A stretch of 64,000 nucleotides of DNA from the NCBI RefSeq assembly GCF_000317085.1, contig NC_019702.1, positions 1,890,394 to 1,954,393 on the forward strand. The letters run 5' to 3'. A program made the translations under genes and the position numbers. The DNA is from Synechococcus sp. PCC 7502 (GTDB lineage Bacteria; Cyanobacteriota; Cyanobacteriia; Pseudanabaenales; Pseudanabaenaceae). Shown here piece by piece: positions 1-64,000 of the stretch (positions are counted from its first letter, which is position 1; each line of letters begins with the position of its first letter). The notes beneath the pieces were generated by a model. The model made no database searches. It was not told the DNA's origin and saw only the letters and a program-made list of their open reading frames with translations.

Positions 1-372
1 TTGCATGAGTTAATCGATCCCGATAAAATTCCGGCGATGATGGAGCGGGGTATCATTGAACTGGCACCTCTGGCATATATGCGGGGACGTACTCTCAATA
101 ATGCTTTTATCATTGTCGATGAGGCACAGAACACTACCCCTGCCCAAATGAAGATGGTACTGACAAGATTAGGCTTTAATTCTCGTATGGTGGTAACTGG
201 TGACATTACCCAGATTGACCTGCCTTCCCATCAACATTCAGGTTTGATTAATGTGAAAAATATTTTGGCGGGAGTCGAAGGGGTAGCGTTTTCCTACTTT
301 AATAAAAGTGATGTAGTTAGGCATCCATTAGTGCAAAGAATTGTTGCCGCCTATGAAAGTGATGAAACTTAG
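1..372 (+). CDS. phoH: PhoH family ATPase, C-terminal part (5' end outside window)
   Basis: This is the C-terminal 123 residues of a PhoH-like P-loop NTPase; the gene begins before the window. The Walker B region FIIVDEAQN lies at about residues 36-44 of the visible part and the conserved MVVTGDITQIDLP block at 63-75. The Walker A part is not visible. PhoH proteins are cytoplasmic ATPases of the helicase-like class, often linked to RNA metabolism, with no settled substrate. The last 66 bases of the gene and the bases just after its TAA recur as a second copy at 3091-3197, so the gene end marks one edge of an inserted island. Identity is secure for the family, not for a specific role. Confidence 0.93.
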   Translation: MHELIDPDKIPAMMERGIIELAPLAYMRGRTLNNAFIIVDEAQNTTPAQMKMVLTRLGFNSRMVVTGDITQIDLPSHQHSGLINVKNILAGVEGVAFSYFNKSDVVRHPLVQRIVAAYESDET

Positions 373-413
373 CAATGACTTTAGGCTCAAGGATTAGGCA
401 GATGGAAGTCTAA
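307..413 (+). repeat. Direct repeat copy A: phoH 3' end
   Basis: These 107 bases cover the last codons of phoH, its TAA and about 40 downstream bases. They recur in the same orientation at 3091-3197 with about 6 mismatches by eye. This copy is the functional gene end, because it is in frame with the rest of phoH. Confidence 0.92.
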
Positions 414-829
414 TAACTTATAAAATCTAAAAAAACTATAATTACAGTTATTTTTATAAGACTTTTTGTTATCCCAAAAACTAGATTTCATAAATATTTT
501 CCTGTGTTGGTATTTGCATATTTGCGATAGATAATTATCAACAATAGCTTTGTTTTTCAAATTATTGAGTCTAGATTGCAAATATTATTAGTAGATAGAC
601 ATGAATATATTTATGAGAATTAATATAAAACTGATTCTTTGTATATTGATACTATCTTTATCTATTTTTTTTTTTTAGTATGAACTATTCATGATTTTGT
701 TTTACGAAAGGTAGATATTTGACTGGCGAAGAAAAAAATTCATATTGTATTTGAGAAGCTCAATAACAGAACCATATTAAATATCTAAAAAAAAGTGGGA
801 TGATTTAGATTTAAACTTGGAGGTAAAAG
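414..829. other. AT-rich spacer at the left end of the island
   Basis: This 416-bp stretch is very AT-rich, with runs of T near 661-680. I see no convincing gene. A 64-codon minus-strand frame (581-387) has biased Lys/Asn/Phe composition, overlaps the phoH-end repeat and has no family resemblance. The next gene's ribosome binding site (GGAGG, 819-823) lies at its right end. There is no HIP1 octamer. Confidence 0.6.
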
Positions 830-1354
830 TTGAAAATCCTTAAAACTACAGCAATAATTTTAACAATATCTTCTGTATTAGTTGGAGCTTTTTCCTTATT
901 AAAATGGTCAATCAGACAGAAACAGTTTGAAGATTGGTTACCTGCAAAACTGGAATTTGTTGGGTCAATCACAACTGCTGATGGAAATGGTATTCCGTTT
1001 GGCTGCTTTTTTGGAGTTTATAAACTATCAGACAAAACATTAGCTGGTATAAATAGAGATAAGTTGAAATTCTTTGAGGATGCAACTAAAGCCCGAGCCT
1101 ATAAACAATATGACTACAATATGTATAATTCATACCAAAAGTGGCAAAAAACACCAATTGAATATACTAATAACAATAGAACATTTGGTGCAGGAATAGA
1201 ATGTGCAAGGAGTGAAGGATTAGATGAATCTTTGGCTAAAAAAATAGAACTTGCAGCTTTTTCCGAAGGCTCGTTTTACACGGGACATCCTGAGGGGCAG
1301 CTACTTGTAATACCTGATCTTGGCATAGCAGTACTTTCTGGAGTTGGAGATTAA
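830..1354 (+). CDS. Unknown membrane-anchored protein, duplicate 1
   Basis: I do not recognise this 174-residue family. Residues 1-28 form a positively charged start and one hydrophobic segment, consistent with a signal anchor; the rest looks soluble and would lie outside the membrane. The C-terminal part (about 130-172) is Gly/Leu-rich, contains GSFYTGHPEGQL and a hydrophobic end, and is the segment best conserved in the second copy (1721-2245). The start is TTG at 830 with a good Shine-Dalgarno (GGAGG, 819-823) 6 nt upstream. It sits in the HIP1-free AT-rich island after phoH, which suggests acquired DNA. Strong conservation between copies while their neighbours decayed suggests it is or was selected. 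No function can be assigned. Confidence 0.75.
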   Translation: MKILKTTAIILTISSVLVGAFSLLKWSIRQKQFEDWLPAKLEFVGSITTADGNGIPFGCFFGVYKLSDKTLAGINRDKLKFFEDATKARAYKQYDYNMYNSYQKWQKTPIEYTNNNRTFGAGIECARSEGLDESLAKKIELAAFSEGSFYTGHPEGQLLVIPDLGIAVLSGVGD

Positions 1355-1447
1355 GATTATTCTACTAAGCATCTGGCTAAAACAAAATATTAATGATTCA
1401 ATTAATTTTAAAATGCAAATAATTTTAGGAGCTTAGAGGTATTAAAG

Positions 1448-1540
1448 ATAGCAGATGCTTACAGAGGGATTGAAATTACTAAATTATTTGTATTTGGCAC
1501 AAAATTCCCCAACTAAGATGATTGTAATTCTTATATTTAG
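1448..1540 (+). pseudogene. Eroded downstream ORF of the first duplicate unit
   Basis: This frame aligns with the short ORF at 2325-2426 but has ATA where that ORF has ATG, and a TAA after 22 codons. Beyond the stop the alignment continues weakly. The shared core reads RGIEIT-LFVFG. The pattern recalls block I of GDSL/SGNH esterases (LFVFGDS), but the GDS residues are absent, so this resemblance is weak. The rest of the spacer 1355-1720 shows no other gene. Confidence 0.5.
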
Positions 1541-1720
1541 ACCTGAAAATGCATCAAATCCATCTTTATTTAGAGTATTTTTAGCATCATGCATATATAT
1601 TTATCTATTGAATAGAGTGTGATTTTACAGTTGTAAATACCAATGTTTTAATGCAACCTTGAATTGTTAGTACCTACTATTATCAAAAATGCTAAAAAAT
1701 AAGCTAATTGGAGATAGAAG

Positions 1721-2245
1721 TTGAAATTTCTTAGAACTATAGCAATAATTTTAGCAATGTCTTCTGTATTAGTTGGAACAGTCTCCTATTTACTATGGGC
1801 AAGTAGACAAAAACAGTTTAGAGATTGGTTACCTGCAAAACTAGATTTTGTTGGGCATATCACAACTGCTGATGGAAATAGTATTCTGTTTGGTTGCTTT
1901 TTTGGAGTGTATAAATTATCAGACAAAACATTAGCTGGTATCAATAGAGATAAGTTGAAATTCTTTGAGGATGCAACTAAAGCCAGAGCACATCAGCAAG
2001 ATGACAACAGTATGTATAATTCATACGAAAAGTGGCAGAAAACCCCAATTGAATATACTGATAGCAATACAACATTTGGTGCAGGGATAAAGTGTGCAAG
2101 GAGTGCAGGACTAGATGAATCTTTGGCTAAAAAAATAGAACTTGCAGCTTTTTCAGAAGGCTCATTTTATACAGGACATCCTGAGGGGCAGCTACTTGTA
2201 ATACCTGATCTTGGTATAGCCGTACTGTCTGGAGCGGGAGGATAG
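1721..2245 (+). CDS. Unknown membrane-anchored protein, duplicate 2
   Basis: This is a paralogue of 830-1354, also 174 residues, about 83% identical by eye. It has one N-terminal hydrophobic segment (about residues 5-26) followed by a soluble region with KLSDKTLAGINRDKLKFFED in the middle and the near-invariant C-terminal block. It starts with TTG at 1721 behind GGAGA at 1710-1714. Differences cluster in the anchor and in residues 91-117; the rest is nearly fixed. The head-to-tail arrangement and equal length point to a recent tandem duplication inside the island. Function unknown. Confidence 0.75.
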   Translation: MKFLRTIAIILAMSSVLVGTVSYLLWASRQKQFRDWLPAKLDFVGHITTADGNSILFGCFFGVYKLSDKTLAGINRDKLKFFEDATKARAHQQDDNSMYNSYEKWQKTPIEYTDSNTTFGAGIKCARSAGLDESLAKKIELAAFSEGSFYTGHPEGQLLVIPDLGIAVLSGAGG

Positions 2246-2324
2246 GGTATTTTTGGCAATTAAAATATACTATCTTTTTCATGTAGATTCAGTTAATTAG
2301 AAAATAATCTAAGGGGTATTAGAA

Positions 2325-2426
2325 ATGGTAGATGCTTCAAGAGGAATAGAAATCACTAATTTATTTGTGTTTGGGGAAAAATTCCCAGATCAAAATGACT
2401 ACAACACTCATACTAGATTTATCTAA
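2325..2426 (+). pseudogene. Short ORF downstream of duplicate 2, probably a gene remnant
   Basis: An ATG-initiated frame of 33 codons, beginning MVDASRGIEITNLFVFG, ends at TAA 2424-2426. Its partner after the first duplicate has lost its start and gained a stop. It could be the head of a degraded gene (weak GDSL-esterase-like opening without the catalytic serine motif) or a small protein. After it, 2427-2559 holds only a short perfect hairpin at 2495-2509 (GGACTA/TAGTCC). Confidence 0.4.
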
Positions 2427-2559
2427 ATCATCTTCTCCTCTATGATATGAAGTGATATATGGACAAAGGTTGCGCCAGTACCAGTATTCAAGGTGGACTA
2501 ATTTAGTCCCTATGTGTTAAAACTTTTTTTAAGATCAGTAATTTAATTTTACTAATTAC

Positions 2560-3060
2560 ATGGAAATTAAACTTACTAAACGCCATATTATTTTTGGCTT
2601 AGTAATAGTTTTAATTTGTATACCACTCGCCTTTAATTATTCTGGGTTCTGCTTTGAAAAAGGAAGGTACTTAACTAATACGGAAAAGTTTCGTGCAGTT
2701 TTTGAAGAAGTAAATCAATATGGAAAGCCAAGTATGTTTTTTAGTGAGGGAAATGATGATGGTAAACTTATATCTATGCTTCCATTTGGCAATAATCGAA
2801 AGTTGATAGAAGTAAAATATATTTCATATAAGAATTTTGAAGAGTTTTTAAGATTAAATCCAAATTGTTGTGATGTAGGTTAAAGAGATGATTATGAACT
2901 TCCCTTGCCTAATTTATGGGATCAACTAACTGGATATTATTCTAATGAGATGGTTAGTTTAGTATTTAAATATAGATATTATGTCAATGATAACTATTCT
3001 GAAAGACAAATTAGGTACAAAAGGCTTATGACAAATTGTGGGAATATAATCAGACATTAG
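2560..3060 (+). pseudogene. Unknown signal-anchored protein interrupted by an in-frame TAA
   Basis: The frame opens with ATG at 2560, and an N-terminal hydrophobic segment (about residues 10-28) precedes a soluble part. It meets TAA at 2881-2883 (codon 108) and then continues in the same frame for 58 more codons to TAG at 3058-3060. The continuation has protein-like composition, with LPNLWDQLTGYYS, a Tyr/Arg-rich beta-type stretch and an ending in TNCGN. I infer a gene of about 166 codons broken by a single nonsense change. A sequencing error, or a truly shorter 107-residue protein, is possible. It lies inside the island and its function is unknown. Confidence 0.6.
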
Positions 3061-3090
3061 TTTATAACCTGCATATATTGCAGAACTAAG

Positions 3091-3197
3091 AGTGACGTAG
3101 TTAGGTATCCATTAGTGCAAAGAATTGTTACCGCCTATGAAAGTGATGAAACTTAGCAATGACTTTAGGCTCAAGCATTAGGTACATGGAAGTCTAA
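3091..3197 (+). repeat. Direct repeat copy B: duplicated phoH 3' end
   Basis: This copy repeats 307-413, including the final phoH codons, stop and downstream bases, with about 6 mismatches over 107 bases. It is not attached to a phoH gene. It ends 8 bp before the stop codon of the convergent gene at 3206-4336. Together the copies bracket 2.7 kb of AT-rich DNA. The simplest reading is that phoH and the next gene were once adjacent and convergent, and that the island arrived with duplication of the phoH end. Confidence 0.9.
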
Positions 3198-3205
3198 AAA
3201 TATAG

Positions 3206-4336
3206 CTAACTCAATAAGTTATTAGCAAGGTCTTGTTCTTGTGCTGCTACCTCTGCGATCGCCGTCGTTAAAACTTCACGGGGAGTTAAACCATTACCTA
3301 CCTGTGCCAACCATCTTTGTGCTTCATTACCTTGATTCAAGATTTTCTCTAAAGGTGATAAAAAGCAGCTGACTCCCTGAGCAGTTGCCCTAGGCTTAAC
3401 TTGATGATATTGATTCCAAATCCAATCTCTAGCAATTACTTTTTCACCTGTTTCCCAGTTAATTAATTCCGCATCCAGACTATTACGGGCGGCAGAAATT
3501 TCATTTTGATCGGCGATCGCCATTAATTCATCGGGACTAAATTTCTTAGATAGAAGTGGATCAAGATTTTGATCAGCCAGCAGCATCTGTAACCGCATTT
3601 CCAATAAAGTCGTAATTGCCAAAAGTGCCAATGGATCAATAACTAAATCACAAATCCGCAACTCCAGCCGATTTAGATCGTAGGGACGATTATCCCCATT
3701 CGGACGCACAGCCGACCACAGATGTCGCACATTTTGCATCACCCCCAGTTGAATTTGGTGATTTGTCCAATCAATAAAATGCCTATGGCTGCTGAATAAA
3801 GGCACATGGATAGGGGTTTTAGGAAACATTTGCCACCTTGTGGAGTGGGAACCAGTGACTTCACCATTTAGGAAAGGCGATGATGCACTTAAAGCTAGAT
3901 ACAGGGCTGCTTCCATTCGCACTAACCGACAGGCTCTAATCAAATCTTCAGTATTGGGAATGCCCACATTAATATGAATACTCGCAGTTACGACTTTAGT
4001 GCCGTAGGTATTTTCAATATAGCCATGATAAGGATTCTGGGGATCGGAGCGATGGAATGATTCACTCCCACCTAGGGCAAGGGTACTGCCGGGCATAACC
4101 GTATAATCACCAAGCGATCGCAGGTACTGCCGTAATTGCCGCCGAGGTTCTAACAATGCTATACACAAAAGCTCATATTTTGTTAAAGGTGGGGTTGTAT
4201 ATTCCACATTGCGACTGTCTGGTTCTCGGACAAAGCCCTGCAGATCGGCAACAATCTGATCAGAAAAGCCAACGGCATCGCCTGTGGGAGTACAGGTATA
4301 AATCTCAACCTCAAATCCCTTTGATAAAAGCACCAA
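3206..4336 (-). CDS. gshA: Glutamate-cysteine ligase, cyanobacterial type
   Basis: Joins glutamate and cysteine with ATP, the first step of glutathione synthesis in the cytoplasm. The 376-residue protein matches the cyanobacterial branch of the GCS2 family over its full length: N-terminal SKGFEVEIYT, REPDSRNVEYTTPP near residue 40, PGSTLALGG, a His-containing TASIHINVGI strand, and VRPNGDNRPYDLNRLELRI near 210. These are the blocks I associate with ATP-grasp-like glutamate ligation in this family. The first possible start is TTG at 4336. A GTG one codon later (4333) gives the usual family N-terminus and may be the real start. It is transcribed toward phoH, and copy B of the phoH-end repeat lies just past its stop. 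Confidence 0.9.
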   Translation of the reverse strand: MVLLSKGFEVEIYTCTPTGDAVGFSDQIVADLQGFVREPDSRNVEYTTPPLTKYELLCIALLEPRRQLRQYLRSLGDYTVMPGSTLALGGSESFHRSDPQNPYHGYIENTYGTKVVTASIHINVGIPNTEDLIRACRLVRMEAALYLALSASSPFLNGEVTGSHSTRWQMFPKTPIHVPLFSSHRHFIDWTNHQIQLGVMQNVRHLWSAVRPNGDNRPYDLNRLELRICDLVIDPLALLAITTLLEMRLQMLLADQNLDPLLSKKFSPDELMAIADQNEISAARNSLDAELINWETGEKVIARDWIWNQYHQVKPRATAQGVSCFLSPLEKILNQGNEAQRWLAQVGNGLTPREVLTTAIAEVAAQEQDLANNLLS

Positions 4337-4390
4337 TCAATACCGCCTAAAGATTCTAGTTGTCTCAGATTATTCTAAATCCTTTGGGAA

Positions 4391-4840
4391 TTATCTGACT
4401 ACTAAAACTGGGCAAGGGGCATGGTGTACAACATAATCACTTACACTACCGAGCATGAGCCGTTCCATTGAGCCTAGCCCCCTAGAGCCAACTACTAAAA
4501 CATCAATATCTGTTTTTGCTAATTTACAAATTAAATCCCGTGGTGAGCCAAACTCTAGACTGGTAGTACATTCTACCTCTGCTTCTTGGCAGGATTTCTC
4601 AGCTTCTTGGAGAAGCGATCGCCCTTTTTCCACTAAAGCTTTTTCTAGTTCAGGATTAGGATGTGCTTGCCAACTAACCCAGTCTCCGGTGGGCATGATT
4701 AATTCAGGGTAATAATCCCTCAATGGTTCGATCACATTAATTGCCAAAATTGATGCATGGGAACTTTTGGCTAAACTAATCGCCGACTGTAAGGCTTTAT
4801 AACCAGCATGGGAGCCATCGATCGCTACTAAGAACTTCAT
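4391..4840 (-). CDS. Universal stress protein, UspA family
   Basis: A single-domain, 149-residue cytoplasmic Usp protein. It begins with the usual MKFLVAIDGS strand, and Asp8 and Gly9 fit the nucleotide-binding start. It carries the ATP-binding signature G-2x-G-9x-GS at Gly118, Gly121, Gly131 and Ser132, so it belongs to the ATP-binding subclass. The C-terminal strand PCPVLVVR is typical. The length is standard. It is on the same strand as gshA, 54 bp upstream of it, so co-transcription is possible. The specific stress is not evident. Confidence 0.92.
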   Translation of the reverse strand: MKFLVAIDGSHAGYKALQSAISLAKSSHASILAINVIEPLRDYYPELIMPTGDWVSWQAHPNPELEKALVEKGRSLLQEAEKSCQEAEVECTTSLEFGSPRDLICKLAKTDIDVLVVGSRGLGSMERLMLGSVSDYVVHHAPCPVLVVR

Positions 4841-5182
4841 AGACTTAACCTCCCTTTCAATAACTTTAAGATTCTAAGAATTATGATTTAAGAATTATGT
4901 AGTTAAGCGTAGATTCTTTTAGGGGAATTACTATGCTTTGTAATTCTTTATACAATTCTCCCACAACAGTAGAGAGTAGTTAAGGTTTGTTTATGTAAAT
5001 ACACATATGGCAATCCTAAATTATCTCTTAATTTACAGAGAAATGCGCGGGAAATAGGTGGAAAAATAACGAAGGAATTAAGCTTAGTTCCAAAAATTGG
5101 AATTAGGTTATCATGGTCAAAAAGTTTTTGTCTGTTTTGATGAGAGCAATAAATAGCAAGATATAAAACTACTCACAAACCC
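4841..5182. promoter_or_regulatory. Divergent intergenic region between the uspA-type gene and the RND pump
   Basis: This 342-bp region separates two divergent genes and so must hold both promoters. The only structure I see is an exact 11-bp direct repeat, TAAGAATTATG, at 4875-4885 and 4889-4899, on the side next to the Usp gene. No terminator, small gene or HIP1 octamer is visible. Confidence 0.4.
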
Positions 5183-8100
5183 ATGATCCTATCAATCTCT
5201 AGCTTTTTTATTCGCAGACCAGTATTTGCGACTGTTTGCTCGTTGATTATTACGCTTTTGGGAACAGCTTGTATATTTTTGCTACCGATCGCCCAATATC
5301 CCGAAATTGCACCAACCAAAGTTACCGTCAGTTCCAATTATGTGGGAGCAAATGCCGAAGTCGTAGAGTCAACGGTTACTAATATCCTCGAAAGAGAACT
5401 AAATGGGATTGAAGGGGTGCGTTATATTACCTCAACCAGTGCCAATAATGGTTCTAGCTCCATTGATCTGGTATTTAATCTGGGTAAGAATAAAGATATT
5501 GCGGCAGTAGATGTGCAGAATCGGGTGTCAACGGTACAGTCACAACTACCAGGTCCTGTACAGCAAACTGGAGTCACGATTAGTAAGGAATCAACGGGTT
5601 TTCTATTTGCGATCGGGGTATATTCGGAAAAAGGTGAGTTTGATGATCTATACCTGAGTAACTATGCCGATCTGTATATAGTTGATGCCATTAAAAAAGT
5701 TAAGGGAGTGGGCGGGGTTATTATCTTTGGTGAACGTAAGTATGCCATGCGGATTTGGCTAGACCCAAGTCGTTTAGCAGCCAGAGGTTTAACTTCTCAG
5801 GATGTAGTTTCTGCCATTCAACAGCAAAATCTCCAAGTTGGCGTGGGACAGATTGGACAGCAACCGAATCTACCTGATCAACAGTACCAACTTTCCATAT
5901 CAGCCACGGGTAGGCTTAAAGACCCCGATGAGTTTGGGGATATTGTGATTAAGACCGCAACCGATGGCACCTTAATTAAGCTCAAAGATGTAGGTAGGGT
6001 CGAGCTTGGAGCGGAAAACTATGGTTCTAGCCTAAGATTTAACGGCACAAGGGGCATTGGCTTGGGTGTATCCCAATTACCTGATGCTAACGCTTTAGAT
6101 GTGGCTAAGGCAGTAAAACAGGCATTAAAGGAACTGGAGCCTAATTTCCCACCGGGTTTAAATTATGAAATTGCCTTTGATACCACTAGCTTTATTGAAG
6201 CAGGAACCGAAGAGGTAATCTTGTCATTATTAATTGCGATTGGTCTGGTAATTTTAATTATTTTTATCTTTTTGCAAAACTGGAGATCGACTCTAATTCC
6301 CGCGATCGCCATTCCCGTATCTTTAGTCGGAACGTTTATATTCATTAAGCTCCTCAACTTTAATATCAATACCCTGACCCTATTTGGTTTAACTTTGGCG
6401 ACGGGATTAGTGGTGGATGATGCGATCGTTGTGGTGGAGGATATAACTCGGCGCATTCAAGAAAAGGGTGAAAATCCTATCCAAGCAGCGATTCATTCCA
6501 TGCAGGAACTTCAAGGTGCTGTTGTTGCCAGTTCTTTAGTGCTAATTGCTGTATTTGTCCCTGTGGCATTTTTTCCCGGCACCACTGGTCAGTTATATAA
6601 GCAGTTTGCCCTTACCATTGCTTTTTCCATTACCGTTTCGACCTTTAATGCCCTAACCCTATCTCCAAGTCTGGCGGGACTATTACTAAAACAAGAGGCA
6701 ACCCCTAGTAATTGGGCATTTGATCGAATTAATTGGGTAATTGATCGCATTCGCCAATTTTACCAATGGGGAGTTAGGCAACTAACTAAGTTCAAGGGAG
6801 TAGTAATTATCTTATTTATGGCTTCTTTGGCTCTTACCTATTGGGTCTATACAATTGTGCCGAGGGGATTTTTACCACCTGAAGATCAGGGCTATTTTAT
6901 TACCATTGTCCAAGCACCCGAAGGCGTTTCCTTAAACTATACAGAAAAGGTATTAGAGCAGATCGAAGGCATCATGCGCCAAAAAGATGACAAGGGTGAG
7001 CCACTATATCCTGAAATTGCCAATATTTTTGCCGTGGGCGGCTTTAGCTTTAGCGGTAATACTCCCAATAACGGCATTGTTTTCTCCACCTTAAAACCTT
7101 GGAAAGAGCGAAAAAGATCGGCGGATCAAATTATTGGTGGTTTTGTCCCTGCACCTTTTGGGTTACTTCCACAACTAATTTCGATTAAAGAAGCATTTGT
7201 GATCCCATTCCCGCCACCCGCAATTCAAGGCTTAAGTAATTTTGGGGGGTTTGAGTTTCAGTTACAGGATAAGATTAATCAGGGTTTCCCAGCAATTGAG
7301 CAAACCTTAGGGGCATTTTTAGGTAAAGCTAGTACCTATCCTGATCCCAGCCGTCCCATGCTCGCAGGTTTAAGACCAAACTTTAATGGCAATACGCCAC
7401 AACTAAGTGTGGAAGTTGATCGGGTTAAAGCTACCGCTCTGCAAGTGTCTTTAAGTGACATTTATAGTACTTTACAGACCTTGCTCGGCTCCCAGTATAT
7501 TAATGATTTCAATGCCTTTGGGCGTACCTATCGGGTGTATGTCCAAGCTGATGCCAGATTTCGTGCTAATCCTGAGGATATAAATCGTCTGTATGTGCGA
7601 TCACAAACAGGGCAGATGATCCCACTAAGTAATTTGGTTAATGTGAAACAAACCATAGGTCCGTCAATTATTACCCATTACAATCTACTGCGCTCTGTGC
7701 AAATTACTGGAAATACGGCTCCGGGTGTGAGTTCAGGGCAGGCGATCGAAGTAATGTCTAAAGTCGCCAAGGAAACACTTCCCAAGACTTTTGGCTATGA
7801 ATGGTCAGGTTTATCCCTCGAAGAAATTGAGTCAGGAGGCAGTGCCATTTTTATCTTTGGCTTAGGAGTAGTATTTGTATTTTTAGTGCTGGCGGCACAG
7901 TACGAAAACTATATTGATCCAGTAATCATTATGCTCACTGTCCCTTTGGCAGTATTGGGGGCATTATCGGCGGTATTTTTGCGGAGCTTTTTTAATCCTA
8001 GTTTTGCCAACGATATTTACACGCAAATTGGGTTGGTGATGCTGGTTGGGATTGCCAGTAAAAATGCCATTTTAATTGTGGAATTTGCTAATCAATTGCG

Positions 8101-8386
8101 GGAAAAGGGTTTAAGCATTACTAAAGCTGTAACAGAAGCGGCACAGCAACGTTTACGTCCAATTTTAATGACAGCGTTTGCTACGATTATTGGGATTTTC
8201 CCCCTAGCGATCGCCACTGGAGCAGGAGCAGCAGCCCGTCAATCCCTTGGTACAGCCGTATTAGGGGGTATGTGTGTAGCGACTTTTCTAAGCTTATTTA
8301 TTGTGCCAGTTTTGTATATTGTGATTAAAAACATTGAGGAACGCAATTTTCTTAAGCCCCATAAAGTTGAGGAAGAACCGCAATAA
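5183..8386 (+). CDS. RND-family multidrug/hydrophobe efflux transporter (AcrB-like, HAE1)
   Basis: An inner-membrane proton-driven efflux pump of 1067 residues, the usual size. TM1 lies at about residues 10-31, and two large periplasmic loops follow TM1 and TM7. The proton-relay aspartates of TM4 are Asp412-Asp413 in GLVVDDAIVVVED, and the matching TM10 lysine is Lys960 in ASKNAIL. The N-terminus SISSFFIRRPVFATV is typical of the family. No HlyD-type adaptor or TolC gene adjoins it, so partners must be encoded elsewhere. The next gene, trpS, is convergent with a 21-bp gap. The substrate cannot be told from sequence. Confidence 0.93.
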   Translation: MILSISSFFIRRPVFATVCSLIITLLGTACIFLLPIAQYPEIAPTKVTVSSNYVGANAEVVESTVTNILERELNGIEGVRYITSTSANNGSSSIDLVFNLGKNKDIAAVDVQNRVSTVQSQLPGPVQQTGVTISKESTGFLFAIGVYSEKGEFDDLYLSNYADLYIVDAIKKVKGVGGVIIFGERKYAMRIWLDPSRLAARGLTSQDVVSAIQQQNLQVGVGQIGQQPNLPDQQYQLSISATGRLKDPDEFGDIVIKTATDGTLIKLKDVGRVELGAENYGSSLRFNGTRGIGLGVSQLPDANALDVAKAVKQALKELEPNFPPGLNYEIAFDTTSFIEAGTEEVILSLLIAIGLVILIIFIFLQNWRSTLIPAIAIPVSLVGTFIFIKLLNFNINTLTLFGLTLATGLVVDDAIVVVEDITRRIQEKGENPIQAAIHSMQELQGAVVASSLVLIAVFVPVAFFPGTTGQLYKQFALTIAFSITVSTFNALTLSPSLAGLLLKQEATPSNWAFDRINWVIDRIRQFYQWGVRQLTKFKGVVIILFMASLALTYWVYTIVPRGFLPPEDQGYFITIVQAPEGVSLNYTEKVLEQIEGIMRQKDDKGEPLYPEIANIFAVGGFSFSGNTPNNGIVFSTLKPWKERKRSADQIIGGFVPAPFGLLPQLISIKEAFVIPFPPPAIQGLSNFGGFEFQLQDKINQGFPAIEQTLGAFLGKASTYPDPSRPMLAGLRPNFNGNTPQLSVEVDRVKATALQVSLSDIYSTLQTLLGSQYINDFNAFGRTYRVYVQADARFRANPEDINRLYVRSQTGQMIPLSNLVNVKQTIGPSIITHYNLLRSVQITGNTAPGVSSGQAIEVMSKVAKETLPKTFGYEWSGLSLEEIESGGSAIFIFGLGVVFVFLVLAAQYENYIDPVIIMLTVPLAVLGALSAVFLRSFFNPSFANDIYTQIGLVMLVGIASKNAILIVEFANQLREKGLSITKAVTEAAQQRLRPILMTAFATIIGIFPLAIATGAGAAARQSLGTAVLGGMCVATFLSLFIVPVLYIVIKNIEERNFLKPHKVEEEPQ

Positions 8387-8407
8387 TCTCTATAAATCCA
8401 GCAACAA

Positions 8408-9418
8408 TCAGGCTAAGAATCCCATAGCATCTTTAACTGAGCGTAGGGTTGCGAAGGCGATCGCCGATGCTTTTTCTTTACCAGTGGCTAAAACTTGGTC
8501 TAAGTAGCCAGTTTCATTGATAACTTCCTGATATTTAGCTTGAATGGGCTGAAGACTAGAGTTAATGGTTTCAATAAGGATCGGTTTAAAGTCACCCCAA
8601 CCCCTGAGATTTTGGCATTCAGCTATTACCTGTTCCTTGTTTTTTGCCGATAGGATCATATATAAAGATAAAAGATTATGGCATTCTGGGCGATTTGGAT
8701 TATCAAACTCCAGTCCCCGTTCGGCATCGGTTTTACATTTTTTGATTTTTTTCGCGATCGCATCTGGAGTATCTAGTAAATGAATTCTACTCATATCTGA
8801 AGGATCGGACTTAGACATTTTGCTATTACCATCGGTTAGGCTCATTACCCTTGCCCCTGCCTTAGGAATGAGGGGATTGGGCAGTTTAAAAATAGGTTGA
8901 TTTTTACTCCCAAATTGATCATTTATCCTAATGGCAATATCACGAGTTAGCTCTAAGTGCTGCTTTTGATCTTCCCCCACTGGCACCAAGTCGGCTTGAT
9001 ACAACAAAATATCTGCTGCCATGAGGACAGGATAGTCTAGTAATCCAACATTAACATTTTCGCCCTGTTTGAGTGCTTTTTCCTTAAACTGAATCATACG
9101 TTCTAACCAATTTAAGGGGGTAATACAGTTAAACAGCCAAGCTAGTTCAGCATGGGCAGAAATATGAGACTGGACAAAGACTGTAGATACCTCTGGATCA
9201 ATCCCACAGGCGATATATAGGGCAGCGGTGCGGCGAGTATTTTCTGCTAGTTCATGACGATAGTTAGCCCCAGTAATGGCATGGAGATCGACAACACAGA
9301 AAAAGTTCTCATATTCTGCTTGACTTTCTACCCAATTGCGAATAGCTCCTAAATAGTTACCGATATGCAAATTACCTGTGGGTTGAACGCCTGAGAGTAC
9401 TCTTTTTTTCTGTATCAT
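8408..9418 (-). CDS. trpS: Tryptophanyl-tRNA synthetase
   Basis: Charges tRNA-Trp in the cytoplasm. The 336-residue class I synthetase has the HIGH-type motif at PTGNLHIGN (residues 13-21) and KMSKS at 200-204. The tryptophan-pocket segment DYPVLMAADILLY (128-140) is intact, as is the following GEDQKQHLELTRD block. Length and order agree with bacterial TrpRS. It ends 21 bp from the convergent RND gene and is divergent from lpxD across a 109-bp spacer. Confidence 0.97.
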   Translation of the reverse strand: MIQKKRVLSGVQPTGNLHIGNYLGAIRNWVESQAEYENFFCVVDLHAITGANYRHELAENTRRTAALYIACGIDPEVSTVFVQSHISAHAELAWLFNCITPLNWLERMIQFKEKALKQGENVNVGLLDYPVLMAADILLYQADLVPVGEDQKQHLELTRDIAIRINDQFGSKNQPIFKLPNPLIPKAGARVMSLTDGNSKMSKSDPSDMSRIHLLDTPDAIAKKIKKCKTDAERGLEFDNPNRPECHNLLSLYMILSAKNKEQVIAECQNLRGWGDFKPILIETINSSLQPIQAKYQEVINETGYLDQVLATGKEKASAIAFATLRSVKDAMGFLA

Positions 9419-9527
9419 GATTTAGTTATTTATTTAGCTGTTTGATTTAATTATTTGGCTTAATTGCTTGAACTGAGCTTAAACCGAGATCAATAATAAC
9501 GTTTCTAAAAATCTAATTTTAACTAGC

Positions 9528-10574
9528 ATGAAACTTTCTGAGTTGGTAACTTATATCCCTGATGCTAATTTTGAACTCGCAGATAATCATAATGATCCAG
9601 AGATTACAGGCGTAGCAGCTATTGATTCAGCCCAAGCGGGTGACATTACTTTTTTAAGTTCAAATAAGTATTTAACCAAGTTATCTATAACCCAAGCCAG
9701 TGCGGTAATTATAGACTTACAAACTCCCTGTGCCTTACCCTGCATTCGTACCAAAAATCCTCGATTGGCATTTGCGCGGGTCTTAAATTTATTTTATCAA
9801 CCGATTAAACTGCCTTCGGGCATTGATCCTACGGTGGTATTGGGGGCTGGAGTCTTAATTGGTGCCAATGTGGCGATCGCTCCCCATGTAGTCATTGGTG
9901 ACGGCGTAATCATTGGTGATGATGTTAGTATTTTTGCCAATACGGTCATTTATCCGCAAGTCAAAATTGGCGATCGCTCGATCATCCATGCGAACTGTGT
10001 AATTCGTGAATATACGGAAATTGGTCAAGACTGTTTAGTTGGTGCTAGTAGTGCGATCGGGGGAGATGGCTTTGGGTTTGAATTAGATCAGCAGGGACAA
10101 TGGTATAAAATTCCCCAAACAGGCTATGTCAAACTTGGCGATCGGGTGGAAATTGGCAGCCTTACAGCGATCGATCGTCCAGTTATGGGGATCACTGATA
10201 TTGGTGCAGGTACCAAAATTGATAATTTAGTTCAAGTTGGGCATGGGGTTAAAATTGGTCATAATTCCATGATTGTGGCGCAGGTGGGTTTAGCAGGTGG
10301 AGCAGTTTTAGGTAACTATGTGACTTTGGCGGGGCAGGTTGGGGTTGGTGATCAAGCAACTATTGGTGATCAGGCGATCGTTGGTGCCAAGTCTGGGGTA
10401 ATTAGCCATGTGGAAGCAGGGGCAAGAGTTATCGGATATCCCACGGTTGCCGAACGAGAATGGAAACGCACTATTGTTGCCCAACATCATCTACCACAGA
10501 TGGTTAAGACTATTCAGAAATTGGAAAAACAAGTGGCTGAACTTGCAGCCAAACTAAATCAAATTGAACCGTAA
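9528..10574 (+). CDS. lpxD: UDP-3-O-acylglucosamine N-acyltransferase
   Basis: Transfers the N-linked acyl chain in lipid A synthesis. The 348-residue protein has the N-terminal uridine-binding LpxD domain (about 1-95), then a left-handed beta helix of many [IV]G-x4 hexapeptides (about 100-315) and a C-terminal helix (about 322-346). The catalytic histidine is His239 in VQVGHGVKIGHN, the same number as in the E. coli enzyme. Cyanobacterial lpxD is often found apart from the other lpx genes, as here. The start ATG is the first in frame and matches the family N-terminus (MKLSELV). Confidence 0.93.
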   Translation: MKLSELVTYIPDANFELADNHNDPEITGVAAIDSAQAGDITFLSSNKYLTKLSITQASAVIIDLQTPCALPCIRTKNPRLAFARVLNLFYQPIKLPSGIDPTVVLGAGVLIGANVAIAPHVVIGDGVIIGDDVSIFANTVIYPQVKIGDRSIIHANCVIREYTEIGQDCLVGASSAIGGDGFGFELDQQGQWYKIPQTGYVKLGDRVEIGSLTAIDRPVMGITDIGAGTKIDNLVQVGHGVKIGHNSMIVAQVGLAGGAVLGNYVTLAGQVGVGDQATIGDQAIVGAKSGVISHVEAGARVIGYPTVAEREWKRTIVAQHHLPQMVKTIQKLEKQVAELAAKLNQIEP

Positions 10575-10607
10575 TTATTCCTACGTTTCTTGGTTAATTA
10601 GAACTGG

Positions 10608-11669
10608 TTAACTGGGACTTTGATCAAGGCGGGTAATAAATTTTTGGAGTTGTTCCTTTAGTTCTTCACCTTCTTGATCGTTGGGATTGTTCCATCCTGC
10701 CAACCAAATCGGTGCGGGCAAGTGTCCCACGGGAGCAGAAGTAGAGAAATTAATTTGATCATTATTAATCCAATTAGCTTTAACTCGCCATTGCAAGCGA
10801 TCGCCAAATTTTTGCCAACTTGTATCTGGGATAAATTTCCCAAAAATCAGACTAATTTCATCATCCCTGTCCATTGTTCCTGTTTCAGGCTGTGGAATCA
10901 GAGCCTTAAGTTGAGCCGAAATCTTAATTTCCTGCTGAGATAATACTGATTCTTGAGCTTGCTTGAGGTCTTTAATAATAATTGGAGCTAAGGTGCGGTA
11001 AGTATGATTAGGGTTAGCTATTGCTAGTTTTACCAATTGGATTAAATCACACCATGTGACCAGATCAAACTGTTCTCCCATTAGCTGTAATTGATCACAA
11101 ATAATTTGTAACTGTTGCCGACTGGTGGGGCGATCAGGCTGCTTAAATAGCTGGAGCATATCCCGAAGTCTAGCAGGCACATCGGAGCGAAACACCATAG
11201 TTGTAGCTCTGAGTTCTTCAGCCGATTTATTAATAACTGGCACAGCTGGAACTAGATTACTAATTCGAGTTTTCAGTTGAGCAAATAGGGGTTCGGAGTT
11301 GGCTAAAGTTTCTTGAGCGACTTGATCATTTGCCTCTGAGGGGTTTTGGAGTTGTTGCAGCAGTTCTTTGAGGGTATCTAGGGCAGTGAGCAATAAACTT
11401 TGGAAATCTTGATCTACTTCCGTTTCAGGATGATCCTTCAATACCTTAAATGAATCTTCTAGGTTATGGGCAACGTGCTGCATATCCGTAATTCCTAGCA
11501 TTGCGGCTCCACCTTTGATCGAATGAGCGGCTCGAAATAACTCATTCATCATTTCTGGGTCGGCTAAGGTGTCTTGTAGGTTAACTAGACTAGATTCAAT
11601 GGTATTAATGTGATCGGATGCCTCTTCGATGAAGTAACCTAAGATCTGTTTTTGCTTATCTGAATCCAT
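10608..11669 (-). CDS. Hpt (histidine phosphotransfer) domain protein
   Basis: A 353-residue protein with an N-terminal Hpt helical bundle (about 1-125). The phospho-accepting residue is His49 in the motif FRAAHSIKGGAAMLG, as in CheA P1 domains and phosphorelay proteins. The remainder (about 150-353) has no kinase or receiver motif that I can see and is unassigned. It lies downstream of the GUN4-like gene on the same strand, 68 bp away. It probably relays phosphate between a hybrid kinase and a response regulator encoded elsewhere. The C-terminal region may interact with a partner. Confidence 0.85.
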   Translation of the reverse strand: MDSDKQKQILGYFIEEASDHINTIESSLVNLQDTLADPEMMNELFRAAHSIKGGAAMLGITDMQHVAHNLEDSFKVLKDHPETEVDQDFQSLLLTALDTLKELLQQLQNPSEANDQVAQETLANSEPLFAQLKTRISNLVPAVPVINKSAEELRATTMVFRSDVPARLRDMLQLFKQPDRPTSRQQLQIICDQLQLMGEQFDLVTWCDLIQLVKLAIANPNHTYRTLAPIIIKDLKQAQESVLSQQEIKISAQLKALIPQPETGTMDRDDEISLIFGKFIPDTSWQKFGDRLQWRVKANWINNDQINFSTSAPVGHLPAPIWLAGWNNPNDQEGEELKEQLQKFITRLDQSPS

Positions 11670-11737
11670 GAGCGTGAATATATTTTAATTAGTTATATTT
11701 ATTTCTGAATTTAGTTGTGAGTTATTGTTGATTTTCC

Positions 11738-12223
11738 TTAACGGCTTTCTTTATAAATACGACTCTGCACGGTAAAACCAAACTTACCATCACTATACTT
11801 GTGCCATAGCTTATCGATCGCATTTAGAGTGGCATTGGGAATTTGGTCAATATCTTGGGTAGTCAGACTTGTGCCGAGTTTTTTATGGATGGCAACACAG
11901 AGCAGATTCCATGTTTCTTGGTTAGCTTCCTGCCATAGCTTATTTGCCAGCAGATTTTCTAATTTTTCGTAGGTGTTTGGGGAAGTGGTCGATCGCTTAA
12001 ATTTCAGGGTCATTGCTCCTGTGCCTTGACTGCCATTGAGGAGAATTACTTGCCCATGTTCAGATATTTTAATTGACACAGAAAGCTCTTCTAGCTCTAA
12101 ACCTCCTGTTGTCGTAGGAATTTGGCTAATTAAATTTATTAACTGTTCTAAATTGAACTGTAAAACCAGGCTATCTATGGCTTGAATACGTTCAGACGAG
12201 GTTTCGATAAGAATTTGGAACAT
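11738..12223 (-). CDS. Protein with an incomplete GUN4-like domain
   Basis: A 161-residue protein. Residues 85-157 resemble the first half of GUN4, the porphyrin-binding activator of Mg-chelatase: YEKLENLLANKLWQEANQET, then IPNATLNAIDKLWHKYS and GKFGFTVQSRIY. A complete GUN4 core continues for several more helices, and here the protein stops four residues after the IYKE segment. The N-terminal 80 residues are a predicted beta/alpha unit I do not recognise. There is no sign of the missing half in another frame downstream. It may be a regulatory paralogue rather than a Mg-chelatase activator. It lies 6 bp after the ClC gene on the same strand, so it is probably co-transcribed with it. Confidence 0.75.
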   Translation of the reverse strand: MFQILIETSSERIQAIDSLVLQFNLEQLINLISQIPTTTGGLELEELSVSIKISEHGQVILLNGSQGTGAMTLKFKRSTTSPNTYEKLENLLANKLWQEANQETWNLLCVAIHKKLGTSLTTQDIDQIPNATLNAIDKLWHKYSDGKFGFTVQSRIYKESR

Positions 12224-12229
12224 AGTCTT

Positions 12230-14098
12230 TTATGAGGATTTTATTGATTCCTGCTCTGTTAGGCGTAAAACCTGATCTTTGGTTAGCATAGAGCTAGTTG
12301 CTTCAGTTTCAATTATATTGGGGAGTTCGGTTTTGGTTGCAGCAATTTTATCAGCGATCGCTTGTTTAGTTAAAGCGGTACTGTAGGCAGTTGTAATTGC
12401 CTGTCTTTCGATAATACCTAAAACTCGACTGGTAATGTTGCGATCAACTACGGGTAATTGTCTTAAATCTCTGGTTTCCATCCGCCGCAGAGCTTCTGCT
12501 AAAGATTCATCGGCATGGGTATATAGTAAATCTCGACTGCAAATTTCACTAACGGTCATGAGGTTTAAGCGTTTACTAAGATTGCGCTCTATATCTTGAG
12601 TTGTCACTATACCCACTAATTGATGGGATGAGTCCATTACTAAAGCACTATGAAAATAGCCACTGGTCAAAACCTGTGCTGCTTGTAATACTGGCATTGA
12701 GGCTCTAAAGGACATGGGATGGGAGTTCATAACTTCAGCAATTTTAATTTTTTGCAAAATATCTGCCTCCGCCCTTACCTGCTTTCCCTGTTGGGGGTAA
12801 ATTTGCTCGACCATCCACGCACATAGTCCCACGGCTGCCATAAGTGGTAAAACTATGCGATAGTCACGGGTCATTTCAAATAAAAGCAATACTGCGGTTA
12901 GGGGAGCGCGGACTGTACCTGCTAGGACTGCTGCCATTCCGACTAAAGCATAGGCAGGAGGAGCAGCGATCGGCATGGTCACGGGCATGATTAACCCCAA
13001 AGCCTGACCATAGGCACTACCAAGAATAGCCCCCAAGAAAATAGCAGGAGCAAAGGTTCCGCCCACAAAACCACTGCCAAAGCAGATACCTGTTAGTAAT
13101 AATTTGGCTCCCAGTAAGAGAAGGCGAAACCAGAGGGAAAAAGGAGAATCTTGCAGGATCGACTCTACGGTTTCATAACCTATGCCCATGACTTCAGGTA
13201 GTTGGGTCGCCGTTAAGCCCACGCATAGTCCCCCGATCACAATCTTTAACGGCATGGGAATTTCTCCTACGATCGCTAATCTAGGAATTTTCCCCGCAAA
13301 TAAATCTTGGGATATTTTTAAGGTTTTACTGAAGGAGATCGCCACAAAACTGGCTAATACTCCTAAACCAAGATATAGAGGTAGTTCCCAAAAACCGCGT
13401 ACATCATAGACAGGCAAATTAAAAGCAGGTTCTCCGCCTAGTCCAATTTGGGCAACTAGTCCTGAAACCACCGCCGCAATCACGACAACTGTAATTGTAT
13501 TGTTAAGATTAGACCGTTCCGCCCCTAGAGAACCACCTAAAACCACTTCAAGGGCAAAAAATACCCCTGCGATCGGAGCATTAAAGCCTGCCGATAATCC
13601 CGCCGCCGCCCCCGCACTCACCAGTAGCCGAATTCTTTCGCTGGAAAACTTTAATACCTGCCCCAGCAAAGAACCAATATTACTGCCAAGTTCTACACTT
13701 GGTCCCTCTGGTCCTAAGGAGGCACCTGCCCCAAGGGACATCGCTGCAGCTAGGGTTTTAAGGGGAATTTTTGCATAGGGCAATCTTCCCCCTTCCTTGG
13801 CAACGGCATTGGATAAACCACTAAAACCCGCTTCAGTTTGTTGAATATAAATTCTGAGAAAGCTAACAACAAGACCTCCTAGTACTGGAATAATAGCGAT
13901 CGCCCAAGGATTAATCGTATTAAGCTTCAGAGCTAGATCATGCCAGTACAGATTTTGCATGAAGCCAATTAAAAACCTAAATAGGCAAACACCAATTCCC
14001 GTAGCTATGCCTACAATCATTGCTACCACAAGCATCACAACGGCGGCTTGAGGCTGAAAGCGATTAAGCAGGTTAACTAATATGGAGGAAATTTGCAT
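12230..14098 (-). CDS. ClC-family chloride channel/transporter with CBS domains
   Basis: A 622-residue membrane protein with about ten hydrophobic segments over residues 15-435. Anion-pathway motifs are GAGASLGPEGPSVELGS at 123-139, whose Glu131 matches the gating glutamate of the GREGP motif, and GSGFVGGTFAPAIFLGA near 345. The C-terminus has two CBS domains (about 450-570), which usually bind adenine nucleotides and tune gating. A gating glutamate is found in both channels and Cl-/H+ exchangers. I cannot decide between them. The gene heads a run of three on the minus strand (ClC, GUN4-like, Hpt). Confidence 0.93.
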   Translation of the reverse strand: MQISSILVNLLNRFQPQAAVVMLVVAMIVGIATGIGVCLFRFLIGFMQNLYWHDLALKLNTINPWAIAIIPVLGGLVVSFLRIYIQQTEAGFSGLSNAVAKEGGRLPYAKIPLKTLAAAMSLGAGASLGPEGPSVELGSNIGSLLGQVLKFSSERIRLLVSAGAAAGLSAGFNAPIAGVFFALEVVLGGSLGAERSNLNNTITVVVIAAVVSGLVAQIGLGGEPAFNLPVYDVRGFWELPLYLGLGVLASFVAISFSKTLKISQDLFAGKIPRLAIVGEIPMPLKIVIGGLCVGLTATQLPEVMGIGYETVESILQDSPFSLWFRLLLLGAKLLLTGICFGSGFVGGTFAPAIFLGAILGSAYGQALGLIMPVTMPIAAPPAYALVGMAAVLAGTVRAPLTAVLLLFEMTRDYRIVLPLMAAVGLCAWMVEQIYPQQGKQVRAEADILQKIKIAEVMNSHPMSFRASMPVLQAAQVLTSGYFHSALVMDSSHQLVGIVTTQDIERNLSKRLNLMTVSEICSRDLLYTHADESLAEALRRMETRDLRQLPVVDRNITSRVLGIIERQAITTAYSTALTKQAIADKIAATKTELPNIIETEATSSMLTKDQVLRLTEQESIKSS

Positions 14099-14121
14099 AT
14101 TTAGCTTGCATATTTAATAGA

Positions 14122-16416
14122 TTAACTAATGATTTCAGAATCTACATCTTCAAATTCTTCAAAGGTATCCAAAGATTCGGGCAGTTCATCTTCAAATTCT
14201 GTGTTGTTAACATTACCCACACTGCTTCTAACTGCCACCAGATCGATCTGCTGACGATAATAGTCAACACTTTTAACTTGGACTTCAACCCGATCGCCCA
14301 AGCTATATTGTCTCCCACTGCGTCGCCCTACTAATACGGTGGCACCACGACCTTTAGCCCTAGTAGTAGTTTGAGGAAATTCGTACCAGTCATCCTTGAG
14401 AGAACTAACATGGACTAAGCCTTCCACCAATAGGGATTCAATTTCTACAAAGAAGCCATAGGACTGCACACCCGTAATAATGCCAAAAAAGTTCTCTCCC
14501 GTTCTTGCCTGCATATACTCAGCCTTACGCAAGCTTTCGAGGTCTGACTGTGCCTTAAAAAATAGGTTTTCTTGCTGATTCAGTTTTGGTAGTACCAGTT
14601 CAATTTCCGCCCGCAGTTGCCGTTCACGATCAGGAGGTAGCACACTCCAATTCACTTGACCATGACAACTGGAACTATGCAGATCAACTCCTTCTTTAAT
14701 CCGACTGCTACGGCGATCGCGACCTTCAGAGAATAGAAGATGTAATAGTCGCTGTACCAGTAAGTCTCCATAGCGATGTTGGGGCGCAACCGCATGAATA
14801 TAGGGCTGGTCAATTAGGGATAAACCAAAATGTGGTTCGGGTTCTACGGTATATTCCTCTAAGCGCATTAGTGACAGAAAAATATACTTAACAATTTCTC
14901 GGCTGGTAACTTCGGGTAATTGCTCGATTGCCGCCAATATATTTTGATAATCCTGAGGTTGCAGTTGGTCAGCCCCAATGGCAGGCACTTGAACCCCCAT
15001 ACATTCCAAAAGCTTGAGCCAATCTCCAATTTTTACAGGATCGGGAGCAGGATGGGAGCAAAATATGCCTGGTAGGGATAGAGCCGCTAAATGGGAAGCG
15101 ATCGCCTGATTCACTAAAATCATAATTTCTGAGACCAGCCCATATATAGGAATCCCCTCAGGAACTACCGATATACCGCGATTACCTTCATCGGGTTCTT
15201 GGGTTTTAGCCTGTGGCAAGATTAGTCTATAGGCAAGCGATCGAGATTTTTGCAAACTCTGGCTGACATCAACAATATTGTGAATCAAAGCCTTAACTTC
15301 TGGACTAAGATCACCTGAGTCTTGATTATTGAGGACAGCCTGAGCTTCTTGGTAACTTAAAACGGCATTTACAGAAATTACCGATGGATGAATAGAAAAA
15401 GATGTTACGGTTCCATCTGCTTCGAGTTTGATCTCCACAGACATGGCTAAACGCTCAGACTGCTGTAAAAACTTAATAGGGGGCAACATCGGAATTGTCG
15501 TATCTCCTAAACCTACGGAGCGCAAACGTTGGCGAGCCGCATCATCAATATTAGAGCCGATCGCCACATAACCAGAGACATCGGGAATATGCACAATCAA
15601 ATTCCAGCCTTGATCAACTGGGGTAAGGGAAATAGCAGCAGTGCCACCAATTTCAACGGATAATATCGAGCGCAGGTCTAGGCGATTTTCAATGGCAAAA
15701 GACTTAGGCAGATTTTCTACTTCGGCTAGCACCTTATCACTAAACTTGCGAGGTAAATTATACTTACAGCAAACCAAATCCACATCCGCCGTAGATTCAG
15801 CATTACTTCCCAAAATTTGGGCAATTCGTCCTTGGGGCAAGTGACTGCCAAGGGGATAGCGCACCATTTCCAAGTGGATCAGCTTGTCGATCGCCACAGA
15901 TAGGTCTGGCACATTTTGATCGGGAACCAGTTCAATTTCAAATAACAGTCGATCATCTAAAGGCGTAGCCCGATAGCCAGAATCAGTGGCTTTGACCTTA
16001 GCCAATAGGGTGGGGTTAGACCTCTGGGTAATCAAACGCACCTCACCTTCGGGACTGCGGCGGCGCACACCTTCTTTCGTAACTTTGACCAAAACCCGAT
16101 CGCCATTCCAAGCAGTACTCAGACGACTTTCACGAATATAAATATCCTCTGCTCCTTCCGTATCTTGGATGGCAAAGCAAAAACCTTTACTAGAGCAGCG
16201 CAGTTTACCTTCGACTAGACCATCTTCAGGTGTGCGGCGGTAACGTCCTTTATCTTTTTCTAAAATGCCGACTTTTTCGAGGGCATCCAGTGCGACCTGG
16301 AGCTTACGAATATTTGATTCATCTTCACTGATGCCAAGTTTTTTTTCTATAACCTTAGGAGCAACAAGCTTTTGATCAGAAAAGTTTTCAAGTAGTTGAG
16401 CGATCGAGAATTCCAT
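14122..16416 (-). CDS. RNase II/R-family (Zam-like) protein, catalytic aspartates apparently missing
   Basis: A 764-residue protein in RNase II/R order: N-terminal winged helix (about 1-60), cold-shock-like OB fold (about 65-125), RNB domain (about 240-565), and C-terminal S1 domain (about 638-720). The RNB fold is recognisable by VHIPDVSGYV (275-284), PMLPP (309-313) and HFGLSL (529-534). At the active site, however, the family's Asp cluster (D-x-DDA-[IL]-S) reads TAAIS at 259-263, so the metal-binding aspartates are absent. The later SPIRRYPDL block reads APQHRYGDL (544-552). Cyanobacterial relatives are called Zam, after acetazolamide resistance. I infer RNA binding without exonuclease action. 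It lies 23 bp upstream of the ClC gene on the same strand. Confidence 0.85.
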   Translation of the reverse strand: MEFSIAQLLENFSDQKLVAPKVIEKKLGISEDESNIRKLQVALDALEKVGILEKDKGRYRRTPEDGLVEGKLRCSSKGFCFAIQDTEGAEDIYIRESRLSTAWNGDRVLVKVTKEGVRRRSPEGEVRLITQRSNPTLLAKVKATDSGYRATPLDDRLLFEIELVPDQNVPDLSVAIDKLIHLEMVRYPLGSHLPQGRIAQILGSNAESTADVDLVCCKYNLPRKFSDKVLAEVENLPKSFAIENRLDLRSILSVEIGGTAAISLTPVDQGWNLIVHIPDVSGYVAIGSNIDDAARQRLRSVGLGDTTIPMLPPIKFLQQSERLAMSVEIKLEADGTVTSFSIHPSVISVNAVLSYQEAQAVLNNQDSGDLSPEVKALIHNIVDVSQSLQKSRSLAYRLILPQAKTQEPDEGNRGISVVPEGIPIYGLVSEIMILVNQAIASHLAALSLPGIFCSHPAPDPVKIGDWLKLLECMGVQVPAIGADQLQPQDYQNILAAIEQLPEVTSREIVKYIFLSLMRLEEYTVEPEPHFGLSLIDQPYIHAVAPQHRYGDLLVQRLLHLLFSEGRDRRSSRIKEGVDLHSSSCHGQVNWSVLPPDRERQLRAEIELVLPKLNQQENLFFKAQSDLESLRKAEYMQARTGENFFGIITGVQSYGFFVEIESLLVEGLVHVSSLKDDWYEFPQTTTRAKGRGATVLVGRRSGRQYSLGDRVEVQVKSVDYYRQQIDLVAVRSSVGNVNNTEFEDELPESLDTFEEFEDVDSEIIS

Positions 16417-16734
16417 TGATGTTGATTAAAATACGGGTTAATACGTTGATTTCGTCTAAATATTAATTAAGTAATTGATCTTAGTAAGACTCACACTTCA
16501 AGCCAGTCTTTACTAGCCAATTAACCTAACTGATTCAATTATGTAATAAAAAATCGGGTTTATTCTCAATAAATGCTTTATCTAGATTAAGCTAGTGCTT
16601 TTAGATTCATTTAGATTTATATATCGCTATTAAAGGTAGCTAATCTCAACAGTTCATAAGTATTATCCCCATATCCAAGTCTAAGCCCAAATCTAACATA
16701 GAGCGATTCAAAACCCCTGTCATCCAGAAGACAA
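16417..16734. other. Intergenic region between cysK end and RNB-protein start
   Basis: This 318-bp AT-rich region follows the cysteine synthase gene and precedes the RNB-like gene, both on the minus strand. It should contain the promoter of the latter. I see no ORF with coding character, no tRNA-like fold and no clear terminator. Confidence 0.4.
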
Positions 16735-17739
16735 TCAATCTAAAATACTACTGATGCTACCCGTGGGTGTTAACTGTTTTTCAGCCAACCATTGAGAGTT
16801 AAACATTCGGCTTTGATACCTGCCCCCGCCATCACACAGGATAGTGACAATCACCTTGCCTTTACCTAGTTTACGTGCCAGTTTTACAGCCCCAACTACA
16901 TTTAAGGCGGCGGAACTACCAACAAATAAGCCATCATTTTTAAGTAAATAATGCGCCATTTCGATCGCTTCTAAATCACTACCTTGAAAAGCCCCATCGA
17001 GCTTAGCACGATAAAAATTAGCTGTACCTCGATTAATACCAATGCCTTCTGTAATCGAACTACCTTCAGCTTTGAAAGTACCCGTAGTCATGTAATTAAA
17101 TAGCCCAGACCCCGGAGGATCAATCAAATAACAGGCAATATCTGGCTTTTGGGATTTTAAGTATGCAGTTACCCCACCAATAGTGCCACCAGTCCCCGAA
17201 GACATGACAATGCCATCGATCGCTCCACCAGTTTGTTGCCAAATTTCAGGTGCAGTGGTTTGGTAATGGGCATCTGAGTTCGCCATATTCTCAAATTGAT
17301 CAGCCCAAAAAGCATTATCTATACTCTGCGATCGCCGTTGGGCGGTGTGATAAAAATGATTAGGATTACTGAAAGCCACAGGTTCGACTAATTCAACTTC
17401 TGCCCCCAGAGTCCTCAATAAATCTATTTTCTCAGGGGACTGATTACTAGGCATAACAATTACACAACGATAACCTTTAGCATTTGCCACCAACGCTAAC
17501 CCGATCCCAGTATTTCCTGCTGTACCTTCAACTATGGTTCCACCTGCTTTGAGCTTGCCATCTTTTTCTGCTTGCTCCACCATAAATAAAGCTGCTCGAT
17601 CTTTAACGCTCCCACCGGGATTTAAAAACTCGGCTTTTCCTAAAATTTTGCAGCCTGTGATTGCTGATAATGATGGGATTTCAATTAAGGGAGTGTTACC
17701 AATTGCCCCTGCAAAACCAATGCAGATATTAGTCGCCAT
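16735..17739 (-). CDS. cysK: Cysteine synthase A (O-acetylserine sulfhydrylase)
   Basis: A PLP enzyme making cysteine from O-acetylserine and sulfide. In the 334-residue protein the PLP lysine is Lys46 in NPGGSVKDRAA. The phosphate and substrate loop reads EGTAGNTGIG (71-80), where most CysK proteins have EPTSGNTG; this variant is seen in a sub-branch of bacterial and fungal enzymes. The GTGGT phosphate-binding loop follows at about residue 187. The ending is typical (CDGGGRYQSRMFN). It is a single gene without adjacent cysE or sulfate genes. Cystathionine beta-synthase-like activity is a less likely alternative. Confidence 0.92.
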   Translation of the reverse strand: MATNICIGFAGAIGNTPLIEIPSLSAITGCKILGKAEFLNPGGSVKDRAALFMVEQAEKDGKLKAGGTIVEGTAGNTGIGLALVANAKGYRCVIVMPSNQSPEKIDLLRTLGAEVELVEPVAFSNPNHFYHTAQRRSQSIDNAFWADQFENMANSDAHYQTTAPEIWQQTGGAIDGIVMSSGTGGTIGGVTAYLKSQKPDIACYLIDPPGSGLFNYMTTGTFKAEGSSITEGIGINRGTANFYRAKLDGAFQGSDLEAIEMAHYLLKNDGLFVGSSAALNVVGAVKLARKLGKGKVIVTILCDGGGRYQSRMFNSQWLAEKQLTPTGSISSILD

Positions 17740-18049
17740 TTTAAATTCGGTTAAAATTTGGTTTAAAAATTCTACTATCCTAAATTTACATTCAAACCTA
17801 CAGATTAATTTCCCGTAATTTAGTAATCTTCTTTAAAGATAAATCCAGACTTGGGTTAACTCAGGTACTTGCTGATGAATTTATCAGTGGTTAAGCATTC
17901 AAAATCAGCGATCGCCTGAATTAATTTCCTAATTATCAGAAACAAAAGATTCGGCTTCTCCCACAAAGTACAAAATTATTGGGGCTAATGTCTATAATTG
18001 GTTTGCCAAATGCCACTACTGTAATATTTAATCCCTCGTTAGGCTGTAA
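17740..18049. other. Intergenic region upstream of cysK
   Basis: This 310-bp region lies between the ABC ATPase stop (18050) and the cysK start. It contains one HIP1 octamer near 17910. No gene or clear terminator is visible; it presumably carries the cysK promoter. Confidence 0.4.
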
Positions 18050-19399
18050 TTAACTATCGGCGATCGAAGTTTCTTGATTTACCTCAACATTCTGCTCTAG
18101 GAAAATAATTCCAGCAGGTTCATCATAGCTATATAACTCCGAATAGCGTCCCCAGTCTATAGCAGTAGCTAGTTGGCGTTGTGCTTCATTGGGGCTAAAG
18201 TGTGCTTCTAAAATGTCTAAAATTAGTTCTTCAGGTAACCTTTGATTGCGCTTAGCTTGGAGTAATAGCCTAATTTGCTGAATTAATGGAATATTAGCAA
18301 GCAACTGATTTTGAACCAACTGTTTGCGCTCATCTATGTTCCCAGCAATAAACTGTAAACCCAAAGGGGTGAGGTTAATATCTCCTTCCGTAACCGTAAC
18401 AAAACTCATAAGCTTTGCGGCTTCGACAATAGGAAGAATATCATCCACTTCCAGTTGCAAATCCTGCCCTAAACGATACAAATCCTTCTCTTGCCGATCT
18501 TCCAATAGCTCTAAAAGTCCAGCGATCGAACCAATGCGAACCTGAGGTAAAGACTGATATTTAATTGGCTGTGGCGGTTGGGGAACTTGAATCGGTGGCT
18601 CTTGAATTGGCTCTAATTCAGGATGGGTAAGAATTTTATAAACTTGGTCAACTAATGCTTGAAACTCTGAACTTTTGCGATCGCGGTAATGACTCAAGGT
18701 TACTGGCAAGTCTGCCCTAATCCGCCCAGGATTGCGACCAAGCACAATAATTCGATCTGCCAAAATTACCGCTTCTTCAATCCCGTGGGTGACAATTAAT
18801 ACTGCCTTTGTGGGAATTCGACGTTCTAGCCATAAATCTAATAATTCAAACCTTAAGTTTTCTGCAGTCAGCACATCCAAAGCCGAAAATGGCTCATCCA
18901 TGCATAACAGTTCTGGTTCCACTGCCAATGCTCTAGCAAATCCAACCCTTTGACGCATTCCGCCAGATAGTTCCTTAGGGTAAGCATTTTCAAAGCCATC
19001 TAAGCCAATAATATCGATCATCTTTAAAGCCTTAGCACGGCGGGTAGTTACTTCCACACCCAAAGCTTTTAAGCCTAGTTCCACATTTTCCATGACAGTT
19101 AACCAAGGATATAAGGCAAAAGCCTGAAAAATAATAGCCACACCAGGATTTAACCCTAACATCGGACGATTACGATACAGCACTTGTCCACTACTAGGAG
19201 CAATTAAGCCCGCAATAATCCGCATCAAGGTTGATTTCCCCGATCCAGATGGACCTAACAACGCTACAATCTCACCCGTTTTTAATTGGAGATTAATATT
19301 TTCCAAAATCGGGATTTGCTGACCATTAGGTTGTTGATAGGATTTACCCACCATTTGCAAAGCAATTAATTCCTTTGAGTCAATTTTTGCCTCTACCAT
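18050..19399 (-). CDS. ABC transporter ATPase, nitrate/sulfonate/taurine type with C-terminal AAA-associated domain
   Basis: A 449-residue ATPase. Residues 10-255 are a complete NBD with Walker A GPSGSGKST (49-57), signature LSGGMRQ (144-150) and Walker B LLCMDEP (164-170); the following FSALD is the D-loop region. The family is that of SsuB/TauB/NrtD. Residues about 280-430 form a helical regulatory extension of the AAA-associated (PF09821) type, found in a subset of these ATPases. No permease or binding protein is adjacent, so this is an orphan subunit whose partners lie elsewhere. The start ATG at 19399 is the first in frame. Confidence 0.88.
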   Translation of the reverse strand: MVEAKIDSKELIALQMVGKSYQQPNGQQIPILENINLQLKTGEIVALLGPSGSGKSTLMRIIAGLIAPSSGQVLYRNRPMLGLNPGVAIIFQAFALYPWLTVMENVELGLKALGVEVTTRRAKALKMIDIIGLDGFENAYPKELSGGMRQRVGFARALAVEPELLCMDEPFSALDVLTAENLRFELLDLWLERRIPTKAVLIVTHGIEEAVILADRIIVLGRNPGRIRADLPVTLSHYRDRKSSEFQALVDQVYKILTHPELEPIQEPPIQVPQPPQPIKYQSLPQVRIGSIAGLLELLEDRQEKDLYRLGQDLQLEVDDILPIVEAAKLMSFVTVTEGDINLTPLGLQFIAGNIDERKQLVQNQLLANIPLIQQIRLLLQAKRNQRLPEELILDILEAHFSPNEAQRQLATAIDWGRYSELYSYDEPAGIIFLEQNVEVNQETSIADS

Positions 19400-19817
19400 A
19401 GGGTTTATCGTGATCTGAGTGAGCCTTAAAATCTTATCAAGCTTTGGTTATTACTAAGTATCAACATCTAGGCATCAACAGCAAGCTCAAGAATCATAAC
19501 TTAAGTACCTTAAAATCAGTACCTCAAAAATCCAAGAACTAAAATTGACAGATAGAAAAGCAAGTTAAAAATCAACTTAAAAATAAGTATCAAGAAATTA
19601 TTAAGAAGTGTGACCTAAAAATGCTGTGTATGACCTAATGATTCAAAATATTGATGTGACCATTTGTTTGGAAAAAGCTTTAACATATTTGCTAAGGCTA
19701 TAAATAACCATCCAGTTCTGGAAAGCTGATTGCTTTAGAATGTATCTCTGGCGATCGCTCAAATGCGTTAATTTACAGTTTATTTTTATTCACATTTTTT
19801 CTGTTGGAGGAATTTAG
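19400..19817 (+). promoter_or_regulatory. apc operon promoter and leader region
   Basis: This 418-bp region precedes apcA. Near its middle TGACCTA occurs at 19611-19617 and 19631-19637, 20 bp apart (about two helical turns), with another TGACC at 19657-19661. A possible -10 element TATAAAT lies at 19699-19705, which would give a leader of about 105 nt. A HIP1 octamer follows near 19752. The Shine-Dalgarno GGAGG is at 19806-19810. The repeats are seen directly; their role as operator sites and the -10 choice are inference. Confidence 0.5.
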
Positions 19818-20303
19818 ATGAGTGTAGTCACAAAGTCTATTGTAAATGCGGATGCTGAAGCCCGTTACCTTAGTCCTGGTGAATTAGATCGAATTAAAGG
19901 TTTTGTATCTTCTGGCGAGCGTCGTTTACGCATTGCTCAGACCTTAACCGAATCTCGCGAGCGTATTGTTAAGCAAGCTGGTGACCAATTATTCCAAAAG
20001 CGTCCTGATGTTGTTTCTCCCGGTGGTAATGCCTACGGTGAAGAGCTAACTGCTACCTGCTTAAGAGACCTAGATTACTACCTACGTCTAGTCACCTATG
20101 GAATCGTTTCTGGCGATATTACCCCTATCGAAGAAATTGGTTTAGTAGGCGTAAAAGAAATGTACACATCTCTTGGCACCCCTATTGCTGGTGTAGCTGA
20201 AGGCGTGCGTGGCTTGAAGAGTGTTGCTGCTTCTTTACTATCTGCTGAAGATGCTGCTGAAGCTGGTTACTACTTTGACTATGTTGTCGGTGGATTGTTG
20301 TAA
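19818..20303 (+). CDS. apcA: Allophycocyanin alpha subunit
   Basis: A phycobilisome core protein that binds one phycocyanobilin and passes excitation energy towards the photosystems. The 161-residue length is standard. The chromophore cysteine is Cys81 in [12 protein letters not shown]. The globin-like helices and the C-terminal [10 protein letters not shown] are typical. A strong Shine-Dalgarno (GGAGG, 19806-19810) lies 7 nt before the ATG. It is the first gene of apcA-apcB-apcC, and apcE is not adjacent. Codon use is even and enriched in common codons, as expected for an abundant protein. Confidence 0.98.
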
Positions 20304-20380
20304 TTTACTTGTAATTTTACAAAGCTCCGAGTTTCTATTTCAAATTATAAATAACTGCAAACCTACTAAAAAATATCAAA

Positions 20381-20869
20381 ATGACTCAAGACGCAATTAC
20401 CTCGGTTATTAATACTTACGATGTTCAAGGCAAGTACCTTGATGTCGCTGCTCTCGAAAAACTCAAAGGCTACTTTGCTACTGGTGAGCTCCGTGTGCGT
20501 GCTTCTGCCACCATCAGTGCCAATGCTTCTGTAATCGTTAAGGAAGCTGTTGCTAAGTCTTTGTTGTACTCTGATGTTACTCGTCCAGGTGGCAACATGT
20601 ACACAACTCGCCGCTATGCTGCTTGTATTCGTGACCTAGATTACTACCTACGCTATGCTACCTACGCTATGTTGGCTGGTGACGCTTCCATCTTAGATGA
20701 GCGTGTACTCAATGGTCTTAAAGAAACCTATAACTCTTTAGGCGTACCCATTGTTTCTACAATCCAAGCAATCCAAGCAATCAAGGAAGTAGCTGCTTCT
20801 TTAATTGGCTCTGATGCTGGTAAAGAACTAGGTGTTTACCTTGACTACATCAGCTCTGGTTTAAGCTAA
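20381..20869 (+). CDS. apcB: Allophycocyanin beta subunit
   Basis: Pairs with ApcA to make the trimeric allophycocyanin discs of the phycobilisome core. The 162 residues are one more than is common, with a slightly variable N-terminus ([10 protein letters not shown]). The bilin cysteine is Cys82 in [12 protein letters not shown]. Asn72 in [11 protein letters not shown] matches the position that is gamma-N-methylated in these beta subunits. The gene follows apcA after 77 bp. A stable hairpin downstream (20882-20968) separates it from apcC and probably sets the ratio of apcAB to apcC message. Confidence 0.98.
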
Positions 20870-20881
20870 CTCAGGGTTGTG

Positions 20882-20968
20882 GGCGTGGAAGTAGTGGTTA
20901 ACTAGTTAAGCTATTGCAGGCTAAGTTCTTTGGCTTTAATGTTTAGCTGCTGTCGCTACTTCCTCGCC
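20882..20968 (+). promoter_or_regulatory. apcB-apcC intercistronic stem-loop
   Basis: Two 13-base arms, 20882-20894 (GGCGTGGAAGTAG) and 20956-20968 (CTACTTCCTCGCC), pair with one mismatch around a 61-nt loop. The loop contains a perfect 12-bp palindrome TTAACTAGTTAA at 20898-20909. No long T run follows, so it looks like a processing or RNA-stability element, or partial terminator, rather than a full rho-independent terminator. Confidence 0.65.
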
Positions 20969-21040
20969 TAATTTTATGAATATCAATATTAAAGATTTTT
21001 AATCCAAACTTAATTTAGTTACCCCTAAAGGAGAAATTAT

Positions 21041-21244
21041 ATGCGGTTGTTTAAGGTTACCGCCGTTGTACCCAGTCAGACTCGCATTAGGACTCAGCGC
21101 GAGTTGCAAAATACTTACTTTACTAAGCTAATCTCCTACGATAACTGGTTCCGTGAACAACAACGCATTACCAAAGCGGGTGGGAGAATTATTAAAGTTG
21201 AATTGGCTACTGGCAAAATTGGAGCTAATACTGGTTTGTCCTAA
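21041..21244 (+). CDS. apcC: Phycobilisome 7.8-kDa core linker
   Basis: A small basic linker that caps and stabilises the allophycocyanin trimer of the core. The 67-residue protein is a single CpcD-like linker domain, with MRLFKVTAVVPS at the start, TRIRTQRELQNTYFTKL in the middle and GGRIIKVELATGK near the end. The length is exactly that of the family. A Shine-Dalgarno-like AAAGGAGA (21027-21034) precedes the ATG. It is the last gene of the operon, and a terminator follows at 21268-21318. Confidence 0.97.
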   Translation: MRLFKVTAVVPSQTRIRTQRELQNTYFTKLISYDNWFREQQRITKAGGRIIKVELATGKIGANTGLS

Positions 21245-21267
21245 TCAAAAGATTAATAATTTTCAGA

Positions 21268-21318
21268 AGAACTAAGTTGGCACGGATATAGATAAGTGTC
21301 ATTCTTGGTTCTTTTTTT
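21268..21318 (+). terminator. Rho-independent terminator after apcC
   Basis: The arm AGAACTAAG (21268-21276) pairs with CTTGGTTCT (about 21304-21312), allowing a G-U pair. An inner GCAC/GTGT pairing follows, and the stem runs straight into seven T residues (21312-21318). The position 24 bp after the apcC stop fits the end of the apc operon. Confidence 0.75.
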
Positions 21319-21405
21319 GTGAAAATTTTTCACATCAGCAGTGAGATCGAGTTCAAGGAAAGTAAAAGAGGTCTAGACCAAATCGAAAAGGACTCCTAGA
21401 TAGCA

Positions 21406-21864
21406 TTAGTTACTTACAGTTACTTTAAAGGTAAATTTGAAGGGTTTAAAGATTGATCCTTTTTGGGGAGTTCCAGTTAATTCCAAATCATATATACCTA
21501 CTTTGGGAAATGTAATATCTGCACTAGGGATATTTTTATACCCTTCTGTGGATAATGGCTTTAGTACAGGTTTAAATAAAGAAACTAGATTTTTGGAACG
21601 AGGCTCTTTATAGATTTCTAACTTACAATCACACTGATTTAAGGGAATAATCTGACCACCAATTTTAGTTAACGCAAACCAAGCTTGTGAAGACTTTCCA
21701 GCTTTAGCAATGTCATTTGGTTCAATATGAAGTGTTGCGCCTACATTACCAAATGAATCGGTTTCGGTGTAATGACTATAGGCAGAATCATTACATAACT
21801 CACTACTTATAAATACAAAAAATATTGATATTAAAGTAGTTCGAGTTGCGGATAGGAAATTCAT
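21406..21864 (-). CDS. Conserved secreted protein of unknown function
   Basis: A 152-residue protein with an N-terminal signal-like segment (about 1-29, hydrophobic from ISIFFVF) and a mature part that looks like a single beta sandwich. Recognisable stretches are GNVGATLHIEPND, FALTKIGGQIIPLNQCDC and FPKVGIYDLELTGTP. I believe similar proteins occur across cyanobacteria, and the layout recalls YtkA/FixH-like periplasmic domains, but I cannot confirm a family. The Cys-x-Cys in the middle could bind metal or form a disulfide. It is the end of a minus-strand run after the DUF389 gene. Confidence 0.7.
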   Translation of the reverse strand: MNFLSATRTTLISIFFVFISSELCNDSAYSHYTETDSFGNVGATLHIEPNDIAKAGKSSQAWFALTKIGGQIIPLNQCDCKLEIYKEPRSKNLVSLFKPVLKPLSTEGYKNIPSADITFPKVGIYDLELTGTPQKGSIFKPFKFTFKVTVSN

Positions 21865-21976
21865 AATTTATTGTTAGATACAGATTTATGTAGCTATGAA
21901 ATTTACAAGACATTATTCATAGTAAATTCTGACCTAAAACCAACTAAAGTGAAAGTAAAGCAGGAGAAATCTTAAT

Positions 21977-23059
21977 TTAGTTATTGCCCATTGGATTATT
22001 CCTAGTATTTTCATCATCTAGGCTATTATTCCTAACTTCCTTAACATAACTTACTTCAAAGATCAAAGTAAAAGGTCTGCCCATTTGCTTCTGTACAAAT
22101 TCTTCTAATAGCTCAACTTGACGGGGAGTAACTGGGTCTTGGGCATAGACATTTAGGTTAACTTCTGGTGGGTTTGCTAACCAATTTGTCCTAAACCTAA
22201 TTAATCCTAAACGCCTAAATGTTTCCGTTTGAGTAAGTAATGCTTGACGCAGACTCGTTTCTAGGCGGGCTTGGTTAACTAACTGGGAAAATCCAAACCC
22301 AAGGGGAATAGCAATTATAGAGGTTAAAGCTAGGGCAGTTACTAGGGCTTTGCGGGCTTGGGTGAAGGGGGCATAACCTGATCCTAAAAATGCCAACATA
22401 CAGGCGAGGGAAATTCCAAGTAGGTTAGTTAAAAATAGTAAACTAGCACCCCAACTAAAAGCCCAATTTGCTTGAGATAGACCTAAGCCAATTACACAAA
22501 CTGGAGGCATTAAAGCTACGGCGATCGCTGTTCCCGCCACTGTGCCAGATACTTTGGATTCCACTTTGGCATACCCCCCAATTCCTCCTGCGGCTACGGC
22601 AATGCCTAAGTCGAGAAGTGTGGGCTGAGTACGAGCTAAAATTTCACTACCAAAACTACTAATGCCTGCGATCCAGCCAAGAGTACAGGATAAAACTATG
22701 CCAATGCTAACTCCGATCGCTAAGGAGATAGCACTTTGCCGAAATAAAAGGGAATCTCCCACCAATGCCCCAAATCCTAAAGCCCGAATTGGTAGCATCA
22801 ATGGTGCAATAATCATGGCTCCAATAATTACACCAGCACTATTTGATAGGAGTCCAAAGGTAGCGATCGCACAGGAACTAATTACTAGAACTAAGTAGGG
22901 AATATCTAATTTCGCCTCATCCAATAATTCTGCGGTGATTTGCTCAGTATGGGGGCGATCTGCTTGATGCCAAGCTAGTTTTGCTGCTGTATTTTGATAA
23001 ACCAACTTTGTTTTAAATAGCAAGTTATCTATAAATCTATGGTGAAAGGGCTTACTCAT
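21977..23059 (-). CDS. DUF389-family membrane protein
   Basis: A 360-residue protein with a soluble N-terminus followed by several hydrophobic segments (about residues 50-250). The DUF389 core carries SAGVIIGAMIIAPLMLPI and GSVAGTAIAVALMPPV-like Gly/Pro-rich membrane motifs typical of the family (here SGTVAGTAIAVALMPPVCV near 170-190). The C-terminal ~90 residues are soluble. The biochemical role of DUF389 proteins is unsettled. It is divergent from pstS with a 177-bp spacer and lies 112 bp upstream of a secreted-protein gene on the same strand. Confidence 0.88.
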   Translation of the reverse strand: MSKPFHHRFIDNLLFKTKLVYQNTAAKLAWHQADRPHTEQITAELLDEAKLDIPYLVLVISSCAIATFGLLSNSAGVIIGAMIIAPLMLPIRALGFGALVGDSLLFRQSAISLAIGVSIGIVLSCTLGWIAGISSFGSEILARTQPTLLDLGIAVAAGGIGGYAKVESKVSGTVAGTAIAVALMPPVCVIGLGLSQANWAFSWGASLLFLTNLLGISLACMLAFLGSGYAPFTQARKALVTALALTSIIAIPLGFGFSQLVNQARLETSLRQALLTQTETFRRLGLIRFRTNWLANPPEVNLNVYAQDPVTPRQVELLEEFVQKQMGRPFTLIFEVSYVKEVRNNSLDDENTRNNPMGNN

Positions 23060-23236
23060 AGCAACTGTTCCAGATTTAGTACCAGAATAACCTGATGTGT
23101 AAGTATTTTTATTTTAAGCTTTTAAGCTATTATCCTGAGGTTCTTTGAGCTAACGAAAATTCAAGCTCCTAATTAGTGCAGTATGAAAAAATTTAAGAAA
23201 ACCTTAAATTACTGATAGTGAATTTCAGATATTCTC

Positions 23237-24325
23237 ATGGTTGGAGTTTACCCAAAATATATGCTAGTTTCCCGCCGCTATGGAATATACCTAATGTTTG
23301 GTGCGATCGGTTTTAGCTTAAATGCTTGTGCTAATTCCCAACAGCCAGCCACTGATAATCAACAGCAAAATAATCAGCCTATATCCCTCTATGGTGCTGG
23401 TGCATCTTTCCCTGCTCCTCTTTATCAGCGTTGGTTTGCTGAATACAGTAAACTTCATCCAAATATTAGGATTAGTTATCAATCTATCGGATCTGCTGCT
23501 GGGGTAAATCAGTTTATTTCTCAGACCGTAGATTTTGCTGCCAGTGATTTAGCTATGACCCCAGACGAAATCGCCCAAGTTCCAAAAGAAAATGGCGCAG
23601 TTTTATTGCCAATGACCGCAGGTAGTGTTGTGCTGGCATACAATTTACCAGGAGTTCCCGAGCTTAAGCTATCTCGGCAGGTATATGTGGATATTTTTTT
23701 GGGCAAAATTAAGAGATGGAATGATGCGGCGATCGCTAACCTGAATCCCAATGCTAAACTACCTAAATCTAAAATTTTTGTGATTTATCGGGCTGATGGT
23801 AGTGGCACTACAGGTTTATTTACTAAGCATCTTAGTGCTATTAGTCCAGAGTGGAAATCTCAAGTTGGCGAGGGTGCTGCGGTTAAGTTTCCCATCGGTT
23901 CAGGGGCAAAGGGAAATGAAGGCGTAACCGCTCAAGTTATTCAAACTCCTAATGCGATCGCCTATGTTGAATATGTCTATGCCAAGGAAAATAAACTGAC
24001 AACGGCTGCCCTAGAGAATAAATCAGGAAAGTATGTGCAAGCTACCACGGCATCAGTGACTAACTCCATAAATGGCATTGAATTAGATGAAAATCTGATT
24101 GGTTTTGCTCCCGATCCAGTGGGAGAAGATTCCTATCCAATCGCTAGCTATAGTTGGATTTTACTGTATGCCAAGTATGAAAAGCCAGCACAGGCGCAAG
24201 CTCTAAGAAATGTATTCAAGTGGGCGATTTCCGATGGTCAAAAATATAGTGAGGCAATAGGCTATGTTCCTTTACCTGTATCAGTAATCCCAAAAGTAGA
24301 AGCAGCGATCGATAAAATTAGCTGA
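23237..24325 (+). CDS. pstS: Phosphate ABC transporter substrate-binding lipoprotein PstS
   Basis: A periplasmic phosphate receptor. It has a basic N-terminus, a hydrophobic segment and a lipobox ending LNAC, so the mature protein is a lipoprotein beginning at about Cys31. The binding-protein fold is marked by LYGAGASFPAPLYQRW, the phosphate-loop GSAAGVNQFI near residue 82, and YRADGSGTTGLFTKHL near 185. An alternative start is the ATG at 23261. pstC, pstA and pstB are not adjacent, so this is a stand-alone pstS. I looked for cyanobacterial Pho boxes upstream and found no convincing pair of repeats. Confidence 0.95.
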   Translation: MVGVYPKYMLVSRRYGIYLMFGAIGFSLNACANSQQPATDNQQQNNQPISLYGAGASFPAPLYQRWFAEYSKLHPNIRISYQSIGSAAGVNQFISQTVDFAASDLAMTPDEIAQVPKENGAVLLPMTAGSVVLAYNLPGVPELKLSRQVYVDIFLGKIKRWNDAAIANLNPNAKLPKSKIFVIYRADGSGTTGLFTKHLSAISPEWKSQVGEGAAVKFPIGSGAKGNEGVTAQVIQTPNAIAYVEYVYAKENKLTTAALENKSGKYVQATTASVTNSINGIELDENLIGFAPDPVGEDSYPIASYSWILLYAKYEKPAQAQALRNVFKWAISDGQKYSEAIGYVPLPVSVIPKVEAAIDKIS

Positions 24326-24466
24326 AACTTAGCAAACCAATCTTGACTAATAATCAGTTAGATTTATTTTGGTATTTCTTGAGCCATAATTAATCTGGGT
24401 TTGAAAGCCTTGATCAAAAAATTGTATTTCTAAACAAGAATCTGTCCTGATAATTAAAGTAAATCT

Positions 24467-25567
24467 TTGCTCATTAACCTATCTTTTTTATCATCAAAGC
24501 CAACGGGCATAAGTGTTTATGCTAAAAATCTCTGTAATTATTTAGGGAGATCGCTTGATTCAACTTTACTTATATCTAAGCCTGCTTTAGCATCATTTTC
24601 CCAATTATGCCTTGACTCATCAAAATATTATTTGATTCCCGACACCATGACCCCGATCCAAGGCACAAGAGGACATGCAGCCAGATTAGCTTGGACACAA
24701 TGGCAATTACCAAAGATTTATCAAGAGCTTAGATCAAATCTACTTTTTTCACCTGTGGCTGAAGCTCCTATATTTACTAAATGTCGTTATGTAGTTACGA
24801 TCCATGACATCATTCCTGTGAGATTTCCCCGATGGTCATCCTCTTTAACCTATTACTATCGCTTTTGGGTACCTTTAGTTTTGAATCAGGCGGAACATAT
24901 TATTTGTAATTCTGAAGCTACAGCCAAGGACGTTAGCAGCTTTTTTAATATTCCATCTGCAAAAATTACGCCGATTTTACTTGCCTATGACCACCTCCAT
25001 TTTTATGAACAAGATGTTGTTCTGTCACCCAAGATTCCTTACTTTCTCTATGTGGGTCGCCACGATCGCTATAAAAATCTGGAACGATTGATTGCTGCCT
25101 TTGCTTCTTTGAAAAATCATCAAGATTATCAACTGTGGATTGCGGGGGCTAGCGATCGCCGTTTTACCCCAGATTTACACACCCAAGCTCAAGCATTAGG
25201 CATATCCAGCTTAGTTAAGTTCATAGACTATGTGACCTACGCCCAATTACCAGACCTAATCCGAGGGGCGATCGCCTTAGTATTTCCGAGTTTATGGGAA
25301 GGCTTTGGATTACCAGTTTTAGAGGCTATGGCTTGTGGCACACCTGTGATTACTTCCAATTTATCTTCTTTGCCAGAAGTAGTTGGAGATGCAGGAATTT
25401 TAATTGATCCCTATAACGTGGGGGCGATCGCTGATAGCATGCAAACGATTGGAGAATCGGCTAGTTTACGTTCCCAGCTTAGAAACTTAGGATTAATTAG
25501 AGCCAAGCAATTTCGATGGGAAACCACATCTGCCCTAACTGCTGAAGTTTTGCAGCGATTTATCTAA
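24467..25567 (+). CDS. Glycosyltransferase family 4
   Basis: A 366-residue retaining GT-B glycosyltransferase of the GT4 class. The N-terminal domain opens with the glycine-rich acceptor loop [13 protein letters not shown]. The C-terminal donor domain has [12 protein letters not shown], the E-x7-E motif in [18 protein letters not shown], and GDAGILIDP. It probably adds a sugar from a nucleotide-sugar to a cell-surface polysaccharide or glycolipid. Donor and acceptor cannot be read from sequence. The start is TTG at 24467; an upstream in-frame TAA excludes a longer form. No other surface-polysaccharide genes adjoin it. Confidence 0.9.
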
Positions 25568-25655
25568 ACTTTAAATTTAGGATTTTGCCTAGATTTCCAC
25601 ATAAGATTGCCGCCAACCCACTTTAGAACCTTTGATTTAAGCCTAACTAGAGACC

Positions 25656-26591
25656 ATGCAGAAACACCATCTGGATAAAACAAATTTCAGTAAAATTGAT
25701 GCCCTGATCAAGCACCTAAATTTGGTGAAGCAAATTGCCGAATCTGGTTACTGGATTACTACCGATGAACTATGTAACCTCCTAAGCTTTGATAGTGCAG
25801 AGTTAGAAATACTAAATGGGCAAGAGCCCAACTATAGCTTTGCTTGGCGTAATTTTACGATCTCCCAAGTTACGCGTCAGGGTAGTACTAAACTGTGGAG
25901 GATTTTTGATCGACAAATTTCCGAGCCAACTCCCGAAATTGTTTCGATGCCTAAACAGCAACAACTTCAAGCCTCTCCATCTGTATCAGTTTTGGAAGAA
26001 GGTAAGATTATTTCCTCTGAGTATGCTTGGGTTGAAAACTTTTTAACGGCGGCACAGCATGAGAAATTACTGGCGTTTGTGCGATCGCAAGAACAGTACT
26101 TTGTCCCTTCTGCTAATTCTGCCAATGATCCAGACTATCGGCGATCACAGGTGTTGCATAATTTCCCAGAGTTTGCCGAAATTATCAAAAATCGGATTAA
26201 TGCCATTTCCCCCTATATCCAGACCTATTTACGCATAGATAGTTTTACCCCAAGCCGCATTGAAATCCAGCTAACTATGCATAATCATGGCAACTATTAC
26301 AAAATTCATAACGATAATGGTAGCCCTGACTGCGCCAATCGAGTTTTGACCTTTGTCTATTATTTTTATCGGGAACCCAAAGCTTTTACGGGCGGGGAGT
26401 TAGTCCTATACGACAGTCAAATTGCTAACAATAGCTACGTTGCTGCTAGTACCTATAAGACTGTTCAGCCTCAAAATAATAGTATTGTCTTTTTCCCTAG
26501 CTACTATATGCATGAGGTGCTGCCTGTAACTTGTCCTTCACAGGCTTTTCTTGATAGTCGGTTTACGATTAATGGCTGGATTCGTAACTAG
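25656..26591 (+). CDS. 2-oxoglutarate/Fe(II)-dependent dioxygenase (prolyl 4-hydroxylase type)
   Basis: A 311-residue protein. The C-terminal half (about 120-311) is a P4Hc-type double-stranded beta helix with the facial triad His218-x-Asp220 and His286, and Arg302 as the likely 2-oxoglutarate anchor. The segment TGGELVLYD before the last strand is typical. The N-terminal ~100 residues look like a small helix-turn-helix-like or substrate-binding region of unknown type. Hydroxylation of a peptide or small molecule is likely; the substrate is unknown. It lies 64 bp before the arsR-type gene on the same strand. Confidence 0.88.
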   Translation: MQKHHLDKTNFSKIDALIKHLNLVKQIAESGYWITTDELCNLLSFDSAELEILNGQEPNYSFAWRNFTISQVTRQGSTKLWRIFDRQISEPTPEIVSMPKQQQLQASPSVSVLEEGKIISSEYAWVENFLTAAQHEKLLAFVRSQEQYFVPSANSANDPDYRRSQVLHNFPEFAEIIKNRINAISPYIQTYLRIDSFTPSRIEIQLTMHNHGNYYKIHNDNGSPDCANRVLTFVYYFYREPKAFTGGELVLYDSQIANNSYVAASTYKTVQPQNNSIVFFPSYYMHEVLPVTCPSQAFLDSRFTINGWIRN

Positions 26592-26655
26592 CAAATTGCT
26601 GTACAGGAATTGATAAGTTTAGGAACCATAAAAATCAGAGGGATTTTATGGAATA

Positions 26656-26973
26656 ATGCAACTTATGCGTAAAATGACCTTCCCGACCCTAGAGCAAATA
26701 TCCCTAACCTCTGTACTCTATGCCTTAAGCGATCCCACCCGATTGCAAATTGTCAAAAGTCTGGCAGAAAAAGAGGAAATGACCTGTTGCTCATTTGTGT
26801 TTAAGTCGGCGATCGCTAAATCCACACTATCTCATCACTTTAAGGTACTCAGAGATGCGGGTGTAATTCTGACTCGAGCTGAGGGTACCCAAGGCATTAA
26901 TTCTTTACGCAAGCAAGATTTAGACCAAAGGTTTCCGGGAATGCTAGATGCGATCCTTAGAGTTACTGATTAG
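26656..26973 (+). CDS. ArsR-family transcriptional regulator
   Basis: A 105-residue winged-helix repressor. The conserved ALSDPTRLQIVKSL lies at 23-36 and the recognition helix region STLSHHFKVLRDAGV at 56-70. A Cys-Cys pair at 44-45 sits near the usual metal-sensing helix, but the classical CxC of ArsR is not present, so the inducer is unclear. The first ATG is used here, though ATGs at residues 4 and 7 are alternatives. It is close to the oxygenase gene upstream. Its last 4 bp overlap the stop of the convergent secreted-protein gene. Confidence 0.9.
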   Translation: MQLMRKMTFPTLEQISLTSVLYALSDPTRLQIVKSLAEKEEMTCCSFVFKSAIAKSTLSHHFKVLRDAGVILTRAEGTQGINSLRKQDLDQRFPGMLDAILRVTD

Positions 26974-27455
26974 GGTTTCTCTGTAACTTGGAGTAAATAG
27001 GGATAGGAAGCATTAATATCGTATGAGCCAATCCAAATTTCGTAAGTCCCCTTAAGCCATTCACCGGCGATCGCTGGGTTACGTCCATTAGTATCATCGC
27101 TACACCAACTTCCACCTGGACCTTTAATCAGTAAAACGGTATCTCCAGGGCTTAAGACCTTAAGGTTTAAAAACTTGAAGTTTCCAGTTAGAGTAAGTTT
27201 ATGGTCTGGCAAGGCATCGACAAAGCCTATACATTCACCTGTTTCGGTTTTAGCTCTACCAGAAATTTTTGTGGTTGCTTCGCCACCACCGCTAATACCT
27301 TGAAGTACCTGGGGATCATGGGTGAATTTAGGAGTAAGGGTTAGGTCTTGAAATAGGACTACTGATTTTTTCGTAGGTATAGGTTGGGCATTGACCGATG
27401 GGGACAGCAGCAGTATTCCTAAAAGGCTAAATTTGAGTAGATTATAAACTTGCAT
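26970..27455 (-). CDS. Secreted protein of unknown function
   Basis: A 161-residue protein with a clear signal peptide (about 1-23, cleavage after VNA). The mature part is a beta-rich domain with a conserved-looking GISGGGEA segment, ECIGFVDALPDHKLTL and a C-terminal GTYEIWIGSYD strand, resembling bacterial pre-peptidase-like beta sandwiches. Two cysteines in the mature part (in ECIGF and SWCSD) may form a disulfide. I believe relatives occur in other cyanobacteria but have no function for them. The gene is convergent with the ArsR-type gene and overlaps it by 4 bp. Confidence 0.75.
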   Translation of the reverse strand: MQVYNLLKFSLLGILLLSPSVNAQPIPTKKSVVLFQDLTLTPKFTHDPQVLQGISGGGEATTKISGRAKTETGECIGFVDALPDHKLTLTGNFKFLNLKVLSPGDTVLLIKGPGGSWCSDDTNGRNPAIAGEWLKGTYEIWIGSYDINASYPYLLQVTEKP

Positions 27456-27585
27456 ACATAGCTAAATGGGGTAGTTAAATGCGTTACGGGTAGGAATCAC
27501 TTGTGGAGCAGGTACTGGTTTAATATAAACTTAACTTGTATTTTCATTTATATTTTCGTTTGTAATTTTTAAGAGGTAGATAAAA

Positions 27586-27690
27586 ATGGGTGAACTAGTA
27601 AATGCAATTGTATTGTGCATGGTTTTGATTCCCGTGGGCATTGGTTTTGGTTATTTTCTGTTGAAGCTTCAGGGTGGGGAAACAGAATAG
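27586..27690 (+). CDS. petM: Cytochrome b6-f complex subunit VII (PetM)
   Basis: A 34-residue single-span thylakoid membrane subunit of the cytochrome b6f complex. It consists of a short lumenal or stromal start (MGELVNA), one hydrophobic helix (about 6-27) and the conserved ending FLLKLQGGE that marks PetM. The ATG at 27586 follows a Shine-Dalgarno-like AAGAGGT (27571-27577). Length and ending match the family. It is an isolated gene convergent with uppS, 21 bp apart. Confidence 0.9.
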   Translation: MGELVNAIVLCMVLIPVGIGFGYFLLKLQGGETE

Positions 27691-27711
27691 CTTTGATTTT
27701 AGGGTAGAGAT

Positions 27712-28455
27712 TTAGGCTTTACCAAATCGGCGATCGCGCCCTTGATAGTCCAGTAAAGCTTGATGAAATTCACTCCGATCAAAATCGGGCCATAGGGTTG
27801 GAGTAAAGTAAATCTCGGTATAGGCGATTTGCCATAGTAAAAAATTACTTAAACGCATTTCGCCGCTGGTACGAATCAAAAAATCGGGATCAATTTCTCC
27901 AGATGTATAAAGATGTTGTTGAAATAGAGCTTCATCAATTTGTTCCAGTTTAATTTCTCCAATTTGCACTGCTTGTGCTAGTTGGCGACAAACTTTGATA
28001 ATTTCATGACGGCTCCCGTAATTAATGGCAACAGTGAAATGAATTGACTGATTGTTAACCGTTGCTGCCATAGACTCTTTAATCTCTGCTTGCAAAGAAG
28101 TTGGTAGCGATGCTAAATCCCCCACAAAGGTAATTCGCACACCTTCTCTGCACATTTCTGCCAGTTCTCGGCGTAAAATTCTCTCAAATAAGATCATGAG
28201 AAAATCCACTTCTTCTGTGGGTCTGCCCCAATTTTCCGTAGAAAAAGCATAGGCAGTTAAAGCTTTAATCCCCCAATCTTTACAACATCGCAGTAAATCC
28301 TTTAAGGCATCAACCCCTTGACGATGACCAATAATCCGAGGCAATCCCTTTTGCCTTGCCCAGCGTCCATTGCCATCCATAATTACTGCCACATGACGGG
28401 GTAACCTTGCTTGGTCTAAATCTGATGGTAGGGTATGCAGTAGCTTAGCGGTCAT
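27712..28455 (-). CDS. uppS: Isoprenyl (undecaprenyl) diphosphate synthase
   Basis: A cis-prenyltransferase making undecaprenyl diphosphate, the carrier lipid for peptidoglycan and other polymers. In the 247-residue protein the catalytic Asp27 lies in MDGNGRWA (26-33). [10 protein letters not shown] follows near 44 and the [15 protein letters not shown] block near 200. Its ATG overlaps the TGA of cdaA (28452-28455), so the two are translationally coupled. Together with lysA upstream it forms a three-gene minus-strand set tied to cell-wall precursor supply. Confidence 0.95.
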
Positions 28456-29339
28456 TTTTTCCTTGAAGATTTTTGATTAAATATAGATTGCCATCCCAGC
28501 ATCTTACGCAGGTCGTTAAATCCAGTTTTGCCAGCGATAGTTACAGGTCGCTTCGTTGCTAATTTTACCTCTAAGACTTCCCTAAGTTTACTACTAGTAA
28601 TAGGACGATCTAGGCTGCCTTGGTCTGCGATCGCAATTGATCCAGTTTCCTCGGATACGACTATACAAAAGCAGTTAGATACACGCTCGGTAATTCCCAT
28701 GGCTGCTCTGTGCCTAGTCCCAATTTCCCGTGAGGCATAGCGATCAGATATGGGGAAAATAACCCCCGCCGCCAGAATCCGCTCTTCTCGAACCCACACT
28801 GCCCCATCATGGAGTAAGGTTGAGGTCTGGAAAATAGTTTGTAGAAGTTCCTTAGATAAGGTCGCATTTAAACTTACCCCCGATACTGAGAATTCATGTT
28901 CTTCGATCGGTTCACCTGTTTCAATTAAGATTAAGGCACCTGTTCGATTTTGAGATAGTTCCAGCACCGCTTCCAGTAATTTTTCAATGACACTGTCAGC
29001 TTTAATGGGACTGCGTCGAGAGGGTTTGACTAATCCCACCAAATTTCCTCGCCCTAACTGCTCTAGGAATCGCCTGAGTTCCGTTTGCAACAGTACTGCC
29101 ATTGAGACCGATGCCCCAATCAAAAGCTTATCTAGGACAAAGGTAAGTAATTGTAAACCTGAACGACTACTAATAATATCGATGAATAAGATCACGATAA
29201 ATCCTCTGACCATTAGCAGAGTACGGCGATCAACCGTTAGTGCCAAAATCAGATAAACAACTATCAATACAGCTAAAAGATCGATTGCCCTTAACGTTAA
29301 GACAATCGGATCGGAGACTATATTGATTAACCACTGCAT
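28452..29339 (-). CDS. cdaA: Diadenylate cyclase (c-di-AMP synthase), CdaA type
   Basis: Makes cyclic di-AMP from two ATP. The 295-residue protein has two or three N-terminal membrane helices (about 7-85) and a cytoplasmic DAC domain (about 105-265). Active-site motifs are DGA at 178-180 and GTRHRAA at 207-213, both intact. c-di-AMP controls potassium and osmotic balance and cell-wall homeostasis. Coupling to uppS by a 4-bp overlap and location after lysA fit a wall-related role. No cdaR or glmM gene is adjacent, unlike the Firmicute arrangement. Confidence 0.95.
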
Positions 29340-29452
29340 CCAAATCCCTCTTCAGACAATGCTCTTAAACAATCCTAACTACCAAATTTCACTGAATTTT
29401 ACTCATAAATTACTAAGTTAAATTCCTTAGCTAAATTACTAAATGTGAGTAT

Positions 29453-30790
29453 TTACTGTAGTTTAGTTGGCAGCACATCCTGACGAATCAAATCTGCATA
29501 GGTTTCACGCTTGAGAATAAGGTTAGCAGTACCAGCATCTACTAAAACAGCAGCCAGTTTAGGGATACGGTTATAGTTGGAAGCCATACTGTAGTTGTAT
29601 GCTCCGGTGGCGGGAACTACCAGAATATCTCCTGGGTTAGTTTTGGGCAGTTTAATATCTTTAATTAAAATATCCCCTGATTCACAATGTTTACCTGCGA
29701 TCGTGATCACTTGATCCGCTTCAGTACTCATGTGATTAGCAACCATCGCTAAATATTTGGACTGATAGGTAATTGGTCGAGGATTATCCGACATACCACC
29801 ATCAATGGTGATGTAAGTACGCCCTTGGGGGACGGTTTTATTGCTACCAATGGTATAGGCAGTAACACAGGCGGTTCCGATTAGCGATCGCCCCGGTTCG
29901 GAAATTAGTTTGGGTAAAGCTAAACCTTGAGCTTCACAGGCTGTGATCACACTATTGCTAACGGTTTTTACCCATTCGGTAATGCTAGGGGGATCATCGG
30001 ATTCGGTGTAACTAATGCCCAATCCACCGCCAATATTTAACTCTGTGAGGTTTAATCCATAGTTGCTAGCGATTTTAAACCATGAAATCATCACCGCCCC
30101 TAGGTCTTGATGGGGTTGTAGTTCAAAAATTTGGGAACCAATATGGGCATGAATACCCACACATTGCAATAGGGTTTGATTGGAGAGAAATGCAAAGACT
30201 GATTCTACTTCTGTGGGGTCAAAGCCAAATTTACTGTCTAGGTGTCCTGTTTGAATATACTCGTGGGTGTGACATTCGATGCCAGGGGTAATTCGCAGCA
30301 TGATCCGTGGGGACTTACCCAGACTTTGTGCCAGATTACTGGCATTTTTTAGCTCTAGCCAGTTGTCAATAATTACAGTGCAGCCAGTGGCGATCGCATA
30401 TTCTAATTCCGATTCGGATTTATTATTACCATGTAAATAGATGACATCGGGCTTAACACCTGCTTGGAGTGCTGTATATAGCTCCCCCCCTGATACCACA
30501 TCTATACCCAGTCCTTCGGAAGCAACGATCGCACAAATCGCCAAACAGTTCCAAGCTTTAGAGGCATAAATTACCTGAGATTCCCCATGATAATAGGATT
30601 TAAACCCATCACGATATTGCTGACAGGCGGTGCGGAGACTAAGTTCATCTAAAATATATAAAGGTGAACCATACTGTTCTACTAGTTCCACCACATCACA
30701 ACCGCCTATTTCTAGGTGATCATTAGCATTAGTTTTGGCAGTTAAGGGTAAAAGTTGTTGGTTGGGCGATCGCTGATCAAAGGGAGCCAT
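29453..30790 (-). CDS. lysA: Diaminopimelate decarboxylase
   Basis: Converts meso-diaminopimelate to lysine with PLP. The 445-residue protein has the fold-III alanine-racemase-like barrel with PLP Lys78 in IYASKAW. HIGSQI lies near residue 210, and the glycine-rich phosphate loop NIGGGLGISY near 250. The active-site Cys motif CESGD lies near 370 and GAYNYSMASNYN near 400. It is the first gene of a minus-strand set with cdaA (113-bp gap) and uppS. Removal of diaminopimelate links it to the same wall-precursor theme. Confidence 0.96.
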   Translation of the reverse strand: MAPFDQRSPNQQLLPLTAKTNANDHLEIGGCDVVELVEQYGSPLYILDELSLRTACQQYRDGFKSYYHGESQVIYASKAWNCLAICAIVASEGLGIDVVSGGELYTALQAGVKPDVIYLHGNNKSESELEYAIATGCTVIIDNWLELKNASNLAQSLGKSPRIMLRITPGIECHTHEYIQTGHLDSKFGFDPTEVESVFAFLSNQTLLQCVGIHAHIGSQIFELQPHQDLGAVMISWFKIASNYGLNLTELNIGGGLGISYTESDDPPSITEWVKTVSNSVITACEAQGLALPKLISEPGRSLIGTACVTAYTIGSNKTVPQGRTYITIDGGMSDNPRPITYQSKYLAMVANHMSTEADQVITIAGKHCESGDILIKDIKLPKTNPGDILVVPATGAYNYSMASNYNRIPKLAAVLVDAGTANLILKRETYADLIRQDVLPTKLQ

Positions 30791-30925
30791 TGCTGAGATA
30801 TTATTTTTATTTTTTAACTATTATGCCCTCAAAATCACTACTTTTCTGCTAATACATTATTTCTCCCATAGTTATTACGATGCTTCTTATCAACTTCAGG
30901 TAATGGGTACATACATATACAAAAA

Positions 30926-31027
30926 ATGACGGTGGAATACAATAATCTCAGGCTAGGACTGACCAATGTTAGATTTGCCACATTAGCGATCGCCTTCGGA
31001 TATTTCTGGATTTATAGCCGTAATTAG
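30926..31027 (+). CDS. Possible 33-residue single-span membrane protein
   Basis: An ATG-initiated frame between lysA and the next gene encodes a short charged start, TNVRFATLAIAFGYFWIYS and a stop. The second half could be one membrane helix, as in small photosynthetic-complex subunits, but it matches none that I recall (PetL, PetN, PsaM, PsbX, Psb30). The frame contains a HIP1 octamer and no good Shine-Dalgarno precedes it. Treat it as a candidate only. Confidence 0.3.
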   Translation: MTVEYNNLRLGLTNVRFATLAIAFGYFWIYSRN

Positions 31028-31059
31028 TTAATTGAAAAACCATGAGGAGCCAGACATAG

Positions 31060-31533
31060 TTGAAGAACCAAATAGATAATCAACCTAATTATTTGGGTAT
31101 AAAATTCTTTATTTTGGGTGTTTTAACAGCGGTTGCACCTTTCGTTACAATTTTTGGATTAAAACTTGCAATCGATCATTTAATGGCAAGCGATCATATA
31201 AGCAATTATAAAGTCATCAGCACCTCAACTTCTCCCGATCATGATTTTGTAGCAACTGTATATATATCTTCAGGCGGAGGGGCAGCAGGTTGGTGTAGTA
31301 CTCGCGTGAGTATCAATACTTCATTAGCAAAACTTGAGATCACTGAGAATAGTATTAAGAATCCTAAGGATATATTCTTTGTTAGCTGTAGCAGTAAAGT
31401 TGAGACAAAATGGCTTAGTAATAGAAGTATGACTATTTCATTTAAGGACTTGGAAGAATCAATAAGCATTTCTAAGATGAAGTTAGATATGAGTAGACAA
31501 GTTAAAATCAAATATCTGGAAAAAGTAAATTAA
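31060..31533 (+). CDS. Unknown protein with one membrane segment
   Basis: A 157-residue protein with a TTG start at 31060 behind a good Shine-Dalgarno (TGAGGAG, 31043-31049). Residues about 14-38 are a hydrophobic signal anchor; the rest is soluble. The segment STSPDHDFVATVYISSGGGAA recalls extracytoplasmic domains of the DUF5412 style, in which a processed or displayed beta strand is followed by a glycine-rich turn, but I am not sure of that. Base composition is AT-rich. The gene is separate from its neighbours, and no function is assigned. Confidence 0.65.
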   Translation: MKNQIDNQPNYLGIKFFILGVLTAVAPFVTIFGLKLAIDHLMASDHISNYKVISTSTSPDHDFVATVYISSGGGAAGWCSTRVSINTSLAKLEITENSIKNPKDIFFVSCSSKVETKWLSNRSMTISFKDLEESISISKMKLDMSRQVKIKYLEKVN

Positions 31534-31714
31534 AACCTTTGACATCTGCTTCTAATATATATAGTCGAGTAAAAAATTTCTAAATCCTCTCTTTATGAGT
31601 TTTAAAGCCATTGTCAGCTTAGAGGCAAAAACCAACCTCATACACTTCAAAAGCTAGACCTTAGAGATTCATCATGAAAGCTATAATATTCAGGTAATAA
31701 ACTAGCTAAGATTT

Positions 31715-34552
31715 ATGAATTCCGTTTTGAGTGTGGCGATCGCCCTAATTTTAGTTTTAAGTCTCCCCATATCATTAACTAGTAATTTTGTAGGCAATTT
31801 AGCAAGTAATTTTTTAGATAGTTCAGCGCAAGCGGCGATTATTAATCCCCATCACCCCATAATGACATTCCCCCTCAAGCCCGAATCAAAAAATCTTAAC
31901 TCCAGCCCAGTTCCTGGCGATACCCTAACCGAAGGTGTAACCAAGACCGTACTTAAAAATGGATTAACTGTATTAACCAAAGAAATTAACACTGCCCCCG
32001 TTGCCACTGTCCAAGTATGGTATCGAGTCGGTTCTCGCAATGAAAAGCCGGGAATTACAGGGATTTCTCACCAATTAGAGCATTTAATGTTTAAGGGAAC
32101 CAAGGATCGTCCCATTCAGTTTGGTCGATTATTTAGTGCTTTAGGTAGCAGTTCCAATGCTTTTACTAGCTATGATATGACCGCCTATTTTGGTACGGTT
32201 AGCAGCGATAAGCTGGAATCTTTATTAGTACTAGAAGCCGATCGCATGGTTAATACCGTGGCAGGAGCCACCGAACTAAAAAGTGAACGAACTGTGGTTC
32301 TATCGGAACTAGATGGTGGTAATAATAATCCCAGCACTCGTCTATATCGGCAGGTAATGGCAGCAGCTTTTCCCAATAGTACCTATGGTGCGCCCGTAAT
32401 TGGCTATAGAAGTGATGTAGAGGCATTTAGCCCCGACCAAGTGCAGAAGTATTATCAAACTTACTATCGCCCTGATAATGCCACTTTAGTGGTAGTTGGG
32501 AATTTTGAGACTAAGGCACTCCTGAAAAAAATTGAAAATATCTTTGGGAAGATTCAATCTCCCCCTGTACCTAAATTTATTGAGGCGACTGCCACCTATA
32601 CTCCACCCGCATTTACGGGTAATCCCATTGTTTTGAAAGAACCGGGCAGTGTGGCATTTTTGCAGGCGGTATATCCTACCTTACCTCCCGTTGGGCATCC
32701 AGATATTGCCGCCATTGATGTGATGGATACGGTACTAACGGCGGGTAGAAATTCTCGACTTTATCAGGCTTTACAACAAACTGGTTTAGTCAGTAGCTAT
32801 AGTGGTAGTGCTTCAACCATGATTGAACCCGGTTGGTACATTTTCAATGCTACGGCTGCCCAAGGTAAGTCTTTAGAATCCATTGACAAGGTCTTATTAG
32901 CAGAAATTACCAAGCTCCAAACCAAGGGGGTTTCACCTGAAGAATTAAATCGCGCCCAAACTCAACTGCAAACGGGCTATATTCTCGGTAACAGAGACGT
33001 GAGTTCCCAAGCCAGTCAATTAGGCTATAACCAAACCGTGGCATTGGACTATAGGTATAGCGATCGCTATTTAGCCGATGTCAAAAAAGTTACCACTGCT
33101 GATGTCCAAAGGGTAGCAAATCAGTACTTAAATCCTGAAAAACGCATTTTAGGATTTTTTGAACCCACAGCCATTGTTGCCACTGCCAATACGGGTAATG
33201 CTACTAGTACTTTAACTAGCTATACTTCTGGCACTCCCGTTGATCCTGAAGAAGTTGCTAAATATTTACCCTCAAGTACTGTAGCTGCTAACGAACCGAA
33301 TCGTAACCCTGATAAACCTGAAAAATTTAAGTTGCCCAATGGCTTAACTATTCTTTTGCAAAGCGATCGCAGCAGTCCGACCGTGACTCTAGTGGGTGAA
33401 ATTAAAGCTGGTACGGGATTTGATACGGAAGCAAAAGCAGGACTGGCGAGTTTAACTGCTCAAAACCTTTTAAATGGAACTAAGACTAAAGATGCCTTGG
33501 CGATCGCCTCAATCTTTGAAGATCGTGGAACTAGCCTCGGATTTTCTGCCAGTCGAGAAGGAGTTAATCTGTCATCGGTATTTTTAACCACGGATTTACC
33601 CGTAATTATTCAACAATTGGGTGATGTCTTACAAAATGCCACTTTCCCTGAAAATGAACTGGAACTAAGCCTCAAACGCAATTTAGTTAGTCTTAAGTCA
33701 GAATTAGATAATCCGGGTAGTTTAGCCCGACGGACTTTTCAACAAAAGCTGTTTCCTAAGGGACATCCATACTTTGCGATGAGGACTGAAGCCAGCCTTA
33801 AGTCGATCGCCCGCCAAGATGTGCTGAATTTCTATAGGTCTTACTATCGCCCTGATACTACCACTTTGACTTTATTAGGTGATTTTGATCCTAAAACGGT
33901 GAAAGAGCTATTAATTAAAGAATTTGCTAACTGGAAATCAAGTGGTAAGCCCCAGAAATTGAAATATACATCGGTGTCCCTACCCCAGCCTGAATCCGAT
34001 CAACTAACCTTAAACGGGAAAACTCAAGCTGTAACCCTAATTGGTCATCCTAGTATTTCCCGAAGCGATCGCCGCTATTATGCTGCGTTGGTGTTAAATC
34101 AAGTTTTAGGTGGAGATACTTTATCTAGCAGATTAGGCACAGAACTTAGGGATCGCCAAGGACTAACCTACGGAGTTTATAGCTATTTCCAAGCGGGACA
34201 GGGAGCGGGGCAATTTGTTGTTCAAATGCAAACCAATCCTCAAGATACCCAACGGGCGATCGCCAGTGCCTTGGAAATTTTGAAATCTGTCCATGCTAAA
34301 GGGATTACATCATCGGAACTCACAGCCGCAAAAGCCAGCTTGATCAATAGTTTCCCTGTGGATATTTCCAAGCCCGAAAGTGTAGCTAGTTCAGTTTTAA
34401 GTGATGAAGTATTTGGGTTACCTGTGGGAGATTTTTATCAGTTTCCCCGTAAGGTAAAAGCTGTAAGCTTAGAAGAGGTTAATGCTGCGGCTAGGGAATT
34501 ACTCCATCCTGATAATTTAGTTATAGTTACTGCTACTCCTCCCCTGAAGTAG
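31715..34552 (+). CDS. M16-family zinc metallopeptidase, two-module, exported
   Basis: A 945-residue protein. Residues 1-40 look like a signal peptide ending AQA, so it probably acts in the periplasm. The first M16 half (about 70-500) is catalytic: inverted zinc motif His119-x-x-Glu122-His123 and third ligand probably Glu198 in VVLSELDGG. The second half (about 535-945) has the M16 fold without HxxEH, as expected for the substrate-chamber partner. Fusion of both halves resembles the PqqL/pitrilysin architecture. The substrate is probably unfolded or signal-like peptides; this is inferred from the family only. It stands as a single gene. Confidence 0.92.
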   Translation: MNSVLSVAIALILVLSLPISLTSNFVGNLASNFLDSSAQAAIINPHHPIMTFPLKPESKNLNSSPVPGDTLTEGVTKTVLKNGLTVLTKEINTAPVATVQVWYRVGSRNEKPGITGISHQLEHLMFKGTKDRPIQFGRLFSALGSSSNAFTSYDMTAYFGTVSSDKLESLLVLEADRMVNTVAGATELKSERTVVLSELDGGNNNPSTRLYRQVMAAAFPNSTYGAPVIGYRSDVEAFSPDQVQKYYQTYYRPDNATLVVVGNFETKALLKKIENIFGKIQSPPVPKFIEATATYTPPAFTGNPIVLKEPGSVAFLQAVYPTLPPVGHPDIAAIDVMDTVLTAGRNSRLYQALQQTGLVSSYSGSASTMIEPGWYIFNATAAQGKSLESIDKVLLAEITKLQTKGVSPEELNRAQTQLQTGYILGNRDVSSQASQLGYNQTVALDYRYSDRYLADVKKVTTADVQRVANQYLNPEKRILGFFEPTAIVATANTGNATSTLTSYTSGTPVDPEEVAKYLPSSTVAANEPNRNPDKPEKFKLPNGLTILLQSDRSSPTVTLVGEIKAGTGFDTEAKAGLASLTAQNLLNGTKTKDALAIASIFEDRGTSLGFSASREGVNLSSVFLTTDLPVIIQQLGDVLQNATFPENELELSLKRNLVSLKSELDNPGSLARRTFQQKLFPKGHPYFAMRTEASLKSIARQDVLNFYRSYYRPDTTTLTLLGDFDPKTVKELLIKEFANWKSSGKPQKLKYTSVSLPQPESDQLTLNGKTQAVTLIGHPSISRSDRRYYAALVLNQVLGGDTLSSRLGTELRDRQGLTYGVYSYFQAGQGAGQFVVQMQTNPQDTQRAIASALEILKSVHAKGITSSELTAAKASLINSFPVDISKPESVASSVLSDEVFGLPVGDFYQFPRKVKAVSLEEVNAAARELLHPDNLVIVTATPPLK

Positions 34553-34763
34553 GCACAAACTAGATAGATAATTCAAAAATCCTCTAAAGATATTCTGAAA
34601 AAATTTAGTAGGTGTCATCATAGTTGTAGTTGTGTCAAAACTACTAAGGCTTCTGGTGGCATCTTTTTCGTTTTGGTATATGTCTGGAAGTAATATAGGC
34701 ATCAATAAAATATTCTGGTAGTTGTTGTTACGCTATCGTCATTAAACTGCTCTTGAATTCCTT

Positions 34764-36542
34764 ATGCTTAGAAAATCTATTAATAGTTCTTGGTGCATTG
34801 ATAACGGGATGATTGCTGCCCTTTATCTAGGCGTTTGTACCTTAGTCTTTCAATTACCCCAATCCTTACTAGGTGCGCCAGTTTTTCCTGCGGCGGGTAT
34901 TGCGGTGGGGGCATTATTAGCACGGGGGCGATCACGAGCATTTGGGGTATTTTGCGGAGCAGCATTAAATAGTTTTCTGATCATTAAGGCACCGATTTTG
35001 TTTGCGCTTGTGGCGGGAATTGTGCCAGCGATCGGGGCTTTGGTATCAACAACATTAGTTTTATATTTCAATCGCACCAATTATTTTTTGGGTTATGTTA
35101 AACATTTTGTTGGATTTGTAATCGCCATTACTTGTAGTGGCACCCTAATTCAAGCATTACTAGGCACTTTGAATGTATTGCAGGCAGGATTAATTACATC
35201 GGATATTTACTGGAATGTGACATTAAGTTGGTGGGTAGGTGATGCTGTCGGGGTTTTAGTATTTGCGCCTTTAACCCTAGTATGGTGGTCTGGATTAAAA
35301 CTGCGACATCAATTTGATCTCAAAGAGTTACTGGTCACGGTACTGAGCTTAATCATCATCTCCTATCTGGCACTTATAGATGGGCAGCCGATTGAATATT
35401 TATTATTGCCACCTCTATTATGGACAGCTTTGCGGTTTGGTGCCAAAGTTACAACCTGCATGGTTACGGCTACTGCTATGGTTGCAGCTATTAGTACAGC
35501 CTATCAAACTGGGATTTTTTATCAAGTATCACGCCAGAGTAATTCCCTTTTGTTACTGCAATTATTTATGGGTGTGATCTCCGTAACGACGATCGCTGTA
35601 TTAACACTGGTTACTGAAAATAATAGGGCAGCAGAAAAGCTCCAAGAACAGGTGGTTCTGAAGGATCAAGCTTATCTTCAACTAGATCAAGTGAATAAAA
35701 ACCTAGAGGAGATCATCGCAGCCAGAACCAGTGAATTAGTTGCAGCTAATCGGGAAATTAACTCTTTAAATCAGCAGCTAACTGCAGAAAATTCGCGCAT
35801 GAGTGCTGAACTAGCGGTAACCAAACGTTTACAGGAGATGATATTACCCAAAACTAAAGAATTAAACAGTATTAAAGCACTGGATATTGTGGGATTTATG
35901 GAGCCTGCGGATGAAGTGGGTGGTGATTATTATGATGTACTGCAACAGGATGGACATATCAAAATTGGGATCGGTGATGTCACAGGACATGGCTTAGAAA
36001 GCGGTGTAATTATGTTGATGGTACAAACCGCAATCCGCACTTTACTGATTAATGGGGAAACTAATCCGATTAAATTTTTATCTACCGTTAATCAGACCAT
36101 TTATGAAAATGTGCAGCGCATGAATTCCGACAAGAATTTAAGCCTGATTTTAATGGACTATCACGAGAATATTCTGCATTTAAGCGGACAACATGAAAGT
36201 GTAATCGTGGCTCGATCGGATGGTGAAATTGAGATTATTGATACCGATGCCCTAGGATTTCCCATAGGTTTAACAGAAGAGATTACAGAATTTATTTTTG
36301 AAGTCAAGATTCACTTAAATATTGGCGATGTCGTTGTTTTATATACGGATGGGGTAACTGAGGCTGCCAATGAATTTAAAGAACAGTATGGGCTGGAACG
36401 TCTAAGTCAAGTAATCCTTAGCTCCTACCACAAGCCCGTTGAAGAAATTAGAGAAGTTGTTATTGCCGATGTCAGAGAATTTATCGGTTCTAGCAAAGTC
36501 TATGATGATATTACCCTTGTGGTTATAAAGCGGAAACTTTAA
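34764..36542 (+). CDS. MASE1-like membrane sensor with SpoIIE/PP2C phosphatase domain
   Basis: A 592-residue protein in three parts. Residues about 10-285 have eight or so hydrophobic segments of the MASE1 integral-membrane sensor type. A coiled coil (about 288-360) follows, and then a SpoIIE-type serine phosphatase (about 370-592). Phosphatase motifs are visible: VGGDYYDVL and GIGDVTGHGLESG (metal-binding Asp residues), LYTDGVTEA, and the final KVYDDITLVVIKRK. It likely dephosphorylates an anti-sigma-factor antagonist in response to a membrane-sensed signal. No STAS or anti-sigma gene is adjacent. Confidence 0.92.
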   Translation: MLRKSINSSWCIDNGMIAALYLGVCTLVFQLPQSLLGAPVFPAAGIAVGALLARGRSRAFGVFCGAALNSFLIIKAPILFALVAGIVPAIGALVSTTLVLYFNRTNYFLGYVKHFVGFVIAITCSGTLIQALLGTLNVLQAGLITSDIYWNVTLSWWVGDAVGVLVFAPLTLVWWSGLKLRHQFDLKELLVTVLSLIIISYLALIDGQPIEYLLLPPLLWTALRFGAKVTTCMVTATAMVAAISTAYQTGIFYQVSRQSNSLLLLQLFMGVISVTTIAVLTLVTENNRAAEKLQEQVVLKDQAYLQLDQVNKNLEEIIAARTSELVAANREINSLNQQLTAENSRMSAELAVTKRLQEMILPKTKELNSIKALDIVGFMEPADEVGGDYYDVLQQDGHIKIGIGDVTGHGLESGVIMLMVQTAIRTLLINGETNPIKFLSTVNQTIYENVQRMNSDKNLSLILMDYHENILHLSGQHESVIVARSDGEIEIIDTDALGFPIGLTEEITEFIFEVKIHLNIGDVVVLYTDGVTEAANEFKEQYGLERLSQVILSSYHKPVEEIREVVIADVREFIGSSKVYDDITLVVIKRKL

Positions 36543-36674
36543 TATTCTCGCCCTTTTGCAGTTGGGTTAATCTTGTCATCAATCTTTACCTATTTAGCTC
36601 TCATTTCTTAACCAAGATATAAACGTAACTTTAACTTGATCTCTTAGGCTTAATTGAAGTTCTGAGGGTTAGTA

Positions 36675-37220
36675 GTGGAAGTTATTTTAGAATTCATTAA
36701 AGCGATCGCAACCATATTTCTTTTACTTTTGATAGGCGACTTCTTCTCAACTTTTTTCTATCATGTACCTGAGCACGTATTTGGTAAATTTCATACAATT
36801 GTGCATCATGGTAAAAACCGTAGCTTTCTGCACTATGCCGTTCTCACCAGAAATCCCTTGGTATTGTTAGATGGAATTTTAGGGGCAGTGCCATATTTTA
36901 TATTTACGCCTTGGCTATGGCAGTTATCGGCGGTGGGAACAGTAATGGGCTTGCTCCTAGGTGAGTTTCATGTGGTTTGGCGACATGTCTCGATTCTGAA
37001 GTGGCAGACCCCACAACCAGTTAGAGTTTTTTGTGATTTCTTATTTATTACTACTCCTGAAAGACATTGGTTGCATCATCAAAATGCCTTTGCTGCCTAT
37101 GGAGATATTTTTTCCTTTTTTGATTATCCCGCCCAAAAATGGCTAACTTCCTTACGCATGGTCAGACGCTTTTTTAACAGTAAATATAAGCAATTACATC
37201 AAGTTAAGACGGTTCAGTAA
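36675..37220 (+). CDS. Membrane protein with histidine boxes (fatty acid hydroxylase/sterol desaturase-like)
   Basis: A 181-residue membrane protein with three or four hydrophobic segments. Histidine clusters lie at FFYHVPEHVFGKFHTIVHHG (about residues 27-46), EFHVVWRH (about 97-104) and ERHWLHH (about 129-135). The spacing resembles the di-iron sites of the fatty-acid hydroxylase/sterol desaturase superfamily, though the protein is shorter than most members. The start is GTG at 36675. An oxygenase acting on a lipid or carotenoid is possible; the substrate is unknown. It is on the opposite strand from the pterin dehydratase and convergent with it. Confidence 0.65.
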   Translation: MEVILEFIKAIATIFLLLLIGDFFSTFFYHVPEHVFGKFHTIVHHGKNRSFLHYAVLTRNPLVLLDGILGAVPYFIFTPWLWQLSAVGTVMGLLLGEFHVVWRHVSILKWQTPQPVRVFCDFLFITTPERHWLHHQNAFAAYGDIFSFFDYPAQKWLTSLRMVRRFFNSKYKQLHQVKTVQ

Positions 37221-37255
37221 GTTATTCTGCTTTTTTTATGGTCACAGATTCTATT

Positions 37256-37609
37256 TCATAAAAGAGCATTGATCTTGGTTGCCAACTCAATATCTAAGCT
37301 AGTAATTCCCCCCGCATCATGGGTGGTTAAATCAATAGATACAGAGTTATAAATATTTAGCCATTCAGGATGATGCTCTAGTTTTTCCGCAGCGATCCCC
37401 ACTTTAGTCATAAACCCAAAAGCTTGAACAAAATCTTTAAACTTAAATTCCCTACTCAGTTTTTTGCCCGCAATTACCTGCCAACCTTGGGGAACTATCT
37501 GTGCTAGTTGCTGTGGATTAAGCTTACCATTGTTAGCATTAGCTCCGTTGGCTGTTGCTCCCATAAGTCCAGTAACTGCTAATCCAGATAGTAAGATTCT
37601 ACGGCGCAT
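37256..37609 (-). CDS. Pterin-4a-carbinolamine dehydratase with an export signal
   Basis: Dehydrates 4a-hydroxytetrahydropterin. The PCD/DCoH domain occupies residues 28-117 with the catalytic set His79-His80-Pro-Glu-Trp and His97-Asp98. The N-terminal 27 residues (MRRRILLSGLAVTGLMGATA, then ending ANGANA) look like a Tat- or Sec-type signal peptide. PCD proteins are normally cytoplasmic, so an exported form is unusual. A start within the mature part is unlikely because no Met lies between residues 17 and 66. It is not next to a pterin-dependent hydroxylase. It follows the methyltransferase gene's end in the upstream direction of its own strand. Confidence 0.85.
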   Translation of the reverse strand: MRRRILLSGLAVTGLMGATANGANANNGKLNPQQLAQIVPQGWQVIAGKKLSREFKFKDFVQAFGFMTKVGIAAEKLEHHPEWLNIYNSVSIDLTTHDAGGITSLDIELATKINALL

Positions 37610-37649
37610 AGATGTTCTCGATTTTTAAATAACAACTTTTACTCATAAA

Positions 37650-38975
37650 TTATCTATTTTGCTTGTCTAGTTCTAGGCTTTCTCGATTTCTTGGTTTTCT
37701 TAGTTCGATAATATGTCGATCCACTCCAAACCAATTAGCAGCCTCGGTCATTTTTAATTGTAGTAATTCTTCTTGATTTGATGATAGAACTTGTTGGGGT
37801 TTAACAGGTTGAATATTTAAGACTTTAATCAATTCAGAAGCTACCACCTTTGCTAATAGTGGAGGTACAGAGTTACCAACTTGTTGGAAACCATGCCATT
37901 TTGTGCCATGAAAGCGAAACCAGTCTGGATAGGAATGTAGTCTTGCCGCTTCCCGTACTGTAATACATCTGGGTAAGTAGGGATGAATAGGACGAGGAGA
38001 AGTAAAAGCTCCCCGATTACTGGGAGTTCCTGCACGGAGAGTATTACAAATACCATTGGGATCAAGTTTATGAAAGTGACTAATTGGTTCAGTTTTGCCA
38101 TAGTCAGTTGCTTCAAACCGTTCCATAGATTGTAATGAATGAATAGTTCTGATACTAGAGGTTAAAAGCTGGGGATTCCATACACGCAGATAGGAATAAT
38201 CATCACTGCTGTTTATAAGCCCTTTCATTAATCGAGCATAGTCACTAATACATTCGCCATATTCAGCAATGCAAAAATCTCGAGACATTAATTCAGGATA
38301 GTTTTCAATCTTTGGGAGGTCAGCGATCGCATCCCAAACCGTTGGGCAGTTGGGAAGACTTACGAATTCCTGTGGTGGATTTTTCCCTAACTTGGGAGGT
38401 TTAGTAATCGGTAATGGATAGTTTGGCAACTTTAATCCCTGACGACAACCAATGAGAAATAAGCGATCGCGACTTTGCGGTACTCCATAATGGGAAGCAT
38501 TCAGAACTCTATAATCTCTTAGCACCTCATAGTTATGGGATTCAAATTCTGCAATTACTTCAGCTAAAAACTGGCGATGTTTACCAATAGTTAGCCCTTT
38601 CACATTTTCTAAGACAAAATATTTGGGATTCAATTCTGTAACTAACCGCAGGAAATGAGAGACTAAAGCATTTCGGGGATCATCTAAAGCCCGCTTCCCA
38701 ATTAGGGAAAACCCCTGACAGGGCGAACCACCAAACACCACGTCAATCTCGGCATTATTAATTGTTGATTTAGTCCTAATCTCATCCCCAGATATATCGG
38801 TGACACTTTGGCAAATAACTGACCAATGGGGAAAGTTAAATTTGTGAATAGCACAATGAACTGGATTAATTTCCACAGAGGCAAGTACATCAAATCCCGC
38901 CTGTTCAAAGCCAAGGGTCATACCTCCCGCTCCAGCAAACAAATCTACAGCAATGGGACGGCGTTTGGGAAACAT
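37650..38975 (-). CDS. C5 cytosine DNA methyltransferase
   Basis: Methylates cytosine at C5 in DNA. In the 441-residue protein, motif I DLFAGAGGM lies at 11-19 and motif IV GSPCQGFS at 83-90, with the catalytic Cys86. ENV is at 123-125 and QSRDR at 167-171; the C-terminal motifs VREAARLHSYPD and QQVGNSVPP are also present. The target recognition domain lies roughly at 180-330. The C-terminal tail beyond 385 contains a helical, possibly DNA-binding, segment. It lies downstream of an HNH nuclease gene on the same strand (62-bp gap), which suggests a restriction-modification pair. Specificity is unknown; cyanobacterial C5 enzymes include ones that modify CGATCG, the HIP1 core. Confidence 0.93.
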   Translation of the reverse strand: MFPKRRPIAVDLFAGAGGMTLGFEQAGFDVLASVEINPVHCAIHKFNFPHWSVICQSVTDISGDEIRTKSTINNAEIDVVFGGSPCQGFSLIGKRALDDPRNALVSHFLRLVTELNPKYFVLENVKGLTIGKHRQFLAEVIAEFESHNYEVLRDYRVLNASHYGVPQSRDRLFLIGCRQGLKLPNYPLPITKPPKLGKNPPQEFVSLPNCPTVWDAIADLPKIENYPELMSRDFCIAEYGECISDYARLMKGLINSSDDYSYLRVWNPQLLTSSIRTIHSLQSMERFEATDYGKTEPISHFHKLDPNGICNTLRAGTPSNRGAFTSPRPIHPYLPRCITVREAARLHSYPDWFRFHGTKWHGFQQVGNSVPPLLAKVVASELIKVLNIQPVKPQQVLSSNQEELLQLKMTEAANWFGVDRHIIELRKPRNRESLELDKQNR

Positions 38976-39007
38976 TTAATGAAGATAGGAGCAAGAATGG
39001 CTTAGCT

Positions 39008-39013
39008 ATTATA
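39008..39013 (-). promoter_or_regulatory. Possible -10 element (TATAAT) for the methyltransferase gene
   Basis: Reading the minus strand, TATAAT lies 32 bp before the methyltransferase ATG, inside the 62-bp gap after the HNH gene. It would let the methyltransferase be expressed before or apart from the nuclease. A matching -35 is not clear. Confidence 0.35.
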
Positions 39014-39037
39014 ATCAGTTATCCACAATTGAGATAT

Positions 39038-39490
39038 TTATTCTGTTTTTAGTAATTCCAGTAGAGATTTGGGGCGATTAAGTTTAATAGTTGGGTAGCG
39101 ATCGGGATAATTAAGCAACATATATCGTTCATACTCATACCAGTGCATTTCTGCTTTTTCTTGATTACAACTTTGACAGATCACCCATAGATTCATAAAT
39201 TCCATAGATAGCCAAGGATACTGCGATCGCGGCAACTTGTGATCAATAGTCTTACCGCCTTTTTGTGTATAGTTCTCTTTGCAAACTGGGCAAGAGCGAT
39301 GAGAGTGAGTATTAACCCAATCTCGACTTTCTGGGGTTGTTCCACATTCATAATCCCCATTTATATATCGCCAAAAATCAAACTTTCGATAATCATCAAA
39401 GTCTTGTTCAGTTAATTTGTGATAGCGTTTCTTGCCAATTTTATCTACTAATGCAAATAGCTGTTTGAGGTCTTGATCTTGAGGATTCAT
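39038..39490 (-). CDS. HNH endonuclease
   Basis: A 149-residue HNH nuclease. Zinc-knuckle cysteines are Cys67-x-x-Cys70 and Cys106-x-x-Cys109. The catalytic elements follow the HNH pattern: Asp83-His84 in TIDHKLP, Asn100 in the FMNLWVIC helix, and Asn110 after the last cysteine. The C-terminal ~35 residues are an unassigned extension. It is the third gene of a minus-strand set, 9 bp after the 121-residue gene and 62 bp before a C5 methyltransferase. The context favours a restriction role, but a standalone homing or repair nuclease is possible. Confidence 0.88.
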   Translation of the reverse strand: MNPQDQDLKQLFALVDKIGKKRYHKLTEQDFDDYRKFDFWRYINGDYECGTTPESRDWVNTHSHRSCPVCKENYTQKGGKTIDHKLPRSQYPWLSMEFMNLWVICQSCNQEKAEMHWYEYERYMLLNYPDRYPTIKLNRPKSLLELLKTE

Positions 39491-39499
39491 AATCGGTGG

Positions 39500-39865
39500 C
39501 TATGGTTTCCTAAAATCAATAATCTTAATTTCGATATCGGGGAAGTAGTGATCAATTTGAACTTCTATATCATTAAGTACCTCAGCTAGCTCCTGATTTG
39601 TCTGATTAATTTCACCAACAGTAAGGTACTTATTGCCAATCCGATCTGCTTCTAAAAATAAATCTTCGAGGCTAACTTCACATAACAATTCTTCAATCTT
39701 CTCATAGAGTTTAATTACCTGCTCCCATCCGATATTTTTATAGCCATGATTTTTTAGAAACTTACGACTTTCTTGATCTAGCTCTTTATAGTTGCTGGTA
39801 TTAGCGGCTTGAACTTCTCTATAGCCCATACTTTTGAAACGCTGCGCTTTTGTAATCTTAGTCAT
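39500..39865 (-). CDS. Unknown alpha-helical protein in the HNH/methyltransferase cluster
   Basis: I do not recognise this 121-residue protein. It starts with a basic segment (MTKITKAQRF) and a short motif GYREVQAANTSNYKEL, and ends in acidic beta-strand-like segments (HYFPDIEIKIIDF). No membrane segment or catalytic motif is visible. It lies 9 bp before the HNH gene and 9 bp after the coiled-coil gene, so the three are almost certainly co-transcribed. The name of a partner or specificity subunit would be a guess. Confidence 0.75.
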   Translation of the reverse strand: MTKITKAQRFKSMGYREVQAANTSNYKELDQESRKFLKNHGYKNIGWEQVIKLYEKIEELLCEVSLEDLFLEADRIGNKYLTVGEINQTNQELAEVLNDIEVQIDHYFPDIEIKIIDFRKP

Positions 39866-39874
39866 AGTGTTTAC

Positions 39875-40321
39875 CTAGCCTTGGCTACTTTTAAACCATT
39901 TACTCAATGCCTTGCGAATTTCGCTATCCTCGTACTGCATTAATTTACGCACATCAATAGCTATTTGTAGCTTGATCCGATCAACTAAGTTTTTTAAATC
40001 TTTGTTATCCTTTTTTAATTCTTCATTAACTTTAACCAACTGTGCCTTTTCAGAACTAAGGTTGAGAGTCTGTATGTATAATTGCTGGGTTTCAGCATTT
40101 TTTAGATCAATTTCCTTGTTTTTCTTAGTGACTTGACCTTTTTGTGCTGCTTGTAGTCTTTGGCGATTACTTAATTCAGTCCCAGCAAATTCTGAGATTA
40201 CGCGCCGAATCGTTAGTTCATCAGGATTTTGAGCAAAATCTACTTTTTCCAAGGCTCGTTTAGCATCTGCTTCTGTCCATTTTTCATCTTTAAGCAGTCT
40301 GATAGCTTCGGTTCTATTCAT
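39875..40321 (-). CDS. Unknown coiled-coil protein heading the HNH/methyltransferase cluster
   Basis: A 148-residue, charged, soluble protein. The N-terminal 45 residues look like a small three-helix or UBA-like unit (EAIRLLKDEKWTEADAKRAL). Residues about 80-125 form a coiled coil rich in Lys, Glu and Leu, and the end is basic. No enzymatic motif is visible. It is the first gene of the four-gene minus-strand cluster, with 9 bp to the next. A structural or DNA-binding partner for the nuclease is possible but not shown. Confidence 0.75.
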   Translation of the reverse strand: MNRTEAIRLLKDEKWTEADAKRALEKVDFAQNPDELTIRRVISEFAGTELSNRQRLQAAQKGQVTKKNKEIDLKNAETQQLYIQTLNLSSEKAQLVKVNEELKKDNKDLKNLVDRIKLQIAIDVRKLMQYEDSEIRKALSKWFKSSQG

Positions 40322-40624
40322 TGCTGTCGGCTTAACCTGTTGATTTAAGATTGAGGTGCAATCATTATAATGATCTCAATTACCAGAATAAAGGTATTAA
40401 AAATGTGGCAATAGATTTAGGTACTGTATATTTTGCGATCGCCCAAAATACCAAATCCAGAAAACAGAACTACAGATGATCTAATACAAGATTTGATGGT
40501 TATATACTCTTTGAAGTATCTATAGCTAAATCTTAAGGAATTGGGATAAAAGATCAGGCATTGGGTGTAGTCGCCCCTTTACCCCATTTAATTAGGACTA
40601 TGTTTATATTAGAAAGGGAGTAAC
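40322..40624. other. Spacer upstream of the HNH/methyltransferase cluster
   Basis: This 303-bp region holds the cluster's promoter (minus strand). In the plus direction there are short broken frames, one beginning VAIDLGTVYFAIA and another reading TTDDLIQDLM. They may be fragments of a transposon-type protein, but each is too short to classify. A HIP1 octamer lies near 40436. Confidence 0.35.
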
Positions 40625-41422
40625 CTAATCGCTCCTAGGACGAAATATATGACTGTGACTAGATTTATATAACTGCGATCGCTGAGAATTTAAGCTAGAT
40701 TTATTTTTCAAACTATTTTTTATAGCAGTTCTCAAAGCGGGGCTAATTAAATAAAGTGTGGTTCGGATTAAGTTCTCAGACTCTGTTACCGCAGCCATTT
40801 CCTTTAAAGGCACCGTCAGAATTTTTTGATCTTGCCACCCCAAATGGAAACAGATAGCAACGGGAGTATCGGCGGGATAGTGCAGCATTAATTGAGCTTG
40901 AGCCTTAGCCACATGACCCGCACTTAAATATAGGCACAAAGACGCTTGATGGGCAGCTAAACGGGCTAAATCCTCTGACTCTGGCACTTGAGTTCTTCCA
41001 CTGGCACGGGTAAGAATAATAGTCTGGACTAATTCGGGAATGGTTAACTCCACCTGTAACTGCGCTGCTGCCACCTGAAAAGCACTAACTCCGGGAATAA
41101 TCTCTACGGGAATATCGGCTGTTGCTAGTCCTACAATCTGCTCATGAATTGCTCCATATATACTTGGATCACCATCATGTAACCGCACTACTGATTTTTG
41201 CGATCGCACCCGATCTATGAGAATTTCTAAAATTTGTTCAAGGGTTTTACTGGCAGTGGGAATTATCTCTGCGTCATCTCGGCAGAATTGCAACATCGTC
41301 TCTGGAATTAAGGAATTGGCATACACCACTACATCCGCTTGGGTAAGGAGATCACGACCTTTCACTGTAATCAAATCTGGATCACCAGGTCCTGCCCCAA
41401 CTATATAAACGGGTCTATTCAT
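40625..41422 (-). CDS. cobM: Precorrin-4 C11-methyltransferase
   Basis: An SAM-dependent methyltransferase of the corrin branch of cobalamin synthesis (CobM/CbiF). The 265-residue protein has the family's N-terminal SAM-pyrophosphate-type loop VGAGPGDPDLIT (8-19). The mid-domain RLHDGDPSIYGAIHEQ follows near 100 and PGVSAFQVAAA near 135. The C-terminal ~25 residues extend past the normal end and are basic and Ser-rich. Its ATG overlaps the stop of the preceding minus-strand gene (41419-41422) by 4 bp, so it is translationally coupled to an unknown membrane protein. cbiD, another cobalamin gene, lies 1.3 kb away on the same strand. Confidence 0.93.
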   Translation of the reverse strand: MNRPVYIVGAGPGDPDLITVKGRDLLTQADVVVYANSLIPETMLQFCRDDAEIIPTASKTLEQILEILIDRVRSQKSVVRLHDGDPSIYGAIHEQIVGLATADIPVEIIPGVSAFQVAAAQLQVELTIPELVQTIILTRASGRTQVPESEDLARLAAHQASLCLYLSAGHVAKAQAQLMLHYPADTPVAICFHLGWQDQKILTVPLKEMAAVTESENLIRTTLYLISPALRTAIKNSLKNKSSLNSQRSQLYKSSHSHIFRPRSD

Positions 41423-41880
41423 TCATCTTTATTTTTATTTTTGGTTAAATGGGACAACCCAATTCCTGCCCCACCACCAACCACTATATTAATTAGCTTG
41501 TCAGGGAGGGTTTTATCTCCAGTAACTCCAGAATAGATAAATGACATTAAAATCATGCCAACAATACTGCCAAGAATCATCCTATTTGTATTTTCTCGGC
41601 GCTTATTTTGATCATCTTTGTGTTTAGCAAGCTGACTATGATAGTCAAACTGTCTCTGGTCGTTTTTATCTGCAAACTCTATCAAAGCTGATGGCTGATG
41701 ATGGGCAAGTGACTCTACGACACTTGGATTTACCATCATTGTACTTAAGGATTTTTCGTCTTTTTGGAGAAGTATTTGTAATATCTCTTGCTTTTCAAGC
41801 TCAGCCCTTTTTGCTTCTTCATTTTGTTTTAAAGATTCAGATGGGGTGGGATTTATTGATTGAGGTGTCAAATCTTCCAT
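41419..41880 (-). CDS. Unknown membrane protein coupled to cobM
   Basis: A 153-residue protein. The N-terminal ~100 residues are charged and helical (KQNEEAKRAELEKQEILQIL region). One hydrophobic helix at about 103-120 (ILGSIVGMILMSFI) and a Gly-rich hydrophobic stretch near 130-145 follow, then a Lys-rich end. A distant similarity to DUF2335-type membrane proteins is possible. Its stop overlaps the cobM start (ATGA), so it is read just before cobM. Its role in cobalamin synthesis, if any, is unknown. Confidence 0.7.
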   Translation of the reverse strand: MEDLTPQSINPTPSESLKQNEEAKRAELEKQEILQILLQKDEKSLSTMMVNPSVVESLAHHQPSALIEFADKNDQRQFDYHSQLAKHKDDQNKRRENTNRMILGSIVGMILMSFIYSGVTGDKTLPDKLINIVVGGGAGIGLSHLTKNKNKDE

Positions 41881-41899
41881 GACTAGTTTTTAGTATGCC

Positions 41900-42181
41900 C
41901 TAATATCCACTAATAAGACTTCTAGTAAGTGCGGAGGCAATTTTGGTACTTACTATGGCTTTTCTATCCCGAGATATAGAAATTAGATATGCTTCTTTTT
42001 CTGATGGCAATGACCAGTCACTAGTAACTGACATTCCTACCTTTCTGAGATGTGCGAGCTTTACATCAAATAATTTCTTATGATCCTTTGATGCTCCCAA
42101 TGGTAAAGAGAATCTAACTACTGCCGTACTCATTGCAACCCCTACTCCAAAGATTAATTTAACAACTTTAAAACTTTTCAA
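41900..42181 (-). CDS. Small unknown protein, start uncertain
   Basis: A frame of 93 codons from TTG at 42181. No Shine-Dalgarno fits that start. The ATG at 42133 (residue 17) has GGAG about 11 nt upstream and is likelier, giving 77 residues. The product is basic, with a hydrophobic patch at the start only if the longer form is used. No family recognised. It lies 19 bp before the coupled membrane protein gene, so it may be the first gene of that short operon. Confidence 0.5.
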   Translation of the reverse strand: MKSFKVVKLIFGVGVAMSTAVVRFSLPLGASKDHKKLFDVKLAHLRKVGMSVTSDWSLPSEKEAYLISISRDRKAIVSTKIASALTRSLISGY

Positions 42182-42375
42182 AAAAGTGCTGTCACTATAA
42201 TTTTGTCAGTAAATAGTAAATTTTGGGGTAAATTTTTGGTGATCTTAAATTATCTAAAGCTAAGTGAGGGGAAAAATTATGGAAAAATATATAAATCTTA
42301 AGTAGCCATTGCACCATCCCCTATTATTTACAGGGGGTAAACTATCAAAGCCATAAATACAAGTTTTTAAAACCT

Positions 42376-42663
42376 ATGACTGATCGAAATACCCAGATGA
42401 TTTTGGAGCATATTGATCGCCTTGAGCAGCGATTTATTGGGTTAGAAAGACAATTTGCCAACCTAGATATTAATCTGAAGACCGAACTCAAGGATGCGAA
42501 TGTCAGGATAGATGCTTACCAAAAATCATCGACTCAAGTGGTAAGAATGGCTATTGCTGTGATTAATGCTACGGCGCTCGTCCTGATTCTTAGTCCGCTA
42601 GTTCAAGCACTAACTCCTACACTGGTATCTGTAGTTGAGAAATTTATGGCGACAAGAGTCTAG
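42376..42663 (+). CDS. Small coiled-coil membrane protein
   Basis: A 95-residue protein: residues 5-50 are a charged, heptad-like helix (ILEHIDRLEQRFIGLERQF), and about 57-83 form one membrane helix (VVRMAIAVINATALVLILSP). This layout (short coiled coil then anchor) is common in small cyanobacterial membrane-associated proteins of unknown function. It is convergent with cbiD (18-bp gap). No strong Shine-Dalgarno is visible. The composition and pattern support a real gene more than a chance frame. Confidence 0.65.
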   Translation: MTDRNTQMILEHIDRLEQRFIGLERQFANLDINLKTELKDANVRIDAYQKSSTQVVRMAIAVINATALVLILSPLVQALTPTLVSVVEKFMATRV

Positions 42664-42681
42664 GTAATTAATTGGTTAAAA

Positions 42682-43764
42682 CTAGTTATCCAAGATTAAT
42701 TGAGAATGGCGATCGCACAGAAAAACCTTAACTTCCAAAGTTTGTCCCGTATATTTTTGGATATATGCCTGAGCTTTTTGGCTAATTTGATCGGTTAAGT
42801 ACTTAAAAATAACTTGATCCAGCCCTTGGGTGATTAGTAACTTATGCACAGCCTCGGCAGTGGGCGATCGCTCAATTTGCTGAATAATTTCTATGGGTAA
42901 TTGGGCATGGACAGCCGCACGGGTGAGAATATCAATGCGTCCATCAGCAAGATGACTAGAAGTGTTAAAAATTCCGCCTGCAAGTTTTAATAATTTACCG
43001 TGATAGCCTACTAAAGTAATAGAGTTGACGTTTAATAGTGCCGCTTCAATTAACATCACCCCAATCCAATTAGCAGTTTGTACCAGTTGATCAGGTGAAA
43101 ATCCCATGTTTTGAGCCGTTTGATAGCCATTGGCACCGATATAAAAGACTAAGTCAGGATTTTGCCTAGCTTTAACTTGCAGATTGGCTCTAAACTCTTC
43201 TAATTTATCTTCCACTGATAACGGCTGAGATACTGCCCTAGTTCCCAGTAGTGCTAATCCTTCTAAAATTCCAAAGGCAGCATTAGAAGTACGCTTAGCT
43301 AGGGATCGCCCTTCAGGAAGGATAAATTTAATTCGTGCCGAAGTATGTGGTGGTAATAGGTGTAAAAGATTAATCTGTGCTAAGGTTTTTGCCAATTTAT
43401 AAATAGCAGGTTCCCCTGTAATTGTTTTGCCCAAGCCTTCGCCTGCCTCAAGGATAATTTCAGGATTTGCTGAGGCTTCACTTATTTCATATAACTGTAC
43501 CCAAGCCCAAACTGGAGTGCCAGCAGTTAAGTCTAAATTATCCCCGGGATCGCTGATTGTCATCCCTAGGGCAGTATTTTGATCTAATGGAGCAGACTGG
43601 GCGATCGCAATTTTCCCAATCCTTGAATTTAACTCAGAGTCTAATCCTGCATCCAGTAAATCTAAGTACACAGCCTCTAAATTCTCGCTGGGATTTGCCA
43701 ATCTTAAAATAGCCGCCTTAGCCGCAGCGATCGCAAATACAGGCAATGTATAACCAGTTTTCAT
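42682..43764 (-). CDS. cbiD: Cobalt-precorrin-5B C1-methyltransferase
   Basis: Methylates C1 of cobalt-precorrin-5B in cobalamin synthesis. The 360-residue protein has the family's opening KTGYTLPVFAIAAAKAAI, the SAPLDQNTALGMTISDPGDN region, EAGEGLGKTITGEPAIY near 125, and GYHGKLLKLAGGIFNTSSH near 255. The first 60 bases of the gene are duplicated at 46186-46246. It is transcribed away from the antiporter gene; their starts lie 88 bp apart. In the duplicate, the cbiD start overlaps the stop of the PhnD-like gene, so cbiD may once have followed that gene directly. Confidence 0.93.
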   Translation of the reverse strand: MKTGYTLPVFAIAAAKAAILRLANPSENLEAVYLDLLDAGLDSELNSRIGKIAIAQSAPLDQNTALGMTISDPGDNLDLTAGTPVWAWVQLYEISEASANPEIILEAGEGLGKTITGEPAIYKLAKTLAQINLLHLLPPHTSARIKFILPEGRSLAKRTSNAAFGILEGLALLGTRAVSQPLSVEDKLEEFRANLQVKARQNPDLVFYIGANGYQTAQNMGFSPDQLVQTANWIGVMLIEAALLNVNSITLVGYHGKLLKLAGGIFNTSSHLADGRIDILTRAAVHAQLPIEIIQQIERSPTAEAVHKLLITQGLDQVIFKYLTDQISQKAQAYIQKYTGQTLEVKVFLCDRHSQLILDN

Positions 43765-43765
43765 T
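43705..43765 (-). repeat. cbiD 5'-end repeat, copy A (in the intact gene)
   Basis: These 61 bases cover the ATG and first 19-20 codons of cbiD. The same sequence with one mismatch occurs in the same orientation at 46186-46246, 2481 bp away. The matching ends one base or so before the ATG on one side and inside codon 20 on the other. Confidence 0.93.
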
Positions 43766-43851
43766 AATTTAGCTTAAGACAAATTAACCTATGATGGAAA
43801 GTGATTTTAGATAGTTAGCAAAACATTAAGAATTTACGATAAATAATCGGC

Positions 43852-45405
43852 GTGAATGTTACCGATCTAGTTAAGGTTTCCATAATTCTCTTACTCGTTG
43901 CCACTGGGGTTGCGTTATTGTCACGGCGGTTGCGTGTTCCCTATGTTACAGGGCTAGTATTGGCAGGTTTACCAATCACAGAATTGTTATCACGGCGGAT
44001 TGGCTTAGACCCTGCCCTAGTTTTAAATCTTTTTCTACCCATTCTAATTTTTGAAGCTGGAATTAATACGGATGTTAGTCGTCTGCGCAGTACATTTAAA
44101 CCCATAGCACTTCTCGCTGGACCGGGGGCTTTAGTTTCTAGTGGAATTATTGCGGTTCTCTTAAAGTTTGGGCTGGGACTAGAGTGGATACCTGCTTTAT
44201 TTGTGGGTGTAATTCTAGCAAATACTGATACGGTTTCTATGATTGCTGTGTTTAAGGAAATCCCAGTTCCCGCCAGACTTTCTAGCATTGTGGAAGGAGA
44301 AACCCTTTTTAATGATGCGGCGGCTTTGGTTGCATTTAATCTGATTTTTCAAGTGTATGCCACAGGCTCTCTAACAGTTATAGAGGGCATCCAACAACTG
44401 CTATTTATTGCGATTGGCGGCGGCATTGTAGGAGGAGTTCTAGGTTATTTATGCATTCCTATATTCACTCGTTTGGATGATCCCCTTGGTAGTTTATTAC
44501 TAACAGTTGCTCTTGCCCTTGGTACTTTTCAAGTTGGACAGATGTTGGGGGTGTCAGGAGCAGTAGCGGTAGTAATTGCAGCTTTAATTTTTGGCAATTT
44601 AGGGCTTTCTGCCAATACTTCTGCCTCAACTAAAATTACTCTATCCAGCTTTTGGGAATATGCCAGTTTTACCGTTAATACCTTTATTTTTCTCTTAATT
44701 GGCTTAGAAATTAATTTGGTGACTTTATGGATGACTTTACCAGCAATTCTATTTGCAGTTTTAGCATTTCAGATAGGACGAATTGTCACAGTCTATCCTT
44801 TGCTAACAGGCGTGCGGTGGATTGATCGTGCCATTCCCCTGCGTTGGCAGCATCTAATGTTTTTTGGCAATATCAAAGGCTCTCTCTCTATGGCATTGGC
44901 TTTAAGCTTGCCGACAACTCTACCTGGACGAGATATTCTGATTGCTATCGTCTTTGGCTGTGTACTGGTGTCACTGATTGGACAGGGTTTAAGCTTACCG
45001 TGGCTAGTAAAACGCTTAAATTTATCTCAGGTTTCCGCTGATCAGCATCAGGTTGAGGAATTACAGGCACAGCTAATAACAGGTAAGGCGGCACAGGATG
45101 AATTAGACAGCCTATTGAAATCAGGAGTGCTACCAAAATCTGTCTATGAAGAAATGCGGTCTAGTTATCAAGTTCGTATTGCTGGTGCCGAAAAAACACT
45201 AAGAGAATTTTATAATCGTCGCCCTGAAGAATCTGAGCCTCAAAGTGGCGATCGCCAGAAACTGGATACTATTCGACGGCAGTTACTATTGGCAGAAAAA
45301 GGCGCATTAAATGAGGCATTGCGGAAGCGGATTTTATCTGAAGGAATTGTCCGAGGACGAATTCAAGTCATTGATCAGCAATTATTACAGCTTGATGATA
45401 ATTAA
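43852..45405 (+). CDS. Sodium/proton antiporter, CPA1 (NhaP) family
   Basis: A 517-residue cation/proton antiporter with about 12 membrane segments over residues 5-385. The ion-binding pair is Asn154-Asp155 in LFNDAAALVAF. The C-terminal ~130 residues (about 390-517) are cytoplasmic and include a long charged helix. The start is GTG at 43852. The gene is paired, convergently, with a TrkA-type regulator 11 bp away. The two lie between the cbiD duplicates, which suggests they were inserted together. Ion choice (Na+, K+ or Li+) is not readable. Confidence 0.92.
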   Translation: MNVTDLVKVSIILLLVATGVALLSRRLRVPYVTGLVLAGLPITELLSRRIGLDPALVLNLFLPILIFEAGINTDVSRLRSTFKPIALLAGPGALVSSGIIAVLLKFGLGLEWIPALFVGVILANTDTVSMIAVFKEIPVPARLSSIVEGETLFNDAAALVAFNLIFQVYATGSLTVIEGIQQLLFIAIGGGIVGGVLGYLCIPIFTRLDDPLGSLLLTVALALGTFQVGQMLGVSGAVAVVIAALIFGNLGLSANTSASTKITLSSFWEYASFTVNTFIFLLIGLEINLVTLWMTLPAILFAVLAFQIGRIVTVYPLLTGVRWIDRAIPLRWQHLMFFGNIKGSLSMALALSLPTTLPGRDILIAIVFGCVLVSLIGQGLSLPWLVKRLNLSQVSADQHQVEELQAQLITGKAAQDELDSLLKSGVLPKSVYEEMRSSYQVRIAGAEKTLREFYNRRPEESEPQSGDRQKLDTIRRQLLLAEKGALNEALRKRILSEGIVRGRIQVIDQQLLQLDDN

Positions 45406-45416
45406 TAGAACAGAAG

Positions 45417-46094
45417 CTATTTACAGCCCTCAATAAAATCTATAACTTGATGTAAACACTTTGGTTTAGTTACGATTAAAACAGTTGAATATGGCTCTAA
45501 TACTGTGCTGCCATTGGGAATCATTAAGTCTTCGTGGGGATGAGGTTGATAGCCAATAATTAAAGAGCCAGTGGGAAAGCGTTGATCTTGGGCAATTTCA
45601 GCGACACTGCGACCCACAACATAACAGTTATTAGGAATAGATAGTTTTAACACTTCAATTTGTCCCTGCTCAAAATGCATCATTGACTCGACTTCAGGAA
45701 ATTCGATCGCATTTACCATAGTCGCAACTCCAAGTTCAACAGTACTGATAATATGGTTAGCTCCAGCAATGCGTAGGGGTTCAGTAAAATCAGTGTGGCG
45801 CATTCTACTCAAAACATGGGGAACACCATAATGTTTAGCCAAAGTTACCATTGCCAAATTTAAGGCATCACTTCTCAAGACCGCAGCCATAGAGCCAGCT
45901 TTACGAATTCCTGCTTCTAATAATACTTCGGTACTTACAGCACTACCTTCAAAAGCCATTGCACCAACTTGCTCACGGGCATAACGACAGGCTACTGGAT
46001 CAATATCAATGACGGCAACAGTATGTCCCAGTTCTATAAGTTTTTGCGCTAAAGATAGCCCAACCAAGCCTGCACCGCCAATTAGTACGTACAT
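45417..46094 (-). CDS. TrkA-type (RCK/KTN) potassium-transport regulatory protein
   Basis: A 225-residue cytosolic protein with an N-terminal Rossmann TrkA-N domain (about 1-120; nucleotide motif GGAGLVG at residues 6-12) and a C-terminal TrkA-C domain (about 135-220). Such proteins gate potassium channels or cation antiporters by binding NAD(H) or nucleotides such as c-di-AMP. Here the neighbour is a CPA1 antiporter, which it may regulate. It ends 11 bp from the antiporter gene and lies on the opposite strand. Confidence 0.9.
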   Translation of the reverse strand: MYVLIGGAGLVGLSLAQKLIELGHTVAVIDIDPVACRYAREQVGAMAFEGSAVSTEVLLEAGIRKAGSMAAVLRSDALNLAMVTLAKHYGVPHVLSRMRHTDFTEPLRIAGANHIISTVELGVATMVNAIEFPEVESMMHFEQGQIEVLKLSIPNNCYVVGRSVAEIAQDQRFPTGSLIIGYQPHPHEDLMIPNGSTVLEPYSTVLIVTKPKCLHQVIDFIEGCK

Positions 46095-46185
46095 ATTTGC
46101 CTAATACCCAAAGACTTAACTACTTCACTCTCAGTGTATAGCTTAGCAAGTCAGTGCAGGTGATTTTGATAATGTAACCCCTTCG

Positions 46186-46246
46186 TAAAATAGCCGCCTT
46201 AGCCGCAGCGATCGCAAATATAGGCAATGTATAACCAGTTTTCATT
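46186..46246 (-). repeat. cbiD 5'-end repeat, copy B (detached)
   Basis: This is a 61-base copy of the cbiD start (60 of 61 identical to 43705-43765). Its ATG (46245-46243) overlaps the TGA of the PhnD-like gene (46244-46242) as ATGA. The cbiD frame runs on past the repeat into unrelated codons and stops within about 20 codons, so it encodes no CbiD. Confidence 0.93.
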
Positions 46247-47111
46247 TTTTCTCATCATTTTTTTCATACAATGGTGCTGGTTTTTGTCTAATTCGGGTAA
46301 CAATTGGCTTAACCCTCTTTACCACTTCAATTAAAAAAGTATAGTCAGGGGGTGGAACATTGGTAATATATCCAGCCTCGGCAATAATTGTCGGTGAAGC
46401 AGATTTCATCGCTGTAACAATTTGCTCTTGTAAATTTCGTTCCACTGTTGGCGATAGTAAAACCATGCCGGGCGGAACACCTTGGGAAACACTGGGTAGA
46501 ATACGGAATTTTTGCTGACCAAATTCACTACTAAATCGATCATATTCTGTTTTAGATACTGCTCCTGCTGCAACTTCTCCACTATTTACCATTTCTAGGA
46601 TCGCTTTAGGGGTGGGTGCAAATAAAATCTCTGCCAGTTTCAAGCCATATAGTTCATATATTGGTAAGTAGTAACCCGTAGCAGAACCGATTTGTCCTAG
46701 GGCGATCGCCTGATTTTGCAAATCCAGTATTTTTTGGACAGGGCTATCTTTGCGTACCACCAGCACAGAGCGCAGATTGGGAGAGCCTTCCATCGAGAAT
46801 AAGGGTAAGTATTTTTCCTGAGAAATGGCAACCGCAGCTAACCCAGGTGTAGCAAAAACTAAAGACCAATTGTGACGTTGGATTTGTTCTAATGCCTTAA
46901 CTTCATTAAAAGCTGGCTCTAGTTCAATCAATGTATTCGTTTGGGTCGCTAAATAATCTTGAAAGCGTCCATACTGATCAATAGTCTTGTTGCCCTCACC
47001 ATAACTAACAATGCCAATCACAAGCTTATTTCTGGTGACCAGTTTCTCGGTGGCACAACCAGCCAGTAGCCCCATTAAAAATTGACTTAGGAATAATCGA
47101 CGTGAAACCAT
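46242..47111 (-). CDS. PhnD-like phosphate/phosphite/phosphonate-type binding lipoprotein
   Basis: A 289-residue periplasmic binding protein-like product. The signal peptide ends in the lipobox LLAGC (Cys19), so it is lipid-anchored. The mature part has the PhnD-type two-lobe fold, with LVIGIVSYGEGNKTIDQYGRFQDYLATQ-type opening (residues about 30-57), WSLVFATPGLAAVAI and GSATGYYLPIYELY in the ligand-binding region. No permease or ATPase gene is adjacent. Genes nearby encode a haem sensor and a kinase, so a signalling role instead of transport is plausible. Its stop overlaps the detached cbiD start. Confidence 0.85.
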   Translation of the reverse strand: MVSRRLFLSQFLMGLLAGCATEKLVTRNKLVIGIVSYGEGNKTIDQYGRFQDYLATQTNTLIELEPAFNEVKALEQIQRHNWSLVFATPGLAAVAISQEKYLPLFSMEGSPNLRSVLVVRKDSPVQKILDLQNQAIALGQIGSATGYYLPIYELYGLKLAEILFAPTPKAILEMVNSGEVAAGAVSKTEYDRFSSEFGQQKFRILPSVSQGVPPGMVLLSPTVERNLQEQIVTAMKSASPTIIAEAGYITNVPPPDYTFLIEVVKRVKPIVTRIRQKPAPLYEKNDEKK

Positions 47112-47212
47112 AATTCACTAAAATCTTATCAAACACTTAGAAATCACTTTGGACTGCCAAGGATGGGTTTATACTTATACAGTCCACATTGTAAAGCCAT
47201 TTCAAAGCCACA

Positions 47213-48112
47213 ATGTTAAATAATCTTAGACTTGGTGCAAAGTTTAACCTACTGCTAATAACAGCTTTTCTAATTAGTATTGTGATTAGTGGGATAGCTT
47301 TGTCAGCGATCGTAAATCGTAATGCGGAGGAGCAAGTTGTTTCTAAAGCTTTAATTTTGATTCAAACTATGAACTCTGTGCGTAATTATACTAGTACGCA
47401 AGTTAATCCACAGTTGGCAGCCAGATTAGAGACAGAATCAGAGTTTTTACCTCAAACCGTTCCAGGGTACTCTGCCCGTGAAGTCTTTGAAAATCTGCGG
47501 ACAAATAGGGACTATGCCGACTTTTTCTATAAAGAAGCCACATTAAACCCCACGAATTTAAGGGATAAAGCGGATAGCTTTGAGTCAGATTTAATCCAGA
47601 GTTTTCGGAATAACTTGAGTACAAAAGAATTAACAGGCTTTCGTTCTTTTCCTGGTGGAGATTTATTTTATATTGCTCGACCCATAACTATTGGCAAAGA
47701 AAGTTGCTTACGTTGTCACAGCACCCCTGAAGCTGCCCCCAAAAGTATGATTGCTAGTTACGGACGGGATAATGGCTTTGGTTGGAAGTTAAATGAAGTT
47801 GTGGGTGCTCAGATTATTTCTGTTCCTTCCCAAGAGATTATTAATAATTCTCGACAGTCTTTAATATTAGTGATGTTGGTGGTGTGTAGTATATTTGCGA
47901 TTACTATTTTGATTATTAATTTACTGTTAAAACAGGCGGTAATTAAACCCCTCAAGAGTATGGCTCAGGTTGCCCATGATGTGAGTACGGGAAAAATGGA
48001 TAGTGAATTTCAGCAGACATCCCATGATGAGATCGGAGTTTTAGCTAATGCCTTTAACCGCATGAAACTAAGTTTGGTAATGGCAATGGAAATGTTAAAT
48101 AAGCCTCAATAG
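47213..48112 (+). CDS. Membrane sensor with Tll0287-like haem domain and HAMP
   Basis: A 299-residue protein. TM1 is at about 12-33. The periplasmic Tll0287-like (DUF3365) domain spans about 40-210, with a c-type haem motif Cys165-Leu-Arg-Cys168-His169. TM2 is at about 215-240 and a HAMP domain at about 240-290. It ends soon after the HAMP, with no kinase, cyclase or methyl-accepting domain. It probably passes a redox or gas signal to a partner. The divergent PhnD-like gene and the convergent Ser/Thr kinase are candidates. Confidence 0.88.
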   Translation: MLNNLRLGAKFNLLLITAFLISIVISGIALSAIVNRNAEEQVVSKALILIQTMNSVRNYTSTQVNPQLAARLETESEFLPQTVPGYSAREVFENLRTNRDYADFFYKEATLNPTNLRDKADSFESDLIQSFRNNLSTKELTGFRSFPGGDLFYIARPITIGKESCLRCHSTPEAAPKSMIASYGRDNGFGWKLNEVVGAQIISVPSQEIINNSRQSLILVMLVVCSIFAITILIINLLLKQAVIKPLKSMAQVAHDVSTGKMDSEFQQTSHDEIGVLANAFNRMKLSLVMAMEMLNKPQ

Positions 48113-48147
48113 TTTCAATTTCTAGTTTTAAGTTCTGATTTTAATTT

Positions 48148-49695
48148 TTAAGAAATCAAACTTTGACGAAATTTAGCGGCAGACGCAGGATTAGGGATGT
48201 GTTGAGCCAGCATATCCACTAGCTGATTCTGAGAGGGGCGATTTGCCAAAGCTTTTTTTAGGATAATTTGTGCCATTGGTCCGATTATTTCCGCCAGTTC
48301 TTGTTCGCAGTAATTAATAAAATCCTGACTTATTTCATGATTTGCGTTTAGATTGAGGACAGAAATAGTTTTGATCGATGGTTTTGTTTGCGGTATAGCT
48401 TCTTTATTAATCTCTTTATCATCTTCTGTATTAATTTTAGCGATCGCAGCTTTAATTGCTGTTTTAAACTCTGACTGTTGGGCGGGTGGAATTTGTTGAC
48501 TAATTAGCTCTATTAAATCTGAGGGGTTTGTAGCTTTTAAGCTTGCCTGCTTAATTAGGATCGATGCAATTGGTCCCACATAGTTCAGGAGAATTTGCTC
48601 TAGCTTTGATTGAATCTGAGTAAGACTAACATTTGCTTCCTGTGAGTCCTGTGATTTTATAACTGAGGTGGGGCGAGGCTGAATAGCTTGCATTGGCGTG
48701 GTTTTAGCCAAATCAGAGTCGGATGTCCTCATGGATTTGAGCATGGTTGTAGCATCGAGTTTGACTTTTGCGGCTGCTTGTAAAGCTTGGCTTAACGCCA
48801 TAACTGAGCTAAAACGTCCGTTGGGTGACTTTCTCAAACACTGCATGACAACTGCCTCCAGATTAACTGGTATATGGTCACAATTTGGTTGGGAACGGAG
48901 CGATCGCGGGGGTTCGGAAATATGCGATCGTAACCAACAAGTACCTCCTGCGGCACGACCTTCTAGGCTACAGCCAAAGGGATCAGTCCCACTGAGCATT
49001 TCATAAAGAATCATCCCGATGCTATAGATATCTGCGCGCAGATCTAAATCTTTTCTAACCTCTATTTGTTCAGGCGCAGCATACTGAAAAGTTCCCATGA
49101 ACAAGCCCGTATTTGTAGATTGCTGATCTCGACTAAAAACCTTAGCAATACCAAAGTCTAAAACCTTTACCAGTTCACCAAGGGAAGTACGTACCAAAAA
49201 AATATTTTCGGGCTTTAGGTCTCGATGCACAAACTGCACCCTTTCTCCCAATGTAGCTCCATCATGGGACATTATTACTCCCGTATGAGCGCTATGTAAG
49301 CCATCGCAAACTTGGCTGATAATTCCTACCGTTCGTTCTATGGAAAGCCGTTTCTCTTTTTGTAATAGCTGCCCTAGGGTTTGACCTTGTAAATATTCCA
49401 TGACAAAGAAGGGATAGCCATCGCTGCTAACGCCATAATCTTTTACCTGTACAACATTTTCACTTTGAATGGCAGCACATAGTAATACCTCCCGTTCAAA
49501 TCTTTGCCTGATATCTCCTTCGGATAGAAGTTTTTCCTTCAGCAACTTTAAAGCTACCTGCTGCCCCAATAGAGTATCTACCGCCAAGAACACATCTCCC
49601 ATGCCACCGCCGCCAAGTCGATTGGTAATCCGATATCTTTGCCGATCACCAATAGACTGCCCAATCCAAGAATTTGAGTGCTGAGAGTTTGTCAT
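48148..49695 (-). CDS. Hanks-type Ser/Thr protein kinase with two C-terminal helical repeats
   Basis: A 515-residue cytoplasmic kinase. The kinase domain covers about 18-310: glycine loop GGGGMG (28-33), Lys50, HRDLKPEN with Asp159, and DFG at 180-182. The activation segment ends in APEQIEVRKDLDLRADIYS. There is no membrane helix. The C-terminus has two related ~50-residue units at about 363-411 and 462-512, sharing a GP[IM]A-x-I[IL][IL]K core. They look like a duplicated DUF8082-like domain. The gene is divergent from the FHA-cyclase gene, which may read its phosphothreonines. Confidence 0.93.
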   Translation of the reverse strand: MTNSQHSNSWIGQSIGDRQRYRITNRLGGGGMGDVFLAVDTLLGQQVALKLLKEKLLSEGDIRQRFEREVLLCAAIQSENVVQVKDYGVSSDGYPFFVMEYLQGQTLGQLLQKEKRLSIERTVGIISQVCDGLHSAHTGVIMSHDGATLGERVQFVHRDLKPENIFLVRTSLGELVKVLDFGIAKVFSRDQQSTNTGLFMGTFQYAAPEQIEVRKDLDLRADIYSIGMILYEMLSGTDPFGCSLEGRAAGGTCWLRSHISEPPRSLRSQPNCDHIPVNLEAVVMQCLRKSPNGRFSSVMALSQALQAAAKVKLDATTMLKSMRTSDSDLAKTTPMQAIQPRPTSVIKSQDSQEANVSLTQIQSKLEQILLNYVGPIASILIKQASLKATNPSDLIELISQQIPPAQQSEFKTAIKAAIAKINTEDDKEINKEAIPQTKPSIKTISVLNLNANHEISQDFINYCEQELAEIIGPMAQIILKKALANRPSQNQLVDMLAQHIPNPASAAKFRQSLIS

Positions 49696-49870
49696 GGGAA
49701 AATTACCTGATTAATTTCACCCGAGTTTTGAATTTCTAAGGTCATAATTTGCAGCAATACCTTGTTTGGATAAAAACTATGACTTTGGATATTTTATATA
49801 ATAATCCCTATACTTAGGGCTAGTCTCAACTACAGATAGTAGTTATTAAAATTAACCTAAAAAAAAGTCA

Positions 49871-51490
49871 ATGCCATACTTGATTCGTAAGTCAGAGCAG
49901 CCTGATCAAGAAATTATTCAGCTAAAGCTAGGTTTAAATCGGATTGGACGTGATCGCAGCAGTGACATTGTAGAGACTCATACCAGTCTGTCTCGACAGC
50001 ACGCCACGATAGAGGTTACAAATGATCATATTATTCTTACCGATCTGCAAAGTCTCAATGGTAGTTATGTTAATGGCGATCGAGTTAGTCAATATTACCT
50101 CCAGGATCAAGACTCCATCCGTTGTGGGGATATTGTTTTTAAATATAGGCGATCGCTGAATGAGATAGCTAGTAATACGGTCATAAACACCGAGCATCAG
50201 CATTTAAATATCTTGGAAAGGCTATCACCCGAAGCCACCAGCATGAATACGGATAATCTTTTACAAAAAAAAGCGCATTTGCAAGGGATGTTGCATGAAC
50301 AGGACTTAAACTTGCGATCGCGAAATAAGCTGCAAATTATCCTTGAGGTGAGTAAACAGCTATCTTCGCCCCAAGAACCCCAAGAACTCCTAGAAAAAGT
50401 GCTGGAATTAATTTTTAAAATTATGAATGTGGATCGAGCCGCAATTTTAATCATTAATGAAAGCAGTAACGAACTAGAAGAGAAGGCGGTAAGAGCAAGA
50501 ACAGGAAACCATTCTCAGTTTTATAGTAAGAAAATCACTAACTTTGTTCGCGAACAGGGGGATGCCATTCTCACTTCCGATGCCTTATTTGACCAACGAT
50601 TTTCTTCTTCGGAATCAGTTTATGCTCAAACTATCCATGCTTCTATGTGTGTGCCGCTCAAGCCCAAGTCAAAAGTGATTGGGGTTTTATATGTGGATAA
50701 CCTTTCTGTAACTAATATCTACACGGCTGAGGACTTAGAGTTTCTAACTGCCCTGGCGAGTCAAGCGGCAATTTGTATTGAAAATGCTAACCTTTACAAA
50801 AAGATTGAAGCAGAAGCAATCATGCGTAACAAGTTTGAGCGTTTTTTCTCCCAATCTGTAATCCGAAAGCTTAAGGAAGAGGAAGAACTAGGAATTATAG
50901 AAACGGAAGCAACTTCTTTATTTTGTGACATCAGTAACTACACCGAAATGTCAGCAACTATTGAGCCACACCAAGTCATTGCCATGTTAAATGAGTATTT
51001 TGAAGTTATGGCAGAGGGAATTGTATTTCAGTATGAAGGTACCTTAGAAAAATATATTGGTGATGCCCTTTTATCAGTTTGGGGTGCACCATATCCCTCC
51101 CCCGATGATGCCGATCGAGCAGTGGCGGCGGCGATCGCGATGCAATTTGCCATGCAGGACTTAAATGCACAATGGATGCGTCGTTACAATTTACCCGGAC
51201 AGATACATATTGGACTAAATACAGGTAGGGTGGCGGCGGGCAATATTGGCTCTAGTCGGTTAATTCAATATGCCACCATTGGCGATACTACTAATGTTAC
51301 TAGCCGCATCTGTAATATTGCCAAGGCGGGGGAGATTATGCTTTCGCAAAGTACTGTTGATAAATTAATTCAGAAAAACTTACCTCTGGAAAAAATGGCA
51401 CCAGTTTTAGTGAAAGGCAAAAGTCAGCCTATCCAAATTTATCGATTGAACTGGCAAGATTTAAAACACAGTGTTAAAGCTGTAAATTAA
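49871..51490 (+). CDS. FHA-GAF-class III adenylate/guanylate cyclase
   Basis: A 539-residue cytoplasmic protein: FHA domain about 1-95 (RIGRDRSSDI at 24-33, SRQH at 41-44, NG at 63-64), GAF domain about 150-305, and a class III cyclase about 345-515. The cyclase has its metal-binding aspartates Asp353 and Asp398 and the base-selecting Lys394 (EKYIGD). The transition-state region reads IGDTTNVTSRI, so it looks catalytically complete and most likely makes cAMP. FHA binding to phosphothreonine would let the neighbouring divergent kinase control it. Confidence 0.92.
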   Translation: MPYLIRKSEQPDQEIIQLKLGLNRIGRDRSSDIVETHTSLSRQHATIEVTNDHIILTDLQSLNGSYVNGDRVSQYYLQDQDSIRCGDIVFKYRRSLNEIASNTVINTEHQHLNILERLSPEATSMNTDNLLQKKAHLQGMLHEQDLNLRSRNKLQIILEVSKQLSSPQEPQELLEKVLELIFKIMNVDRAAILIINESSNELEEKAVRARTGNHSQFYSKKITNFVREQGDAILTSDALFDQRFSSSESVYAQTIHASMCVPLKPKSKVIGVLYVDNLSVTNIYTAEDLEFLTALASQAAICIENANLYKKIEAEAIMRNKFERFFSQSVIRKLKEEEELGIIETEATSLFCDISNYTEMSATIEPHQVIAMLNEYFEVMAEGIVFQYEGTLEKYIGDALLSVWGAPYPSPDDADRAVAAAIAMQFAMQDLNAQWMRRYNLPGQIHIGLNTGRVAAGNIGSSRLIQYATIGDTTNVTSRICNIAKAGEIMLSQSTVDKLIQKNLPLEKMAPVLVKGKSQPIQIYRLNWQDLKHSVKAVN

Positions 51491-51492
51491 GC

Positions 51493-53100
51493 TCAGTTAG
51501 TAATTGCTTGAGTCCTAATCCTATGATTTTGGATTACAGTATGCACTTGCCAATCAGCTTTCGTCTCAGGATAGTCTATACGGTAATGGGCTCCCCTACT
51601 TTCAGTACGAAATAAAGCTGATTTAATTACTAAATAAGCAAAATCGGCAAGATTACGAGTCTCTATCCATAACCTTGAAGGCGATTGAAGTTCTTGTATC
51701 TGTAGCTGCCAGAGTTTAATTTGGCTTAAAGCTACTTCTAATTCGGTTTGTTCTCGACAAATACCAGCAGCTTGCCATGTCAAATTTTGAATGCCTGTTT
51801 TAATTGCTTGAATCCTCTCTGTGATTTGCTCGGAAGGCTCAGAATTTAACTTGATTTCAGGTTCACTAGAATTACTTTGTATCTTGAATTTAGAACTGGA
51901 TTGAGAACTGGCAACTTTTCGAGCTAGGCGTTCCCCAAATACAAAACATTCTAATAACGAGTTACTAGCAAGGCGATTGGCACCATGTACGCCCGTACTC
52001 GCAGTTTCTCCCACTGCATATAACCCAGTAATTGAAGTGGCACCATCGGCATCGACTAATATTCCTCCCATACAATAGTGGGCAGCAGGGGTCACAGGAA
52101 TTGGTTTAGAAAAAATATCAATCTGCCAGTTGTGACAAATTTTAATAATATTAGGAAATCGATGGGCGATCGCCTCACGGGAAATTGGAGAAAGGTCTAA
52201 AAATACCGTAGGTTCTTGGGTAATTTGCAAATGCTTAAAAATGGCACGACTGACCACATCCCTCGGAGCAAGTTCACCTTTGGGATCATAGTTAAATACA
52301 AAGCGATCGCCTAGATGATCAATTAAGTATGCCCCCTCGCCCCTAACCGCCTCACTGATTAAAAACCTAGGAGCATTAGGTATTGCCAAAGCGGTAGGAT
52401 GAAACTGGATAAATTCCATATCTCTAATTACCGCCCCTGCCCGCCAAGCGATCGCCACCCCATCTCCAGTACTAGAAGCGGGATTCGTATTTTGAGCAAA
52501 AACCTGCGCTCCCCCACCCGTTGCCAAAACCACTACCGATGATTGCAGATAGCTAATCTGGTGATGGCGATCTAGATAATAAACCCCTGTGCAAAGATTT
52601 GTTTCTACGGCGAGTTCTATGGATAAATCCAAAATTAGAGTTTCCGCAAAAACCTGAATATTTGATGTGTGCAGTACCTGTGCCGCCAATTTACTGACCA
52701 ACGCCCTACCTGTGGTATCCGCAGAATGTAAAACCCGCCGATGGGAATGGGCTGCTTCTAAGGTTAATGCCAAGGAACCATCCTGTTGTCGGTCAAAGTC
52801 TACACCAAGACTGAGAAGTTTTTGAATTTGTTTAGCAGCTTCATTAACTAAAACATCCACTGCCTTGGGCTCACATAAACCTACCCCCGCCTTTAGGGTA
52901 TCTTGGGCATGAAAACGGGGCGAATCATTTTGATCAACTACCGCTGCAATTCCACCCTGCGCCCAATCACTGGCTGAAACCGCCAGATTATCTTTGGTAA
53001 TTAACCCAATTGTCCAATCAGGTGCCAACTCAGACACACACAAAGCCGTATAAAGCCCTGAGGCACCACCACCGACAATTAACATATCGAACTCAGACAT
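51493..53100 (-). CDS. nadB: L-aspartate oxidase
   Basis: An FAD enzyme that makes iminoaspartate for NAD synthesis. The 535-residue protein has the FAD dinucleotide loop GGGASGLYTA (10-19), the succinate dehydrogenase-like catalytic region RFLISEAVRGEGAYL near residue 255, and GGILVDADG, then TGVHGANRLASNSLLE in the flavin domain. A low-complexity Ser/Glu-rich insertion lies near 400-425. The C-terminal helical domain is present. Its stop lies 2 bp from the convergent cyclase gene. nadA and nadC are not here. Confidence 0.93.
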   Translation of the reverse strand: MSEFDMLIVGGGASGLYTALCVSELAPDWTIGLITKDNLAVSASDWAQGGIAAVVDQNDSPRFHAQDTLKAGVGLCEPKAVDVLVNEAAKQIQKLLSLGVDFDRQQDGSLALTLEAAHSHRRVLHSADTTGRALVSKLAAQVLHTSNIQVFAETLILDLSIELAVETNLCTGVYYLDRHHQISYLQSSVVVLATGGGAQVFAQNTNPASSTGDGVAIAWRAGAVIRDMEFIQFHPTALAIPNAPRFLISEAVRGEGAYLIDHLGDRFVFNYDPKGELAPRDVVSRAIFKHLQITQEPTVFLDLSPISREAIAHRFPNIIKICHNWQIDIFSKPIPVTPAAHYCMGGILVDADGATSITGLYAVGETASTGVHGANRLASNSLLECFVFGERLARKVASSQSSSKFKIQSNSSEPEIKLNSEPSEQITERIQAIKTGIQNLTWQAAGICREQTELEVALSQIKLWQLQIQELQSPSRLWIETRNLADFAYLVIKSALFRTESRGAHYRIDYPETKADWQVHTVIQNHRIRTQAITN

Positions 53101-53362
53101 GGGGTTGATTACTAATTATTCTAGATATGCTAACTCAGACAGGGATTAGATCATTAAAGCTACTGTACTTTTCAGTTTTATGCGGCACAAAAAGAAATAT
53201 AAAACCATAACGGGGAACCTAGTCCTGCAACTCTGCTTTGTCCACTTTTTCCCTGAAAATTGCCATAAGGTGAAATCGAAAATATAAAGAATTTGTAAAA
53301 AAGCTTAATAAAACTATAAAATTGAGTAATACAAACCTTAAAGCGTAGTTTTAGGAAGAAAA

Positions 53363-54172
53363 ATGCCTCTAAGCAAATTAATTACCCCAAGCTACTTTAA
53401 ATGGGTTTTAAGATTACATCAGAAATATAAAAGATATAGAAATAAATATGGGCGATCGCTCGATCCGAACTTAGGTTTGATTAGTGCTGCTTTAATATTT
53501 TGTTTGTGGATTTTCACATTTGTCTTAAGTTGCCAAGTTGATCTAGGGTCAGTATCAATTTGGGTAGGAACTTTAATTGTTGTAGTCAGAACTTTTTTAC
53601 ATACAGGTCTATTTATTATTTCCCATGATGCGGCTCACGGTACAGTATTTACAGGCAATAGACGGCTGAATGATTGGATCGGGGCGATCGCTCTATGGAT
53701 ATACGGATTACTACCCTATCAAAAATTTGTAATTAATCATGGACTCCACCATAAACATCCCGCCACTGCCCAAGACCCAGATTTCCACGATGGCAGGCAC
53801 TCTAGCATGACTAAATGGTATCTCGGCTTTATGTATCGCTACATTGATAAAAAGCAAGTCCTGACCTTATTTATAGGTATGACCATTTTATTCCACGGTA
53901 TTAGAATTGGGTTTAATGTATCTGCTGTGAACTTATTACTATTTTGGATATTACCCCTGTTATTAAGTTCGATGCAGTTGTTCTATTTTGGCACCTATTT
54001 GCCTCACCGTGAGCCAGTCCATAAAGATCGCCATAACGCCCGTAGTAGTAAGTTTCCCGTCTTAATTTCATTTTTTACCTGTTACCATTTTGGCTATCAT
54101 TGGGAACACCACGAATATCCGTACTTACCCTGGTTTAGGCTGCCTTCCGTGCGCAAATATTCAGGACACTAA
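53363..54172 (+). CDS. crtW: CrtW-type beta-carotene ketolase
   Basis: Adds a 4-keto group to beta-carotene to make echinenone or canthaxanthin in the membrane. The 269-residue protein belongs to the desaturase-like di-iron superfamily. His boxes are HDAAHG near residue 88, HGLHHKHP near 128, and HFGYHWEHHEYPYLPW near the C-terminus. The DPDFH motif and YFGTYLPHR before the last box are typical of CrtW. Cyanobacterial CrtW proteins are about this length. The 262-bp region upstream has no gene. A methyltransferase remnant follows after 49 bp. Confidence 0.82.
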   Translation: MPLSKLITPSYFKWVLRLHQKYKRYRNKYGRSLDPNLGLISAALIFCLWIFTFVLSCQVDLGSVSIWVGTLIVVVRTFLHTGLFIISHDAAHGTVFTGNRRLNDWIGAIALWIYGLLPYQKFVINHGLHHKHPATAQDPDFHDGRHSSMTKWYLGFMYRYIDKKQVLTLFIGMTILFHGIRIGFNVSAVNLLLFWILPLLLSSMQLFYFGTYLPHREPVHKDRHNARSSKFPVLISFFTCYHFGYHWEHHEYPYLPWFRLPSVRKYSGH

Positions 54173-54221
54173 CTGATCCAATCTCGTTTATAATCTCGTT
54201 AAATCTGAAGTGGGAAATTTG

Positions 54222-55532
54222 ATGAGTGAGTCTAAAGTAGATAAAGTTCGCGAGCAGTTCGATCAACTTCCCTATCCCAATATTGCCATTGAAGAAACTC
54301 CTAAAAATGAACTTAATACGCTTTTTAAGTTTTCTCTAACTACTTCTCAATATCGGTGATCGCAAAAAGTCATATATTCCGAAGGCAAAATTATTTTAGA
54401 TTTGGGTTGTGGCAGTGGCTGGTTAACCTTAGGACTGACCCTAGCTAATCCCGGTGCCAGAGTTATTGGCATAGACATTTCCCCTCAATCCATAAAATGG
54501 GCAAAAAATCGTCTCAATTATCATGGATATTCAGAGGCAGAATTTTATGTGATGCCCTTTGAAGAAATTCCTAAATTAAATATCAGGTTTGATTTCATTC
54601 ACTGTAGTGATGTGCTCTATCTTTTACCTGATCCCTTAGAGGCATTAAAAGTGATGCGGTCATTACTGGCACAAGATGGCATCATTCAGGGAAATCTGCA
54701 TAGCATTTATCAACGTCATTATTTTTACCAAGGGCAGCAACTATGCAAATATTTGGGATTAATGGATACTGCTCCCACGGATATGGAATTTTCTTTAATC
54801 CGAGAACTAATGAATTCCCTTGATGATCGGATACTACTTAAGGATAAAACTTGGAATAGCAACCCTACAGACTCCTTTCTTTCTGCTAATCATCTTCTGC
54901 ATGAAGATAAGGGTTATACGATTCCTGAGATGTTCCAGATGCTGGCTGAAGCAGATTTAGAGTTTATCAGCATGACCAATTGGAATCAATGGAATATTAG
55001 GGATTTATATAAAGATCGGAATAATCCCTCTGAATATTTAGATATGATCTGGGAAGCAGCTTCTATAGAGGAAAAGCTACATATATTCGAACTTCTAAAT
55101 CCAGTACATCGCCTCCTTGATTTTTGGTGCTGCCATTTAGGCATGGTTGAGCCAAGAATTCCTATTAGTGAATGGCAGGATAATGATTGGGGAAATAGTA
55201 GAATTTATCTGCACCCTCAACTAAAACATCCCAAAATTAGAGAATCTCTTGATCAGGCGATCGCTCTCTATGCTCCCTTTAATATTCATGTGTTCTTAAA
55301 TATCAACTCTGCCCAATCCATCAGTTTATATACTATTTCCTGCGCCTGCCTACATTTACTATGGGAGCGTCCATTGACCTTGAGTGAATTAGCTAAGGCA
55401 TGGCAAACAATTAAGCCAGTCAATTGGTTAACAAAGGCAGTGATTTCCGCCCAAGATGCCTTAACAGAGATTAAAGAAGCTGTAATTGAAATGGAATTCC
55501 TGATGCTAGTTCTTGTTGAAAAATCCGACTAG
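54222..55532 (+). pseudogene. SAM-dependent methyltransferase gene with an in-frame TGA
   Basis: From ATG at 54222 the frame reads MSESKVDKVREQFDQLPYPN and then meets TGA at 54357-54359 (codon 46). It continues directly with QKVIYSEGKIILDLGCGSGW, the SAM-binding motif I, and runs to a TAG at 55530-55532. Without the stop it would encode about 436 residues: class I methyltransferase fold followed by a ~200-residue C-terminal region. The only other start in frame is within motif I, which would destroy the SAM site. TGG to TGA would be the minimal change. It is either a pseudogene, a sequence error or a rare recoding; I favour the first two. Confidence 0.75.
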
Positions 55533-55660
55533 AAAACTTCTGAACCTAGATAAGCATTTAGGTAAACTTAACTCTTTATACTTAACTCTTTATTAAGATA
55601 TAGAATTAACAAATAATAAAGAATTTTTTGTCCTATCGTTTGTTGTAGCGTTTATAAACC

Positions 55661-56770
55661 ATGTCTAAACCCCATCCCCTAGAACCTTTTATTAAACGGC
55701 TGAAATCAGGGCAAGCATTACTGCCAGATTCAAAAAATAATTTAATGGAAGTGGTGGGAATTTTAAAAAGCTACGGAGTAGTCTTAGATGCCTACTATCA
55801 AAACTTAATTTATATCTCTGAGCATCAGTTTTTAGTACTTTTTCCATTTTTTAAGTACTTCAATGGTAAGGTCACAGCGGCAAAACTAGGAAAGCATCTC
55901 TGGCACGATCGCATTAATTATGAATACGCTGAATACTGCATGAAAACTATGCTCTGGCACGGTGGTGGGGGCTTAGACCGTTATTTAGATTCCGATGAAT
56001 TTAAGCAAAATTGCCAAAAAATCACTAATATCAAGCTTAAAAATAATTTGCCTATCAAGCTCATTAACCAAATATTTCCAGAGTTTTTATTAGAACAAAT
56101 TCGGATGTTGTCCTACTACAGTGGACTGGGACAGTTTTGGCGAGTGATGGCAGAGATATTTTTAACCCTTTCAGATAAATATGATTGTGGTGAAATTCAA
56201 TCTATTCCCGATGTGGTAGAGCATATTAAAAACGGTTTGGTCCGAGCTGCAAATAACCCTTTTAGTTACTCTGTGGATATAGATGGCAACAGTTATGACA
56301 TAATTCCTCGGTCGGCAGGTTTGACGTTTTTGTCCGATTTGGCAATTCCCTATGTCGAAGCCATCTTTTTTCGGGGAACCCCGTTTTTTGGTACCGTCTC
56401 CTTTAATGCCCAAGCCCATCTAATTTCACCCGATCAGAGTCGCTTTAATTACGGAGCTTTATATGCCGATCCCTTACCTGTAGGTGGAGCAGGGATTCCT
56501 CCTACTTTGTTAATGCAGGATATGCGTCACTTTTTGCCAAATTACTTAGAGGAAATTTATAGCGATCGCACCCGTGGAAATTATGACCTCAGAGTTAAAA
56601 TCTGTGAAAGCTTCCAAAAATCCATGTTTTGCGTAACTACAGCCACTATTTTAGGATTAGCCCCATTTCCCCTAGATTCCGAAGAGCCAGAGCAAATACT
56701 GAAAAATCAAGTCTATTTAGAAGGTTGGATGAATAGATTTGAAGACTCTCGACTTTTAAGCGTGCAGTAA
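55661..56770 (+). CDS. cupB: CO2 hydration protein of the CupA/CupB (ChpY/ChpX) family
   Basis: A peripheral subunit of a specialised NDH-1 complex on the thylakoid that converts CO2 to bicarbonate for CO2 uptake. The 369-residue protein is similar over its length to this family, with MRHFLPNYLEEIYSDRTRG near the end, a conserved FFGTVSFNAQAHLISPDQSR segment and no membrane helices. CupA is usually nearer 440 residues and sits beside ndhF3/ndhD3; the shorter length and solitary position here favour CupB (ChpX), the constitutive system. No ndhD or ndhF gene is adjacent. Family call is firmer than the A/B choice. Confidence 0.85.
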   Translation: MSKPHPLEPFIKRLKSGQALLPDSKNNLMEVVGILKSYGVVLDAYYQNLIYISEHQFLVLFPFFKYFNGKVTAAKLGKHLWHDRINYEYAEYCMKTMLWHGGGGLDRYLDSDEFKQNCQKITNIKLKNNLPIKLINQIFPEFLLEQIRMLSYYSGLGQFWRVMAEIFLTLSDKYDCGEIQSIPDVVEHIKNGLVRAANNPFSYSVDIDGNSYDIIPRSAGLTFLSDLAIPYVEAIFFRGTPFFGTVSFNAQAHLISPDQSRFNYGALYADPLPVGGAGIPPTLLMQDMRHFLPNYLEEIYSDRTRGNYDLRVKICESFQKSMFCVTTATILGLAPFPLDSEEPEQILKNQVYLEGWMNRFEDSRLLSVQ

Positions 56771-56771
56771 G

Positions 56772-56814
56772 TTAGGGCGTTAATGCTTTGGGGGATGTAA
56801 AGCGATCGCCCTAA
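56772..56814. terminator. Possible bidirectional terminator between cupB and the PFE-CTERM gene
   Basis: TTAGGGCG (56772-56779) pairs perfectly with CGCCCTAA (56807-56814) around a 27-nt loop, placed directly between two convergent stops. The T run on the plus side is weak, so efficiency is uncertain. Confidence 0.45.
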
Positions 56815-56835
56815 ATCTTTAATTAATTTCTAGCA

Positions 56836-57513
56836 TTACTTTTTTACAGCCTTTTTGGTCATAAATTTCTTAACCCCGAATACCGCCCCAAACCCAACTA
56901 GCCCAAGGGCAGGATTGAACTCAAAGGGTACAGCCGAAGGAGCCGTAATCTGAAAAGCAGCTAGAGCATTGGCTTGGTTGTTGTAATCTAGATCATAAGT
57001 TGTTGCAAAGTTATTAAAAGCAATTAGAAACTGATCTGGGTCGTTACCGTCACTACAAGCAACTGCATCACAACCAAAGAAACTTTCAAAACTATTAACT
57101 TGAGTAAAAGGATTGCCCGCCGCATTAAAACTAGCAGACTTTCCATCCACAGCAATCACTCCACCTGCATTAATCCAAGCAGTGAATTTGAAACTGTTAG
57201 TACCATCGGTGACGTTAATATTCACATTGGAAATATCGGCATTGGTAAAGGCTTCACCTGCATTTTTATTAATATCCATGACTCCACTAGCAGTCAGCAA
57301 TGTGTTATTAGGACTAAGATTAAGTGTCTGAGTTTTGACATTAGGATCGTTACTGGTATAGAAAAAATTAAAGCTTATGGCATTGGCAGGATTAGCAGTT
57401 GTTAATACAGAAGCAACAAAGCCAGTGATAGCAATAGTTTTAGCGTTTACAGGGGGGGGGTAAGTTTGAACATATTGTTGTTGTTTGGGAATGATCAATA
57501 TCGAAACTTTCAC
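56836..57513 (-). CDS. PFE-CTERM sorting-signal protein, secreted
   Basis: A 225-residue exported protein. The C-terminus has the PFE-CTERM sorting signal of cyanobacterial exosortase substrates: VPFEFNPALGLVGFG followed by a hydrophobic stretch and a Lys-rich tail (about 200-225). The signal peptide is residues 25-47 (AKTIAITGFVASVLTT, then ending NPANA). The middle is a beta-rich domain with Asn/Asp-rich turns. The 24 residues before the signal peptide come from an unusual run that includes a poly-C tract (57452-57460); a one-base change there joins a better start. So the N-terminus is uncertain. No cyanosortase gene is in the window. Confidence 0.8.
   Translation of the reverse strand: MKVSILIIPKQQQYVQTYPPPVNAKTIAITGFVASVLTTANPANAISFNFFYTSNDPNVKTQTLNLSPNNTLLTASGVMDINKNAGEAFTNADISNVNINVTDGTNSFKFTAWINAGGVIAVDGKSASFNAAGNPFTQVNSFESFFGCDAVACSDGNDPDQFLIAFNNFATTYDLDYNNQANALAAFQITAPSAVPFEFNPALGLVGFGAVFGVKKFMTKKAVKK
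57452..57460. repeat. Nine-base G/C homopolymer at the start of the PFE-CTERM gene
   Basis: Nine G on the plus strand (C on the coding strand) encode Pro-Pro-Pro between the annotated start and the signal peptide. With ten C, an ATG (57475-57473) would come into frame and give a start MFKLTPPPVNAKTIAI. The tract is therefore a candidate slippage site or assembly error. Confidence 0.7.
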
Positions 57514-57700
57514 AAAAATATCACGACTCCTATGCCTACGTCATTATGACTATAAAAGCGATCTTGCCCTAAATCAGATGTTAAGGTTTATGGACTGGAT
57601 ATTTGAATGAAAATCGCTGCTAATTCATAGTAGGTATTTCAATCTCATACTTTATCTGCTACTATAGAGGACTGCAATTACACTTAAATCAACTTGTCCA

Positions 57701-57949
57701 ATGGTTAAACTAAGACTAAAACGCTTCGGTAAAAAGCGTATGCCCAGCTATCGTATTGTTGCTATTAACAGCACTACCCGTAGAGATGCTCGCCCCTTAG
57801 AAGAGTTAGGCATCTATAATCCCCGTACCAAAGAAACAAGACTGGAAGTAGAAGCAATTGTGACTCGCCTCAAACAAGGAGCGCAACCTACAGATACAGT
57901 TAGAGCTATCCTCGAAAAAGCTAAGATTTTTGATTTAGTCGGTGCATAA
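57701..57949 (+). CDS. rpsP: 30S ribosomal protein S16
   Basis: A small-subunit ribosomal protein of 82 residues. It begins [20 protein letters not shown] and has [12 protein letters not shown] in the middle, the family's hallmarks. It overlaps the next gene by 8 bp. The rpsP-KH protein order is common in bacteria. trmD and rimM are not adjacent here. A TACTAT-like -10 lies about 40 bp upstream. Confidence 0.97.
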
Positions 57950-58277
57950 CTACATTACCCTAGTTAAATTCCTGATGGAGCCATTGTTGGATAATCCCGA
58001 TGCGCTCAAAGTTAACTGCGAAACTAATGCCAAGGGCGATCGCATTTGGATCAGGGTTGCCTTTGATGCTAGGGAAAAAGGTCGTATATTTGGACGTAAT
58101 GGGCGCACTATTCAAGCCATTCGGACTCTTCTATCCACTGCTGCCAATACCAATAACCAGAGTATAAAGTTTGATGTATTCGATCCTGAACCATCGGAGC
58201 CGAAATCTGAGCCTAAATTTACAGACAAACCGATAAAACCTACTTCTAAGCCTAAGCCTAAACCCAAGTCAGAATAA
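57942..58277 (+). CDS. khpA: KH-domain RNA-binding protein (KhpA/YlqC family)
   Basis: A 111-residue protein with a single KH domain in residues 1-77. The RNA-binding GxxG loop is GRNG in [32 protein letters not shown] at the start is the usual KhpA N-terminus. The remaining ~35 residues are a Lys/Pro-rich tail of repeated KPK and PEPS units that is specific to this protein or its relatives. The start GTG at 57942 overlaps the end of rpsP by 8 bp. It likely acts as a small RNA chaperone-like protein, often with KhpB, not seen here. Confidence 0.9.
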
Positions 58278-58300
58278 AAAGTAAATTCTGATTATTTCCC

Positions 58301-59551
58301 ATGACTATAAGTGCTGAAATTATCTGCATAGGGACTGAGCTACTGTTGGGAGAAATCCTTAACAGTAATGCCCAGTATCTGGCACAGCAGTTAGCTAGCC
58401 TTGGTATTCCTCATTTTTATCAAACTGTGGTAGGAGATAATCCCGAGAGAATTCAAAAATCCTTAGCGATCGCCGCCAACAGATCAAATTTAATCATTAC
58501 CACTGGTGGTTTAGGACCCACGCCCGATGACTTAACTACGGAATCCATTGCTGACTTCTTTGCTACCCCTCTAGTCGAGCATCCCCAAATTTGGGAAAAT
58601 ATTCAACAAAAATACGCAGGACGCACAATCACTGCCAATAATCGTAAGCAAGCATTTTTACCCCAAGGTGCCGAAATTTTAACCAATCCTGTAGGTACTG
58701 CCCCTGGGATGATCTGGCAACCTCGGCAGGGTTTAATGATTTTAACTTTCCCCGGTGTCCCCACGGAGCTTTATCCCATGTGGGAGCAATTTGCTGTACC
58801 TGTATTGCGATCGCAGGGCTGGGTCAAAGAAACCTTCTATTCCAAAGTATTACTGTATTGGGGGATTGCCGAGTCCGCCCTAGCCGAGCAGGTAAATTCC
58901 TTCTTTGATCTAACTAATCCCACAGTTGCCCCCTACGCCAATTATGGACAAGCTCGTTTACGCATTACCGCCCGAGCCGAAACCCTCGCAGCTGCCCAAG
59001 CCTTAATTGCTCCAGTGGAGGCAGAAATTCGGCAAATCACAGGTAAATATTGCTATGGCGTAGATGATGATACCCTTGCTGGTGTTGTTGGCAATCACTT
59101 AAAAAGTCAGGGGCAAACTCTTGCTGTAGCTGAATCCTGCACAGGTGGATGGCTAGGTGAAACAATCACTAGTGTTGCTGGTAGCTCCGCTTATTTTTTA
59201 GGTGGAGTAATTAGCTACAGTAACGAAGTTAAAGCTCAGGTTTTAAAAGTATCTCAGGCTGATTTACAAGAACATGGGGCAGTCAGTTCTGAAGTTGCTA
59301 TGCAAATGGCACTGGGCGTAAAGAATTTGTTACAAAGTGATTGGGCAATTAGCATCACTGGTATTGCTGGTCCCGATGGTGGTTCAAGTGTCAAACCAAT
59401 TGGGCTAGTATATATTGGACTCGCTGATCCTGATGGTAATGTGGAAGCGATCGCCTATAAATTTAATCCTCATCGCGATCGACATTGGATCAGAATGGTG
59501 AGTGTTTACTCCGCATTAGACCAACTTAGACAAAGATTTGTTATGATTTAG
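58301..59551 (+). CDS. cinA: CinA family protein (nicotinamide-nucleotide amidase type)
   Basis: A 416-residue protein of two domains. The N-terminal MoCF-like domain (about 1-170) opens AEIICIGTELLLGE, and TTGGLGPTPDDLTTE lies near 65-80. The C-terminal CinA domain (about 255-410) carries AESCTGG (near 280), which marks the NMN amidase activity, and SITGIAGPDGG near 350. The COG1058 domain acts on ADP-ribose-type substrates in related proteins. It follows the rpsP-khpA pair after 23 bp, so co-transcription is likely. Confidence 0.95.
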   Translation: MTISAEIICIGTELLLGEILNSNAQYLAQQLASLGIPHFYQTVVGDNPERIQKSLAIAANRSNLIITTGGLGPTPDDLTTESIADFFATPLVEHPQIWENIQQKYAGRTITANNRKQAFLPQGAEILTNPVGTAPGMIWQPRQGLMILTFPGVPTELYPMWEQFAVPVLRSQGWVKETFYSKVLLYWGIAESALAEQVNSFFDLTNPTVAPYANYGQARLRITARAETLAAAQALIAPVEAEIRQITGKYCYGVDDDTLAGVVGNHLKSQGQTLAVAESCTGGWLGETITSVAGSSAYFLGGVISYSNEVKAQVLKVSQADLQEHGAVSSEVAMQMALGVKNLLQSDWAISITGIAGPDGGSSVKPIGLVYIGLADPDGNVEAIAYKFNPHRDRHWIRMVSVYSALDQLRQRFVMI

Positions 59552-59605
59552 TTAATTTATTAAATTAAGTCTTTAAACTTATCCAGTTCTCGCAGGAGGC
59601 ATTGC

Positions 59606-59740
59606 ATGAAGTCTATTCAAAAAGCGTTAAAAAAGTTAGGTGAAATCTTTAATCGAGTGCTTGATGCTCTGCTAGAACAATTAGGAGGGAAAGAGCCCGA
59701 ACCCGAAATGATCCCGATTCCAGTAAGAGATCGCCGTTAA
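59606..59740 (+). CDS. Unknown 44-residue protein with strong ribosome binding site
   Basis: An ATG at 59606 is preceded by a near-perfect Shine-Dalgarno (AGGAGG, 59594-59599). The product begins MKSIQKALKKLGEIFNRVL, an amphipathic basic helix, then DALLEQLGG, and ends in an acidic/proline-rich PIPVRDRR. It looks like a small, possibly membrane- or partner-binding protein. I do not recall a family. The next gene starts 10 bp later, so the two are co-transcribed. Confidence 0.6.
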   Translation: MKSIQKALKKLGEIFNRVLDALLEQLGGKEPEPEMIPIPVRDRR

Positions 59741-59750
59741 TTTTAGATTC

Positions 59751-60110
59751 ATGGCTAGATATACCCAAAACTATGTAGTTACAACCAATCCGAGTCATGT
59801 GCGTGATGTTGTGGCAGACATTCTGAGTACCTGTAGTTTGGTTGTCAGCTATATCACCGATGACTACGTTATGGCGCAAGAACAATCGGGTAAGATAAAT
59901 TTTTCAAAATTAGTAACCGTCGAAGTCTTAATTCATCAGCCTTCCCTGGAGAGTAACTCCATAAAATTGACCTGTGTTACCAAAAATGGAGAGTTACCCC
60001 TACGGCTAGGTAATCACTGTCAACTAATGTCTGAGTTGGTGGATAAAGCTTTCTGTACTTCTCAGGCATGGCAACTTCTGGAAAGTAGTCCCACTCCCAC
60101 TCTAAACTAA
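59751..60110 (+). CDS. Conserved-looking cyanobacterial protein of unknown function
   Basis: A 119-residue soluble protein. It begins MARYTQNYVVTTNPSHVRDVV and has the pattern of a small alpha/beta domain with two Cys in the C-terminal half. The middle reads YITDDYVMAQEQSGKI and then a beta strand TVEVLIHQP. No catalytic motif is visible. It follows the 44-residue gene by 10 bp and precedes smpB by 44 bp on the same strand. Function unknown; the gene structure and codon pattern look genuine. Confidence 0.75.
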   Translation: MARYTQNYVVTTNPSHVRDVVADILSTCSLVVSYITDDYVMAQEQSGKINFSKLVTVEVLIHQPSLESNSIKLTCVTKNGELPLRLGNHCQLMSELVDKAFCTSQAWQLLESSPTPTLN

Positions 60111-60154
60111 AAACCTAAAACTAAAAAACTAAGCTATGGGCTAGAATAGTTTAA

Positions 60155-60613
60155 ATGAGTGGATACAATCATATATTTGCCGATAACCGCCAAGCTAGGT
60201 TTAACTATGAAATCCTAGAAGTCTATGAAGCGGGAATTGAATTAACTGGAACCGAAGTAAAATCGATTAAATCTGGATTGGCTAATCTTCGAGATGCCTA
60301 TGGAATTGTGCGTAAGGGCGAAATTCTGATCCTCAATATGTATGTTTCTCCCCATAAGACGACTAGCTTAATTTTTAACCATGAGCCAACTCGAACGCGC
60401 AAGTTACTCATGCATAAGCAAGAAATTCGGAAACTGATTGGCAAAGTAGAGCAAAGGGGGTTAACCTTAATTCCCCTCAAACTGCATCTTAAAAATGGTT
60501 GGATTAAGGTTGATCTAGCATTAGCCAAAAACAAAAAACTCCATGATAAGCGTGAGGATATTAAGAAACGGGAAGATAAGCGTGATATTGCTAGGGCTAT
60601 GAAGTTTAATTAA
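60155..60613 (+). CDS. smpB: SsrA-binding protein SmpB
   Basis: Binds tmRNA and delivers it to stalled ribosomes for trans-translation. The 152-residue protein has the SmpB beta-barrel with FADNRQARFNYEILEVYEAG at the start, LTGTEVKSIKSG, and the C-terminal basic tail KKREDKRDIARAMK that enters the mRNA channel. The length is standard. The tmRNA gene is not in the window. Overall the gene is typical. Confidence 0.97.
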   Translation: MSGYNHIFADNRQARFNYEILEVYEAGIELTGTEVKSIKSGLANLRDAYGIVRKGEILILNMYVSPHKTTSLIFNHEPTRTRKLLMHKQEIRKLIGKVEQRGLTLIPLKLHLKNGWIKVDLALAKNKKLHDKREDIKKREDKRDIARAMKFN

Positions 60614-60718
60614 TTGCTAAGTTCAAGCTCACTAAATTGATGAAATCCTGAGATCAACCATAGTCTAAATTAATCCAAAATAATGTAGAGTGAAAATTAT
60701 AAAGTATGGGAAAAGTTT

Positions 60719-61651
60719 TTGATTTCTATAGAGCGTGTCACCGAAATTTATTTTACCCCTCTTAACTCTCTGATATTTGAGGCGCAAGGTATTCATCGTC
60801 AGTACCATGATGCTAATACTGTGCAGATGTGTACTCTATCGAATATTAAGTCAGGGAACTGTCCTGAAGATTGTAAATATTGCCCTCAAAGTGCTAGGTA
60901 TAAAGCGGATATTTCGGAATATGGATTGCTCTCTGTAGAAGAAGTACTAAGTCAGGCACAGTTGGCAAAGGCTAATGGTTCTACCCGACTATGTATGGGA
61001 GCCGCATGGCGACAGGTCAAAGATGGAGAAGACTTTGAGCAGATCTTAAAAATGGTGGAAGGCGTTGCTAGTTTAGGTATGGAAGCTTGTGTCACCTTGG
61101 GAATGCTGCGGGAAGATCAAGCTCAACGACTAGCAAAAGCGGGTTTAACTGCGTACAATCATAACCTTGACACATCAGAAAAATTTTATCCCGAAATTAT
61201 TAGTACTAGAGCCTATGGCGATCGCCTAGAAACAATCAAAAATGTGGCAGCCGCAGGTATTCAAGTTTGTTGTGGTGGTATTGTCGGTATGGGTGAAACA
61301 GATAGCGATCGCATTGAACTACTGCACACCTTAGCTAACCTCAATCCTCAGCCCGACTCGGTTCCAATTAATGCCCTTTCGCCCGTAGAGGGAACCCCTT
61401 TAGGAAATATGCCGATCATTGATCCGATAATTTTGGTGCGGATGATTGCCACTGCGCGTATTTTAATGCCCATGGCAATGGTGAGATTGTCCGCAGGTCG
61501 TAACCAATTAAGCGTCAGCGATCAGGCATTATGTTTCCTAGCAGGTGCTAATTCCATTTTTAGCAGTGAGAAACTGTTAACCACGACTAATCCCAGTCTA
61601 GATCAAGATGCTGAAATGTTTGCAAAGTTAGGAATAGCGGCAATGACGTAA
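60719..61651 (+). CDS. bioB: Biotin synthase
   Basis: A radical-SAM enzyme that inserts sulfur into dethiobiotin. The 310-residue protein has the cluster motif Cys48-x3-Cys52-x2-Cys55 in NCPEDCKYCPQ. YNHNLDTSEKFY lies at about 150-160 and PINALSPVEGTPLG near 225. The start is TTG at 60719; an in-frame TAG at 60686 rules out a longer product, and a weak GGGA (60708-60711) precedes it. Other bio genes are not adjacent. The next gene is thrB after 73 bp. Confidence 0.95.
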   Translation: MISIERVTEIYFTPLNSLIFEAQGIHRQYHDANTVQMCTLSNIKSGNCPEDCKYCPQSARYKADISEYGLLSVEEVLSQAQLAKANGSTRLCMGAAWRQVKDGEDFEQILKMVEGVASLGMEACVTLGMLREDQAQRLAKAGLTAYNHNLDTSEKFYPEIISTRAYGDRLETIKNVAAAGIQVCCGGIVGMGETDSDRIELLHTLANLNPQPDSVPINALSPVEGTPLGNMPIIDPIILVRMIATARILMPMAMVRLSAGRNQLSVSDQALCFLAGANSIFSSEKLLTTTNPSLDQDAEMFAKLGIAAMT

Positions 61652-61724
61652 TATAATCCAAGCTTAATCTTAACCATAGACTCTAAATATTCAAAAAATA
61701 TTCAACTAAACATAAATAAAATAA

Positions 61725-62633
61725 ATGACTTCTTTTGTAGTTGCTGTCCCTGCCACCACTGGAAATCTTGGGGCTGGTTTTGATTGTCTTGGGGCGGCTT
61801 TAAGTTTATACAACAGGTTTGAATTTGCTTTAGCTTCTGAATTAGAAATCAAGGCATCAGGAGTTTATGGTAAGTCAGTGGCAAGGGATGAGAGTAATTT
61901 AATTTACACCAGCCTAGTCAAGTTTTTTAAGTATATAGATCGCCCGATTCCAGCCTTATCCCTTAATATTGAAGCAAATATTCCCATGGCACGGGGGTTA
62001 GGTAGTTCTGCTACAGCAATTGTCGGGGGCATTGTCGGGGGCAATTTGTTGGCAGGTTCACCCTGTACCCAACGGCAGCTTTTAGACTTAGCGATCGCCA
62101 TAGAAGGACATCCTGATAATGTGGCTGCGGCAATGTTGGGGGGATGTCAGTTATCGGCAACAAGATTAGATGGTAGTTGGGAGATTTGTGCTATTGCTTG
62201 GCATCCAGAGGTGGCGATCGCTGTGGCAATTCCCAATTTTGAACTATCGACATCCGAGGCTAGAGCCGTTTTACCTCAAACAGTACCCATGGCTGATGCG
62301 ATTTTTAATGCTTCCCATTTAGCTTTTCTAACTCAAGCCTTAACTAAGGGTAATCCCCAGTGGTTACAGACTGCGCTACAGGATCGCCTCCATCAGCCCT
62401 ATCGCGAAAGTTTAATTGTGGGCTTAAAAGAGGTTGAAAAAGCAGCGATCGCCTTTGGAGCTTACGGCATGGTAGTTAGTGGGGCAGGACCAACCCTATT
62501 GGCAATTGGTCATCCGCGTAATATTGAAGGAATTGCAAATGGCATGGTTAAAGCTTGGCAATCAGTAAATATTGTAGCCACCAAAAAAGTGTTATCCATT
62601 GCCACCAGTGGCACTACTTGTACTGTAAATTAG
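61725..62633 (+). CDS. thrB: Homoserine kinase
   Basis: Phosphorylates homoserine for threonine synthesis, a GHMP kinase. In the 302-residue protein the ATP-binding PMARGLGSSAT lies at residues 88-98. GAGFDCLGAALSL is near 16 and the third motif AYGMVVSGAGPTLLA near 247. Length and layout fit the family. thrC and hom are not adjacent. The downstream gene is a small membrane protein. Confidence 0.95.
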   Translation: MTSFVVAVPATTGNLGAGFDCLGAALSLYNRFEFALASELEIKASGVYGKSVARDESNLIYTSLVKFFKYIDRPIPALSLNIEANIPMARGLGSSATAIVGGIVGGNLLAGSPCTQRQLLDLAIAIEGHPDNVAAAMLGGCQLSATRLDGSWEICAIAWHPEVAIAVAIPNFELSTSEARAVLPQTVPMADAIFNASHLAFLTQALTKGNPQWLQTALQDRLHQPYRESLIVGLKEVEKAAIAFGAYGMVVSGAGPTLLAIGHPRNIEGIANGMVKAWQSVNIVATKKVLSIATSGTTCTVN

Positions 62634-62689
62634 CTGTAAATTAATAGTCCTGAGTTAAAATCTAATTAACAACACTTCATAAATTATCT

Positions 62690-62941
62690 ATGACCAAGCT
62701 CCAGTTCCTTCTGGTTACAAGTCTGATCACCTCTGTTATATTACTGTTGGCTGGTAATCGAGACACTAATACCATTTTCCCCATTGCGATCGTGATTGCA
62801 CTTTCTAGTCTTGCCAATCGCTATATCTCTGAAAATCTTTGGGATAAGGTAGCTGTATGGGCAAATAATGTTACAGGTCGAAAAATTTTTCGGACAAAGC
62901 TAAAACGACTACCTCCTTCAAAATCTAGGCGGCTACGTTAA
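62690..62941 (+). CDS. Small two-helix membrane protein
   Basis: An 83-residue protein with a hydrophobic helix at about 5-22 (FLLVTSLITSVILLLAG), a second at about 28-42 (IFPIAIVIALSS), and a basic C-terminal third rich in Lys and Arg. It resembles other small cyanobacterial membrane proteins of unknown role but matches no family I can name. It follows thrB by 56 bp and may share its transcript. Confidence 0.6.
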   Translation: MTKLQFLLVTSLITSVILLLAGNRDTNTIFPIAIVIALSSLANRYISENLWDKVAVWANNVTGRKIFRTKLKRLPPSKSRRLR

Positions 62942-62953
62942 AAGATATATAAA

Positions 62954-63415
62954 TTAAAAAATGGAGCGCTGCCCTTCGGGGCTAATCCCAATAATAGTTA
63001 GCTGACAGTCTAAAACCTTATAGCCATACTTTTCGGCAACTTTTTGGCTGATTTCTAAGATTTTGTCGTTCTTAAACTCAATTACAGCATTAGTCTTAAC
63101 ACAGACGAGGTGATGATGGTGATGGGGACGAGGTTGATTGATTTCATAATGCTTATGATCCTCAGTAAGTTCTAGTTCCCGCAAAATTCCCATCCTTGCC
63201 ATCATTTTGACAGTACGGTAAATCGTCGAGAGGCTAATATCTTCTCCTTGGTCTTTGAGACGATTATATAGATCTTCTGCACTTAGATGTTGTCCTTCAG
63301 GTAGGTTTTTAAATGTATTTAAGATTACTTCTCGTTGTGGAGTCATTCGCCAACCTTTAGCATTAAGTTCAGCCCTAAGAATTTCAGGAGTGTAATCTGT
63401 GGTGGCAGAAGTCAT
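62954..63415 (-). CDS. Fur-family transcriptional regulator
   Basis: A 153-residue Fur-type repressor. The winged helix includes GWRMTPQREVIL and ISLSTIYRTVKMMARMGI. The regulatory metal site is marked by the histidine cluster PRPHHHHHLVCV. The structural zinc CxxC pairs are not present: the first is CVKT, and the C-terminal end reads ISPEGQ. I start the gene at ATG 63415 (MTSATTDY) because a longer frame to 63553 runs through the glnA terminator and a hydrophobic stretch that Fur proteins lack. The metal sensed (iron, zinc, peroxide type) is uncertain. It lies after glnA on the same strand. Confidence 0.88.
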   Translation of the reverse strand: MTSATTDYTPEILRAELNAKGWRMTPQREVILNTFKNLPEGQHLSAEDLYNRLKDQGEDISLSTIYRTVKMMARMGILRELELTEDHKHYEINQPRPHHHHHLVCVKTNAVIEFKNDKILEISQKVAEKYGYKVLDCQLTIIGISPEGQRSIF

Positions 63416-63472
63416 ACCGTTCTCAATAACAAGTTCTTCTTGATAATAGCTGATTTTTTCTTGTTTTGGCAC

Positions 63473-63508
63473 AAAAAAACCGCCCATTGAGATAGCTAAA
63501 AAGGCGGC
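63473..63508 (-). terminator. Rho-independent terminator after glnA
   Basis: On the minus strand GCCGCC (63508-63503) pairs with GGCGG (63484-63480), five base pairs around an 18-nt loop, followed by seven T (63479-63473). It lies about 40 bp after the glnA stop and before the Fur gene. Confidence 0.7.
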
Positions 63509-63546
63509 TAAAAAATATAATTCTGAAATTTTTAATTCCTTAACTT

Positions 63547-64000
63547 TTAACAATCATAATAAAGAGCGAATTCATAGGGATGGGGACGAATACTCATACC
63601 TACTGCTTCACTCCGTTTATAAGAAATCCAGTTCTGGATGAAGTCCTCAGTAAATACGCCACCTGCTAGTAAAAACTCGTGATCATCTTCTAAGTTAGAT
63701 AGAGCTTCACTCAATGAGCCAGGAGTTGAAGGAATCTTGGCTAGTTCTTCAGGTGATAGTTCATAAATATCCACATCCAGAGAATTACCAGGATCAATTT
63801 GATTCTTGATTCCATCAATTCCAGCTAGGAGCATAGCCGAAAATGCTAAGTATGGATTACTGGTAGCATCGGGGCATCGGAATTCTAAACGCTTGGCTTT
63901 AGGGTTGGTTCCTGATAGGGGTATCCGAATGGAAGCCGAACGATTACCTTGGGAATACGCAAGGTTCACTGGTGCCTCAAAGCCCGGAACCAGACGTTTG
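63547..64000 (-). CDS. glnA: Glutamine synthetase type I, C-terminal part (gene continues past window)
   Basis: The C-terminal ~151 residues of GlnA, which makes glutamine from glutamate and ammonia. Visible parts are [20 protein letters not shown] (glutamate-binding loop and arginine residues), [20 protein letters not shown], and the C-terminal segment [16 protein letters not shown]. The gene's 5' part lies beyond base 64000, so start and promoter are not seen. A rho-independent terminator follows its stop. A Fur-type regulator gene is downstream on the same strand. Confidence 0.96.

Follow-up and report, generated by a model that had tools for sequence, protein, structure and literature searches.

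An antiporter/TrkA gene pair bracketed by a duplicated cbiD start in Synechococcus sp. PCC 7502: a probable insertion with long target duplication

In Helicobacter pylori, restriction-modification genes provided the case from which insertion with long target duplication was described (Nobusato et al., 2000, cited in PMC3031569 and PMC1643837). As the citing papers present it, a restriction-modification passenger is frequent in such insertions but not strict. The locus reported here is like those of H. pylori in that passenger genes without a transposase are bracketed by a direct duplication of target coding sequence (62/64 identical here), and unlike them, as far as that account goes, in that the passenger is an antiporter/RCK pair and not a restriction or addiction system. 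With moderate confidence, the locus probably belongs to this class. No paper linking long target duplication with cyanobacteria was found among those searched. Partial gene duplication and templated insertion are also produced by microhomology-mediated repair at rearrangement breakpoints. Templated insertion is similar to the present case in that tens of bases are copied from a nearby gene end, but it does not predict the ATGA fit at the phnD stop described below. An integrative element with att repeats differs in that no recombinase is found among the two genes between the copies, and a composite transposon in that no flanking IS is present in 42600-47300. Genome shuffling has left a real scar at the locus, one of a type already known from bacteria and seen fairly often in cyanobacteria. 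It matters as a datable scar of bacterial genes moving although no mobile element can be identified; it reveals no new gene function.

The window is a stretch of 64,000 nucleotides of the Synechococcus sp. PCC 7502 genome (NC_019702.1, positions 1,890,394 to 1,954,393). The features that concern the bracketed pair are as follows:

24351-25567, plus strand: glycosyltransferase with its leader (gene 24467-25567); the leader abuts the antiporter start in the sister genome G001
42682-43764, minus strand: intact cbiD (cobalt-precorrin-5B C1-methyltransferase; TIGR00312, 279.8 bits, above cut-off; PF01888)
43702-43765, minus strand: repeat copy on the intact side, the first 61-64 bp of cbiD (62/64 against 46183-46246)
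43766-43851, no strand: divergent cbiD/antiporter intergenic region, 86 bp, without counterpart elsewhere in the genome or in 10 relatives
43852-45405, plus strand: CPA1-type cation:proton antiporter with a GTG start (PF00999, Na_H_Exchanger, 228 bits)
45417-46094, minus strand: TrkA-type RCK protein (TrkA_N + TrkA_C; PF02254, PF02080), convergent with the antiporter
46183-46246, minus strand: detached copy of the cbiD start, its ATG (46243-46245) overlapping the phnD-like TGA
46242-47111, minus strand: PhnD-like periplasmic binding protein (PF12974, 96.8 bits; below NCBIfam cut-offs)
47213-48112, plus strand: Tll0287-like HAMP protein (PF11845 + PF00672), the conserved divergent neighbour of phnD

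A repeat search of the window returned a direct repeat of 64 nt at 43702-43765 and 46183-46246, with 62/64 positions identical and the copies spaced 2481 bp apart. The preliminary description had noted a 61-bp repeat of the cbiD start with one mismatch (43705-43765 and 46186-46246), and this repeat is real, with 60/61 positions identical; at the single mismatch, intact cbiD has GTA (V) and the detached copy ATA (I). The two copies have nothing in common upstream of ATG-2 or past about +61. A chance origin is excluded because repeats of at least 35 bp at 84% identity or more were absent from three third-order Markov simulations of 454 kb. The overlap of the detached ATG with the stop codon of the PhnD-like gene, also noted earlier, is seen in the raw sequence as a 4-nt ATGA (TGA at 46242-46244, ATG at 46243-46245), and the CPA1 antiporter and the TrkA-type gene are, as described, the only two genes between the copies. 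The antiporter scored 254.2 bits against TIGR00831, just under the curated cut-off of 279.6, and matched solved NHE/NhaP relatives with E values down to 7e-32. The 86-bp and 88-bp intergenic pieces that flank the pair had no second copy in the genome or in ten relatives from which a source could be named.

A short intact ORF of 41 codons, 20 of them derived from cbiD, starts in the detached copy. An ORF of this kind would suit a leader peptide or a coupling element for a neighbouring gene. Such a function is very improbable, as the copy lies downstream of phnD, already carries a missense change, is absent in relatives and gave no match in an Rfam search of the locus. Direct repeats at a gene end also resemble attL/attR, and the pair could then be cargo of an integrase- or transposase-driven element with the repeat as its attachment site. 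Within 42600-47300 no transposase, integrase, recombinase, IS or IS end was found, nor any inverted repeat of at least 16 nt that might terminate an element; the repeat consists of the start of a protein-coding gene, and the pair occupies unrelated sites in other genomes. The mobile-element reading is already contradicted by these observations and is hardly credible. The lack of element machinery counts for insertion with long target duplication.

The pair itself is an old, ordinary and widespread convergent pair of cyanobacteria. Among 80 named cyanobacterial loci, most have a TrkA gene within about 1.5 kb of the antiporter, usually convergent; in Planktothrix it lies on the opposite side of the antiporter, and a minority have no TrkA gene within the stretch examined. 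Content and convergent order in the window are those of Nostoc, Calothrix and Microcoleus, among others, but the pair adjoins cbiD and phnD only here among the genomes examined, and neither gene was near the antiporter in any of the 80 loci. Plasmid-borne antiporters were distant ones only (<60%). The version of the pair found here is 84-86% identical to Nostoc proteins and 55-69% to those of other genera of its own family. In the antiporter and TrkA trees the window and its sister species G001 (MAG PMM_0082, 85% complete, the only other genus member) are sisters with support of 0.99 and 0.97, and together they nest inside a Nostocales/Planktothrix-type group. The identity values and the trees therefore indicate that the genus ancestor probably acquired a Nostocales/Planktothrix-like version of the pair.

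Between the window and G001, dS was 1.01 for the antiporter and 1.01 for trkA, compared with 1.07 for cbiD, 1.07 for the glycosyltransferase and 1.09 for pheA. Because the pair has the dS of these other genes, it has been inherited vertically since the genus ancestor. In G001 the glycosyltransferase leader reaches within 14 bp of the antiporter start codon, the homology of the antiporter between the two species starts exactly at its GTG start, and cbiD has an alpha/beta hydrolase upstream. The preliminary description had proposed looking for the pair elsewhere, and it does occur in many cyanobacteria and at a different site in the sister species. As its dS is at the vertical level and its site in G001 is different, the pair seems to have changed place inside the genome, a relocation and not a fresh import. 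Comparison of the two genomes alone does not tell which position is older; the fresh scar points to the window genome as the changed one. The detached copy has accumulated 1-2 changes in 61 bp, and a neutral copy as old as the species split would be expected to carry roughly 30 (half of dS 1.07). Because so few changes are observed against that expectation, the duplication event is recent. The cbiD start is itself well conserved, with 4/61 differences to G001, which constrains the intact copy only.

The account that we favour, and consider probable, is that the antiporter/TrkA pair was recently captured in the 5' end of cbiD by insertion with long target duplication. The 5' end of cbiD would have been broken where it met phnD in this lineage, and the old pair captured at the break. 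The repair would have doubled a target of roughly 61-64 bp, with one copy staying on phnD and the other heading the intact cbiD. In this scheme phnD-cbiD would have been the order before the insertion, the moved segment would derive from another part of the same chromosome, and the repair would have followed a staggered-break chemistry.

The ATGA overlap is of the sort typically seen where genes of a native operon meet, and counts for insertion. Because it is rare among close same-strand gene pairs (31/507, or 6%, in the sampled genome), it favours a former phnD-cbiD order without proving it. Against insertion, no empty phnD-cbiD site was found, as cbiD adjoins phnD in 0/61 other genomes that carry a close PhnD-like gene, the nearest case being about 50 kb away. 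The conserved neighbour in most phnD loci is instead the divergent Tll0287-HAMP gene. In G001, cbiD and the pair lie at other places, and phnD was not found in its 85% complete assembly. The earlier proposal that cbiD once directly followed the PhnD-like gene thus finds no parallel in relatives, which leaves the ATGA overlap as its evidence, and an ancestral phnD-cbiD operon would have been limited to this lineage at most. It is also a coincidence for a random target duplication that the second boundary lies 2 nt or less from the ATG. Of the broader reading, of a module sitting between copies of a gene terminus, the part in which the pair is a unit that occurs elsewhere and similar brackets exist in the genome is supported; the ancestral gene order is not.

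Repeats in the genome of strain PCC 7502 were surveyed in stretches totalling about 1.05 Mb of the chromosome. Local single-pair repeats of this size were eight direct and one inverted, and six of these are gene fragments that bracket other genes, namely cbiD, phoH, pheA, a SRAP/YedK-type gene, pirin and a 164-aa gene. The phoH case had been named earlier as the first bracketed module of the window, and its repeat is genuine:

303-416, plus strand: phoH 3' end, duplicated at 3087-3200 (114 nt, 93%)
3087-3200, plus strand: detached phoH 3' end, adjoining gshA (93% against 303-416)

Between these copies (817-2883) are two 174-aa ORFs, about 87% alike over 300 nt of DNA, and a 107-aa ORF, with no NCBIfam match; phoH adjoins gshA in no relative. 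The SRAP/YedK-type gene (chromosome 3084984-3089682) is interrupted by a 3.9-kb insert, and the middle of the gene is directly duplicated over 117 bp. The insert carries transposase-like frames at one end and three other genes, and the gene is whole in the relative G005; this split gene is a further point for insertion. At 1709345-1710525 of the chromosome, two small genes are flanked on one side by an intact gene start and on the other by a detached 45-bp copy of that start, in the same geometry as at cbiD. By eye, those two genes resemble a DUF433/DUF5615 toxin-antitoxin pair. At 1886878-1887675, a 158-aa gene lies between the pheA 3' end and a detached 64-bp copy beside an M3-type peptidase gene. 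At 3123477-3127035, a detached pirin start lies downstream of an azoreductase-like gene, and within the bracket an IS interrupts the start of an alcohol-dehydrogenase-like gene; a search of 115 other genomes gave no close pirin/azoreductase homologues. The flanks of the phoH, pheA and g1709 brackets are not adjacent in relatives either, a point against insertion that tells little about empty sites.

A multi-step rearrangement in an IS-rich genome (a tandem duplication followed by a deletion, or IS moves followed by loss of the IS) would make the bracket incidental. An IS of about 915 bp with two overlapping transposase frames has many near-identical copies in the 1.05 Mb, some of them in or beside bracketed cases, and gene order is strongly unlike that of relatives. 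These observations suit a multi-step origin, but neither an IS nor an IS end was found at the locus itself (42600-47300), and among the local repeats direct ones prevail (8, against 1 inverted). We regard this origin as unlikely, a little more so than the copying mechanism considered below.

This genome is not exceptional in gene-fragment direct repeats; other cyanobacteria show similar numbers. In 1.5 Mb of other cyanobacterial loci, 20 direct and 7 inverted repeats were found, some of them simple or dispersed, and direct local repeats amount to about 13 per Mb across the 80 loci. In Calothrix sp. PCC 7103 (L133:11513-13554), the antiporter is separated from the following gene by an inserted 501-aa membrane-fusion-like gene, and 164 bp of the junction are repeated directly on its two sides. 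The site is empty in four relatives (L126, L129, L132, L157), and the locus is a clear case of insertion with long target duplication. It counts for insertion at the window's locus as well, and with its four empty sites it shows that the process is at work in cyanobacteria.

Calothrix sp. FI2-JRJ7 is a warning that a bracketing repeat alone is no proof of insertion. Its locus (L157:9731-9818 and 13494-13583) has a detached 88-bp copy of the 3' end of a P-type-ATPase-like gene upstream of the antiporter; the gene order is shared by four relatives that lack the copy. The comparison shows that this bracket arose by patch copying and not by insertion of the pair. Both routes exist, and therefore the repeat alone cannot decide the case in the window. 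By the same route, cbiD and the antiporter would already have been neighbours when phnD was brought to the TrkA side by a later breakpoint, and 61 bp of cbiD would have been copied in as filler by template switching, with no module inserted between phnD and cbiD. A shared AATGA microhomology would explain why both boundaries fall at the ATG, and the FI2-JRJ7 copy is a precedent that weighs against insertion. Nevertheless, the filler must start at the cbiD ATG and land exactly on the phnD stop, and the antiporter adjoins cbiD in no relative. Such a templated patch is possible but unlikely, and capture by insertion with long target duplication is preferred.

A wider claim, that transposase-free relocation is recurrent in cyanobacteria and drops passengers, this pair included, at gene ends with target duplications of 45-165 bp, is improbable. 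Enrichment of brackets around the antiporter/TrkA pair was considered and rejected, since the two or three seen are about what chance gives in a rough estimate at ~13 per Mb. In Microcoleus/Tychonema (L140:9662-9870, L146:9714-9815, L148:8380-8476), a detached start of a 186-aa lipoprotein-like gene lies just upstream of the antiporter, and the intact gene is found 5-8 kb from it. In the window, cbiD and cobM are separated by three small genes (41419-42663), and in the relative G009 cbiD overlaps the cobM homologue. A 153-aa ORF also overlaps cobM by ATGA, though it is not a conserved neighbour.
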